NCBI GenBank assembly: GCA_015501595.1
Contig: JADNRX010000009.1
Location: forward strand, 124,001 to 188,000
Direction of reading: 5' to 3'
DNA: 64,000 nucleotides
Origin: Hymenopellis radicata
Taxonomy: Eukaryota > Basidiomycota > Agaricomycetes > Agaricales > Physalacriaceae
Positions 1 through 64,000 of the stretch are shown here, in pieces. Positions within the stretch are counted from its first letter, which is position 1; every line of letters begins with the position of its first letter. Position numbers and translations under genes: made by a program. Under the pieces are notes generated by a model. It was not told the origin of the DNA, made no database searches, and saw only the letters and a program-made list of their open reading frames with translations.

Positions 1-979
1 CGAGGACGACTTGTTGGGATTTCCATGTGGCGCATGGAGTTCGGCTGCCACTGAACAAGGAAGTTGCAATGAAACGCGTCCTGTACGAATAATAAGATTG
101 ATATATGGCAATGGACTATGAGGCCTCACCCGATGCGCTACACGTTTACTATGGATAAACTCAAGCGCCTGCTCAGCCTTTGTAAGTATTTAGAAGTCGA
201 TGAGGAGTACGAACGCTTGCCTCGAGCGCCTGCAGGAACATGTCCATGAGATCGCCAACCGAACTGTCCGTTCCAGCTAGAGCGCTGTCTCCATAGAGCC
301 AAGACATAGGTATCCCAGTCATCGGAAAAACACCAAGAATAAGATCCTGAAAATGTATCTCTTGAAGCATGGGTAGTACGTGATTCTCGAACAGAAGTGT
401 ATCAGGGCCCGTCGCCAATCTGCGCAGTGCATCAAGAGCGTTCCGACCTTCCTTTCCGACGACAATTATTCTACACACTGCATCGCGTCCTTCGTGACTG
501 CGTACGGCACGGTTCAGTGGATTCTAATGAAACAACTTGAACAAGAGCTCAAGCACTTGATATCAGGTACGTACCACATACTGCCAGATTTCTATCCGAT
601 CGGCTTCAAAGGGGGAAAGACCAGCAGAAGAACCTGCATAAATGTAGCCGTTTGCGTTTGGAAGGGAGCCTGGCCCACCGCCGGGAGGTCGAAGCATGCA
701 GAAGCCGCGCCAGGACCACGACGTCCATCCATGTTTGGCCAGCACAGGGCCCAGCAGATTCCAGATGTTCTCGAAGTCCTCGTGGTCTTTCTCGCCAGGA
801 CTGCGCCATTCAACAATGGTTTTAGGCAGCTACGGAGTATATCAGCTTTACAATGCTACGGAGTCAGACCGTCAACTAGCCTTGGAACGAATGCGGATAT
901 GCCTGTATTGCGCGTATATTACCGGCAGCGTCGCCAGTCCCATGAGGAGAGCTAGTGAGAGAGTTCGTACAGAAGACAT
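1..979 (-). CDS. Fungal protein-kinase-like protein, 3' end cut by window edge
   Basis: Reads leftwards off the window. Exon 1 from the ATG at 979 gives a hydrophobic N-terminal segment (MSSVRTLSLALLMGLATLP), a likely membrane anchor or signal. Further exons give VEWRSPGEKDHEDFENIW, a glycine/proline-rich piece, then after an intron whose donor is near 567 the line NPLNRAVRSHEGRDAV, RIIVVGKEG, LRRLATGPD, FENHVLPMLQEIHFQDL and SVGDLMDMFLQALEA. The last readable exon has DAFHCNFLVQW and ends ...IPTSRP at base 1. That order (VVG.EG, LRR..TG, NH.LPM, F.D, then a degenerate catalytic loop with N plus V.W) is the N-lobe and catalytic loop of the kinase-like proteins expanded in Agaricomycetes; activity is not known for most. 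Activation loop and C-lobe lie outside the window. Start and first intron are the weakest parts of the model. Confidence 0.6.
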
Positions 980-2204
980 GGTTCGCTGCAGAAAGTTTGT
1001 TTCCGCGACGCGACGCGAACAAAGGCAAGTTGCTGATGTTTGGCTCAGGGCAAGAGCGTCAACAAGGCACACGGCCCGGTACCGAGCATCCTAATACGAC
1101 CATGGGAAGGGGGACACACAGGAAGTGGTCGTATGTATATAAAGATAAGAAGATGTGAAGATGCTGTTAGCCTCTCACACCCAGCTTCGACATGGCAAGT
1201 TTCAGATCTCCCTCCTCCGGGCTACCATCAACTGAATAATCTCCAGGATTACATCACACCTTTGAAGACCGCCCACAACCCAGCAAGGAGCTTGAAGTAT
1301 CAGGTCTAGTCTACAGCTATTCAACGATGCCTCGCTCATCAGATATCCCTCAGGGCAATTACAAGTATGCCAATAAATATGTAGGAACGTTCCAAAGGGT
1401 CGAGCATTCCACAACCGGCTACGTCCTCGACGACTCGATTGAACTTGAGGCTGATTTACGGATCATAAGGACGTTCTCATTCTCATGCATGCCAATGCCC
1501 AAGTGCGCTCGGTATCGGCAAAGAATTGCTTTTCCACATCGTACGTCTCCATCCCCGCTTCTGCTATCATCTACAGTCTCACTCAACATCATTTACAGAG
1601 ATGGTGTGACTGCGCCTCCGGCCTAATCAACGTCGTTTTCGACTTCTAACTCGCCAACTTTGGCAACGTGGGAGGATGATTCTTTGTACAGTATTGAAAT
1701 TCGGAGGAACAACATAAAAATATGTCGGAGGAGTTCAACTAGCAGTTCTTGAAATCATGTACTCAGTAGTGGTAATCTATTGTAAAGATTCACAATTCGG
1801 AATGAGTCTACGAAACACGGATGAGCAAGCGGAGCCTCTTACCTTCCAAGTTCAAGTCTAGCTCGACTGAGTCCCAGCCTAGCCCGGGTTTGCTCATCAA
1901 CTCTCATGTACACTTCCAAGAGTGCCCTGCTTTCTCCTGGGCGACCTATACTTCGAAGTTCCACTCTCCATTCATTTAAATCCAAACTAACGCCTTTCCA
2001 CGATTTCTAAACTCCCCGAACCATCTAAAGTTTATCCCCAATTCACCAAAATCGAGATGCGTCTTCTCAAATCTTTGCTGTGAAGCTGCGCAATAGTATC
2101 GCAGATGTGGTCGGGCTCCAATCAACGCGTTCTATTCCTCAATACCAAATTGGATTTATGCAGGGCATCGACGATGACCAACACATCGAGCGCCGCCACG
2201 GGCC
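980..2204. other. Gene-poor stretch
   Basis: No recognisable gene. Short frames exist on both strands, the longest about 100 codons on + from 1327, but none resembles a known family or joins convincingly to another through splice sites. The part next to the kinase-like gene is presumably its promoter. Confidence 0.4.
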
Positions 2205-2595
2205 ACTGATGGCAAGACCATACATGAAATGGCGTCCGACTATTGACTATTAACCGCCACAGCCTTGGAGGCAAGGAATGGGGCTCACGAAGGACGGCCT
2301 GAGCGCCGATGGCGATAGCCTTGATAATATCACTTCCACGACGAATACCAGAATCAAAGAGGACCATACATTGCCCAGCTGTTTGCGCTTCGCGAATCTC
2401 AGGATTTGGTGTGACTTCTCAAGTGCCACCAGCGCAGGGATGGATCCGTCCATTTGGCGACCACCTTTATAAAAACAAGAAGGACGAGCGGACGTGCAAT
2501 GTTTTACGAGATCTGATCCTCACCGTGGTTGGACACGACAATCCCTTCGCATCCCACCTCCATCGCCTTGAGTGCGTCATCCACCGCCAATACCG
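2205..2595 (-). pseudogene. Broken partial copy of FMN-dependent 2-hydroxyacid oxidase
   Basis: On the minus strand this matches the intact oxidase gene at 56473-58063, roughly its bases 57510-57930. Shared peptide pieces are MDGSIPALVALEK, LFDSGIRRGSDIIKAIAIG and GAQAVL, and the intron sequences between exons are also recognisably shared, including the GTGAGGATCAGATCTCGTAA donor stretch and the short intron before the LGRPF exon. Retained introns mean it was copied as DNA, not through mRNA. After LEK the copy changes frame, and homology is lost at both ends, leaving no start, N-terminal barrel or C-terminus. Not functional as an enzyme. Confidence 0.85.
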
Positions 2596-2925
2596 CCTCC
2601 TTCAGCCTGCCTCGAAGCAATAACTTTCCCCCTCAATGACCAGCCTAGCCATCTCCTGGCCTTCCAGCTGCTTCTAATCATGGCGGCAATCCGTATCTCC
2701 ACGTTTTCTTTGTGCCAGTATGATACTGTAAGTGATCTGTTCCACTCCGAATAGACTGATTGATTGCTGCAAGCTACAGAACGATGCGTCGCACGACCAT
2801 AGCACTGACTAACAGTTGAATCTGTTCTGTCCGAGGCCCGGATGCGTCGCAGGCCCCATCATAGCTTCACTTGAGCATGCTATCAGTCTCTCCGTCGAGC
2901 AAGTAGCACTAATAGCACGACACGT

Positions 2926-4203
2926 TCAAATCCATTCGCCTTTGATTGGCTCTGATGCGAATACTTCCTTATCCAAGCCCAATTCGCGGAAGACATCATC
3001 GATTGACTCGTCGCCCTCTTCGTCTTCGTTTTCCTTCAATGCTACGGAAAGTTAGGAATTGCTGAAGGAGATGATACAGTTAGGAAACGTACCTTCCCCG
3101 CGATGATCGCCCAAGCTCGTCTCAAGGCCCTCTTCGCCTCCCCGTGCCCCAATGAGAAGCAACTGCGCGCCCTCATAGTCCAACAGTTCCGGAGTCTGGC
3201 ATGATGCGAAGCGAAGACCATACGACTCTCGTCCTTTTGATCCCCGTCCGAAGACCGACTTGAAAATGCTCTCCGGATACTGCGCGCCTTTGGTGCTGCT
3301 CTGCCCTGGGGCCATAGCCGTCGCAAGAGGATTCTTCACCTGCAACACGAACGAAGACGCGATCTCGATGCCCAAGTCTTGCTGAACTTCGCCCATCTCC
3401 GTAGGGTGGGATATGTGGTAGCCAAAGTGTGTCGACGATCCCGAGGCGTTCGTGACGATGGCGTATCCGCCGCGTCCTGCTAGACGCGCAGGTGCTTCGT
3501 ATCGGGTACCTTCTGATGGTTAGATCGTCAGCAAAAGCTAGAAGAGGTTACTAACCACGCGTCTTCGTTTCGTACGTTTTCTCACCCAAAGTCTGTTGCA
3601 AAGCCGAGAGATCGCCGCCCACCTTTGTGACAGTAGCCCAGAACGTGTCCTTCCGTCCTTTGCCGGCTCCTCCATGTTCTGGGTCAGGGAGCTTCTTCTT
3701 CCCAATAATCACTAGGCGGTATGGCTGCTTCTTTGTACTGTCCAGAGGCTGACGAGAGGGTACGGCGTCTGCTCCAGGTTTAAGAACTTTCATCTCGTCG
3801 GTTTCCTCGCGTTTGGGTTCGCCGGAATCTTTGTCGCTGGCGAAACTGGGCGGACGAGGAAGGAGGAGCATCTGGAAGTTGCGGACATCGTCTATGGAAT
3901 GTACTTTGTCGTGCTCGACCCGAGGGCGGAAGAAAAAGTAGATGTGGCCTCGTTCAATTGTGGTACCTATGAAAACGGTTACTGTAACTCAAACAATAGA
4001 TCGGGAAATGACTTACCTCCATGACTAGGATCCGGTTTCGATGTATCCTCGTCCTTCTTGACTCTGGCAGCCTTCTTCTTCGGCTCTTTGGGAAGAGACG
4101 CTTTCGCTTTGCGTTTCGCTGGTGGACTCTCGGGTTGGGCAGGCTTTTCGTCACTTTCCTTTTCTTTTTCAGCTTCAGCGGCCTGCTTGCGTGTGGTGGC
4201 CAT
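2926..4203 (-). CDS. Conserved hypothetical protein with Lys-rich N-terminus
   Basis: Start at 4203 (MATTRKQAAEAEKEKES); an upstream in-frame ATG at 4260 is possible, but the shorter one has the better leader. The first 60 residues are Lys/Ala/Glu-rich and probably disordered or nuclear. The body, over several exons, has RGHIYFFFRP, VHSIDDVRNFQMLLLPRPP, YRLVIIGKKKLPDPE, YETKTRGTRYEAPARLAG, GEVQQDLGIEIASSFVLQV and LLDYEGAQLLLIGARGG; the acidic tail ALKENEDEEGDESIDDVF ends at the TGA at 2926-2928. From memory the SIDDV, GKKKLP, YETKTRG, GEVQ..LGI and LDYEGA blocks recur in bacterial and fungal proteins of unknown function. Introns are short with GTACGT-type donors. It shares a 312-bp intergenic region with the divergent thioesterase gene. 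No function can be assigned. Confidence 0.75.
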
Positions 4204-4515
4204 GAGAGTTTGGTGTCTAGGTGAGCGAGCTTTTCTATGCAACAGAGCTTTTGACGTCATGTTCAGGTCATGTTAGACATCAGTGTGGCGCGTAGGTCGC
4301 CCGGTGTGTTCGGTAGCCTCATGTTGGTGTCGGTCATCGCAAAAGTGCTTCAGGATTTGATAACACTTGGATAACACAGTGACAGTTGAGTTGAAAGAGA
4401 AGACGCGGAAGCTATCGGACCGGTCCGGAGTTCCGCCAGGAAAAAACCCGTTCCGCTGCTTTTCATGCTGCCATCATTCCGAATCTAGAACGACTGCTAC
4501 TTACACTAACGCGAA
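4204..4515. promoter_or_regulatory. Shared divergent promoter region
   Basis: 312 bp separate the start codons of the conserved hypothetical protein (minus) and the mitochondrial thioesterase (plus), so both must use this segment for initiation. I see no convincing TATA box. Confidence 0.45.
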
Positions 4516-6394
4516 ATGCTTAGACTCGCGTCAAGTAGAAATCTCCTACGAAACTCGACCAGACGCGCTTTTTCCGCTACACATTCTACTCGCGATGCTC
4601 CTCTCCAGCGTTCCGTAGTGGAAGAAACTCAGGACATCAGAGTCATGGATGATCTCCTCAAGGTGGTTCGTGAGTCTTTGGCATGTCCTCCATTACTAGG
4701 ATGCTGATACCCATCAAACAGGAACACGATCCAATCCTGCGTACTACAGGTACGTTCTAGCTCCTCTAGAGATAGCTGGCGTCGCTCACAAATGCTAATA
4801 GCATCATGCCAATGAGAAGTCCTGTTCCATGGTCCGAAGCCCTCCTCAACACTTCCCCACAATCAGAAGAAGAAGCTAAAGCCTCTCCCCCACCGGACCT
4901 GTCTCCTCGGAATATGTACGACTCCTACACCGAGCTCATATTACCTTTCGGATCCTCCGTTCAGTTACTCGAGGAGTACACAAACGCGCATGGCGGTATT
5001 AGAACGGGAAAGTGAGTCTCGCGTGCGTTTGGATGAGGATGACCTTATTCAACTGCAATAGGCTCATGGAACATCTGGATTCGCTGGCAGGCTCGATAGC
5101 GTATAAGCATATGCTCGGGCCCACGGTGGAGACCCTGGGACGCATCCACGAGCGGGGGTTCTATATCGTTACGGCTTCCGTCGACAGGTGTGTGCTAAGT
5201 ATGCCGCTCCGCCTATGCTGACGTCGCACCTGAGACTGGACATTCTAACAAACCTCGACCCTTCCCGTGATCTCCGGCTAAGTGGACAAGTCATATACAC
5301 TGGTCGGTCTTCGATGGAGGTCGCGGTCAAAATGGAGAGCATTGGCGGGCATCAACCGGAGGTGACTGTCCTACTCGGTATGCCACTCTATTTGCGTGTT
5401 GGAAACGGACCTGAGCGAGACTTTAATAGGACGGTTCTCGATGGTTTGTCGGGATGCAAATACGCACAAAGCGCGTCAGGTCAATACCCTTAGCATCAGC
5501 ACCCCCGAAGAACACGCGTTGTATTCTCTGGGCGAAGGTGTGTTCACTCATTCCATCACAGGAGTCATAGTTCTGATATCTTTGATTATGGATAAGGTAT
5601 CAAACGACGCCGTCTGTCTGTCGCTGAGCGCTCCTTAGATCGCGTCCCCCCTACATCAGCTGAAGCAAAGGAACTGCATTCGTTCTATCTGACGCATGGA
5701 CAGCACGAAGAACATCCTACGAAGCAGGACGCAGGACGTGTTTGGATGGGGGATACATCAATAGAAAAATGCATGCTGATGTTCCCCCAAGAGCGCAAGT
5801 CAGTCTATCTCCATCTGCGAATTTCATGAATTGCCAACTCGTTATACTTAGCGTACATCAGAAAGTATTCGGCGGCTACCTCATGCGATTAGCTTATGAA
5901 CTCGGGTTCACCAACGGGAGCATGTTTGTGCGGGGCCCCATGCACTTTTTATCACTGGACAGTATTTCGTTCGCGCAACCTGTGCCCATCGGCTCGATAT
6001 TGCGGCTCACATCGACCATCCTGCATTCTACGACGCCGTCACCGGAACATCCCTTGACAGTGGTCAGTCCTTGTGCCATTCTTGCCGAGTAAGGCTGATT
6101 CGAGGTCGACCCTTGAAGCATGTCGGCGTGACTGCCAACGTCGTTGACGTCAAGACGGGCGCGGAACACACGACGAATGAGTTCAGATTTACCTGGTGCA
6201 AGGATACGACCGAAGAGGACGCTCAAGCCATCGCACGAAAGGTGGTCCCCAGGACGTACAAAGGCATGTCATGTTTCCTCGCGCGCGCATCCCTTTATCA
6301 TGTTTCAACAGAAGCAATGCTGTGGCTTGAGGGAAAACGAGCACTTGAACTGGGCGACCAGATCCGCGGTATCAGACATCATGCAACGATCTAA
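4516..6394 (+). CDS. Mitochondrial acyl-CoA thioesterase, ACOT9-like (double hotdog)
   Basis: Starts MLRLASSRNLLRNSTRRAFSA, an Arg/Ser-rich amphipathic mitochondrial presequence. Exons then read PMRSPVPWSEALLNTSP, MYDSYTELILPFGSS, GGIRTGKLMEHLDSLAGSIA, GFYIVTASVDRLDIL, SGQVIYTGRSSMEVAVKME, then in the second half QERNVHQKVFGGYLMRLAYE, FLSLDSISFAQPVPIGSIL, HVGVTANVVDVKTGAEHTT and FRFTWCKDTTEEDA. H.D...G..A (first) and VFGGYLMR.A (second) are typical of the two hotdog domains of the ACOT9 family, which hydrolyses acyl-CoA to free acid and CoA in the mitochondrial matrix. About eight introns of 50-60 nt. The frame closes at TAA 6392-6394. Both hotdog repeats are present, so the gene looks intact. 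Confidence 0.88.
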
Positions 6395-6704
6395 AGGTAT
6401 ATTATATAAGAAGTTTGGCACGGAAGGCAGTCGATAGCGGTCCAAATGATGCGAGACGATTCAACTTGCTGTGATGCCTATAAAGTCTGCAGGATTGAGA
6501 TGTAACTCCGATGTGATAAGTGTACTGGCGTGTCAAAAATCCTTATACATCCCAGTCCGTCTCTCACTGGTCCCTCCAAAGTCGAGTGCAGCCGATACTC
6601 TACTACAGATAACAGTCGCGAAGTCTTCCTGTAGGCCCCGTATGACTAGCGCAAAGAAGACTATCAAGGGCGTGCTTTGAGCGAAGAGGTCCCATGTTGT
6701 AATA

Positions 6705-6810
6705 GGCGCTCCGAGTATGATTAAAATAACTACGACTTTTTCGACATGTACCCGTTCCTCAGTGGTGGAATAACACAGTGTTCTCGTTGATGAACTCGAT
6801 CCGCTCTTTT
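6705..6810. repeat. Direct repeat copy A flanking the MYND gene
   Basis: Related in the same orientation to 8183-8270. Shared blocks are GGCGCTCCGA, ATAACTACGACTTT, CCTCAGTGGTGGAATAACAC and GATCCGCTCTTTT, with small indels. No TIRs or open frame are visible, so the origin (tandem duplication relic or non-coding element) is open. Confidence 0.7.
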
Positions 6811-6924
6811 ATACCACGCGAGGGTAGGTTAATTCTTGCCCAACTAGGAGACTTTTTCTGGAAGCGACATCGATAGTTATAAGTTACGCTTCCCAGAGGC
6901 TTACGTCTCAGTCAGTAACTACAG

Positions 6925-7837
6925 TCACTGAAAGTCGTTCCCAGACTCATCCATCATCTTCCAGCACCTCTGCTTATGCCCTGCCTTCCAGGCTTCCATC
7001 TGACACTCCTTACTGCAATACCGCACCGACTTGCACTGCGAACACGACATCTCCGCCTCGTCGTCCATGCAGACGATGCACTCTTCCTGGCCGTGGACCT
7101 GTTCCTCCAGAAACTCGCTAGTCGACTTGAGGTAGTAATCGGCGGGCATGTGCTCTATGGCGTTGAGGATCCCGGCGAGCCGCTCCAGCTCGACGCGCTG
7201 GAGCTCCGGGAGGCGCGCGATGTCGGGCTTGGCGCCCAGGTCTGCGAGCATCACCGCGAGCTGCTCGCGCGTCGCCTTGTCGATCGATGCGCACTGATCG
7301 TCGCCCATCTGCGTGTCGCACCAGAAGAGCATGTGGATGAGCAGCGTGCAGAGCTGGCCGGGGCCGGACGGGCGCATCCAGGCGACGCCCTGCACGATGT
7401 GCGACGCGACGAGGGTCGGCAGTCCTGCTGCGCGCGGCGAGCGGAGGAATCTGCGGAGATACGCGTTTTCTTTTGGGTCAGGCAGGAGCGACAGGATCTG
7501 GATGTACGTCGACACGGCCGTGCGCTGCGTGTCGCGGTTCAGCGCGCGAAGCGACTTGACGAGCGCGGCGAGGTGTTTCGCGGAGAACGCGATGTACAGG
7601 GTGTCCAGAACTTGCGCAGGCAGGATAGCGAGAGCATTCAACTGCTTCATGCGTCAGCATCTAAGCGTCGTATCTGCGGGCCTTCGACGTCACCTGTGTC
7701 TGAACCGCCTTCGACTCTTCCGCTGAAAAGTCGTTGTCGGGTGGGAGCGCATTGTTTAGGCGGGCATTTTGGGCCAGCTCGTCAACCATGCTCTCAATTT
7801 CTGCTCTAGGGATCGAATTGTGTCGTTGGCCGGGCAT
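6925..7837 (-). CDS. MYND zinc-finger protein (C-terminal MYND)
   Basis: Start at 7837 (MPGQRHNSIPRAEIESMVDE). A 52-nt intron (donor GTGACG, branch GCTGAC, acceptor AAGCAG) joins KAVQTQ to LNALAILPAQ in frame, and the second exon runs to the stop at 6925. About 220 mostly helical residues precede a C-terminal MYND finger: CIVCMDDEAEMSC, SQCKSVRYCSKECQ, EAWKAGHKQRCW, with all C/H zinc ligands present. MYND fingers bind two zinc ions and usually mediate protein-protein contacts; in Agaricomycetes many stand-alone MYND proteins have no known role. The exon around 7118-7400 is strongly GC-rich. Flanked on both sides by the direct repeats. Confidence 0.88.
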
Positions 7838-8182
7838 TTTTGTCAGCGGAAGGAGGCGTCGCAAAAGTTTAATTACGGCCGTGAAAGTAATAAAGAACGC
7901 GAGCCGTATGTAAGCACAAGTTCACACGCCTTACGAGACGTTACTGTCGTTCGCCTCGTCCTCAACGTCGCACATGCTTATGGCTACTGAAGTACTGATC
8001 AGCTCATAGCCAATGCGCAGGTCAGAAACTTGTCTCGCTCTGGTGGCTGCTCACTCAGCCTCTACATACTGGCGACGTGCGCAGGCAGCGAGAGTATCTT
8101 GCTGTACATGTTCTACACATTCTTATGCAACATGGCGGTCTGCGGACAGCCTCGTCATCTACTCATTGCATGACGTGTAGTA
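7838..8182. other. Intergenic, nothing recognised
   Basis: Upstream region of the MYND gene. It includes short plus-strand frames that look random, and no RNA gene or repeat other than the downstream copy B. Confidence 0.4.
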
Positions 8183-8270
8183 GACGCTCCGATTAAATAA
8201 CTACGACTTTACCCACTCCTCAGTGGTGGAATAACACAGCGTTATCGTTAATGAAGTCGATCTGCTCTTT
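8183..8270. repeat. Direct repeat copy B
   Basis: Second copy of the sequence at 6705-6810, same orientation. The best block is CCTCAGTGGTGGAATAACAC, identical in both. The two copies bracket the MYND gene, about 1.48 kb apart. Confidence 0.7.
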
Positions 8271-8333
8271 TCGATAATCGTTCGGTATAGTAGTTAGATC
8301 GTCGCTATTTAACTGCATTAGGACCTGGTAAGT

Positions 8334-8671
8334 TCAGTCAGCGTAAAGAACAGGAGTGGATGCAAGATGATGTACCTGGTTATCAGACGTGTACTGGGGC
8401 CATAGCGGACCTTTTGGTGCGGTAAGATGACAAGATGCGGTTTCAATAAATGACAACACATACGAGCAACGCCCAGGCCATCGTTGGGGTCAAGACTCGT
8501 GGCAAAGGAAACCCAATAATCAATCACGGCACGACTCAGCGCAATGGACGACGCTGTTTCGTTCAACAGAGGGGCGAGTCCGTATACAAAAGGACATCGC
8601 GCGGCGCGACTACCTTCGCTCGCAACGACGGCGACGAGCGTATTCCGGCCATCAGGACTTTGTACGGTGAC
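8334..8671 (-). pseudogene. C-terminal fragment of a type-B carboxylesterase
   Basis: Minus-strand reading gives PFVYGLAPLLNETASS, LSRAVIDYWVSFATSLDP, NDGLGVA, then across a 50-nt intron (donor GTATGT, acceptor AAAAG) RPLWPQYTSDNQVHHLAST and a stop near 8334. DYW.SFA.SLDPNDGLG..R..WPQYT is the hallmark C-terminus of fungal type-B carboxylesterases/lipases. The nucleophile elbow (GESAG), the oxyanion region and the catalytic-histidine stretch (H..DVPF) are not found upstream; PFVYG is preceded by unrelated sequence. It looks like a detached tail of a roughly 550-residue enzyme. Conceivably it is the last exons of a rearranged gene, but no upstream exons fit. Confidence 0.6.
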
Positions 8672-8799
8672 CTACAGAACCTGTTATGCCATTAAGTACT
8701 CTATTCTAGCGAATCTGGTGTATTACTCTATTTAATTCAGGCTATGGTTCCCAGTCTATTGTAATTCTATCAGGTTACTCGGCCCATACTTTTGTTCTC

Positions 8800-9905
8800 T
8801 CAATCTAACAAGACTTCGTCCTGGTTCTGATTCTCCTTCTCCCCGCGACAGGGTACACTGGCAGATGCGACGCGTCGGTGCGATTGGCGCTTCGTCGATG
8901 CACGCGTATTTGGCATGGCCGTGGCCTGATCAGCGGAAATGACGCGCTTGTGAAGGATACGTTTAGAAGACCGACGCTTCTCGGGACTGACAGGAAGAGC
9001 AGTGACGTTCACAGTTCGGGTACTACGTCTTCGCGAGCGACGCGGCATGGACTGAGTCTTCTCTGGGTCCTTGGAGTCATCAAGAGAAGACGTGTCAAGC
9101 AGTTCTTGGATGAATTCCAGCCCTTCTGATTCGGTTTTGGGCGACGTCGGTGGAGAGAATAGTTTAGTAGAAGGCACTTGTGCACGAGGCGGGACTCGGA
9201 CTGGAGATGGCGCATGGAGTACGACGGGTTCAATGGCAGAAGATTCAGGTTGTAGAGGATGTTTAGGTGGTAGGAATAGTCGTATGCCGGCCATGCGCAC
9301 TGATGGAACGCGTTACATTGACTCCACAGAACGAGGAAAAGGCATACACATGAGATCCCACTGTGAATGGCTGGAAACCTTTTCATCTAGAGCATTGAAG
9401 AGTCTCCAGATCATGTCGCAACACGTCTCATCGGAGAACCTGGACGATAGGAATACGGCGTGCTCTAGGATGTGAACCATCTGCATCTCAGCCCTATTAG
9501 CACAGAGCATAAAATAGATCATCACATTCGTCTCACCGAGGCTTGGAACGCCATCGATTCACTTGCAAAGTGAGACTCTGCAGCACGTAGAAGCTTGTCG
9601 CAAGAGTAGAGAAAAGAGTGGCATCCCATGGAAGTACACAAATCGAAAGAGTCGCGAACACGTTGCATATCTAGCGCGCCAGAGGTCGTCATGAGGTCAA
9701 CAAAGGCGAGACACAGAACGCCCCAGAGATATTTGTACTTGAGCGAGTGAAGGCAAGAAAGATGTTTTATCAAATGCGATCGGCGAACCGAGGAGGAGCG
9801 CGTGATCGCGGATCCTTTCCTACATCCAGAAACTGTATCGGTTCGGCCTTTTTGTCGTACATATTTGGCGAAAATCGGTCGAAGGTATGATAATTTGTCG
9901 TACAT
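8800..9905 (-). CDS. Hypothetical protein, N-terminus doubtful
   Basis: Three exon-like blocks on the minus strand. The first has HLSCLHSLKYKYLWGVLCL, LDMQRVRDSFDLCTSMGC and LLRAAESHFASESMAF. A 50-nt intron (GTGAGA...GGCTGAG, branch CTAAT) joins to MQMVHILEHAVFLSSRFSD and CCDMIWRLFNALDEKVSS. After another intron come IRLFLPPKHPLQPE, a Ser/Pro/Arg-rich linker (PRRSRRRSTRT, RRSSKRILHKR) and a tail ending at 8800. The basic tail suggests nuclear location. The family is not recognised; KY.WGVLCL.F.DL..SG and SQW make me suspect an Agaricomycete-only family. Codons upstream of about 9840 are made from a TTGTCGTACA repeat, so the true 5' end has probably been lost or replaced and the gene may be a pseudogene. 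Confidence 0.45.
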
Positions 9906-9955
9906 CTGCGGCCCAATACTAAAAGTATGAGGTTCGATTTTTTTGTCGTACAGAA
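9840..9955. repeat. Three copies of a TTGTCGTACA-containing repeat
   Basis: TTGTCGTACA occurs at 9852-9861, 9895-9904 and 9943-9952 in the same orientation, spaced 43 and 48 bp. Copies 1 and 3 share a longer context, GGTTCG followed by a T-run and the core. Confidence 0.75.
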
Positions 9956-9983
9956 GGCACGTCAGCTAGGAGTATATACACAA

Positions 9984-10024
9984 TATGTACTATTAGTTAT
10001 TATGTACTATTAGTTATTATGTAC
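9984..10024. repeat. 17-bp tandem repeat, 2.4 copies
   Basis: The unit TATGTACTATTAGTTAT is repeated perfectly at 9984-10000 and 10001-10017, then a partial copy to 10024. Confidence 0.9.
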
Positions 10025-10778
10025 ATTGACTGAAATGTGTAAAATGACTGAAATCGGGGAGACAGGGCTTCGGCGGGATCCCGATAACTGAAATTGGTAC
10101 AGCACCTCCCGACGCACTGTCCGGGCTGACCCAGTGAGCGGAAATGCCTGAACCAAGTGCTGGGGAGACCCCAGACTCCCGAGAAGATATATTCCCACCA
10201 CCCGAACCCCTAACCCCGAGAACTTACGCTTCGGTTCCCGAAGGCTAAGTGTAGGGCGCGCTAGCGCGCGCCGAAGCGTCACCAACCTACCCTAACCTCC
10301 CGCCTAACCAACCTAACCCAATCCTAACCGGAATACATCAATCATCACAAACTGCGCCACATCGAGGACCCTTCGTCCTACCAAATAAGGAAATAGCGGG
10401 TCGGGCGCACCTATCTGTACAAGGGGTACCGATTTTAGTTGTTTTTTGTCGAAAAAATTGCAAACACAGCATAATAACTGAAAACGGTACCGAATTCAGT
10501 CGTTAACAAATAACTATCCCTCGTCAGGTAGGCAGGTCCGATCTGGACATATCCCACTGCAAACAGAACTTTTGCCCGATGCGACGTCCTAAACACCGTC
10601 GTTACATCGGCCAAATAGCTGTAATGGCCCCGTGTACGTTCATCCTTCATCCTGGCAGCCATATTGTACCGCGTCGGGTAGAAGGTCCGTTCTGAAGTCG
10701 GACATTTTGAGTCGAAAAAAGGATTCCCTGTGCAAGAAATCGTAATGTCCTGAAACTGTACATACAGGCGTCTATGTA
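10025..10778. repeat. Repeat-rich, possibly dead transposon DNA
   Basis: Short motifs recur in both orientations: GACTGAAAT (twice near 10028-10052), AACTGAAATTGGTAC near 10086, GGTACCGATTTTAGTTG near 10426, and AACTGAAAACGGTACC then GAATTCAGTCG near 10472. Around 10280-10330 lies a CCTAACC-rich stretch. A 121-codon open frame on minus (10435-10800) has no recognisable domain and overlaps the permease stop region. The motif clusters resemble subterminal repeats of a DNA transposon, but no transposase or clear TIR pair was found. Confidence 0.4.
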
Positions 10779-12849
10779 CTATGAAGAGAAACTCGTACAT
10801 TTTTCTGGGTCCTCGTCCGCTTTTCCTTCACTCTCCACTTCACTAGTCATCGCCTCCACATCGTCGCCGAGCTTGCCTGGTAAACGCGTCTCGGAATTCG
10901 GGAACAGCGTAGACAGCGTCCAATAGACGAAACCGCCCGCGAAGAACTGGGGCAAATGCCACGTTAGACTCTAGACGTCAAGGAAACTACGACTTACACC
11001 GAATAGCGAGTCGATCTGGAACAGATGCAACGCTCCGCCGACATTGACTTCTGCACGAAGAGAAGCAATCAGCCCTGGGATAGCAGGTGGTGCAGTCAGC
11101 AGCAAAGCGACCAAGGCTCGGTAGTTCTGAGGGGAAAATCAGGAGACTTTTCTCGGATCCGATAGTACTACTACTCACGATTCCATGCCAATATCGGTAT
11201 CTCCCCTTGGGATCGTACATGGCGGGCACATCCACGCGGCCGCGGTGGACGAGCCAGTACTACAACGCTCCATATCAAAACATCGATACCGATTAGGCTT
11301 TACTCACGTCTGTCGCCATGCTAGGAAAATCTGTGAATCAGCGCAGACAGATTTACGACATCACAACTCACATTGCTGCAAATGGGGCTAGAAAGATGGT
11401 GTACCCTGACATGAAAGATAGGAAACCGGGTGCGCTATCCAGTATTTTCCATGGGCACAGAGACCAGCCACCGAAAATCGCACACAAGACTTGACCGCGG
11501 CGGATGTTGATGTACCGTGGAAGAAGAGCTGTCATGTCGTTCGCGGCGCTGAGACTGTTGGCCGAGACGTTGGTTCCAATGGTGGCCAAGACAAAGCTAA
11601 GAGCCACGAAGAAAGCTGCAGCCCGGTTGTCCCAACGGTCCACGAGCTTCAACGGATCCCAGATAGTCTCCCCATACATCGTCTGCCCTGCAGAGGTCAC
11701 CGCAATTCCGATGAAGCCGACAAGAGTGAATGCTTGCGGAATCACGACAAGCTGAATTAATTGACTAAAAGGTCGGAGACTGCCGATCAACGGTGAATTC
11801 TACAGTGCACAATCAGAATAGCACGCACGATCTCTCATGTTTCGCGTATCTCTGCGCCGATCAGCAGGTGCTGGTTATTTGAATGTGTCCAAGAACACTC
11901 ACGCTGAAGTCCGGAATGTTCACGCCGACAGTTAGCCATACGCCGAGCGCACTGTTTATCGCGCTCATGTATGCCCAGTCGAGCTCGGATCCGCTCAGAG
12001 CGGTGTGCTGAGGCTCCAGGGAGATTGAGGTCGGAACGCGGATGATAGACCAGGTGAGCATCGCGACCCAAGTGACGGGCACAATGATGGACTTGACCAC
12101 AAAGAGCCATCGGATTTTCTGAGGTGAGAGAAGCATGAACGGGAATTGAACAGTCCAGAACAGAAAGTATGTCAGCATACCTGGGCACATCGCGTCAGAA
12201 ATAGTTAGCTTGACAGGCCAGTTCACATACTCGTAGTTGTTATCCCAGCATTTTCCGGGAGATGATTCGGAAGGTGGGCAATAGACGGCCATATAGCCTT
12301 GAGCATCTGATAGACACTTTCACCTCCCGTATACGACTGAGACACGTCATCCCTTATGAATATCCACAAGGGTTGATAAGCCTACCTGAATACCGAACCA
12401 GAACATAGATAATGCTACCCGGCTGATGACCGCAAAGTAGCTGAACCAAAATCCGAAAGACGACCGAATAAGAACGGGAAACGGTATGTGCAGCCTCGCC
12501 CCGATGGTCCCGTTGAGAACGATTACCACAGAAATAAGGGTGTGACCGATGGCAATGGCAGCGAGAGCTTGACGCCTATGTAGCCGGTTATTGACATCAT
12601 GTCTTCTTCGAAGAGAAGCACCGACCATGACAAGCCAATGGCCAACATCGAGCTCGCCAGTTCCCATGCAGCGACATTGGCAGCGCTAGTAATCCAGTAG
12701 GCGACAAAGTTCCAAGTCGTCCAAGTCCTCAAACTTATTGGCACGGGATCCATATCGGCATTGCTCCATTGTCCACGGGGTGCGACGGAAGACGGTGTCG
12801 GTTCAAGAACCCACGAAGAAGGCCGAACCCAGTTGCGAGAGCCTGGCAT
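10779..12849 (-). CDS. NCS1-family nucleobase/allantoin-type permease, copy 1
   Basis: Starts MPGSRNWVRPSSWVLEPTPS at 12849. Then MDPVPISLRTWTTWNFVAYW and NVAAWELASSMLAIGLSW (TM1), ALAAIAIGHTLISVVIVLNG (TM2), ARLHIPFPVLIRSSFGFWFS, SAINSALGVWLTVGVNIPDF, FTLVGFIGIAVTSAG, GTNVSANSLSAANDMTALLP and the C-terminal SETRLPGKLGDDVEAM. N.SANS..A.NDM..LLP and G.NIPDF are typical of fungal NCS1 transporters (Dal4/Fur4/Fui1 relatives), 12-TM proton symporters for purines, pyrimidines, allantoin or related compounds at the plasma membrane; the substrate cannot be read off. Eight or more short introns. The stop is TAG at 10779-10781. Paralogue of the gene at 19796-21834 and of the broken copy at 13548-14185. 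Confidence 0.9.
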
Positions 12850-13547
12850 GACAAAGTTGGGAAACGCTATCTCGCGCTAAGGACCTCTATTTAAAGGAGG
12901 CTTTCGGCTGATGCCACGGCCCTAAAGAGAAATCAATGTTCCCTGGTTGAGTATCACGCGTGAATGTCATCGAGGGATTTATGGCCGCAAGTCATATCTG
13001 GTATGTTGGGGTAACGGAAACACCCATTGGTCCGCGTGTCACTGGGTATCTTCCGAGGAAGGGATCAAGGGGCAGGTGAATAGTAAGTTACCGCTTCGAC
13101 GATGATGGCATGCTTCGATGAAGAAAACGCGTATAAACCCTTTGGACGTGTGGGGCATGTCGCGAGTTGCGACCGCCCGAGGGTGCATTGTTGTAGTTGA
13201 TCGGAGAAACGTCCACTGCCGTCTCGTCATTGCTTGTGCTTGGTACGCAGAATGTGGGGTGCATTAAAGGTCGAAACCAGGTGCTCCTCGGCAGAATCGA
13301 GGTTTAGAAAGAGTCGACCCAGACAATGGCGAGAAGCGAGTCAACTGGTTCTGTTGGTTCATTAAGTTATTACGAGAACGGTGCTTTTGAGTACTCCAAT
13401 CTACCACGTTGAAGGACAGTTGTAGGGTATCCTTTGATTACATGTACCAGTCATACGCCGCGGGTGGCGCGTACATCTGAAAACCTCTACTACACAGATA
13501 AAGGCATGTATGCACTAGAAAAACGCAAGAATGAGAGACTTACGAGA
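12850..13547. other. Upstream region of NCS1 copy 1
   Basis: About 0.7 kb between the permease start and the inverted permease fragment. No gene or RNA recognised; it presumably carries the copy 1 promoter. Confidence 0.4.
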
Positions 13548-14185
13548 CTACGAGTCTATTGCTGTTCCGAGTCGGGGTTCCGGTCAACATGGAGGTGATT
13601 GGCAAGTCAAATCGGTGACATTGGACAAATCCGCACTACAGCCGCTTCGGCAACAATGCGGCATCGCTACACGCGACCCTGCCGACTCGCCGTTTGGGAC
13701 GATACGATTATCTGACAGCAATCGTATGACAGCTGCCTATAGCATTCCAACTGGATATCTCCTAGTCATGGGCCACAGGGCACTGGAGCCCTCTCCTTCT
13801 ACGTCGGAATGGAGCGACAAGGACATGGACCCAGTAGTTCCGGGGCATTCTCCATGGAGGAACGATTATCTTCCTCCTCGTTTAGAGACTACCGGACGTG
13901 GTCGATGAGAAACTATGTCGCATACCGGATCTCGGATGCGACGAATTCTGCGGTTTGGGAGTTGGCAAGTTCTATGTTGGCTGTTGATCTTCTCAGCTTG
14001 GTATTTTCTTGCAAACGATGCGGCGATGCCTGTTTCCGCTCTTAATTCTGGGAACTTCCAGCCATTGCCGTGGGACATGTTATTATATTCACTGTCATGG
14101 TCTACGACGAGGCTATCGGTACACGTCTACACATCGCGTTTCCTGGTGAGTCCAACTTCCATTCGCATCGCGCGTCTGACGTCTA
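13548..14185 (+). pseudogene. Broken promoter-plus-5' copy of NCS1 permease
   Basis: Plus-strand DNA that matches the minus-strand 5' region of NCS1 copy 2 (about 22215 down to 21470). Upstream blocks TCTATTGCTGTTCCGAGTCG and CGACCCTGCCG match the copy 2 promoter. The coding part gives LEPSPSTSEWSDKDMDPV, MRNYVAYRISDATNSAVWEL and ASSMLAVD, then after intron-like sequence AVGHVIIF and LHIAFPGE. An extra segment of about 45 bp after GGACCCAGTAGTTCCGGGG shifts the frame and brings a stop, and the exon-intron junction is degraded. Homology ends soon after the second exon, so TM3-12 are missing. Retained promoter and intron show DNA-level duplication. Confidence 0.88.
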
Positions 14186-15105
14186 CCGAATTCAAGCTGA
14201 TGGTTCACGCTACCTTGGGCTTCTCATCTTGAGAATAGCGCATGTGAATTAACAAAGCTGGGACCCGTCCATGGTTTAAATGGATGTTTACTGCACAGCC
14301 AGACTTTGATTTTCACCTCGGCACTTAAAGCCAGTTGGTCGTTCTGTGTCAGTCTCCCCACCCCCGTCTTCATGGACGTCTTTTCGACCACCTAAGCATT
14401 CAGTTCCAACGCTCGACATGGCCATGTATGTGCCACCGACGCTCACAGACATCGGCGTATAGACAACAGACACACACTTAATCCTTTGCCGGCCCATCGG
14501 GGCGACTCAGACAGTGCCTCGCCGGACGTAACTCGGACACGATGAATGCTCACATACCTTGCTTCCCGTCCCATAGGGCAGCTCTACGCTCATTTACGCG
14601 CCGTCGTCCGCCTCAGTAGCTATGCTGCATGCGCATCCTCTGCACAAGATGCGTTGCGCGTAACCAGCTGATTACCAGCAGCTTCTCCGCAATATCACGT
14701 ATCCCTACAAAGCGATTTCTGTGCTTTGAACTTTCTGCTACGAAACGCACTATTCGTGGGAGGGACCCTCTTTTGCCGTATCAACTTGCCGCGGTCGAGC
14801 CTATATCAAGGTTGTCCTTGTCGTTGGGGACTCAGTCCTGCTGACATTGTTGAATAAGCCGTATTTTTTGCGTTTTACCATGACATGAACATGATTATCT
14901 TGGATTTGGTGTAATGTCACTGTTTGCATTTAATTACCGTACTACATGTATCATTAGGCATTGCCCATCTAGGAACTCTTTGGTATGCGCTGTCCGTCCG
15001 CGAATCCAAATTGGGTAAGGCGCGACACCTGATCGCGTTCAGCCCACGTGAGACAAATCGTTTCTCTTTCTTTCCTCCATCTTGGGTACTTCGTTGGTTA
15101 TTTTT
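14186..15105. other. Intergenic, nothing recognised
   Basis: About 0.9 kb with only short frames. The last 150 bp is T/C-rich and probably the promoter of the MYND gene starting at 15106. Confidence 0.4.
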
Positions 15106-17129
15106 ATGTCTCCGGCACGCTCTTTTAGACTTCGCTCACAAGCGACACCATTCAAACTTAAACTCCGCGCGAAACCATCTCTCCCAGCACTCACTGATGA
15201 CGACATATCCCAGATGACGGTAAGTCCTGCCCGCAACATCTTTCCAGCTCACAAATAACGCGTCCCCGAATAGCGTAATGCCCTAGTAGCAGATGAGGTC
15301 GGAGCAGCTACTCTAAAGCAGCTCATCAAACTCGCACACGATCATCCGTCGCTCGTTCCTCACCTTTCCGATGTCGTCAAACACTGGTTCTCCCAAGATC
15401 TGACAATCTTCGAAGCTGAAGACCAGAACGATCCTGCAGAACCTGCACTGAGCATGGCAAATCTCTGTTTCGAGTTTTTCGCCCCCATGAACCCCCTACC
15501 CAACTACGACGACGTCGCGAAACTTTGGCCGTTCGCTCAAGCGTTTCTCTGCCGCTTCATTGACTATTTCGGGAGATCCCCTTTCGTTAACGGAGCCGCA
15601 TTCGACATCTTTCACACCCTCTCCCACCTTTTCTCTGATTTCGCGGAGAGCGAAGATGAGCGCTGTACCGAGATTTACGACAGGATGATGTGTGATGAAG
15701 GGCCGTCTTGCCTCTTGCGGCTCATGCTGAAAATCTGGATCCATACTGCCGCTCAAGAATCAATGTCAGAAGCATTTGTGTACATCTCGACGTACTTTGC
15801 GGTCTGTCCCTTGTCCGAGTATGAGCTCGTGGCGCGAGAGACTTGGGAAATGTGCCCGCTCCGCGCCAGTGAATGTCTGAACAACCTCTTATCATCGCAA
15901 CCCAGTCTTTTCTCAGATCTTTCCAACCATCATTCCCTCTTTTACAACTATCTCTCGTTTGTCATCGCTGCAAGCACAGCGTATCCCAGATTTCGCCGAT
16001 CCCTTCTTTCTCAACGCTCGTTACACTGGATTTGCTCCTTGCTTGAGGAGTTTTATCGTTCATTCGATCCTTGCTCTCCACCTCCAGGCTACGCCATGAT
16101 CATTCAAGCGTGCTCTAATTATATCGAGCTCGTGCTCCACGAAGGTCCGCGGTGGGTAGAAGAGGCGCTCAAAGCGCGTATCATCCCAACGCTGATTCGG
16201 TGGGCGCTTGTCATACCGGAGCAGACGGATAATTACTGCTGCGGCGCCGCGCGCGCTATTCTCAAGACGATCACCGTCCACCTTGTGCATCCTTCCATCT
16301 ACCGGTTAATTTCGAAATCCTCTAGGACAATTGACTGGTTGTACCGTGCTTTGCCGAATCTATGCGAGGCGCTGCATTCAGAGCTGGACTGCTTTCTCCA
16401 AGAGTTGCAGTCGGTCAGCTCATACGTGTCGGACCTCGATTACAGCCAGTTTCGACGCTGTGCTTTCTCTGAAGTAGGTTCATATTACTCTTTTCCTTGA
16501 ACAGTTTATACTGACTTGTGTCATTCAGTGCTCGGAACCACACGTTACCCAGCGCTGCTCTGCTTGCCGAATAGCAATGTACTGCTCCCGAACGTGCCAG
16601 AAGAAGGACTGGGACTCTCATCGATCCGTCTGTCATGAAAATAAAGTCAAATATCGTTGTCAGTCGGCATTCCTTCCTTCATCACTATAAATATCTCTGA
16701 CGCTCGAGATAACTAGTTGGCGAACCGGTTTCTCTCACCGCCGAGCATTGGGAGTCCAGTTACTTCCATTTCCTGATCAGGGAACAGTATCACGACAAGC
16801 TCTGGCATACTGCCTTTGCTCAGCGAGAGCAGGAGCTATTCTCTGAGCGTTCTGACGCCACGTTGAAGAAGTTCAAGTATGTGGTCGACTTTACGAGTGC
16901 TCCAAGGGAGCCCGACGTCGTGCAGATGGAGGAAGAGACTGATAATTGCGGGTGTGTTATTACCATGCATTGTAGGATGCCATGGCCATCGGGTGAACAA
17001 AGCGGGGAAGGAACGTGGCTGGAGGTTACGTGCTCTCGCTGCAGGTGCCAAGAAGATGGAGATGAGAGCACCAGCACTTTGGTGGAGAGTGGGTCTGAGG
17101 TTTCGGGAGTGGTTAAGTGTATTGATTAA
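15106..17129 (+). CDS. Large MYND zinc-finger protein
   Basis: ATG at 15106 gives MSPARSFRLRSQATPFK and ALTDDDISQMT to the donor GTAAGT at 15220; exon 2 starts at 15274 (RNALVADEVGAATLK) and runs open through about 400 residues, including IFHTLSHLFSDFAESED, ECLNNLLSSQPSLFSDL and YCCGAARAILKTI. An intron after CAFSE joins CSEPHVTQRC, SACRIAMYCSRTCQ and KKDWDSHRSVCHENK, a MYND finger with complete zinc ligands. A further intron leads to LTAEHWESSYFHFLIREQYH and a Cys-containing tail ending VVKCID at 17129. This layout (long helical N-terminus, MYND near residue 450, 150-residue tail) is common in Agaricomycete MYND proteins of unknown role. It is not a close paralogue of the 6925-7837 gene. Confidence 0.88.
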
Positions 17130-17522
17130 GGGCTGGTGTCGTCGCGCGCTGACTTGGGTTATGGTAATAAGGTGGAAGTGACACCTCTAATATCGATACT
17201 ACTACTAAGTATCTGGAAAGCTTGCTACTGTACTCACTCACGTTCTAATTTCTAACGTACTGCGCTACTTTGTAATCGAACTCTTAGTAGACTTCTCCTC
17301 ATTTGGTACAGGATGACTGTCTGTAACGCGATGAATGTCGCATCGAAACACAAGTCTGTACATTCAGCTCATACGTAGTCTCGGACCAGAGGGGATCAGG
17401 AGGCGCGGGATTCGAACCGGCGGCCACGGCTCATCGGACCGACGTCGATCAGAAATTTTGCAACGAGCAGCTCATTGCTTGCCTCCTTCGACCAGGACTG
17501 TCGTTCTTTATGCGCCACTTTT
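17130..17522. other. Intergenic with a tRNA-like B-box
   Basis: Promoter side of the PPR-like gene. The minus strand carries GGTTCGAATCC near 17409-17419, which matches an RNA polymerase III B-box / T-loop, but no complete tRNA folds around it. Confidence 0.4.
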
Positions 17523-19248
17523 ATGTTTAGAAAGGCGTTATTCTCTCGAAAAGTCGCATTACCTCGTCGCTCTTTTTCTATTGCTCGTACTCACCGCAAG
17601 CCGACCGAGACAGCACTTCTTTCCTCGCTCAATACACTCGACAAATTACTGTCTTCCCCCGAGCCTGAAACGAGCGAAGTACGCACGTTCACGGAAGAAA
17701 CGCTGAAGGACCCCAGGGCTTTTCGGTCCCTGCGCGAGCGCTCCGCCGTTTACGAGAAATTGGCGCTTATTCTCACCCGCCATCGGCAGGTAAACGAGGC
17801 ATCATGGATTGTCAGCCGCATGGAGGAGGAGGGCTTTCAACCACGGCCGCTTACCCGGGCGCGTCTTATTGTTGCGGAAATCCTGCAGAGTTCGCCTGAG
17901 GAACGCGAGAGTTTGTTTTCCTCGTTAAAGGACATTATTCGACAGACACCACTCAAACAGGACGACCTTCTTGCGCTGGTGGACTCATTCGACTGGTCCG
18001 TTGACAAGTCCCACCACATCGCCGCCCGTGTAGTTCGCGACTTTATCGACTGCCAAAAGGAATCATACGTGCCGTCAGCGGAACTAGCTACACTCCTCGT
18101 GAACATGCAAACACGAGCCGGCCTTTTGGACGACGCGTATGTCACTCTGCGCGACTTGAGGCCCACAGCTGCCGCCCAGGAGGCCTCCCGTCCCTTTGCC
18201 TCCACCATCTCCAATTTGGCGGCAACCAACCCCGCCGAAGACGTTTTCTTCGGCAAGGTGATGGGGCTTATGCAGGACAGAGCGGTCGGCGGTGATGCTG
18301 ATACGTTCAACGCGCTCATTGAGCGTGAGCGTGCCCTAGGTGACCACGAACGCGTCCTAGCGTTCTACGACCTTCTTCGGCAATTGCATTCGGACGGCGC
18401 TGTCTCCCCGGATGGCTTCACCTTTATCAACGTCTTCACTTCCATGGCTCTCGCCAAAAAACCTGGCAAGTTCACACCCCGTCATCTATTTCGCGACCTG
18501 TACTCGTTTTACTTTTATTCCGCGGATCGCTCTCCCCCCATCGACACCGACATGATGGGTTTGGACCAAGACATCCTCGACCGTGCCATCCTTGCGTTTC
18601 TCAACACCAAGGATCCCGCCGCTGCTTTGGTCACCCTTCGCATGTTTGCGCTCCTCGGCGTGCCAGTCAGCACCAACACGTACCGCCGCATCGTCAACTA
18701 TGTTGCTATGAAGATTAAATTCTCTGGCATAGTGTGGCGGAGGCCGTTTTTACGGGAAGTCAATTACACGCAACTGCTCGATCCAGATGCCGTCCTCCAG
18801 ATGACGCAACCGCGGGGACTGGATCCGAAACTTGTGCAGCACGTCCTCGATTCGTTGAGGAAACGGGGCGGGGCGCGATACGTTGTGCCTTCTTACGGTA
18901 TGATGCAGGGCACGGCGCACATCCCGAACAGTGCACGATGGGACGTGATTCCCCTCGAGGACATCATGACCATGGTCATCCGGACGGATTTGCGTGTGAA
19001 GCTGGAGAAAGACTCTGATTTTACGGAAGAACGTTTGGGGCAGGCAACGCGTGCGCTTGTCCGAGAGACGGAGATGACGATGATGCCTGGTGGTGTTACG
19101 CTAAGAAATTGGGGCAATGCGCCGCGATCGAGAGGTGTAGGTGAGAGGAAGAAGGATTATGGTCGACGGTCCAGGAAACAAGGTACTTGCAACCTCTATA
19201 GTTCTGGAGGTAAAGTGATCTAACGCCCTTGTAGCGGGAGGAAGTTGA
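17523..19248 (+). CDS. Mitochondrial PPR-like protein
   Basis: The frame opens at 17475, but the ATG at 17523 (MFRKALFSRKVALPRRSFSI) gives a clear Arg-rich mitochondrial presequence, so I prefer it. It continues as one long exon of about 560 codons. Helical repeat pieces fit degenerate pentatricopeptide repeats: YEKLALILTRHRQVNEASWI, ELATLLVNMQTRAGLLDDAY, DTFNALIERERALGDHERVL and DGFTFINVFTSMALA. PPR proteins bind organellar RNA for processing, stability or translation; the target here is unknown. A basic tail (GERKKDYGRRSRKQ) is followed by a 52-nt intron (GTACTT...TTGTAG) that joins AGGS and a stop at 19246-19248; if unspliced the frame stops at 19223. Confidence 0.7.
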
Positions 19249-19795
19249 TGAAGTGGTCGCCTACTAGAAAAGTTGGAACGTGCCCGTGGAGGCTTGCTTG
19301 TTCCACCGAGAACCGCATCGCCATCATCGCCCCATGGACGTCCAGTCCGAGTGGCGCACGGAGGTTACTTCCATCCTCCCGAGAGAAGGAGGAATGGGAA
19401 ACTTCGCGAGGGGAGAACAGCAAAGGGGAATAAGCGCACTGAATGCGCGCTGCATACTATTACTACATAATATCCTAATGTGTACCCATACGCTACTCAA
19501 CGAGTTGTACTTAGATGAACAACATTGTTCTACTCATGAAATGGTCCTCGCTTTCAAGATGCTCCCCGGTGTGTGGTGGTCGACAACGCTCTCTTAAGTC
19601 AACGTCAACCCATCCAAAACAGTGACAATGCGTGTTGGAGGTAACTTGATCGACGGTCATCATATTCTGCAGGCATAATTTGTCCTAGCAGCAAGTGATC
19701 AACTTGTATGAAGCTCAAGGTTATACATGTACAGAAGATCCACGGAGGTCTGAACACGTCAATTCTACATTCTAGCAACGCGTGTCATAAATCAT
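19249..19795. other. Intergenic between two 3' ends
   Basis: 3'-flanking DNA of the PPR-like gene and of NCS1 copy 2, which converge here. Short frames only, nothing recognised. Confidence 0.45.
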
Positions 19796-21834
19796 TCATA
19801 CATTCTTCACGAATGCTTCGACATCCGCAGCTTTTTCCTTCTCTGGAGATTCAGAACGCGACGCAAAACGTTCCTCCCCGTGGTCTGCTAGATCCAAATA
19901 CGTCTCCGTCGCTGGGAAGAACGAGCTCAAGCCCCAGTATAAGATAAGTGAGACAAAGAACTTTACACGACATTAACCAAGCGATCTGCGAAGTGAAGAG
20001 AGGATAGGACGTACGCCATATAACCAAGCAATGTCGAAGACGTGAGAGACGTTACCAACAGTGATGCTGTTGTTGATACTGTGTATCAAACCAGGCATGC
20101 TTGGAGGTACCGAGCAGAGCAAAGCAACTACAGCACGCCAGTTCTGTTCCAGCGTTAGAAAGGTTAAGAGAAGCGATGGAATAACATACAATGCCGTTCC
20201 AGTACCGATATCGACCATGGGGGTCGTACATTGCTGGAACATCGACTTTGCATTTGTGCACGAGCCAGTACTGTCGTTATATCAGTTGCGCGTATCATAG
20301 GTGGTAGCATGCTTGAACATACATCTGCAACCATTCTGTTACGTTTCATTAGAAATACAGTATAAAGCCACTAACACAAGATGCTTACATTCCAGAGAAC
20401 GGACCCAGAAACACTGTGTATCCCGACATGAAGGTCAAGAAACCCTGACCCGTCGCGAGGATCTCCCAAGGACAAAGCGCCCAACCACCAATAATCGCAC
20501 AAATGACTTGGCCTCGTCGAATGTTAATGTATCTCGGAAACAAAACTGTCATATCGTTGGCTGCGCTCAGACTATTAGCTGATATGTTTGTGCCAAGGGT
20601 GGCCAGGAAGAAGCTGAAGGCGGCGAAGAAGGCGGCGGCTCGGTTGTCCCAGCGGTCAATTAGTTTAAGGGGATCCCATAAAGTCTCGCCATAGAGAACT
20701 TCGCCCGCAGAAGTGACTGCAATTCCGCAAAAGCCGATAAGAGTGAATACGGTAGGAATGATCGCGAGTTGTACGTATTGTCTGTTAGTGGTGTTAGAAA
20801 AGCTACAGACACTCTTCAGAGTAAGTCTTACGCTCGTTCATTTTTGGCATAACGCTGCACATACAATTAGAACGAAGAAAATGCGCGATGGCTAGAATCT
20901 CACCGTGAAATCGGGAATGTTTACAGCAAGAGTCGCGTAAATACCGAGAGCACTATTGAGCGCGCTTAACCATGCCCAGCTCAAGTCGCTGCCGCCGATA
21001 GTGGCATGTTTCGGTTCCAAAGAGACTCGTGGCGGAGCCTTCACCATAGCCCAGATCAGGATAGCCAACCATGCGAACGGAACAACAATAGCCTTGGCCA
21101 TGAAAAGATGGCGAATCCTTTGCGGAGAGACTAGCATGAATGGGAATTGGAGTAGCCAATATCTGAAAGATACGATCAGCAGGGTATTAAAAGACAGATA
21201 CTTGAATGTACAGGAAGTAGCACATCATCCCGACGGAGGTTATCCCCGCGCCTTCAGCAAGATGATTGGGAATCCTTGCTGTCGAGGGCCAGATCGCCTT
21301 GAGCATTTGATAGACACATTCTGAGCCCGTGTATGTTTGGATGCCGAACCAGAACATGGACAGAATGACTCGACTAATGACGCTGAAATAGCTGAACCAG
21401 AAACCAAATGAAGATCGATTGAGCACTGTTGACAGTCAGATACGCGGCTTGAGTGGCTGGTCTGGACCTCACCAGGAAACGCGACGTGTAGCCGTGCCCC
21501 GACAGTTCCGTTCAGAACCATGACTATGGATATGATAACATGTCCCACGGCAATGGCTGGAAGCGCCTGTCGCCTATCCAGAATCAGCACTAGACACAGG
21601 GATATTTGCAAGGACATACCAAGAGAGCCCAACAGCCAACATGGAACTTGCCAGCTCCCAAACCGCAGTATTCGTCGCATCCGAGATCCAGTATGCGACA
21701 TAGTTCCTCGTCGACCATGTCCGGTCCTCCGGAGCGACTGGGTCCATGTCCTTATTGCTCCATTTCGACGTGGGCGCAAACGTAGAAGGAGACGGCTCCA
21801 GCGCCCACTTTGACGGCTTAAACAAGCCGGGCAT
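19796..21834 (-). CDS. NCS1-family nucleobase/allantoin-type permease, copy 2
   Basis: Start at 21834 (MPGLFKPSKWALEPSPST), chosen by alignment with copy 1. It reads SNKDMDPVAPEDRTWSTRNY, VAYWISDATNTAVWELASS and MLAVGLSW, then ALPAIAVGHVIISIVMVLNG, LNRSSFGFWFSYFSVISRV, SPQRIRHLFMAKAIVVPF, SALNSALGIYATLAVNIPDF, the NVSANSLSAANDM equivalent, then WNGIVCY and FFVSLILYWGLSSFFPATET. The tail ERFASRSESPEKEKAADVE is acidic and Ser-rich, as in transporters regulated by ubiquitylation. Stop TGA at 19796-19798. Twelve TM segments expected; same exon layout as copy 1, so the two arose by duplication of a genomic gene. Likely plasma-membrane proton symporter; substrate not deducible. Confidence 0.9.
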
Positions 21835-22376
21835 GGTAGCGGTCAAAGCAGGGGGAGATCGCGAAAGAAAAAGAAGTCAGAAATGGCTTCCGAGCTTATA
21901 TATGTACGCAGGAACCAGACTGATCCGCCATATGCTCTGTTGTGGCGATAAAGAGGAGGATAGATAACAAGTTCAAGTTGGAATGCGGTGCGATAGGCTA
22001 TCTGTCATGTGATGAAACGCGCCTGGAGCTCGATTGTGCGATTCCTGTCAGATACAGTAAGGAGACCGACATCTGAGTCGTTGAGGAGGCGTATCGTCCT
22101 GTATGATTATCGTCGAAGATGGCGAGACGGCAGGGTCGTTCATTGCCGTCAAGATGCCGCGGACCGCAGTGCAGGGCTCTCCGGAAACCCCGACTCGGAA
22201 CAGCAATAGATATCTCGAACTCACGCGTTGCTAGAATGTAGAATTAACGTGCCTGCATAGGCCTCCGTGTATCTTCTGTACATGTACAATCTTGAGCTTC
22301 AAGCTGATCAGTCACTGCTAGAACAGATTACGCCTACAGAATATGATAGCTGTTTATTGCTGATTCTAAAATTCCG
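21835..22376. promoter_or_regulatory. Promoter of NCS1 copy 2, duplicated at 13548
   Basis: Upstream of the permease start. The part from about 21840 to 22215 is the source of, or sister to, the promoter half of the inverted broken copy at 13548-13750. Blocks kept in both (TCTATTGCTGTTCCGAGTCG, CGACCCTGCCG, ATCTGACAG on the permease strand) may be functional elements or simply unsubstituted. Confidence 0.5.
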
Positions 22377-23436
22377 CTACATTACGACGCAATCTCGCGT
22401 TGACTGCACCATGTATTCAGGCGGAATAGACAGACCTTCGCTCTTGCGAAGCGCCACCTCCCTCTCTGCAAACTCCCAAAGTTCCTTGTCCGTCCTCGAC
22501 AGCCTAGGAATGACTGATGGAAGAAGGTCTCCGTCTACGAATCCTACTACGTGAGGATCGTTTGAGTCGGTACCCGGAAGCAGACGGACGCAGCGAGGGT
22601 CTCTGACTTCGCGCACCCAGTCCGCTTTCCAGTGTTTGTGAATCGCGAGCGTGTTGACAAGGTAAGGGTATGGAAGTATAACGAGGACTTTGAGTGCGGG
22701 GCACGAAGACATTGCAATTTCGCATATAGCGGATGTGATATGCAAGAAATCGGCGCGATTGCTCGCTGCGCTGGAGTAGTGCGAACTGGTCATGGGAATC
22801 ATGATATGCGTGAGGGAGGGGAAGACGTCGTGCAAGGCGCGCGCATCTTCGAGGAACGGGATCCGGCAGCACACGGTTGAGTCAGCGTTCTCGGTGTCCC
22901 ACCAGATGTGGGTAGCGTGTTGAAGTGCCGCGTGGAAGTGCGCGAGGTTTACGCCGTCGATCAATGCGATGCGCTTGGGGCGCAGGGAAGAGATGGCGCG
23001 TTCGACGGCGTCGATGCAGGTGTGGTGTTTTGGTTCTCGGGCTTGGCGGGTGACGTAGAGACCTTGGATGTTTGTGCATGCCTCGAGGGTGGGGCTGAGC
23101 AAGGCATCATCGATGTCCCAGTTGAGGGTGAGCTCTTTCACGTGAGTGGCGAGGAATAGATCGCGCTCCCGACGCAACTGTATGGATGAACAGAATTTGG
23201 ACGCTGTTTCTGAGTTTAGGATAGCGACGGTATGGTATAATGAGGGCTCTATCCTAGTAGAGAGTGTATATGAGTACTCAGCTCGTCTAATAATGAAGAG
23301 GAACCATATGGTACCATTCTTTTGTGGCTTTACAGACGCCGATTAAATTGATAGTAACGGATACGCTTTCTGAGAGGGTTATAGCAGTCTCAAATATGAC
23401 TTGCAGCAGTTCTAGTGGTAGTGCGGTGTCTGACAT
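22377..23436 (-). CDS. F-box-like protein, paralogue A
   Basis: Start at 23436 (MSDTALPLELLQVIFETA), chosen to match the neighbour. LP.ELL..IFE is the F-box-like helix that in fungi binds Skp1 in SCF ubiquitin ligases. An intron after TKEW (donor GTACCATATG, acceptor CTACTAG) leads to IEPSLYHTVAIL, THVKELTLNWDIDDALLS, DAVERAISSLRPKRIAL, HIWWDTENAD, FPSLTHIMIPM, ALKVLVILPYPYLVNTLA, KADWVREVRDPRCVRLLPG and DKELWEFAEREVALRKSEG. No LRR consensus is obvious, but the alternation of short hydrophobic strands fits the leucine-rich substrate-binding part usual in these proteins. Tandem paralogue of the next gene. Confidence 0.8.
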
Positions 23437-23626
23437 CAAGACTTGAGGGCAGTGGTGGTGGTGGTGATGGTTTGTGGTAAAGACAGACATCTGACAGACA
23501 TCACAGTCGTTTCAACTCTTGTCGTTGGATAGCCGCCGATGGATACAAGTTTTCATCAATGATATCTAAAGGGATTGCCGTACAACTGCAGTAATGGAAG
23601 GAAACTGGCGTGTGGAAGAGGTAGTG

Positions 23627-24671
23627 CTACGCAATAACACAACTGCGATCCATCCCCACCATATATTCGCTCGGGATCGAAAGGCCCTCACGCTCGCGCA
23701 CCTCTATCACTCGTTCTGCAAATTCCCAAATTTCCTTCTCGGTTGCTGCCATAGTGGGAATGACAGAAGGATGGAGCGTGTCGCTTTCCCCAAATCCCAC
23801 ATAGGGATCATTTGAGGTGGTATCCGGCAGTAAGTGAACACAGCGACGGTCTTCAACGAAGTGCACCCAATCTGCTTTCCACCTCTTTGACGTGGCCAAC
23901 GTGTTGACAAGATATGGATATGGGAGCAGAACTATCACTTGGATGGCTGGGTAGAGGGATAGAACAGTTTCGCACATCGCAGCTGCAAGGCTCCATGAGC
24001 TGTTGTTGCCGATTGCACGGCCATGATTAGGAGCCGCCAATGGGAGTATGAAATGTGTGAGAGCTGGGAAAAGCGTGTTCATGTAGGCACTGGGACCTTC
24101 GGGTACATCGGCACTGCAACAGGTGCCACCGTCAAGGTCCCACAATAAGTGGCTCACACCGCGCAATGCATTGGGGAGGTGTGCGGGATTCGTAGGATCA
24201 TGAAGGGTGACGTGTGGGGGGCGCATAAGGGAGACGGAACGCTCTACAGCGTCAATGGCAGTATGGTCCTCCTGCCTGCATCTTGTTTGTCCGATGTCGA
24301 TAATGTGAAGCCCATTGACTCCGGGACATGCCCCAAAGATAACGCTCATTAAAGCTTCGTCAACGTCCCAGCAAATGGTGAGTTCCTTGACCCGAGTCGC
24401 GAAGAACGAAGGATCGCGGTCGTGGCGCGAATTGATAGACATCGCGATCTGAGCAGCGGCCTGAGAGGTTAAGATAACGAGACTCTTGTATAGAAGCGGC
24501 TCTGTCCTGTGATGTATGAGGTGGAATGATGCGGTGACAGAGTAATAGAGAGGCCGACCATTCTTTTGTTGCTCTGCAGACAGCGACGAGAGTGCGTGCG
24601 GTATTCTTGTCATCTGCAGCAGCCTCAAAGATATGCCGTAGTATTTCTGGGGGTAGGAAAGGCTCCGACAT
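23627..24671 (-). CDS. F-box-like protein, paralogue B
   Basis: Starts MSEPFLPPEILRHIFEAA at 24671. A 52-nt intron after TKEW joins TEPLLYKSLVILTSQ in frame, at the same place as in paralogue A. The rest is colinear with A: TRVKELTICWDVDEALMS, DAVERSVSLMRPPHVTL, HLLWDLDGG, FPALTHFILPL, AIQVIVLLPYPYLVNTLA, KADWVHFVEDRRCVHLLP and EKEIWEFAERVIEVREREG, ending near 23627. Gene order A-B with the same strand and a spacing of about 190 bp indicates tandem duplication. Probable adaptor of an SCF-type ligase; target unknown. Confidence 0.82.
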
Positions 24672-25178
24672 TATCCAAAACTCGAAGGTAATACCCAGGT
24701 TGGACGTCGAATGGGTTGAATCCAGGGAGATACTTTCTCAGGTATATAAGCCTGTTCAAAGGCTCAGCCGTGTGGCCCGAGGGACGTCGTCATAGGTATG
24801 ATAACAATCGTATTTCTCTGGGGCGTAGCCGTAGCAGTAAGTCGCAGAGAAACTCGACGTTGTCTATTTAGATGCCGATTCAACTCGTCAGCAGGGAAGA
24901 GCTCATCACGCAGCTTGGCGGTCCGGGGCAGATTCATGGGCCATATTATCATGGAGGATGATGGTGGCGTACTACTTGGATCAAATTGAAATGAAATGAC
25001 AAAAACGCGAGGGCGTCATGTGATAAGCATGCTCAGGAGTCGGGATCGCGCGACGCGGACCGGGACCGCGGACCGCCTTCCTGAATGCGTTAAAAACCCG
25101 ACCACCACCACCCGATCTGCGTCTGCACCGCTCCCTCCGCGTCGTTGGACATAAAAGGTATCAAAGCGCTGGATAACA
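24672..25178. promoter_or_regulatory. Divergent intergenic region
   Basis: 507 bp separate the F-box-like gene B start (minus) from the DUF89 gene start (plus). No gene seen. Confidence 0.4.
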
Positions 25179-27394
25179 ATGTTCGAAGCACCTTACCCGC
25201 CATACGATCCGACAGACAAGGCTGGGTAGGATTATTGTACATTGCTCGTTGCTTTGCTTACTCGCGATCCAGATTCCCGTGAGCAGACGCATTCATTCAT
25301 ACATTTTTAGGACGTTCACAGTCACAAAGATATGAAACCGTCCTCAAGCGATGGCCGATCATCCTTGCTGGCGTCGTCGACCAACTGCATCGCGAAAACC
25401 ATAATCTCTTCGTCAGCGGTAGTGGCCAAGAAGAGAAGATTGAAGAAGGAACAAAGTTCATTGAGCAGATCAGTAGACTAAAATACGAGATGGCGAGGGA
25501 TCACGCGCTTCAGTGAGTTTTGACCAGCTTTTGTCGTGTTTTCTGACGAGATTAGGCCTATCCCAGATGACGGTGGAGCTCACGTAGCCACATTCAACAC
25601 GGAACTCGACCGACTGGCTGCTCTTTCCAAGAACACCTGGTACACTGCTCCTTGGCTCTTTGCAGAGTATGATCTACTTCCATGACCGCAATTCACACTC
25701 TTACATGATACTAGGTGTTACCTGTTTGTACCCTACCTTCATTATGAATGCTCTGAGGTCTAAATCCTTACAAGTTATCGCCTTATACGCGCGTTTGGAG
25801 CGCAAACAAAGCATTGGGTTGCCTATGATCCCTTTTTGGCGCAGAAAGTTGACGCGTTCCAAAAGTCCGGAGTGTCAATCCATAGTGCGTTCTGCATCGC
25901 GGGTTACATGCGCATCTCTGATGGAAGACAGAAATCGCCACAAGTATCAGGGAGCTAGAGGACGAGAAAGTCAAGCTTGAAGGTGATCCTGAGAATCTCA
26001 AGGTTCTCTTTCGCGAGATGATCCAGATGTGCTTATGGTGAGTACCTTCCAGGTCTTCAAATTAAGACGACTAACGATGTTATAGGGGCAACGCCACTGT
26101 AGGCTGTTTTGTTATCTTCACGTCGTCTCGTATGGCCTACAAGCATTTTAGGATCTGTCCTTACTGACCAATCTTTCGTTATCGGATATCGAGCATTTAC
26201 AATCTGTTGGCAAAGACGCCCAAACAGCGAGACAGGCATTCATCTTAAAGGACGACCAAGACACGGTTTGGAAACAAATTCAAAGCGTTACGGATGGGCG
26301 AGTAGATTTTGTTCTCGACAATGGTGAGAATGGCTCTTGCCTACACTGCAATATATTCACATTTTACAGCTGGCTTTGAGGTATTACTCTCGGTCTCTGG
26401 GACTTGCGTAATCTGAATTTCCTTTTAGCTCTTTACCGATCTCGTATTTGCCGACTTCTTGGTCACATATACACCTCATGTTTCGAAGGTCGTCTTCCAG
26501 TGGGTCCAGCCTGAGTGTCGTCTCATTTAGCTCATCATTCAATTTTCCCTTTCAGCCCGAAGCTCATTCCGTGGTTTGTTTCTGACGTGACGCCTCACGA
26601 CTTCAAGCAAACAATCGATCTCCTTCTCGACGCTTCCTTCCTCTCTGCTTCTTCTCCTTCGGAAGCCGAAAAGGACGATCTTCAGCACATGGTCACGCGC
26701 TGGAAGGATTACGTTGAGAAAGGAGTTTTCAGTCTCCCTGTCCCACAAGAGACGCCCTTGGGTGGAGGAACGGGATCAACCGCCGATTTCTGGACCACCA
26801 GTCTGCCGTACTGGGATCTCAAAGTCCATGTACCGGCTCTGTGGCAAGACCTGCACGAGAACAGTTCCTTGGTCATCTTCAAGGTATGCATTTCTTCCGC
26901 CACCATCAGTGTACTGATTTGTGTTGTTCCTTCGAGCAGGGCGACTTGAAGTGAGTTTCTTTGATTGCATCGCGTCAGGATGGATTTAACCGATTGGTTC
27001 ACCAACTGAATAGCTATCGCAAGTATGCGCTTTTCCAAGCCAACGTTGCCCTTACTGAGCGCTGAACCTTGATAGGCTTACCGGTGACATTGTCTGGCCC
27101 GTCGATACTTCCTTCGAAACCGCTCTTGGTGAGCTTTGAATAGACTGTCCACAGGAGCAATAGTTCTGAATGTGAAATAGGTCCTCTAGCTGGATCGTTC
27201 CCGCTCCTAAGTCTACGAACGAATAAGGCGGATGTAGTCGTAGGAGTGGACAAGCAGGTCGCTGCCAAGCTCGATTCAAGTGACGAGAAATGGCGCGTTA
27301 ACGGACGGTATGCGGTCCGTTCTGGTACTCACTGATGCTGATGTGTGTTTTGAAGATACGCCTTAATTTCGTTTAGTGCTAAATCTGACTAGAG
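25179..27394 (+). CDS. DUF89 / ARMT1-like damage-control phosphatase
   Basis: ATG at 25179 gives MFEAPYPPYDPTDKAG; exons then read ETVLKRWPIILAGVVDQLHR, EEGTKFIEQISRLKYEMARD, LAALSKNTWYTAPWLFAECY, HWVAYDPFLAQKVDAFQKSG, LFREMIQMCLWGNATDLSLL, VDFVLDNAGFELFTDLVFAD, VTYTPHVSKVVFHPKLIPWF, SSLVIFKGDLNYRKLTGD and KADVVVGV. Both metal-binding signatures of the DUF89 fold are present, DNAGFE and GDLNYRKL. The family removes phosphate from damaged phosphometabolites (for example sugar phosphates) using Mn/Co/Ni; human ARMT1 and yeast YMR027W are relatives, and protein-carboxyl methylation has also been claimed for ARMT1. Ten or so short introns; stop TAG at 27392-27394. All expected blocks are present, length near 450 residues. 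Probably cytosolic. Confidence 0.88.
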
Positions 27395-28586
27395 TCTAGA
27401 ACGGTAAGAAGTAGACGTAAACATGTACGTTGATGCAAGTTTCGAGGTGGTGTCGTACCCTTGGTCCCGCATACGACTTCCTCAAGTTCCTCATTGTTCC
27501 CGCTTCGAATCTCTTCATCGCAACACGTGAAGATCTCCCAACAGTCGGTACCGGTACTAGTAGGTATACGAACAACATTTCATTGGTTGGCGGCGTCGTC
27601 GGAGACACATGAGCTAACCTCATTGACATGATCAAAGTCGTGTGGTTGAAAGACGAGGCTCGAGGCATTCTACATCGCGACAGCCACCTGTTCGCAATGT
27701 ATTGCTGTCTGTAACGTTCTGACGAGACTTGAACAGCGACGAGCGTCAACCTTCTGTCCTTACAATGGTCTGGACCCTATGATATCCTCATTTCGGTTTC
27801 GGTTGCTGTGGTTGCTGATCTTGCAGGAATCCAGCAGTGCACTACTGAAATAGCGTGCTCAGGGCGATTGGAAGGCGAGAACTCAGAGAGCCTCACCATA
27901 GGTGCGGAACGTTGAAATCCTATACATTCAACTGGAGTGCCTGTGGATATGACGATGTCGACCGCTGCCAACGCCAAAGCTGCGCACGTCGCCAAGGAAA
28001 GCCACCTCTGCAATCCACATCCAATCTCCTATCGTGACAATTCTGCCTTCCTGCGAACTTCTGAATCGTGTGCTCGGACCAAGCCCCGGTAGCCCGGACG
28101 CGTTTGGTTGACGAAGGGCTGCGCGGCGGCGCAGCACCGATATCTCGGCTCAAGCTGGTGATTGTCATTCCTAGGAATAGCACACCGTGTAGACCGTAGA
28201 GAGTGTGTCGGGGTCAAGGCGATGTATAGGATGAGGACCGGTAGAATAACTCGAGTGCGGCAAAACGCATAGGCTCGCAGTGCATTGTGCAGATTCAATT
28301 GACTCCAACGGAGGGTTGTTGCTAAGATGAGGCGTAGTTGATGGATTTGATCCAGGTTGCCATGCGACTTCATACCTGGCCTTTTCCCGACTGCCGTCTG
28401 GAATTTCCGTCGATCTTCATGAGACAGGCTTTATTTCACCTTCTTTTCTTTCAACTTTCACCCACCCTTTTATGCTACTTTTACGCTGAAGGGCTTTTCT
28501 TTCTTCAACGCCTTGGGTGCGTTTCTGACGGGGTCATTCTTTTTCCTTCAAGTGTCTATACGACGGGTTCGTAGTCGTCTTTCGCG
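27395..28586. other. Intergenic, possible degenerate membrane-protein remnant
   Basis: The minus strand around 27780-28373 has pieces such as LNLHNALRAYAFCR and VILPVLILYIALTP, reminiscent of the ALR.YA..GR..L...V..L pattern of basidiomycete DUF6533-type membrane proteins, but no coherent splice model could be built. The last 200 bp (28380-28586) is pyrimidine-rich on plus and is most likely the promoter of the next gene. Confidence 0.25.
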
Positions 28587-31034
28587 ATGCTCAGGCAGTG
28601 GTCCCGGAAACTCGTGAAGCAGGCCCTTTGGTGGTCGCGAATAAAACTCGTGGTGCGTTACGATCGGTTGGGAAATGGCGGCGACACGTCTAATTCGTCC
28701 ATCTATATAGTATGCAAGGATCACTCTCAACCGGTTCACCACGCTCTTCTTTGGTGTGGCAGTCATCAGCTGCATCGTGCTCTCCGCCCTCCAAGTTCTC
28801 GCCTATCATGACAACTCTGAAGCATCCAATATGATCGACATCGTGTTGAGCAAGTCCAACATCACCAGTGGATTGACCTTTTTCGATAACAATGGCTTTC
28901 AATTCTGCCATGACATCCCGACCAAGGCGGACGCGCACTGTGAAGAGATACGCGCTGGGAATTCCACGTTCTTTGACACAAACGCGGCGGTGGTCGGGGT
29001 GCGTCTTGATGTTCATTGTCGCCCATCTATCATTAACTAGAAATCGCAGCGTGCCCTTTCTGCCGTGCCCGTGTTTGATAGGTCGGGAACAACGATTGCC
29101 GTTCAAATCAACACCGGCGAAGTACTGCCCATTCCATGTCTCCAGTCATTACTCTATATTCAGGATGTGTGCGTGTTGTCCCCGTGTTGTTGATGGATGG
29201 TGAGAATCAGACTGATTTGTGTTCGGCAGTGTACGCGACGCTAGACGAGAGGATGTCGTTACGCTGCTTTTTCAGATATGGATGCTTTCGTTGTCCTTGG
29301 TGACGGTATGGAGCCTCCGCGCATATTCCATCACAGTTCGTCAACGACTCATGTTTGACAGATATTGAACGAGTCGCTGCCACATCTTGGAGCTTCATTG
29401 GCCGGTCACGTTCTAGGTACTGCATGGGCGGGCTACCGGGTTTCAAACTCCAAAAGGGTGCAGGAGCGGTACATTAACCTGATTGTGAATGGGACCTGTG
29501 ATGGAATTGATCTGTTGGGCGACTGGTGGGACATCCGGACGCAGCATACGGTGAGTTGTCGCGCACACCAGATGGACCTGTTGTCTGACGAAGGAGTCAA
29601 GATTCCCATCATTGCAATCCACGTCGCCGCTTTGTTGATCTATCTCTACCTCTCGACGAGCATCTACAAGGTAGACAGCCTGGCCCTTCTAGTCGCCGTG
29701 TCTCACGCTCGGTCCTACAGGTTTACGCGAACCAGTCGTTCAGTCGTGTCGGAGCATCCACGGAGATCAATAACATATACAAAGTACGCCAACTCCCGAA
29801 AATTCAATTGAGCCCGACTAAGATCTTGCTCAAAGGCTGTCCTGTTGTTGTCCGTCTTCCTGCAACTCGTCGGGTTCTTTAGCCTCGCGTCTACCGGCAT
29901 GTGGATCGACAAAATCGCCAACAGCAGCATACGCCCTGTGGCGAGGCACCTTGCATTGTACCTGGCAGCGTTTGCGGTTACGGCTTTGGTGAGTACCTAG
30001 GGAACCCCAGCTTCTTGACCATACTTACCGTCGGGCAATCCGGTTAGGTTGAGATTCCTTGGGTTGTCCTCGTAAGTCCCTCACTTGACACGGACTATCC
30101 GTGTACCCATGCGTTTGATCCAGGGGTGGCTTTCTGTGCGCCGCGAATACCGCAAACTCTTCGTTGTGTTTGGGCTCCTCTCGCTGTTTCTTTTGGGCGT
30201 ATCGTCGTTCATGTTCGCAAGCGACTGTAAGTCTTGTGCATTTTCTTTTTTTGAATAGTGATGTGACCGTAGCAGTGTATCGTCTCATCTTCGATAGCTG
30301 GCCCTTCTTCGCCACTATAACAGTTACGGCGTACGTCTTGCTTGTTGTAACCTCCTTCCTCGCGATCGTTTGTCGACTTCACTTTGGAAAGGGGCTCAAG
30401 GAATATTGTATGTCAATTCGCTGTTTCATCGATGCATATACTCTGACCTAGGATAGTGCGTGTCACTGAGGCATTGGAGGGCATGGACTTCACACCCGTC
30501 AACTTCTCGAAGAACGACAATGCGACAAGTGTGGGCTTAAAACGCAGCTTCAGCGACAAGTCGGACAAGTCGTTCACGTCGTCTATGAAAGAGAAGTACG
30601 ACGTAGAGACGCTTCCTTACATGGACGAACCTCGCCAGCCAGTGCCGAGTCATCAAGGCGTGTCGGTGCGGGGGATGCATTCCTTGTCCATCTACTCTGA
30701 CGGAGCAAGGCCCACCATGAAAATGTCGACCACGCCTCCCGTGGCGCGGAGCATCATGTCCAAGATGTCCCGATTGTCGTCTTCGACGACATCGACGGGA
30801 ATCACCACATCGTCCAGGGCCTCCTCTGTGCCCGGAAGCCCGTCCTTGCAGCCAGGCGCGTGGAAGAAAGAGGTTCCGCCCGTGCCTGCCATCACCGTCC
30901 AGCGAACGGCCTCCCAGGTCTCGCGCAAGCCCGTGCCGCCTCTTGTTGCTCCAACGTCGAGTCCCGCGCCTTCACCAACCGCGAGCAGCCCCGTCCGTGG
31001 GCTGCCAACGAACCCCCGACCAGGATCCCGGTGA
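28587..31034 (+). CDS. Polytopic membrane protein, basidiomycete family, paralogue 1
   Basis: Starts MLRQWSRKLVKQALWWSRIK; a 58-nt intron joins YARITLNRFTTLFFGVAV and ISCIVLSALQVLAYH (TM1). An extracytoplasmic part with many possible N-glycosylation sites and Cys follows, then LPHLGASLAGHVLGTAWAGY, IIAIHVAALLIYLYL, VLLLSVFLQLVGFFSLA, LYLAAFAVTALVEIPWVVLG, VFGLLSLFLLGVSSFMFA and TVTAYVLLVVTSFLAIVC. The membrane domain ends HFGKGLKEYL, after which EALEGMDFTPVNF starts a cytosolic Ser/Pro-rich tail (SPAPSPTASSPVRG). About seven TM segments. Function unknown. Convergent with a homologue at 31301-33405 that shares the N-terminal YxRIT.NR.T..FF and FGKGL.EY..........MDF.P blocks. Confidence 0.78.
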
Positions 31035-31300
31035 ATATCAGGCGAGTCCAGCAGCAGCCGAAGGAAGGGTACTTTTAGGAAAGACATACTTTTAGCAGAG
31101 ACACTATACTTTTAGGAGAGACTGGTCGTGTACCGGGTACCAACCTAGTCATTGCATTCATTTTTTTCAAGACTCAAGAGTCAAAACCAGCTTCAACTCA
31201 CCGTAGAAGTACTTAGGCAGAGGCGGAGGCGTTCAAATTCATTTGTTGCAGTATTGTACATAGATTGTATAAATACATGTGAACCGTTGATTTTTGAACA

Positions 31301-33405
31301 TTATTGGCGTATCCAATCATCCATCACAAAGGTATAGGGGGACTTGGCGTCATATTCTGATGCGGAGGACTGTTTTCGAAGAAGTCGTTTGGGTTTCGTC
31401 TCGACTAGGGTGATGTGGCTTCTTGTGACATCGTGCTCGAAGACCTCCGGAGAGAAGTCCATCGATTCCAATATTGATTCGGCGTGTACTTCAAAAGTCG
31501 ATTGTTAGAGATGATGAATGTTCCATGGCCGACTTGATTGACTCACGGTACTCCGCTAGTCCCTTGCCAAAGTTGCGCATACAGATGATGCCGAGTATGA
31601 AAGATGCTGCGATGAGGAGCATTGATGATACCGTAAAGCATGCGAGGTTTGCCCAGCTAACAAAAGTCCTAGAGAGAGGGGAGGTCAAACGTATTTCACG
31701 TACGTACAGGATGGGCTGAGCTTACCACCGATATACTTGAGAATAGAACATGATGCACTCCGTGAAGAAGAAAACGAACGCGGTGAAGATGAATATCGCC
31801 GTCAAGAACTTCTTCTCGTGTCTTATCGAATACCACCCCTTGTTGTGATTGTTAAACATTAGTCCTGCAGTTATCGTAAAGGCCTGGCCGTACTTACCAA
31901 TATCAACCATGGAAGTACGAGCTGTCCGGTGTTCAAAATAAGTTAAATGAGGTGATGAGAGTATCAAAGGACTTACCGCACTGAAGAACACGAATACGGC
32001 CACGTACCAGAATGTGTGTTCAGAGATAACCCGGATGTACGTGTTGAGCAGCTGGTCTATCCAGAGGCTCATGCCTGCGATGAGGGCATAGACCTCGAGT
32101 TGAAGACATGCTTGAACTGCCAAGTAGTACTGTGATAGCCTGTTAATCACTGTCGAATCAGAGGAGCAGTTGCGCCTAACCCTGTACATTCTAACAATCT
32201 TAGGCGGTGCTCCGACAGTGGTGAAAGATCGCGCCTGGTATTCCTTGACGACAAAGTCAGACGAAACGACGCTTAAAGAAGGATGCCGACCCACCCGGAA
32301 GAGCGTCCAGGAAAGGTGGCCCGCAATGTAGAGCGCTGTGACATTGAGAACCAGATCAGGAATCTGCTCCGTTGTCAGCATCACACCATGCTCTGGCAGT
32401 CAAAGCTCTCACCTCGTAATTCAATCTGACCTTGAAGTAGATGGGAAAGAGGTCGACCGAACACGGGGTTCCCGGGTTTGGCAATGAGCTGCTGGTATAT
32501 TTCCTTCTTTGACTGCGTTCTCCAGACGGCATAGGCAGACCACGCCGTCAGAAGCGTACGAGCCATAACGCCTGCCACACTGACGGGAAATCAGTTAATA
32601 ATGATTATTTAATGCGGTGGTCGGGCGCTTACACATGGGGAACCGAGTCGTACACCATCGCTACGACTGACAGGATGAACAGCCAAAATTGTAAAAACAC
32701 AAAGGCGAGGTCTTCCCGTGCGTTATTTTTGAGACTGTTGGGAAGGATTACTGGACGTGCAAGCCGACACGAGAAGAACGACTGACTCTTGCGCAGGGAA
32801 CGTCAGGATGCCGGTGCATTGCATCGACAGAGTGACGTTTCCTTGTGTTTCGTTTTTGCTGACAATGACCACGTTGGAAAGAGGCGCGCTTGAATCTACA
32901 AAGATGGGATTCGGAACGAGAGTTGCGACCGGAGCTGTAGAGAAAAAATTGTCAAGTTGGGCAAAAGAGCTGCCCAGTCTAAACCTACCAGTTCTCCTCG
33001 ATTCAGAGTATCATTCGCCGTTAGAGGCCCCCGCTATCAACATCGGACTGAAAGACATATGAACAGTTTTGATCCAAGTGTGGAATCCAGTTGCACATCC
33101 TCAATCGGTAGTGCTCGCTCGTCCCTTCAAGCCATGTATGGTTGTGTGGGTCCATATGCGCCGCATGCTCAATCTTGGACAGGAGCGTGCTGTACTCCGC
33201 ATCGATAGAGTAGAGAAGAGACTGTATGATTCCCTGTGCCCAGCAATGGAAAAATCCGAAAAGAAAGAACGTCGCAGTTAAACGATTGCGGGTAATCCGG
33301 GTATACTATACACAGGTCAGAGCACGAGGCAGGAAGGAAGGAAGAAAGGGGACGTACGCAGGACTTGAGCTTGAGCTTGAACCGTCTAGCAGTCCAGTAG
33401 TTCAT
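31301..33405 (-). CDS. Polytopic membrane protein, basidiomycete family, paralogue 2
   Basis: Starts MNYWTARRFKLKLKSC at 33405; the first intron is at the same position as in paralogue 1, then YTRITRNRLTATFFLFGFFH, GIIQSLLYSIDAEYST, an ectodomain with SNVVIVSKNETQGNVTLS, GVMARTLLTAWSAYAVWR, LVLNVTALYIAGHLSWTLFR, YYLAVQACLQLEVYALIAG, HTFWYVAVFVFFSA, KKFLTAIFIFTAFVFFFTE and SMLLIAASFILGIICM. FGKGLAEY is followed by ESILESMDFSPEVFEHD and a short tail ending VMDDWIRQ, TAA at 31301-31303. The cytosolic tail is much shorter than in paralogue 1 (about 70 versus 190 residues). Function unknown; multiple short introns. Confidence 0.78.
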
Positions 33406-33434
33406 GGTCCAAGAAGATAGGCAGACTGACAGGT

Positions 33435-33780
33435 CTAGCCTGAGAGAAACGGGGAGAACTTGAAATCCAGTTCGGTCCAGTCACCAGTGACAATGGGAAC
33501 AGAAGCAAGAGAAGACTGCCCCCGGTTATGTAGGATGCGGAAAGATCCACGGCAGTCCACTCCGCGCCAGTTTGACAGATGGGAAAGAGGAAATGAAATG
33601 GGTTCCCACCATGTATGGAAACGCGGCTGTTCCTTCTCGACATCACGTAGCCTGATCATCAGCTGGTCATCATCGTAATCTTCGAACACCTCCTCCCGTC
33701 CAGCCCGCAGCCTTGCTTGAATCACCGATAACCATCTATGGAGGAACCAAGGATAATGATGCCCATCCCATCTAAAATCA
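33435..33780 (-). CDS. Unassigned open frame
   Basis: Open for at least 110 codons on minus, with VFEDYDDDQLMIRLRDVEKE, QPRFHTWWEPISFPLSHL and FRILHNRGQSSLASV. Composition is protein-like, but no family, no clear start and no neighbouring exon were found. It could be the end of a gene whose upstream exons I could not place, or chance. Confidence 0.25.
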
Positions 33781-35153
33781 AAAGATTAAGGTGCTATGTG
33801 TGGAATCAGCATCACATTAGATTTGACAGCGTCGACGTTGTAAAACTCGCAGATCACGTCGCAGGTTATAAACGTACTCGGCAGAGACAATTGCAACCAG
33901 ACAAGACAGATCACGCCACAGAAATCGAACGCGTAAGCAGGTGTCGTTGCTTCCGAGAGTGAGAGAGAACGTTAACGCCACCAAAAAAAACGAATACTAT
34001 GGTTTGCCAATCAATCATCAGGATCAAAGTCACTGAGCGGGAGGCGAACAAACCCGGAAAAAGCGCCCTATTTACTACGCCGTGGAAGCGTCACTCGGGG
34101 CAATCACTTGTGGCGCCGAATGGTAGTCGTCAAGTCCCAATCCACCCGTCCAATTCGGACCCATCTGCAAATTCAAGAGCCCCGCCACCGGTGACTTGAA
34201 GGACGTCCAATCTCGGCTGTGTAAGGTAACGATAAGCAGGAGAAACGTGAAACTGTTCTGTACGATCCATCGATATGATCCTCGACATCAGCCCCGTCGA
34301 ATACGGTGCCGCTTAGTGCTAACGCTATAGCGTATTAAAACGATATCGCGATTGCACACCTCTGCTTTTCTTCGTGGCGCATCGCTCATGCTGATGGTAA
34401 AGGGCCACCTTCGACGACTCGGCGGGAACTCGGAGGTCGCATCAGAGCAATTAATTAAAGGTGATTTGCAAGGGCATAGCGTTTACGTATGATACTTGAT
34501 GCTTTGAGGAGGGGGAGGGGGATCTGGACCTGTGGGATGATGGATCATCTTAGGGCGTTATGGATGTCATCATGGCGCCTTACGCGGCTGTACAAACACT
34601 AGGCGTGCATGATCGCGGTCGGTTCCTGCGGTACCACAAGTAGCGCACGGTCAATGTGCAAAAGGGCTCGCTGTTGCCTGATGCAGCGGTGGGTCGCGAC
34701 CGCCCGCCACCGCCTGCCTGTGTTTGGCCTTGTTTGGCTGCACCATCCGTAGCGTAGCGTAGATTCACTCACTATTCACGCGTGCGTACGCGAGCCGCTA
34801 CGACGCGATTCCATGCGCCACGCTCCGCCGGCCCCTCTCCACTGAGGATCTTACGATAACCTCAGATGTGTGTTGCAAACGACCAGGAAATTGTGGTCGA
34901 ACACGGGAAGAAGGGGCGCTTGACATGAGCCTGAGATTCAGGTGTACGCCCGTGAGAGCGATGCTCCCTGTCTCCCGGAGGCGTATGCGCTTCGTTCCAG
35001 GGATATTGGATCGTTTAACGTTTAACTGCCAATACATGTAGCTCATACGTCTTTAAATATAAGTATCATCGAACGATTATTTCGAAGATTTAGTATACAG
35101 TATCGGTGTGAGATTATTACTTAGAGCCTGAATTACACATATACAAAGACCGT
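33781..35153. other. Intergenic, nothing recognised
   Basis: About 1.4 kb. Short frames on both strands lack domain signatures; no RNA gene or inverted repeat stood out. Confidence 0.4.
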
Positions 35154-37377
35154 TCACAATATCCGTTCGACGAGGAGAGGCAGCCCCTTGCGCTCAACTC
35201 CATCCTCAGTCACGACCGACGGCGATATGATCTGTGACAGATTCCACACAATCTCATCAGCCGTAGGCTTGAACCGGAAATTGAGCAACAGCGTCGATAA
35301 CAGCACCTTCATCTCCACCTGCGCAAACTTGTAACCACTAGTGGGTGTCAGTTTCCCATGGAAAGATAATAAACGATCAGCGACTTACATGCACGACCTA
35401 TTTCCGCCCAAGAACGAGAGCCTGTCAGATATTGCCACGAGTGAGTACACGAGAACAGTTTGCTGCGCGCAGCGTGCCGATGAGGAGACATACATGCCAT
35501 GATATATCCCCGGGCGTTCATCAGTGGGCGTAGACGAAAGCCACCTCTCCGGCTTCCACTGTTTTGCGTCCGCGCCCCATACGCTTTCAAGGCGGTTGAA
35601 GCCAGCGATGCCTACGAACAACGTCGTGCCCACTGGAACAGTGACGTTCTCTGTTCCCTCAGAATAGGTCAACACCCGCTCCTTGACCGCGCTGAGAGGA
35701 TGAGACAGGCTAACTTAGACGGACGCCAAAGAAGGACATACGTTCGTCTAACAAAGGGGACTGGGGGATATCTACACCACCCCTCAACATCTTCATTATG
35801 TTCGGGTGAAGGAAGAGCTCACAATCGCAGTGTCTCCTTGATAATCGCATCCAAGACCGGCAGCGCAATGATATCTTCATATTCCAGCTGGCCATCCGGA
35901 CCAGCCTTGCTCTTGATTTCATCGCGCACGCGTTCCTGGATATCCAAATCACGCGAAATAAGGAAAAGAATCCGTGACAAGGCAGAGGACGTCGTGTCCT
36001 GAGCGCCGAATATCAGTACCCTAAGTAAAGAGCGTGAAGAATTCCCGATACACAAGGAAATGAAAAAAACACACGTCATCTGGCCCGTGAGCTCGTTCTC
36101 CGACATCTTCTCACTAGCAGCGGCCTTCTCGTTCGCTCGTACTACTCAGGACGTTAGTACACTAGTCGAAGAGGTGTAATGGTGGAGGAACGTGCATAAG
36201 ACGCTAATGATATCCCGCCCCTCCTTCTCGCCCATACGCTTTTCATTGAGGATAGCGCACGCAGTATCGTGCATGACATCGCTCATGGCTTTAACTTTCT
36301 GCACAGCATGGTGCGGCGTATGCTCGACTAACCATCGTCGGAATGCCGGGGGCCCCATACGCGAGAGGAACGGCGCGAACTGGCGCACGAGCGAGAGGGA
36401 GAAGAGTGTGGGGCTGCCCGAGGAACCATCAGCACAAATAAAACAGACACTCGGAATAGAATGGGAAGAAGAAGATATGATAATGACGTACATCAGTTCT
36501 TTGATAGCTAACGTGTAAGGATTGTTGTGCGGCGTGTTGAGCGGGTCGAAGCTATACCCTAGGACGGTCTGTCCGATCATCTCGAGTGCGACACGCGACA
36601 TCCATTCGGACATGTCCAGCGCAGATCCGTCGTCGGATAGCGGCCCGTCGATGGCATTGACAAGCTACATATATCATGGTAAGCTTTACGCCGCACGGGA
36701 CAGAAAGACGGGAACCCACCCGCTCGGAGACAGCATAAAACACCGGCATAAGCGCCTTGAGCTGTGTCACCGAGAACACGGGTGCGACGAGCTTGCGCTG
36801 GCGCTTGTGTTGTTCGCCTACCGAGCATCAGCATCAGCAGCATTCACGAACAACAAACAGCCTTGGTATCGCACCATTCGTCGCTACAAGCCCTGGTCCA
36901 AAGATCACCTTGTTTGTCCTACAATGGATCAGAAGGAAGGCAAGGTCAAATAAGTATACGTACTCCAAGAAGACGGCAGTCTCGTCAAACGCGTCTTGCT
37001 CCTTGCCGAGAATCGCGTTGACCGCTATTGGATCGGATATGTAGAGCTGTTCGTCCTGTCGCCAGAAGTTAGAGCGCGTGCAGATGAGCGTAGTAAAGAA
37101 CTCGGCGACGCACACCGAAGAAGCCAAAGACCTTGACCATCCCGCCATAGGTGTCCACTAGACCTTGGTGGAAGGGAAGCCCTTTCGCCGTGAAGAGCTG
37201 GGAGAGGTTGCCTGGCAGAGTCAGTCAGTTCAAAGACGGCGGGGAACGAGGCGACACACCCATCACCCATGATGCTGCAGGTGGCCCAGGTATATGTTTG
37301 AATGGTTTCGGTCGAAAGAGGAGTTTAAGCCCCACGAAAGCGACGACAGCCAAGACGACGAGCAGCAATGGGATCAT
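35154..37377 (-). CDS. Cytochrome P450 monooxygenase
   Basis: Start at 37377: MIPLLLVVLAVVAFVGLKLL is the ER membrane anchor, followed by RPKPFKHIPGPPAASW, the proline-rich hinge. It continues GGMVKVFGFFGEQLYISDPI, the C-helix region KRQRKLVAPVFS, ALEMIGQTVLGYSFDP, PPAFRRWLVEH, I-helix FGAQDTTSSALSRIL, ETLRL (ExxR), then a 30-nt microexon at 35742-35771 coding YPPVPFVRR, AVKERVLTYSEG, WKPERWL, and FLGGNRSCMGYKFAQVEM with the heme-ligand Cys in FxxGxRxCxG. Stop TGA at 35154-35156. All P450 hallmarks are present, so it should be active with an ER P450 reductase, inserting one oxygen into an unknown substrate. No terpene or polyketide synthase gene is nearby; wood-decay basidiomycetes have 100-200 such genes. 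Confidence 0.92.
35742..35771 (-). other. 30-nt microexon of the P450 gene
   Basis: Between acceptor GGTGTAG and donor GTATGTCC the minus strand encodes YPPVPFVRR plus split codons. It joins ETLRL and AVKERV in frame and restores the conserved proline-rich segment that follows ExxR. Without it the frame hits a stop. Confidence 0.8.
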
Positions 37378-38050
37378 GGTAGAGGGAAGTCTGACTGGAG
37401 AACGCCATCGCCGTCGTTTTATAGCTCTCGGGAGTCACCGAGGTGTGATTCCTGCAGTGTGCAGGGACTGCGAACCTCCCGCGAAAGAGAAAGCGGCGAC
37501 ACCTCCGTGCGTAATGGAGAATAAGCGCGGGCTCACTGCGCTCTTGGCTGTCAGTGTGACTCCACGGTAAACGGTAATTAGAGTTTTAAGTTTGCTTGTT
37601 CATACAAGCCGAGAGAGTTGGACGTCATTCGAGGATAGGTATTAGAAGGCCAAGTAGGAGAGCAGTGTAAGTAATCAGCATCATCTTTGAAAGGTCCGTC
37701 CGAGATGCCATCAGCGCTGGAGGCAGGTAATACGGGCTTGAGGTGGAGGTTTTGGGAACGCATCGTCATAAGTGAGTCCAGCTTTGATATTATTATGTGC
37801 AACGGAAAGCGCAGCACGACATCAACCTCCCAAGGTGATGGTGGTATTGATAGTGAGCCCAGTTTTCCGATCCACTCGAAGTGGCACTACCGCAAGTATA
37901 GTTGGCTATTTGTAATGGCCTGGAATTTGTATGTTTTCCGTTATAGAGTTGCAGACAATTGTTGACCCACCTTGCCAGACGCGCCCTGTGCCGGGTGATG
38001 CCGCGCTCCATTCCTTATGGGAACAAGGCGTCAGGGGCTACTTGCGACGC
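37378..38050. other. Upstream region of P450
   Basis: P450 promoter side. One 79-codon minus frame at 37578-37817 has no recognisable domain. Confidence 0.35.
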
Positions 38051-38773
38051 GTGTTGGGGGAATTAGGTAGGTAGGTGTGGTAATTAGCCTGGTAATCACC
38101 AGTAAATTACAGCTGGAAAAGCCACGTGAATCAGAGTAAAGCAGGTATGTCGGTAGGGGGCGGGTAGTGGCGAGAATTCCGAGGCTAGGAGGAGTATTCC
38201 GGATTATAACTGTACTGATGGATAATTTGGAGGGTGGTCGGGCAATGGCCGGGCGCTCCATGGGTGCTGAATGACGGCGTTGTGACAGCAAGAGGCGGCG
38301 TTTGACAAGTGTCACCCGACGCAGACTACTTTAGGAAGGCATATCGCGCGGACGCTGCGCTCATCCTCAGGTCACCTGTCGCTGCTTGTCTGGGCAGAAA
38401 AATATTGCCTGTAGTTGGGGCACCACAGGGAGCACTCCGCCCATCGAGGTGGATGCGGGGAATGCAGATTTACTTATAATTTGTGATGTGCTTGTAGCAC
38501 GAGCGACGAGTGAAGCGAAAGACGAGGAGGATTCACCGTCGTGGTGAGAGGACAAGTTGAAACGATCGACGGTGACTGCCTCTTTCGGAGCACAAACCTC
38601 GATCTCCACTCACACTTGTACCTCCTACCAGCAGAGATAACAAGCTAATCAGCGCTAATTTGCGAGAGCTTCCGGGGCGGACTCCCTTCTGTTAATCTCC
38701 CGTCATTTACACCAGTAAATCTCCCATGTAAATTACCGGTGTCATTCTCGCTCGAAGCTAATTCCCGCAACAC
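38051..38773. mobile_element. Possible 723-bp TIR element
   Basis: The left end GTGTTGGGGGAATTAG (38051-38066) is the reverse complement, with one mismatch, of CTAATTCCCGCAACAC (38758-38773). Subterminal GTAATTTAC/GTAAATTAC-like and CCAGTAAAT motifs occur near both ends. There is no transposase frame and no convincing target-site duplication, so a MITE-like element is only a working idea. Confidence 0.4.
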
Positions 38774-39270
38774 TACGAGGCTGCGGCGACGAAGGACCTC
38801 TCGCTAGGCAAGAACTCCAAGCACTACTTAAGCTTTGAACCACTTCTTTTCCCTTAATCACGCCGATGATCATGACTTCTTTCAGGCAACGACCGCAAGG
38901 CCCAATTTTTGAGCGCGCCCGGCTAGACGATTCGTAGCTTGAACTATTTGGTGGTGCTGCAGCCAGATAAGGACAGCCGCCACCAAGCTGCTATCGTACA
39001 AAAATCATTAGCTCTGGGCGCTTTCGTCGGCCAAGTCAACCGTCCTTTAGCTTGTTGAGGTCACTACCAACATTCAACCTCACATTATACGCCGCATTTT
39101 AACCTGTTTTTGTATGTTCCATTGCGTTCCAATCAGGTGGTTACATGTAAATGCGCTGTACGTATCTACCATGTACGAATTAAATGCCAAAAGCTACGCG
39201 CTGCACCCCATTTGAATCGTAATAACGTATGGTATGTGTAAGTTAGAATACAGTCTTTAAAGCTCGATCT
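38774..39270. other. Intergenic downstream of BiP
   Basis: AT-richer DNA, no gene recognised; contains the 3' flank of the BiP gene. Confidence 0.4.
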
Positions 39271-41606
<2,336 letters not shown>

Positions 41607-41666
41607 CCTTCTCGTCGGCGACATGTTGGAGGAGAAATATTTTGCGAGTCCCTGTTCCCGTCAGCC

Positions 41667-41702
41667 CTTTATAACGGAGCGTGACGTGTCCGTATACGTG
41701 GC
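41667..41702 (-). promoter_or_regulatory. BiP promoter: TATA box and UPR-like elements
   Basis: On the BiP strand a TATAAA lies at 41668-41673, about 62 bp before the start codon. Just upstream, the plus strand reads TGACGTGTC (41682-41690) and TATACGTGGC (41694-41703). ACGTG cores of this kind resemble Hac1/XBP1 binding sites (UPRE-2 type), the known control of BiP genes. The motif match is seen; regulation is inferred. Confidence 0.5.
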
Positions 41703-41709
41703 ATGACCA

Positions 41710-43790
41710 TATCGGGTATCTATTCCCACGCCTTCCACGCTTCCTGCCGCTGCTTTCCATACATGTACACAACTGACAAGTCTCTTTTGTTTTAATTCTC
41801 CGAACCTCGTGTCTTTTTCAGCTGCTTCACCCCATCCGCTAACAGCACCCTCGCGTACATCCGATGCGTCCACTCTCCAAACGGAGGTAACGTCTGGGCA
41901 TCACAAGTTAACCGTGCTCATTTAACTGTTGAATCAAATTATCATGCGTAGGGAAGCGGCGAGCGCTTCTGTCCCCGAATCTTATGGTCTACATTTGGTA
42001 GTCTAAGCGAGGGGCGTCGTATAACCAGTCGTGGAACGTGAGGAGGACACATTCAAGTCAAGGCTTTGGAACAGGTTCAAACGTTCATTCTTGGGCCGTT
42101 GATGCTAGTGGAGGTGTCGAAACAGAGGATGAACTGTGAAGGGAAAGTCCGCGCTTTTATTCAGAATGTCAGGGGTATCTCGAGCCTGATGTCTGCTAAG
42201 GTGCATTAGTTTCGATAACTACACTACATTATCTACTGGGAGTGCAATAAACTTCACCGTTATAGTACCCAGTATGATATGCTTTGGCACTCGGCAAGTG
42301 GTTGACATTCCTGGTGAGGTTGCCCTTGAACGTGAGTCGGCAACAAGACCCAACCCACTCATCAGATAGGTGTTTGACCTTCTGCTTTGTCTCCGTACGG
42401 ATCTCCTGAAGACGCGCCCATCTCCTCAACACGCTCCCTTCCCTACGGATATCCTCAACGTGCTCCACCTCTTCAACATGCTCCCCACCCTACGCATCTC
42501 CTCAATATTCTCCTCTCGAAGGGACCTCCTCAACACACTCTCCTCTTGACGTGCTCACCTCATTCCTTCGAATCATCTTGAGGCTCGCTGAAACTCTCAT
42601 TCCTCGTCATCTAGGTCACACGGGTAGCGGCGTACACACATTCCAAGTCTGCTAGTCCGCTGTGGTCTCCTGGCTTCAGCCGGCCTGTTGTCCACCGGCG
42701 TGTAGCCATGCGTATTCATGTGTATCGTCCACGGTCAAGGGGACATGCCCACATTTCTCAAGTCAAGTCAGCCGCTACGAATCGAAGAAGCATAAGCACA
42801 ACTTACTGATCACAATATGCAAGCCAACAGCATGTTAACTAATGAGATCTGAGTTCTGAGAAATAAAGGTAGAAAACCCACGTACCCATCATGTACGTTC
42901 ATTTTTTCGGTCGAACAAGAAGTCAAGACATGTTGAGCTGAAGATCTTGATCATTGTGAGCAGAGGCGGGCAACACAAGCGTAGTCGTAATAGCTGTGTT
43001 CAACTCCGTCTTGAGAGCCGTCTCGAGTTAGTCCAGTCAAGGTGCCAACATCGAGATGCTCTGGATCGACGCTGGCCTATCATTAGTAGAAGGACCAAAC
43101 CACCAGCATAATGACCTACCAGCAAGGGTGGCAAGTGTCAAATTGTTCCCGAGTGTGATAGCACCCCCTCCTCGACGTCGAACAGGATTAATAGAAAGGA
43201 GGGACAACGACGCACCAGGAGTTCAAGACTTGACAACGAGTTGGTTTGAGACACGGTGAATAGTCGATACTGAGATTAAGAACAGTAACACACCAAGAAG
43301 CCACGCTCTGAAACCCCGTGAACGGCGATGAGAGAGGGCGTCGTTGCCAGACCGAGGGGCCCTCCCCAGGTTAGTCGAATACGCGAGCTCACTTACAGCC
43401 ATGAACATTGCCATGAACAAAGAAGAATAAGAGAATTCATGCAGAGCGTGCAATTATGTATGCGCCGATATCAATCCCACAGCCGTGTGGTGCAACAAAC
43501 GCCACCGCATGGTACACAACAATTAAGTGGCAAAAGCAGCCGAATCAGAGTTCCCACGCTAAGCGAACTGGTCAAGACTTTGCAACGCTGACGCACCCGC
43601 GCTCGCGCCTCGCGCGAATCAACAAACAATGGAGTAGCTGTCCAACTCCCTCTACACGTGGCAACGAATTCGGGAGTCAATAAGCTGATGACATAACGAA
43701 GATTATGAATGCATGGTCCGTGCGCATGACGAGAGGCCATTTAGTCAGCAACTTGAGAATGTTGGCGGGTTCAGCCATCATATCTACCGT
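41710..43790. other. Gene-poor 2-kb stretch
   Basis: Contains a degenerate repeat (see 42405-42545). The minus strand around 43223-43453 has a hydrophobic run LLGVLLFLISVSTIH that could be a decayed membrane-protein exon, but I could not connect it to other exons. No confident gene. Confidence 0.35.
42405..42545. repeat. Degenerate minisatellite-like repeat
   Basis: On minus, variants of GGAGCGTGTTGAGGAG recur four times (GGAGCACGTTGAGGAT, GGAGCATGTTGAAGAG, GAGTGTGTTGAGGAG) at spacings of roughly 30-60 bp. Confidence 0.5.
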
Positions 43791-44433
43791 TCACAACCCT
43801 TTTCTTTCCGTTCGGAAAGATTCGGGGACCTTGCCATCGTTGTCCAACACCGCGTAGTCATGAGCAGCTGAGAAACCGACCAGCACGTCATCACCGTCCT
43901 CTACGACGGGGAAATCGTGTCGCCCGCCGTCCATCAGCCGCCAAGGAGACCCATACTTTGCTAGCGTTTCAAAGAGCTTGACCTGCACCGGTGGGATCTC
44001 CCATCGCGCCGTCAGGTGCTCAGCCACGCTGGGTGGCTCTATCACCTCCATCAATCCCCCCGCGAGCACGTCTCCCTTTTCATACGGTTTATCTTCGGAA
44101 GCTGTAGTTTGACCTGTAAGCCGCTTTGCCCTCCCAGGACATCAGAGTGCCCTTGAAGAATGCACGCGGCCACAGATTCCTGGCTTCTTCAATCCGGAAA
44201 GGCTCTGGGAACGCGCTCTTGGGGATTCGCGCGTAAAACGTGCATGGTGAGACGTCTGGCACGTAAACTTTGCGTTTCGGATCAGTTTCGTTTGGAATCC
44301 AGAGACGCGAATGACGTGGAGGAACGTGTATAGGGTATTGCGTCTCGAGATTGTTGGTGTATCTGATTGAACCCAAGAGGGTCAGTGCACCACTAGCGAT
44401 ACCTAAAGATGTCTTTGTGAGGAGTCGAGGCAT
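43791..44433 (-). CDS. Small hypothetical protein with N-terminal hydrophobic segment
   Basis: ATG at 44433: MPRLLTKTSLGIASGALTLL may be a mitochondrial or membrane signal. Then LETQYPIHVPPRHSRLWIPN, SPCTFYARIPKSAFPEPF and EEARNLWPR. A 52-nt intron (donor GTGCATTC, branch CTGAT, acceptor GGCTTACAG) joins QTTASEDKPYEKGDV in frame, then EVIEPPSVAEHLTARWEIPP and SAAHDYAVLDNDGKVPESF; stop at 43791. Without splicing the frame ends in a stop near 44089. About 200 residues. From memory this is a lineage-wide fungal hypothetical family; function unknown. Divergent from NAA30 with 299 bp between starts. Confidence 0.7.
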
Positions 44434-44732
44434 GATGGGGTGAAGAATGCGCAGCGGCTTAAATACATCAGCATACGAAACACAATTTGTGCATACCGAC
44501 GCCGAGGTGATGTCCATTTGACGGATGAGAAACTGATTGGAACTGGAATCCCAAATGACCATTCCAAGCCATATAAAACGCGTTTCCCACCCCGCACTCC
44601 GCCTATCGCGAGAACGCGGAGTCAAAGCGTGTTTTTGGCGAGGCAGCGTGACCGTTACTTTGTTATGCGTTATGCTCTGCCGAAATTAAAAGAGGCAGGC
44701 CAGCCGTCGCCACGTCTTCCTTTCCTGCCATC
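44434..44732. promoter_or_regulatory. Shared divergent promoter region
   Basis: 299 bp between the start codons of the small hypothetical protein (minus) and NAA30 (plus). The short distance implies a bidirectional promoter; no TATA seen. Confidence 0.5.
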
Positions 44733-45572
44733 ATGTCCGAGGTGATGTACCGCCAGTACATCGGCGAGCCCGACCTGCCCCACGTCATGGCCCTCGTCCA
44801 GAACGAGCTCAGCGAGCCATATGTCATCTACACCTTTCGTTACTTTCTCCATCAATGGTACAGTTTATTCCCCAGTGAGGGGGTCGTGTGACTGACGACG
44901 CCTCTCTGAATAGGCCCCATCTGTCCTTCCTGGTTAGCCTATCCTCTCCCAAGTGCCACGGAACCCTTTTCTGAGATGGCCACTCCAGGCGTACCCCAGC
45001 GATGCGTCCAATTCGGACCCTATCGGCGTCATAGTCTGCAAGCAAAGCATGCACCGCGACATTTACAATCGGGGGTACATTGCCATGCTCAGCGTGGACA
45101 AGGCATGGCGTAAACGAGGGATCGGTTCGTCATTACTTCCATCTTCATAGCCGCTCTCACGCGAACTCTCAGATACTTAAAACCGTCACCATTATTGGTG
45201 ACGGTTTTCTGTTTTTTTCTTTTTTTTCTTCCAGCTAGTGCACTTGTCCGCAACTCAATCGACGCTATGAAGGAGGAAGGGGTCGAGCAGGTGCGTGACT
45301 TGCAGGGTACCGTGTAGTGGACTGATTTTGGCCAGATCGTTTTGGAAACCGAGTACGACAACCATGCAGCCCTTTCGCTGTACGAGTCGCTCGGGTTTAT
45401 CCGCGAGAAACGTTTGTACCGATTCTACCTCAACGGCAAAGACGCCTTCCGTCTGGTTCTCTCGGTCCCCACCGATGAGGCTACCCGCATGGCCAAGCGG
45501 GCGAACGTATACAGGGCCATTCAAGTCTCAGATTACAGCGACGACGACGACGATAGCGTTTCGTCGCGTTAG
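44733..45572 (+). CDS. NAA30: NatC catalytic subunit, N-alpha-acetyltransferase Naa30/Mak3
   Basis: ATG at 44733: [20 protein letters not shown], then [20 protein letters not shown] and QWPHLSFLAYPSD across introns, [60 protein letters not shown] and [24 protein letters not shown] is the acetyl-CoA-binding Q/RxxGxA loop of the GNAT fold, and YRQY.GE.DL...M.L...ELSEPY and FLNQWP-like FLHQWP are specific for Mak3/Naa30. The enzyme acetylates the N-terminal Met of proteins beginning Met-Leu, Met-Ile, Met-Phe or Met-Trp, with Naa35 and Naa38 as partners, on ribosomes. The C-terminal extension ends in an Asp/Ser-rich tail ([14 protein letters not shown]). Four introns. Confidence 0.95.
45181..45206 (+). 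other. Perfect hairpin in a NAA30 intron
   Basis: AACCGTCACC, six-nt loop ATTATT, then GGTGACGGTT, followed by a long T-rich run ending at the splice acceptor CTTCCAG. The stem would sit just upstream of the polypyrimidine tract. Confidence 0.8.
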
Positions 45573-46004
45573 CTTCTTTCTCTCTAGGGTCTTAATTGCT
45601 TGCTATCTATTGTTTTGCTAGTCTTTTCCCCTTGCCCCTCTGTATACCATGTATTCTGTGAAACTGTAACGTTACGACCCCTCTACTCAGTCTGATAAAA
45701 TACTTGCTTTACCTCCTTTCGCTACAATACATATAGATCTTGCGTAGGGGCGGCGGCGTGGAGTGCCCCGAATGATGCTTGAGTCTGACCACACCCTCTT
45801 CGAAGCCGAACTCCTAGCGTTGGACATCATAGAGGGCACGCCACGGCTGACGAGAGCGACGCGATGCTCTGTGCGATCGGGACTTACTATCGTTCGGGAC
45901 GGTGCGTGACTCTGGCACATTTCACAATAAGCAAGGTGATTAGAAATTCCTTGTCGGGTCTTCGCGCCACTGCACAACCATTACAATCTATGTACACACA
46001 TTAT
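45573..46004. other. 3' intergenic region
   Basis: Convergent 3' ends of NAA30 and the hypothetical gene to the right; nothing else seen. Confidence 0.4.
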
Positions 46005-48040
46005 TTACCATCTATTGTACATCTGTCTCGAAGCCATGATGAATAACTCTATCTTGCCAACACTTATCATCCTTTCCGTCTCGTTGATCTTCCCACTGAA
46101 TCCAGTACGTACCCAGAGAATGTTAAGCCTATGTAACGTCCACAAGCATATGCATGACTTATACACACTGGAGATGAGGAAACGAGGACAGACACGAGGA
46201 CAGATATGGTTTGGATATGGTGGTGGAGGAGAGATGGGAATAGCTGTGCAGAAGGGCGGAACCTTCTCTGGCGACATCTCAATCGTGGCTCCAGCATCCT
46301 TAGGGGCATGGACTGATTCCTCACCATCCATACAGGGCTCTTCCTGGTCCAAATCTCCACCCATTTTAGACTCCAAGTTAACATGCGCAGCCCAACGCTC
46401 AATGTCACGTTCATATTCAACGAACCCAGACAGGTTTTGGGCGGTGAGAGCATCCGTCAATGTCTGCTCAGTTTCACTTTCCTGAAGAACACTGTGAGCA
46501 AAACAATCACAAAAATGAGTAGGAATTGGCACATTAGCGTTGGCTTGTCTGTCTGCAACATGGGTGGGCAAAACAGAGCTGTTTCCGATATCTGCGGTTT
46601 TTTGCCGTTTTCCAGGAGGTGGGCCGTCGGAATCACACCTTAACGATGGAGACGAATGGGGGGGTCCTGATGGTCCCGGTGGAAGCCCACCCGCAGGTGG
46701 CAATGTCCACGGTGGCGGCATGGAAGACTTTTCTTGTTTGCAGGATCACCAAACGGTGTTGCCCTCATGAAGGTTCGAAGCGATATCGGATGTGCGGGAG
46801 ACCACTGCCTGTTTATCCACCTCAAACTGGACCGTCATCTCCTTCGCTAGTCGGCGTAAAAACAGAAACAGTCTCACTATTTGAAGTGGGGCATTGTCTT
46901 CGAATGAGAAGAAATGGACCGGATTTGCGGATACGTAGATGCGCTGGTAGTCGTCTGACCAGTAGGACACATAAACGGCTACCCCATCCCCACCTAGGGC
47001 GAATCCGAACAGAGTCTGATTGTCCAAGAGCAGAGCACGGCGTTGAAGATGTGCAGTCGTGAAGTCCATACAGAGCTGCTCGTATCTATGCGACTGGGAG
47101 GGGTTTTTGGATTCGAGAAATGTGGCGATGAGGTGTAGGTCCATCATACAGGTTGGCTTGCTCTGGGTTCCGCTTTATTGCGGGTATTCTTATAGGCTTG
47201 GTGGATGCGGGGTCGGCATCGGTGGATGTGGAAATCGGAGGAGGGGGAGAGGAAGGCAGTTGAGGGGGGGGTACGGTAGTTCTATCTGGAGCAATTGTTC
47301 CTTGGAGGATGAAGCGGAGCTCCTCAGCAGTGGTTGTTCCGTTGATGGGACCATAAGCGACGAGGGCATCGGGGTGGGCCTCGTTGGTGGTTATGGCATT
47401 TTCTGTCAGCCATATGCTTTCCTCTAGACTGCAAAGAAAGAAATAAGTGTTGGTATATGCACTAGAAATCAACGTACACAACACAGAAACCCTCTCCGAA
47501 CTCGGGCTTGCCGTCTACTACATACTGATGATCAAAGACGTCCGTGACTAGTGCATCCATGTGGCTCCGAAACGTGAACTCATTGTTGCCAACCGAGGCA
47601 TTCCGTGATTTAATATCCCAGTACAGAGCGACAAGCGTGTGTAAGGTGCCCAAGATTGCGCGCGAGTCTGCGTCGTCCGACGCTTTGAAGGAGGTTGGGC
47701 TGGCTCCGCTGACAACGGCCTTGCGAAAAGCCGCCGCTCCTAGCTTGTCGAACGGTGGATGACAAGTCGTGTCCTGGGAAGTTGAAAATGAAAAATGAAG
47801 GCGAGAAGGCGACGTACCAGCCATTCCTGCGGAACGACGAGTTCGGACATGCCTTCCACGTCTTGTTGGATCTTTTCGACAGTCGAATTCTTAACCCGTT
47901 GAACAATTGAGTCTGCAAGCCAGTTTTCGAAGCCTTTCACGGAGGCTGCTACTCTGCTAAGATGTCAAGAGATAGCTCGATGACAAAGGATAGGCATACT
48001 TTCTTTTCAGGTGCCTTCTTGCCTTTGCGCCTAGGTAGAC
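46005..48040 (-). CDS. Intron-rich hypothetical protein
   Basis: Minus-strand exons read RRKGKKAPEKK (possible basic start near 48020), VAASVKGFENWLADSIVQRV, STVEKIQQDVEGMSELVVPQ, FDKLGAAAFRKAVVSGASP, LGTLHTLVALYWDIKSRN, LEESIWLTENAITTNEAHPD, TTAEELRFILQGTIAPDRTT, RYEQLCMDFTTAHLQRRALL, TLFGFALGGDGVAVYVSYWS, YVSANPVHFFSFEDNAPLQ and then the low-complexity PPPWTLPPAGGLPPGPSGPP with a possible NLS (PPGKRQKTAD), and a C-terminal acidic part. No domain recognised. Exact start and end are uncertain: the last frame stays open to 46005, but the final 70 codons are not convincing as protein. Confidence 0.55.
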
Positions 48041-48393
48041 ATGAGCAAGACCCTACATGGTTTCGACAGCGTTCTTACTGCCATAATTCGGGCGCGGAGA
48101 GCGGGGTCCCTGCGTTGGACATGGTGGATGACTGTGGGCGTAGGTTGATCGGGAACCGGAGAGGGGCTTGACTAAATGCAATTCACCCACGGCGCCGTCG
48201 CGTGCATATCCTTGTGTGGCGCATTCCATTCCCTTAGCAAAAATCTCCACCCCAAACCACCGGTATCATCAACACCCATTACGCGTCGTCCCCCGAATCT
48301 ATCTATCAGCACATTGACAAGAAAGCTAAACTACACTACATAGCGACTACATTACACTACCAAAAAATTATAAATATATATGCTACAGACCAG

Positions 48394-50049
48394 TCAAAAT
48401 CCCGGAAGGGCAACACGGCGGTCCTCAAGATACTCCAAAATAGTCAACTTCTTCAAGTTTCCCGCTGGCTCCCATGTATCCATCTCCGCAGGATAATCCT
48501 CCCACGAAACCAGAAACTCGTACGACCCGTCCGCTGCCTGTCGATGGTCCTTTATACAATCCACGATATAATCACCCAACGGATCCCACCTCCGAATCCT
48601 CACATCCTTCAAACCCCTTCGCATATCCCAAGCCTTGGGAAAGACACGTCCCGGCGGACTCCTTCTCCCAAACCGTTCGCGAAGCCTCATACCGCGCGCC
48701 TTGTCGAGTCCTTTTATCAAAGGCAGAACCACTCTAGTATACTTGTCCGTTTCGCAGAGCATGTGTTCGATGTCAGCCAACTCCATCTCCCGATGCTCTG
48801 CATCAACACCATCGAATTGGTACCCGAGACGCGCAAAGTCATTGGGCAGGGACTTTGTGATCTTGCGCAGCGCAGCCTGGAAGATATCCCCCTCTTTCTT
48901 CTCCGCGTCGAGAATGCGCTCTCCGAACATCTTGTACAGACCAGATCGAGCTCCTGGACCGAGAACGACGAAATCCCAAGACGAATAGGGGAAGAGCTTG
49001 GTGTAACCGAGGTTTAAGATGAGTTGGTACGAGTTGAAAGCGCCAAATCCCCAAAAGTTGTCTTTACAGAAATCGAAGATATCGTCTAGGTAGACGTTCG
49101 GTGCTTGGAGCTTGTTCAAGAGCACGTCGCCCTCCATCATCTCTTGGACGATATCGAGGTGATGCCTCCACATATCGACGGTGTTAATGCCTTTGCGCTT
49201 CTGATGAGAGAACCCGTTCTGCTTTTGGTACGCGGCCGAGAACAAGCTTGTGCCATTTTTCTTCGCAGCGTCCAGAACCTTCTCATACTTCCTCCGCTTA
49301 TAGGCAGCCCAAGTCAACGACGGAATCTCCTCAACCAACAACTCCCAAGTCGCGATTTTGTTGAACGTGGTGAAGAGCAGGGTGCGGAAGAGTAGCTCTC
49401 TCGGTTCCTGTGAGCCTTTCTCGATAACCTCGGTGATGAGGTACTGAGACGTTCGGTCGAGGACGCGGAATGTGTTGCAAAAGAACTCTCTTTGGAGGAG
49501 CTTGTTGGTTGTCCATCTACGGCGTAAGTCCATAACTGTTCACGCGTACGAAAAGGTCACTTACGGCGCGGGTAATCCCAACCATCGTCTCTTGGTAATG
49601 CCGAGCCGTTCCGCACAAAGCCAGAGGAAGATGTTGTAGACTATAGTCGGTCTAAGCGTCTGTCCTCTAACAGTGATGGGGTCGTGTAATGGTGCTCTGA
49701 CAGCAGAAAGGAAGGGGATGGATCCGGACGAGCCTGGCGTTTCTGCGTCGTCGGGTTCAAGCCCAGCGAGTGATTCTTGGAGTTGACGCTGATTTAGATC
49801 TTCTTCCTCTTCTACGTCTGTTTCCCCTTCCGCGTCAACGTCACTATCAGTCAACGGGGAGAGTGGTCCTAGTAAGTCGATGTTCAGATTGGCAGGGATA
49901 GTAATGTCTGGTATTGGGAATTCGAATGGAGTGCCTTCTAGGCTATAACCCTTTCGTGTTTGGCGAGCCGTGCTAGCTCGGGAGTATGGGAATGGGGAAT
50001 ATAGAGTGGAGGAAGAGTCCGAGCCTTCGCGTTCGCGAATAGGCGCCAT
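48394..50049 (-). CDS. HMUDK-type helical domain protein with C-terminal chromodomain
   Basis: ATG at 50049 (MAPIREREGSDSSSTLYSPF). The first 150 residues are acidic and Ser-rich (GETDVEEEEDLNQRQ). One intron (donor GTAAGTGACC, acceptor GCCGTAG) joins PAP to WTTNKLLQREFF, followed by FRVLDRTSQYLITEVIEKG, ELLFRTLLFTTFNKIATWEL, LVEEIPSLTW, EVMEGD-type acidic helices, DIFDFCKDNFWGFGAFNSYQ, PYSSWDFVVLGPGARSGLYK and DIEHMLCETDKYTRVVLP. That helical pattern (F.RVLD..SQY, LLFRTLLFT.FNK..TWE, W.FVVLGPGAR.G) is what I recall for the 5-hmdU DNA kinase helical / aGPT-PPlase family, first described from phage hypermodified-base pathways and also found in fungi. The last 55 residues, DYIVDCIKDHR, YEFLVSWEDYPAEMDTWEP, form a chromodomain. 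Likely nuclear and chromatin-bound; base-modification activity is inference. Confidence 0.75.
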
Positions 50050-51005
50050 AAGGTGCGGGGTGCAGACGCTATAATATGGGAAGTGTAATAACATCAGCTT
50101 AACTTGTACGAGAGTTCAAGAGATGCAAACCTAAGTAAGGAGATGTTGGGGCTCAGCAAAAGACGCGTCGTAGTCGGTGGAAGAGCTCCATTTTGAGTTG
50201 TTCTCACGGTTCGGGCACAGCACATCCCATTACCGTTGACATGTATAGCAGACTTGAGCTTTCATATTCGAGTCGCGCCACACATATTGCTGTATATTCT
50301 CTAATCATGGACATGATGCATCGTCCAGTATCTCCATCATGATGAACGTGGATAATCGAAGGTCTCCATGATCCAGTCGAGACGGAGAAGGAAAACGTCG
50401 GGAGAACGACAACTGTTGGAGGCAACATAAATGAGAGAGATCTGAGAGAGATACATCAACGTTTGTTGATGACTTCGTACTTTTGACTGCAGCGCGCCTG
50501 GGAGAAGAAGCTGCTGCAATTTCGCTCGAACGCGCCGCCGGCAGATGCCGTAACCCCTTTATTTTCGACCTTGACCATTTGGAATGTGCAATTTGGAATT
50601 CCTACTGTTGACTTGCTGCTTGGTTGAGTAAACCGTTGCCTTTTGACAACCCTCTCGTTCTCTCGTCCCACTCCACGTTATTTCGCTGCTGGACTCTGGA
50701 ACTAATAAGTAAAAGCCGGAGATTGATACCCGTCCGGGTTTCCCGTCACCGTGTACTCCGATTCCTCGACGACAGGGCATGGAGTCTGCTCCATCTCGTT
50801 GTCAGAGCACGATCTATCGGAGAGGCGGTCGAGAAATCACGTTAATATGAAACGATTCGATCACGTAGGAATGTCACTCAGCGCATCATTACCCTCTTCT
50901 CTGTTAGCGCCCTGACTGGAGGCAGGGAACCAAAACACACGGTACGTGATCTTGTCTTCTTCCTTCACGCTCGTTACCTTACCCTTTCCTTAGCTTCCTA
51001 TTTTC
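50050..51005. other. Divergent intergenic region
   Basis: Between the chromodomain gene (minus) and the membrane protein (plus). It may contain a 5'-UTR intron near 50944 (GTACGTGATC). No gene recognised. Confidence 0.4.
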
Positions 51006-53343
51006 ATGTCTAATGGATACATCATAATCGATGACCAGGATGCCCAGCTCAACTATACTGGGCAGTGGTCTGTGTCGGGGGCTGGCATGGATTATGACCA
51101 GAGCGTACACGCATCAAATGTCTCCGCTTCCTCGATGGCCTTCCGCTTCACTGGTGCGTATTTCTTCCCATCTCGCAGCGCCTCTCTGTCATATATATTT
51201 TCAGGGACGTCCGTATCGCTAATTGGCACCTTCGACGCTGGCGGGTCCTGCTCTGTCGCCGTCTCTCTGGACGGCGAACAACACAAATTCGATTCACCCA
51301 CCGTCACAACAACTTCCCACCAACAGACTATCTGGTCCTCAACGCGTTTGGCGGACACTAATCACACACTCCTTTATTCCATCGAATCATGCTCGGGCAA
51401 TTCTACCTCAGACCCGTATCTGTGGTTTGACTACATTCTCTATGAACCTTCAAGTGATGTGCCATCCGGAGCCAAGTACTTCATCGACGACACAAGCGGT
51501 CAGGTTGAATGGAACGGTCAATGGACACAAAAAGGCGAAGATGGTGACTTCAATTCGACACGTCACGTCCTCCAGAAGGATGCTTCATTACGCTTAAAGT
51601 TTACAGGTGCGGTAACAGTCGTCGCCACGCCAATTTTCACTGACAAATTTTTAGGTTCCAAAGCATCTGTTTACGGGCGAGTGGATAGCAACGTCTCCAC
51701 GCAAGCCGCTTTCTCTCTTGATGGAGGAGGTGCAGAGATTTTCAATGCGCCGTCCTCGGGCGTGGTGCAGCACAACGTCCAATTTTTCTCCTCAAACACC
51801 CTGGACCAGACCGAGCACACCCTTGTCATGACGGCACAGTCAGACGCGCTCTCGATCGATTATTTCATTGTGCGCTCGAACCCTGCCGTAAAGACCGATC
51901 CTGCCGTGGCGGATGGTCATTCTGGCCCTTCAACTTCGATAATTATTGGGGCTGCTGCGGGAGGGGTGGTACTACTCGTAGTCCTCGCTGTGGCATTCTG
52001 GTTCTTTCGGCGAAAACGGAAAGCCCCAACATCAAAGGCCACGTCGAAGGCCGAGGACACTGGTTCTTGTAAGTCTTTCGATTCCAGCTGTCCGTCCCGT
52101 ATCCTAATTATCACATAGTTTGTACTCCGTCTTATCCCCCAACCCCATCTGGCGCGACATTTCACTATTCTACGGAAGACATCGACCTGGGCCCTCCGAC
52201 CACTTATTCATCGTCGGCTCGGCATTCGACTTCGCAGAGGCATGCCAGGATGAGAAGCGTCCACCAACACCATTCTGATGAGGATGTGATATCTTCTGAT
52301 CCAAGAAGAGAGCATCATATGTCTGTGGGTGCAAGTTCTTCAGCTTCATCGGGCCAGTACACGGAGTCAGATGTGTATGCCGTATACGATGATCCTTGTA
52401 AGTACCCTATTTCTTTTCGTCTTATATCTTCTCACGTGTCTTTAGTCCATGTTCCTCCTCCAACGGTTAGCCACTACCCATCCGTTAGCAGCAAGACCAG
52501 CCTTTTACGAGGGCAGAAGACGGACTCCCTTCCTTCTGAGTTTGGCGCATCTGTGCCGAGGAGGAAATCCAAGATGCAGAGTGTGGTGACGAGCAGTGAA
52601 GATCAATCAGAACTCTCGTATGATCTCCCGAGTAGGTCTTCCATTGCTTCCGGCGTTGTTCTTGAATTAAACATACGTTAACAGGCCCGCCTGGGTACGC
52701 CACTCGCTTCCCAACCTCGAGATCTGGGGGCTCTCATATGTCCTCTTCCGACCTGTCCACGACATCGCGGCAAACAGTTTTACACGCTTTGGACCCGTCA
52801 GAAGAATATTTCCCTCCGTTATCCGATTTGAAGAAGCGCACACTTTCAACGGATTTGCGTAATTTCAATTTGAACGAGTATAATGACTGTTTCCTCCCAC
52901 CGACTCGCTATGGTAATTCCAAAATCAACCCTGGTAAGGTGTCGTTTTTATCTTGTCTTGATTCGCGTCTCATGATCCGCAGCTACAGCTTCCTCTTCAT
53001 ACGCACCCCTAATCCTGCTTTCGCTAGCTCTTCCCATCGACATTTGTCTACATCCTCTAGTGGTTCTTCCAGACCGCTTCCTGACCCTAGAAATTACCAA
53101 GCCTCAGATGATGGCGATGGACGGTCGTTGTCCGAGCGCGACGTCAAACGACCTGGTGGGCTGGTGGTGTTGTCGGTGGACGGACTTTCGACGTCTGGGT
53201 CCATGCGTCGGGCACCTGTCGTACATCGCGATAGTGGCTTTAGGATGTACACCCCAGAGCCGAGCGAAGGGCACAGTTCTCATTCTCATTCGCACATGGA
53301 GGAGGACATGGATGAGCTTCCGCCTGTATATACTCCTCGGTAA
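51006..53343 (+). CDS. Single-pass membrane protein with beta-rich ectodomain
   Basis: Begins MSNGYIIIDDQDAQLNYTGQ with no signal peptide visible at this ATG. Two similar ectodomain halves: IIIDDQDAQLNYTGQW with SVSLIGTFDAGGSCSVAVSL, and FIDDTSGQVEWNGQWTQ with SKASVYGRVDSNVSTQAAFS. Each starts with a ..IDD....(Y/W)NG.W motif and contains many N-x-S/T sites, suggesting duplicated beta-sandwich (carbohydrate-binding-like) modules. One TM follows, SIIIGAAAGGVVLLVVLAVA, then the stop-transfer FRRKRK and a long Ser-rich cytosolic tail ending MDELPPVYTPR. Such proteins are numerous in Agaricomycetes; cell-wall sensing is a guess. Six or more introns; stop at 53341-53343. Confidence 0.78.
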
Positions 53344-53515
53344 TCTTCTTGTTTCGGACTTTGCTTTGTATAAACCGCGTGCGGTACTTTGTTATTTACT
53401 TGTTGGGTTCAATGACACTGTAGCTATATACTGCGCGGCCACGGCCGAGAGAGATAGTTATCAGCAGGTGATCGTATAAAAGCTATCATGGTGCGTCTTA
53501 TCTTGCAATTGGACC

Positions 53516-54623
53516 ATGGCTTCTCCGACCCCGTTGGAACTGGTGTTTAAGCATGTAGATGGGTTGGATATTGTTATGGATGTGTACATCCCGGAGTCGG
53601 CGACTGCTGAGAGTCCTGCGCCCATCGTTTTGTGGTGGCATGGTACGTTTATTCATGACCGTTATCTCCTCTTCTAACGCCAGATAGGCGGTGGTCTGCT
53701 GCAGGTACTTATGCATGGCTGTCTTCCAATTCTCCCTTACCAAACTCTTCATTAGGGCACACGAAAAGGTACTCTCTCTGCCGTTCTATACCTGAAAGTT
53801 CACTTGTCTGCTAGCAACCTCCCCTCACCAGCTCCTCTCCCCCTCGACACACCGCATCTGCTTCATCTCCGCCGACTACCGCCTCGCGCCGCAAACCAGG
53901 CTCCCTGACATCCTCGCGGACTGCACCGACGCCGTCGCCTTCCTCTCCTCGCCCGCGTTCGCCGCTGCTGCCGCGCACCGCGCCGACCGGGCAGGGTCAT
54001 CCTCAGCGGGAGCTCCGCGGGCGGGTGGCTCGCGCTCCTCTGTGGCGCCGGGATCGGGATAGGGACTCAGACAAAGGTCCAGGGAGTCGCCGCGCTCTAC
54101 CCGATCACCGACCTCCTCGACGCGTTCTGGACGACGCCGCAGCGGCCTCGGGTGTCCTACCTCGACCGGGCGATAGACAAGGCGGAGTTGGACCCGTTTT
54201 TGGACCCTAAGGGGGACAAGGTGGCGTTTTCGGCGCTGGACAGTCCGAGGGCCATGTTTTATCATTATATGGTGCAGGAGTGAGTGTAGATTGTTTTTTA
54301 TGTAAGGAGGGAGGGAGCTGATGTGTGTGTATGTGTGTAGAGGTATCGAGGCGGAGCTAGTGTTGGGAGGTACGGGGATTCCGCCGGAGACGTATAGTGT
54401 GGCGCCGGCGCTCAGGTCGGGCGGGTATACGCTGCCGCCGACGTATATCGTCCATGGCGACATTGACGATAAAGTCCCAGCGCGGCAGTCGAGGGATGTC
54501 GTCGCCGCTGCACCAGAGGTCCAATACGACGAGCTTGAAGGAGTTGACCATCTCTTTGACAAGAATCCCGACGTCAAGATGGAGAATATGTACTCTTTCA
54601 TGCACAAGGTGTTCAACAGTTAA
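53516..54623 (+). pseudogene. Alpha/beta hydrolase (fold-3), apparent frameshift
   Basis: ATG at 53516: MASPTPLELVFKHVDGLDIV, PIVLWWHGGG (oxyanion HGGG, made across an intron), ISADYRLAPQTRLPDILAD and DAVAFLSSPAFAAAAAHRAD, then RVILSGSSAGGWLALLCG with the nucleophile Ser, YPITDLLDAFWTTP, PPTYIVHGDIDDKVPARQS (likely acid Asp) and LEGVDHLFDKNPDVK (His). All triad parts are seen, but HRADRA and RVILSG are in different frames: one base seems missing in GGGCAGGGTC near 53994. A 38-nt intron (donor GTTCGCC) would also repair the frame but would remove about 12 conserved residues and has no branch site. So this is either a recent loss, a sequencing error, or an unusual intron. Ends TAA 54621-54623. 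Relatives are esterases or lipases of hormone-sensitive-lipase type. Confidence 0.7.
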
Positions 54624-54978
54624 ATCGACAAGATCTATATGTTTGCTCTATTCCCTTTATAGTGCGCAGGCTATGGTGCACTGCTAGTGGCGCTTTACAT
54701 CTACGGTATACTAGTAAGGCATGTATCTAAGTGTCCTTTGAGTATCTAGTTTTGGTTTGCGTGCGCGAATGTGGGCTTGCTTCTGGGTATAGTCCAGTGG
54801 CTGTGTTCGTGGGCGAGAGATTTATAGGTTTTTCGGGTGGCCTTGTTCGGCCTGGAGGGGTATCGTCGAAATTATTCATCTCCACAACGCCGACTTTTTT
54901 CCAGTTGAGAGACCAAGAGACCAAATGATATGTACAATTCGTACCAAGTTGATAATTTAAGCTGAGCGCCTCTAAACA
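54624..54978. other. Convergent 3' region
   Basis: 355 bp between the stops of the hydrolase and the amidohydrolase; nothing recognised. Confidence 0.45.
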
Positions 54979-56230
54979 TCACGCCAATCCAAAAAGTGCC
55001 AATGCATTCCCTCCCCGAACCCCATTCTTCTCATCCTCATCCCATCCAACAACACTCTCAATCGCTTCTAAATTCTCCACCACACTCTTCCACTTCTCCG
55101 TCGCCCCAAGCGGTGGAAAGAAAGGATGATCTGTCCCAAATAACATTCTCTTACTCCCCACTTTCCTATCCGCTTTGACCGTGACATTGCTACCATCATA
55201 TCGCGCCGAACGAGAGATGATCTCGCTAACAAACCCAAGCTCCTCCGGGCCGTACGCCACGGCGTCAAAGAAAAGCTTGCCGAGGTAATACCGGGCATCG
55301 TGCTTCAGGCGACTCGCGACGACTGGGTCGTGTTCGATGCATGACGCCAATCTCGATGACAGTTGAGGGAGCGCCCCACCGGAGTGAGCTAGGAGGATAG
55401 ACAAGTTGGGAAAGCGGTCGAAGACTCCTGATAGGATGAGACGTGCGGTGGCCTTTTTCAGATTAGTTATGGTAAAACGAACAACAAACCATAGTAGACG
55501 CGTACCGTCGTAGTCTCAAACGGAAACCCAAGCGCGAGCGGGAGCACGTGGCCGTTATCCTTTTCTCCCCACGCACTCCCATCAACGCCATAATGTGGAT
55601 GCAAGAACACCACCAAACCCGCTTTCTCGATGGCTTTCCAAACAGGATCGAGCGCGTCGTCGTCCAAGCCCTTACCCACACCCCGAGTGCCCATGATCAA
55701 ACCCTTGAGGTGCGGCAGAGCGGCAATCTGCTCTACACATTCTAGTAAAGCTGAGATTGCTATGTCCGGGACGAGCGGTACAAGTCCAAATCCATATAAC
55801 CGTTTGAGAGATAGGGAAGAAGAAGAAGACTTGAAGGACGGAGAAGTAGCGCAATATTCTTCCAAATCGGCGTTCAGACCAAGTGCGAGCTCGTGCGCAT
55901 CTGCGGCGCTAAGAAAGTCAAGCCACGGGTTCGCAGTGCTAGGACATACTAACATTCAGCCTACAATCCAAGTTGAACTGAGACAACCTACCTGACGAAA
56001 GAAATATCGATCTCATGTCGATCCATGAACTCGAGCTTCTCTTCCCTAGCCCAATACTGCGGCCCCACAGGTCGCCCACCGCTCGGTTCGTTCTCCAAGA
56101 TGAGCAAACGCTCGTCGCCATTGGACAGTGTCATGATCTTGGGCGCAGTAGAGCGCGATCGCAGCCACGCTGCATAACGCGGGAGATAAAGATGTGTGTG
56201 GATATCGACTAGCGGGTGGGCAGAACTCAT
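54979..56230 (-). CDS. Amidohydrolase-2 family protein (ACMSD-like)
   Basis: ATG at 56230: MSSAHPLVDIHTHLYLPRYA holds the HxH metal motif. It continues EEKLEFMDRHEIDISFVR, NPWLDFLSAADAHELALGLN, LYGFGLVPLVPDIAISAL, LPHLKGLIMGTRGVGKGLDD, LDPVWKAIEKAGLVVFLHPH (third His ligand), FPNLSILLAHSGGALPQLSS (AHSGG) and KRMLFGTDHPFFPPLG (active-site Asp), ending near 54979. All metal and catalytic residues of the zinc-dependent amidohydrolase-2 family are present; members include 2-amino-3-carboxymuconate-6-semialdehyde decarboxylase and other non-oxidative decarboxylases or hydrolases of aromatic-derived acids. Three or four introns. Divergent from the FMN oxidase with 242 bp between start codons, which suggests a shared pathway. 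Confidence 0.85.
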
Positions 56231-56472
56231 GATGGTGGCCTAGATGATGAGTGTTCGTCCGTCTGTTTGATTCTGAACGCTTATCGGAAAGTTATCCGCG
56301 GACGCGTTCCCGGCCCCGTTATCTTATCTCTTTTAGCCTGCCACCACCAGCTACTCACCCTTCCAAAAGATAGAGTAATTTCATGCAGAGATAGGACGTC
56401 GCGCCGCCCAGGTATGTACTGACTCTTATCCTTTATCCACCCATCCCAATTCCCTATCGCTCTAACATCAAC
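56231..56472. promoter_or_regulatory. Shared divergent promoter of amidohydrolase and FMN oxidase
   Basis: 242 bp between the two start codons. Compact bidirectional arrangement of two catabolic-type enzymes; no sequence-specific site identified. Confidence 0.5.
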
Positions 56473-58063
56473 ATGTCGTTCAAAGCCGCACTGGAAGCTG
56501 GACAGGACGTCCCCGAGTCATGGTCCTCCTACATGAGCGTCGTCTACAACGGACGGAAGCCACCATCGATTGGGTCATACGATGCCGAGAAACTGGAAGC
56601 CAGGGCGCGCGAAGTTACCAAGTCTAATCCATGTAAGTCCATCCGACAAAGGCTCGCTTACATGTAGTAACGAGCTGCAGCCGCTTTCCTATACGTCTTT
56701 GGCAGCGCCGGATCCTGCTCGAGCGACCGCGCTAACCGCAAAGCATTCGAACGATGGTCCTTCATACCCAAGATGCTGGTCGACGCGTCCGATCGAAATC
56801 TAGAGGTCCGTGCCTTCTCATTCCATTAACCCAAATGACCTTTTAGACGACACTCTTCGGCGTCAAATACAAATCTCCTCTCCTCCTCGCCCCCATCGGC
56901 GTCCACGGCCTGCTCAACAAAGACGGCGAAGTCACCACCGCCCGCGCAGCCGCCAAAGTCGGTATTCCAATGATCATGTCCTCCGCCAGCACCCGCTCCC
57001 TCGAAGTCACTGCCGCAGCAAGCGGTAACGCTCAACGCTGGTATCAGCTATACTGGTTTGCCTCACCGCTTTCCCCTTCAAACTTGCTCCTACTAATCGC
57101 GTCGTAGGCCCCGCTCCGAAGCCATAACCCTCTCCCTCCTCGCGCGCGCCAAATCATGCGGATACACCGCCTGCGTCGTCACCCTCGACACCATGTGCAT
57201 GGGCTGGCGACCCTACGACCTCGACGAGGCCTACCTCCCCTTCATGCACGGCATCGGCATCCAAGTCGGCACCTCCGACCCCGCCTTCATGGCTACCCAA
57301 GGCCTGGAACCGCGTCCAGACGAGCGCATCCCATACCCATTCGATCCCGCCACGCTAGACGCGAAACGCGCTGCCGGAGACGAGCATGAGATCCAGATGA
57401 AGATGCTGGGACGGAATTGGTCGAGGGAGATCCATTCGGGGCTGTTTAGGACATGGGACGAGTTGGCGTTCGTTAGGAAGCATTGGGAGGGTCCGTTAAT
57501 CATTAAGGGTATCTTGGCGGTGGATGACGCACTCAAGGCGATGGAGGTGGGATGCGATGGGATTGTCGTGTCCAACCACGGTGAGGATCAGATCTCGTAA
57601 ATAAAACATTGCACGTCCGCTCATCCTTCTTGTTTCTATTAAAGGTGGTCGCCAAGTGGACGGATCCATCCCTGCGCTGGTGGCACTTGAGAAGATCACA
57701 GCAAATCCTGTGATTCGCGAAGCGCAAACAGCCGGGAAATTTACGGTCCTCTTTGATTCGGGTATTCGTCGCGGAAGTGATATTATCAAGGCTATCGCCA
57801 TTGGCGCTCAGGCCGTCCTTCGTGAGTCCCATTCCATTCCCTGCCTCCAAGGCTGTGGCGGTTACTAATAGTCAATAGTCGGACGCCCTTTCATGTATGG
57901 TCTTGCCATCAGTGGGGAGCAAGGCGTGGAGGAAGTCGTACGCGGGATACTCTGCGAGGCGGAGATCACCTTGGGGTTATGCGGTTTCAAGTCATTGGAC
58001 GAGATATGGGGCAAGCGCGAGGCAGTCATGGAAAAGATGGAGTTGGGGTACTTTTCCTCCTGA
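56473..58063 (+). CDS. FMN-dependent 2-hydroxyacid oxidase/dehydrogenase (lactate oxidase-like)
   Basis: ATG at 56473: MSFKAALEAGQDVPESWSSY, AFERWSFIPKMLVDASDRNL, TLFGVKYKSPLLLAPIGVHG, LNKDGEVTTARAAAKVGIPM, IMSSASTRSLEVTAAA and RWYQLYWPRSEAITLSLLA, then DELAFVRKHWEGPLIIKGIL, IVVSNHGGRQVDGSIPALVA (catalytic His with HGGR), TVLFDSGIRRGSDIIKAIA (FMN phosphate loop) and LLGRPFMYGLAISGEQGVEE; stop TGA 58061-58063. Complete TIM-barrel with catalytic His, Lys in IIKGI and flavin-binding residues, so it should oxidise an L-2-hydroxyacid to the 2-oxoacid (or act as lactate 2-monooxygenase). No cytochrome b5 domain and no mitochondrial presequence. Six introns. Part of this gene is duplicated, inverted, at 2205-2595. 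Confidence 0.92.
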
Positions 58064-58312
58064 CATTGATGAATAAGTGAGTGGCGGTTAGGAATATTTT
58101 GAAACATGAACAAGAAAACTTCGCGCTGTATGCGCGGAATGCCGAGTCAATATCGTCCGAGTTTATTCTTTGCCTAGGCTTACATGAACAACGACATCAG
58201 ACATTTTCACGGCAAAGTACCCCCCATTGACTCCAAGGATAAGTATCGCAAGAGCAAAATTCTCTATTACTGCAACTTGCAACTCGTAATACAAAACGAA
58301 AAGCACAATCGC

Positions 58313-60878
58313 TCACTGCCCAACCGACTTCTCCTCATCCGTAACAGCATTAATGCTAACCGAAGCGATCTCGCCCTTCTCCTTGTATCCCATAGTAGCG
58401 ACCTCTGGGTGAAGACTGGTCTCCAACGGTTTGCCGTCGAACAGTTGTCCAATTCTACAGATACCAACGTCAGGAGAGTGGGCAGGAGAAAAGAATCAAC
58501 GTACTCCTCCAAAGTGTGTCCCCTTGTCTCGACAATGAAGACGTACAAGCAGATGCCGGTGACCACCAAGATGCAGGTGCTACATTCCTCATCAGTCGAG
58601 TCGAAAAAGAGAGCAAAAGAACTGACTAGAAAAGATACCACTTCCACCCAATCTGTTCCACTACACACACAAAAACATCAGCCATTAAAACGCCACCGAT
58701 CCAAACCAACTTGCAACTCACTCGCCACCGGATTCGTATACGAACTAAACACGCTCAAACACTTTGCCGTGATCATCCAAATCATCATGCCCTTGCCCCG
58801 CATCGAATAATGCAGCACCTCCGCGGGATAACTAAAGAATATACTTCCACAAGACACAAAGAATGCCCCGTTGTAGAGCCACACGAACGCCACCGCGGCG
58901 ATGCCCGCGCCCTTGTTCCCGGTCTTGGTGTACATGGCCGTGCACGCGGTGAGCCCGATGTTCGCGAGGAGCACGGCGAGCCACGTCCCGAGAAGCTGGG
59001 GGCGCCGGTTGACGCGCTGCGTGAGCCAGAGGCCGAACATCGCCATGACGAAGGTGAACGAGGTCAAGCCGGCGTTTATGCCCGTCGAGGTTACGGTGTC
59101 CGTTATACCGACCAGGCTGAGAACTAGACTAGGTAAGGAACTTGCGCGCGATCCAGACGGGAAGATATACATACTTTGGGTGTAATCTAAATAAACTCAT
59201 TAGAACGCAAGCCCAGATTCCGAGTGAAGGTGGCACTCACAATAACTGATAATAGCCGTTCCGCTCAAGTTCTGACATATAGCGATGAGGATAACTAGAC
59301 CGTCCAACATCAGGCTCCATCATATAGTTCCTTAGAGAAGAGCACAACGTACCACAACCCAGCCGATGCCGACTGCTCCTCGACGAAAAGATAACCTTCC
59401 ACGAATCCTGCTTCGTCTCCGTCTCCATCCTAATCGCCGCCTGCACTTCCGCGTACTCAAACGCCGCGAGCTCGTCGTCCTCGGCGCCGTTCGCGTGATA
59501 CTTGGTGAAAAACGCTTTTGCTTCGCTGTCACGGCCTTTCTTAACTACGAGGACGTCAGGCGTACAGCGGAGACGGATGAGATTGACTTACTCAACCACC
59601 TTGGCGACTCTGGGACGTATGTGATGAGGAAGATCATGACCAGTGCTGGGCCGATGTGGATCTATAGCACGCATTGGTGATTTGGACGGACTAGGCCTGG
59701 ACGATCAAACGTACGAGGTAGGGTATTCCTTGGGTGGAGGCGAGGTCAGTCGATCGAAACGCAGACACGAATGGAAAGCGCACTCCAGCTCCAGTTATTT
59801 GTGAGATAACTGCTTCCCTGCAGAGGAATTAATACCATAGTGGTCCAATGAAGTGCTGATACGCACAAAGTTCACCCTGCATAGAAAACAGTTAGTTGTA
59901 TGTCTTGAATGAGTAGGCTTTCGAGACTAACCAGGCTGCAGTGAAGTTACCACAAATCTACGCGAACACCACGTCAATGAAAGGCAACACATTTAATTAA
60001 ATCACCTACGAAAGCAACATCAAAGAATCCCGCCATCCACGTTCGATGCTTCGGGTGCGGGAGCTCTTGGAGCCTAACCAAAGGTCAGTCCAACGATGAA
60101 ACGAAAGCAAGCAGCGTACATTATGGGCGAACACATCACCGCGAACGCAAGCCCGGATCCAATCTGCTCGTAATTAGAACACGGGTTAGTACTACGACGC
60201 GGTAATGAACGGCGTACAATGATTCGCGAAACCATGAACATGGCGTAGCCATCTGTACCACCGGCGCCGGTGGCGCAACCAATAGCGGTTCCGACCAAGT
60301 TGGTGACGGAGGAATACCTGACAGTCTCGCATTAACACGCGGAGATGGTGGAGTTCATGGCGCGGACATACCGTATACACCACTTTCTGCCCCACTTGTC
60401 CGCGATCAAGGCAGCGAACGGCGCCGTGACCACTACAATTATTAGAAAGACTCCGCTTTCAGGGGAAAGAAATACATACTTCCGGTCAGATACGTAGCGG
60501 CGTTCAAAAGACCAATCTTACTGGAGTCGGGGTTCCCCATTGCTTTCACCAAAGTTAGCAGCCAGCCTTCAAAATCAAATGAAAAAGACACACTAGTCTT
60601 CCAAGCAGACATGGCTTGAAAACCGCTAACCAGAACCGCATCGTAGCCATTGAGAAACTGGGCGAGGAAGATGCAGCAGAGCAGGAGGTTCAGACGGAAG
60701 AGTCCTAAGTAGTCATATTAGAATCGCGTTACCAACGTGGGGGGGTTGACCAACCGTCGTTCTTCCACCAAGGCTACGCGCAGTTAGCTTTTGGAGAAAA
60801 GGGAACAAAAGACGGCGAACGCACCAAATGCGAGTCCTTGTTCGGGATGCTCCTGAACGCTTCGTGTCCAGACAACAT
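58313..60878 (-). CDS. MFS sugar-type transporter
   Basis: Start at 60878 (MLSGHEAFRSIPNKDSHL); a short exon PWWKNDG is joined through two introns to GLFRLNLLLCCIFLAQFLNG (TM1) and YDAVLVSGFQAM. Then APFAALIADKWGRKW (loop 2-3 motif), NLVGTAIGCATGAGG, VSRIIIGSGLAF, LQELPHPKHRTWMAGFF, YVPESPRWLLSKGRDSEAK (PESPRWL signature), AISYYYTQ-type TM7, MAMFGLWLTQRVNRRPQLLG, TWLAVLLANIGLTACTAMYT, VAFVWLYNGAFFVSCGSIFF, SYPAEVLHYSMRGKGMM and VFIVETRGHTLEEIGQLFDG; stop TGA 58313-58315. Twelve TM segments and SP-family signatures fit lactose-permease/quinate-type transporters; substrate unknown. Divergent from the CmcJ-family gene. Confidence 0.9.
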
Positions 60879-61316
60879 GGTGAGGTCTCGACGAAGGGGG
60901 GAGAGAAGGGACAGCCGCAGGCACGAGAGAAGCCTGTATTATCTGCAAAAACCTTATCAGGACTATCACTCCAGCGATAAGTAAGTAGAATTTGCCGCTG
61001 ATATGCCTTTTGGACGCGCTTGGACGTGTCAAAATCGCAAAGAGATATTCGCGGGCGTCGTAAAGGGCTATATGACGCGCGTACTGAAGTGGTTGGCGTA
61101 CATGGAGCGCTGAACACACAAGGGCATCGTTACGTTCAAGTTGTTGACTTGAAGAACAAGTGCCGACCAGTCCGGGCCGGTCCAATTGGAGTTTACCATT
61201 TTCCAATATGGCCTCCTTATCTTCTTTCTTCCAATCATGTTATCACTCGGCCGAGAACAATAATAATACCTCTTTTGTTTTTTTGCGTTCTGCAATATCC
61301 ACCCCTCCCTCCCTCC
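60879..61316. promoter_or_regulatory. Divergent intergenic region
   Basis: 438 bp between the transporter start (minus) and the CmcJ-family start (plus), with a T/C-rich stretch just before the plus-strand ATG. No specific site identified. Confidence 0.4.
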
Positions 61317-62454
61317 ATGGCTGACCTCCGCGCCGATCTCAACTTTGCGTGTGCTTCTGGTTTCCTTTTCCCGTTTGTCACGAGAATCGACAATGGCGAG
61401 CCTCTGCAGCTCAAGGCCCACAAGGTCCCGATATATGATCTGCGCAAGGAGGAAAGGCGTCCAGAGCTCGACGTGGAGGGCTTTACGTGGACGTCGCTCC
61501 CCTTTGATGGTTTAGATGGGGAGGAAGGATGGGAAGAGCGGTACGCGAAGGAGACTTGCGAGTATGTTTCTCGTCGACACAGGGATGATGACTGACTGCC
61601 CAGATGGCTGAAGGACTTTGCAGGCGCGAAAGCGTGCGTGCCAATCAATACCCAAATCCGGTTGGTTTTCCTCTGCTCTGAAAACCATGTATGTCCGAGT
61701 CTGATTCCGTAGACGACGAACATGTGATGGGCAGATGAACGCGAATTACGAGGAGGAGACCGCGCAGAAGGTACTCGGGATGCAGCCTGTGCCCGCTGTG
61801 CACGTCGATATTAACAGGGAGCGCGCATCTGCCCGCGTCTTGACTGCCTTTGGCCCTGAATCGGGTTACTCGACCTCGCAGCGTGTTGCTATCATGCAAG
61901 TCCTCCGATGGTCATCTACAAAGTTAGACTGAATCGCCGTTCCAGAAACGTATGGAGACCGCTGAAAGGCCCTGTAATGGATGCGCCGCTCGCAGTCTGT
62001 GATGCGCGTACGCTGGAACCTGCAGATATGGATCGAACTACGGACAAAGTGAGTAATGTTGTTCGTTACTCACCTGAAAGTATAACCCGCCCAATGCTGC
62101 GTTTAGTATGGAGGAGGATATTTCATCCAGTATAACCCCGCCATGAAGTGGACATACATCCGTGACCAGATGCCAGACGAGATATTGATCTTCCGCCAAT
62201 ATGATAGCAGTGCGTAGTGTTCCTTCTTCGTCTGTCGCCGAGTCATTCCTCTGAGTCCACTGTGTGATGCTGCAGCACTGCAGCCGAAAACTGGCGATGC
62301 GGCGTGTGTCGCGCATACAGCTTGTAAGTCTGTTCCGATTCGACTTTTGACTGGTTTACTAAAATTCGCCGTCTTGGTAGTCATCGATGAGGAAAGGAAG
62401 GACATGGGTATCCCAAGGCAAAGTATCGAACTTCGATGCGCACTAGTGTACTGA
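61317..62454 (+). CDS. CmcJ/NvfI-family oxidoreductase (asaB hydroxylase-like)
   Basis: ATG at 61317: MADLRADLNFACASGFLFPF, KAHKVPIYDLRKEERRPELD, GFTWTSLPFDGLDGEEGWEE, QVLGMQ-like KVLGMQPVPAVHVDINRERA and YSTSQRVAII joined across a GC-AG intron (61896-61945) to NVWRPLKGPVMDAPLAVCDA, RTLEPADMDRTTDKYGGGYF, NPAMKWTYIRDQMPDEILIF, RQYDS, CVAHTAFIDEERKDMGIPRQ and SIELRCALVY; stop TGA 62452-62454. NVWRP.KGPV.D.PLAVCDAR, W.Y..D..PDE and HTAF.D....PR.SIE are diagnostic of the CmcJ/NvfI family (Fe/2-oxoglutarate oxygenases such as NvfI, asaB and GA4-desaturase-like proteins). Members act in fungal secondary metabolism. Candidate metal ligands include His in HTAF and VHVD. Confidence 0.88.
61896..61945 (+). 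other. GC-AG intron
   Basis: Donor GCAAGT, acceptor CCAG, 50 nt. It restores RVAII plus NVWRPLKGPV in frame; no GT donor in the area has the right phase. A branch-like CTGAAT lies about 17 nt before the acceptor. Confidence 0.8.
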
Positions 62455-62554
62455 GAGGAATAGTAACGAGTATGGCCTTCAAATCGGGAACAACGACATC
62501 TACGGTTCATTGCAACTTGAAGCACTATCTAGCACTGTGTTATATGAGCTCATA

Positions 62555-62794
62555 TTAGTGTGCAGCAAGCTCTAAACATACGATAGCCTCCTCTGCATTA
62601 AGCTTTCGTGGCCGTCCTCTCAGCTCAACTTCTGGTGCTGGTGTTGCAGAGCGGCCAGTCTCCCGAAACGTCTTGAAAATCCGTCGAACACTAACTCCGG
62701 TGTAGAAGGCAGTATCTGTAGGGCTGTGGTTATCTGCAGCGAGACGTATGACTGTGTCCGCAAGAGCTTCGAAGATTTTCACGCCCGGCGCCAT
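62555..62794 (-). pseudogene. N-terminal (HTH) remnant of a Tc1/IS630-type transposase
   Basis: MAPGVKIFEALADTVIRLAA, FYTGVSVRRIFKTFRETGRS and ELRGRPRKLNAEEAIVCLEL. A homeodomain-like helix-turn-helix followed by a GRPRKL.. linker is what precedes the DDE/D domain in basidiomycete Tc1/mariner-like transposases. The catalytic DDE domain is absent: the frame ends after 80 codons. Confidence 0.65.
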
Positions 62795-62858
62795 GGTGGT
62801 TCGAGTGCAAGAGGAGTCCCGATCATGCTATGATCGGTAGCCCGTACTTCATCGACGG

Positions 62859-63244
62859 AGGCCCCGGGAAGCTCCCCTAGACCGCCAGCGATTTTTGGGT
62901 TTTTGAGGGCCCAAATCAACCTAATCTCAGGCGAAAATTTGGGTTTTCCGGGGGATTTTGACTCAACGTTTGGCGAACATTTGGGTTTTTGGACCGTCTT
63001 GGTTAACAATTTTTGCCGGGGATCGAAAATGTAGCAACAGGTCCTGTTCAGAGGTACAATCAGTAAGTCTACATTAAAATAGCTTACAGCAGTCTAGAAA
63101 AGGCAGAGAAACCGGCCACTGGTTGGTGTGGCGCTCAAAAAGATGTAACATGCATCACGTGAGGTGACATTTGAGCAGTTTTAGGACGCCGCTGAATTGG
63201 GTTTTTGAGGGAATATCGGTCTCTAGGGGAGCTTTCCGGGCCCT
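62859..63244. mobile_element. 386-bp MITE with TIRs and target-site duplication
   Basis: Terminal inverted repeats of 22 bp match at 20 positions: the left end at 62859-62880 and the reverse complement of the right end at 63223-63244, both containing AGCTCCCCTAG. ATCGACGG lies directly outside both ends (62851-62858 and 63245-63252), extendable to ATCGACGGA, an 8-9 bp duplication fitting hAT or Mutator-type elements. Inside, TTTGGGTTTT occurs at least four times near the ends. No coding frame, so it is non-autonomous. Confidence 0.85.
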
Positions 63245-63253
63245 ATCGACGGA

Positions 63254-64000
63254 TTGCATTACCGCGTGATAAGTGTTCGCTCTGAAACTTTGTAGACCTC
63301 ATTTATTCATTTATTCATGTATTCAGATATTTTCGAGTACCAATTGGCAACATTGGCAAGAAAATACAAATGTTATACACTACATATGGCACTGCCTGCA
63401 CGACATGGATCCGGTTCAGAGTATAATATGAGAACACCTACTCGTGCACTCAAACGGACAATTTTCTCATATTCTACGCTAAAAACCGAGTCATAACACG
63501 TGAGGAACGATATGGAAATGTGGGCTAGAACACGAAATATAATTCGGACACAAAATCGCGCACAATCACTGTGTGACCGAAAAAGCCAGGTGCACCAGGT
63601 TTATTGTAAACGGCTACTGCGTATATCTAGCATCTAGGCGGCAGTCTTATACTTAGAGTTGGCCTTAGTTGATTGTCGTTGCCGACACGCGAGAAAAGTC
63701 TATCAGTAGCGCCACAAATCACATGTTATGTTGTACTTCTCTTCTTGCCACCATGTACTACTATGATGTAGACATGTGGCAAGCAGAGTAATCTCTTCTA
63801 GCTACTTGGTCAATGATGTCGGGCTCGAGTTCTTATTGTTACTACTTACCTGGGAATTTTCACGCGCAGTGCATGATGCTAGATCTCACGCCTCAACTTG
63901 CGCTGTACAATGTCCTGTTTCCTGGATCACGTCGTGTTCACCAAAAGACTCACTCTCTCTGCGCTGAAGCTATCTCTGGATCATGTTTCCTCCAGTAGGA
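63254..64000. other. Gene-poor right edge
   Basis: AT-richer, with short repeats such as TTTATTCATTTATTCAT near 63301. No supported gene. Confidence 0.4.

Follow-up and report, generated by a model that had tools for sequence, protein, structure and literature searches.

A gene on the reverse strand of a 64,000-nucleotide stretch of Hymenopellis radicata DNA (hereafter, the window) encodes a protein in which an HMUDK_hel domain is followed by a chromodomain, and DNA bases in chromatin that carries histone marks may be the target of this chromodomain-fused candidate enzyme. The protein connects two rarely paired subjects, phage-style base hypermodification and chromatin guided by histone methylation. 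If it proved to be a writer, base hypermodification would occur in a fungal nucleus at places set by a histone mark; if it proved to be an eraser, it would be a candidate DNA demethylase of a kind new to fungi.

The HMUDK_hel family and its phage role are already known, and both domains are already annotated on these proteins in databases. The abstract of a 2013 paper by Iyer and colleagues reportedly said that such systems reach basidiomycetes. None of the papers listed in our literature searches (20 of 450 records in one of them) deals with a fungal protein that joins HMUDK_hel to a chromodomain, prior mention being possible, with Iyer et al. 2013 among the candidates. New here are the retention of the fusion in all 22 fungal-type relatives found, the grouping of the 20 placed in a tree in a single fungal clade, a core common to fungi, bacteria and phages and a TS-like/CapP-like setting in prokaryotes, together with a predicted fold class that includes PUGT, QNG1 and DNA glycosylases.

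Gene structure and domain architecture

The coding region (48394..50049, reverse strand) consists of exon 1 (49565..50049; residues 1-161 and part of residue 162), a 48-nucleotide GT-AG intron (49517..49564) and exon 2 (48394..49516), which holds the rest of the HMUDK_hel domain, a linker, the chromodomain and the stop codon. Removing the intron joins the exons in frame and yields a 535-residue product with a single terminal stop; an alternative in-frame splice acceptor would yield 526 residues. A database search found the 535-residue product to be 100% identical over 100% of its length to the annotated Hymenopellis radicata protein BDZ89DRAFT_1057990, and because of this match the longer form is supported and both gene model and species rest on that outside record. 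The first-pass annotation had the gene's position and strand right, as well as the three motifs it quoted (FRVLD..SQY, LLFRTLLFT.FNK and VVLGPGAR). The acidic N-terminus it described corresponds to residues 66-95 (49765..49854, reverse strand), where 12 Asp or Glu compare with 1 Lys or Arg among 30 residues, and lies partly within predicted disorder, pLDDT being below 50 over residues 1-76.

Two domains scored above cut-off in a Pfam scan of the exon-2 open reading frame (ORF): HMUDK_hel (PF18723; 264.4 bits, cut-off 25, E 1.5e-78) and Chromo (PF00385; 39 bits, cut-off 25.1). A third row fell below its own cut-off. The HMUDK/aGPT-PPlase-like helical domain proposed at first pass is thus recovered far above the family's cut-off. 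A profile search of the whole genome gave this domain 265.6 bits and ended it at position 172712 of the contig (C1295), which is window position 48712. Exon 1 alone had no Pfam match; alignment places the domain start within it, at about residues 125-135, so that the intron interrupts the domain. From the Pfam match, the genome search end point, the alignment and the structure model, the domain spans approximately residues 134-430 (48712..49650, reverse strand). NCBIfam held no model for this protein or for its relative P0029.

The C-terminal chromodomain, also named at first pass, occupies residues 476-529 (48415..48576, reverse strand). It has a complete aromatic cage (Y478, W500 and Y503) and has structural matches to the chromodomains of CDYL2, HP1 and CBX proteins, and the Pfam scan of the protein gave no chromoshadow row. 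Elsewhere in the window, an Hsp70 piece at 40100-41026 was the sole above-cut-off match among eight scanned ORFs.

An invariant core common to fungi, bacteria and phages

Three segments of the HMUDK_hel domain, all on the reverse strand, stand out in the alignment: core motif 1, NTFRVLDRTSQ (49444..49476; N176, R179, D182 and Q186), a glycine-rich hairpin, VVLGPGA (48949..48969; residues 345-351), which is HhH-like by eye and contains the invariant G350, and core motif 2, DIEHMLCETDKYTR (48733..48774; residues 410-423, with D410, C416, E417, K420 and R423). Seven residues (N176, R179, D182, G350, C416, E417 and K420) are identical in 104/104 alignment rows and in 31/31 phage rows, which comprise 30 from viral loci and PaMx11 gp50. 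A further six (Q186, T218, Q326, Y333, D410 and R423) are identical in all 104 rows and in 22 to 29 of the 31 phage rows (Q186 in 23, D410 in 28 and R423 in 29). The 104-row alignment omits three proteins (P0021, P0022 and P0041) as well as 20 ORFs from the 80 loci, and the counts carry a bias in that the locus rows were retrieved with patterns containing parts of the scored motifs. The 47 proteins from a word search and PaMx11 gp50 were collected independently of those patterns.

One difference separates fungal from bacterial sequences. Residues 412-413 (48763-48768) read EH in 20/20 fungal rows versus QN in 83/84 bacterial or metagenome rows, the phage rows being mixed (14 QN, 6 EH and 11 others). 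Judging by sequence, this difference, which adjoins the CExDK motif, is a possible specificity switch.

Conservation of the fusion among fungi

A search with the spliced protein recovered at least 47 proteins among 7,995 scored candidates, at least 22 of them fungal-type; the other 25 of the 47 carry HMUDK_hel only. Sixteen of the 22 bear a fungal species name, from Hymenopellis (two), Mucidula, Armillaria, Desarmillaria, Dendrothele, Hohenbuehelia, Asterophora, Lyophyllum, Moniliophthora, Mycena (three), Agaricus, Chiua and Imleria, and the six unnamed sequences have the same architecture. A precomputed Chromo domain is recorded for 20/22, and the other two, both from Mycena, are named chromo domain proteins. 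With a chromodomain region in all 22 relatives found, and the cage positions aromatic in every one, the fusion is not a one-off; it occurs in species of both Agaricales (Hymenopellis and Agaricus, including the cultivated Agaricus bisporus) and Boletales (Chiua and Imleria). A search with the 22 aligned fungal-type proteins listed 44 sequences, all already among the known matches.

Within the H. radicata genome, the profile search found seven HMUDK_hel matches at six places. One of them, on C1259, is a copy of the window gene at 97% identity. A second HMUDK_hel-chromodomain gene lies on the opposite strand just beyond the window, about 16 kb from the window gene (C1295:188903-189988, forward strand; 46% protein identity), and a relative of this second gene, P0009, has a W-W-W chromodomain cage. 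The remaining places resemble the second gene at the DNA level: C165 (95%), C850 (92%; split between reading frames) and C990 (91%), the last of which may represent either a third gene or another allele. In an assembly of 75 Mb and 1405 contigs, the six places are probably in part haplotype copies rather than six genes. Ka/Ks, computed on exon-2 frames with a few intron codons included, was 0.20-0.26 between the two types, with Ks saturated, and 0.27 between the two window-gene copies (9 nonsynonymous and 9 synonymous differences). Within the second type it was 0.05-0.18 when both copies were full-length and 0.14-0.38 when one of the pair was the broken C850 copy. These values, small in number, suggest constraint.

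Bacterial and phage relatives and the origin of the fungal gene

A scan of prokaryote genomes gave at least 564 confirmed relatives among at least 589 pattern matches, in Actinomycetota, Planctomycetota, Chloroflexota, Bacteroidota, Cyanobacteriota and other groups. Among phages, 429 of 50,697 records contained a relative, all below 60% identity, and on plasmids a relative of P0029 was present in 21 of 72,556 records; most of the 15 plasmid matches listed are annotated as nucleotide kinase domain-containing protein, and one as putative DNA base hypermodification protein. The domain had been called phage-type at first pass, a wording that we do not retain: prokaryote relatives (30-38% identity in best segments, for the best 80 of 564) are about as similar to the fungal protein as the best phage ones (26.6-33.6%, for the 20 listed of 429 records).

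A quick IQ-TREE analysis of 134 rows and 335 columns (20 of the 22 fungal proteins, 30 of 80 viral loci and 84 bacterial or metagenome sequences; midpoint root) recovered the 20 fungal rows as a single clade (SH-aLRT 98). Their sister is either long-branched phage rows (L106 and L113) or bacterial rows. Because phage rows on long branches take part in the deepest splits, and the tool warned of long branches meeting, the donor of the fungal gene cannot be named. A narrow phage origin was considered and, the sister group being ambiguous, is neither supported nor dismissed; 6/31 phage rows have the fungal EH signature.

Around the best 80 of the 564 prokaryote loci, within 5 kb and with some loci cut by contig ends, the most frequent neighbours were a TS-like protein (59), an M78 peptidase (58), an Xre HTH protein (57) and MazG (52), followed by a second thymidylate-synthase group, a ThsB-type TIR protein and Nmad2 (16 each), SLOG (10) and a DCD-like protein (7). 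Pfam was run on two TS-like representatives and one of each other group. One TS-like representative scored 18.4 bits for Thymidylat_synt, below cut-off, and the other had no match; the group nevertheless has an invariant Cys in 33/33 aligned rows, and all NCBI-named rows among the 120 listed of 3,096 TS-like matches are called thymidylate synthase. The M78 representative matched PADLOC capP (E 2.5e-15) and the TIR representative matched ThsB (2.2e-44); no PADLOC model was matched by the HMUDK_hel, TS-like or MazG representatives. Loci combining HMUDK_hel with TS-like, MazG/MazG_C, Xre HTH and CapP-like M78 genes look like candidates for a regulated nucleotide- or base-modification conflict system, and a second variant combines HMUDK_hel with ThsB-type TIR, SLOG and Nmad2. 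A passage of the DefensePredictor paper (PMC13092281) places aGPT-Pplase among predicted, unvalidated defence domains. In five of the 80 genome loci (L051, L056, L065, L080 and L094) a thymidylate-kinase-like P-loop ORF directly adjoins the HMUDK_hel gene and is a possible counterpart of the phage 5-hmdU kinase.

That the family is tied to thymine hypermodification in phages, as noted at first pass, can be seen in PaMx11, where gp50 (HMUDK_hel) lies between gp49 (P-loop kinase-like) and gp51 (thymidylate synthase). The gene for the amino acid:DNA transferase, gp46 (ADDT), is four genes away from gp50. By phmmer (E up to 1e-3), 25 of 80 viral loci had a gp49-like kinase, 16 a gp46-like ADDT and 44 a gp51-like thymidylate synthase; the corresponding numbers of loci were 0, 0 and 17 among the 80 prokaryote genome loci, whose HMUDK_hel members are therefore without a recognisable ADDT nearby. 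Despite being P-loop kinase-like, gp49 (L192:19218-19787) is annotated as terminase small subunit, and three Klebsiella phage genes with that label (H3, H4 and H7) underlie HMUDK_hel matches. These labels are likely misannotations.

Predicted fold of the HMUDK_hel domain

The predicted fold matches phage members of the family, SP10 F8WQ30 (E 6.4e-12) and phiW-14 C9DG43 (E 3.9e-8), with TM-scores by query length that are modest (0.37-0.49); by this match the SP10 5-hmdU DNA kinase (637 residues) contains an HMUDK_hel domain. Structure comparison thus agrees with the profile search on the family. Beyond the family, the model supports, with moderate strength, a fold class that the domain would have in common with PUGT, QNG1 and HhH DNA glycosylases; the VIA-align list behind this assignment does not exclude folds missing from it. 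Proteins of these three kinds hold a base or flip a base out of DNA.

Partner enzymes and possible substrates in the genome

Searches of the H. radicata genome for partners of the phage pathway found no PF18748 kinase, by a model that scores even PaMx11 gp49 below cut-off, no PF18724 ADDT, no TS-like partner (best E 9.6 in a single-protein search) and no MazG_C, all being weak searches of which three of the four had no working positive control. A survey for TET/JBP genes, proposed at first pass, gave three weak places (C391:74374, C1362:47510 and C699:30915, or L016-L018) at 26 bits, where the cut-off is 34.9, two single ORFs re-scoring at 21.8 and 26.8 bits. On inspection by eye, L016 and L018 show an HxD followed further on by H...R. 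DNA_methylase matched at eight places, some with stops. The TET/JBP-like and DNA_methylase places could supply a substrate. Thymidylate synthase matched at C641 and again, as a match broken into several pieces, at C135:8180-9059.

Proposed function

We give a little under an even chance to the reading that this is a chromatin-targeted HMUDK_hel member, a base-handling enzyme acquired by mushroom-forming fungi from bacteria or phages and acting on a flipped-out base. The first-pass hint at base modification or erasure in the fungus holds as regards family and chromodomain; modification or erasure itself goes beyond them, and the weak partner searches found none of the accompanying enzymes. The proposed mechanism would start from the two domains seen in the sequence, the second with its complete cage, and from a fold class, moderately supported by structure prediction, of enzymes that hold or flip bases (PUGT, QNG1 and HhH glycosylases). 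The chromodomain would place the protein on H3K9- or H3K27-methylated chromatin, where the HMUDK_hel domain would flip out a pyrimidine, probably one with a modification at the 5-position, and carry out chemistry on it by means of its invariant residues (N/R/D and D/C-E-K-R). We favour a modifying or processing step over classical base excision because the family's neighbours are of thymidylate-synthase type and because a transferase acting on DNA bases gave the best match in fold. Mushroom-forming fungi would have acquired the gene a single time, its source being a set of base-modification or conflict genes in bacteria or phages, and purifying selection would have maintained it since.

It is somewhat unlikely that the domain is instead non-catalytic in the fungus and serves as a base-flipping reader of DNA or of a modified base next to the chromodomain. 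The helical part may play such a role in the phage 5-hmdU kinase: a fold match places the domain in the SP10 kinase, which it presumably helps to bind DNA. A second reader domain would suit a chromatin adaptor, and no 5-hmdU kinase was found in the genome, a weak test. However, identical polar N, R, D, C, E and K residues across fungi, bacteria and phages exceed, in our judgement, the conservation usual for DNA binding.

We regard as unlikely a glycosylase-like eraser that would start base-excision repair in heterochromatin by excising a modified pyrimidine, such as a product of oxidation by the genome's TET/JBP-like enzymes. HhH-GPD enzymes have a catalytic Asp 17-19 residues beyond the hairpin; in this alignment the column is acidic in 87/104 rows but Ala (position 376) in the window protein. 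Nor did the exon-2 scan, whose HMMER filters drop most weak rows, list a match to HhH-GPD with an E-value of 1 or less, and the thymidylate-synthase-type neighbours also speak against excision. Full assignment to the HhH-GPD glycosylases was accordingly set aside, the family having no Pfam row, and is kept as a rival. An enzyme acting on free modified nucleotides, its chromodomain having another role, is very unlikely, since although QNG1 was crystallised with queuosine 5'-monophosphate, the cage-complete chromodomain in 22/22 fungal-type proteins favours action on chromatin.

Returning to a chromatin-targeted enzyme, a more specific version, which we consider quite unlikely, would have an elaborated pyrimidine in mushroom heterochromatin, written on a TET/JBP-oxidised base by this chromodomain-guided relative of hypermodification enzymes and placed by the histone mark.

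Comparison with known systems

Among the closest known systems is phage HMUDK_hel/aGPT-PPlase clade 1 (PF18723; phrog_2396, E 3.5e-39), which is the same family and whose members, such as the SP10 5-hmdU DNA kinase and PaMx11 gp50, have the N-R-D and C-E-K core in common with the window protein. The fungal protein differs in having a chromodomain, EH in place of the commoner QN and no P-loop kinase domain, exon 2 containing only HMUDK_hel and Chromo above cut-off. Bacterial members from TS-like/MazG/Xre-HTH/CapP-like loci (30-38% identity for the best 80) likewise have the invariant residues, but they are clustered and without a chromodomain, whereas the fungal gene is chromodomain-fused and, among the window ORFs checked, has no TS-like/MazG/CapP-type cluster beside it.

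For the ADDT family (PF18724; PaMx11 gp46/PUGT, PDB 8z2n), the Pfam scan of the window protein gave no row at E up to 1, and a profile comparison with gp46 likewise gave no match (probability 4.7%). QNG1/DUF2419 (PF10343) and the HhH-GPD glycosylases resemble the window domain in predicted overall fold (VIA-align), at 6-15% identity in the rows seen and with no Pfam row for either. Finally, HP1/CDYL-type chromodomain proteins have the Y-W-Y cage in common with the window protein, which differs from them in that its chromodomain is fused to a domain of base-enzyme type.
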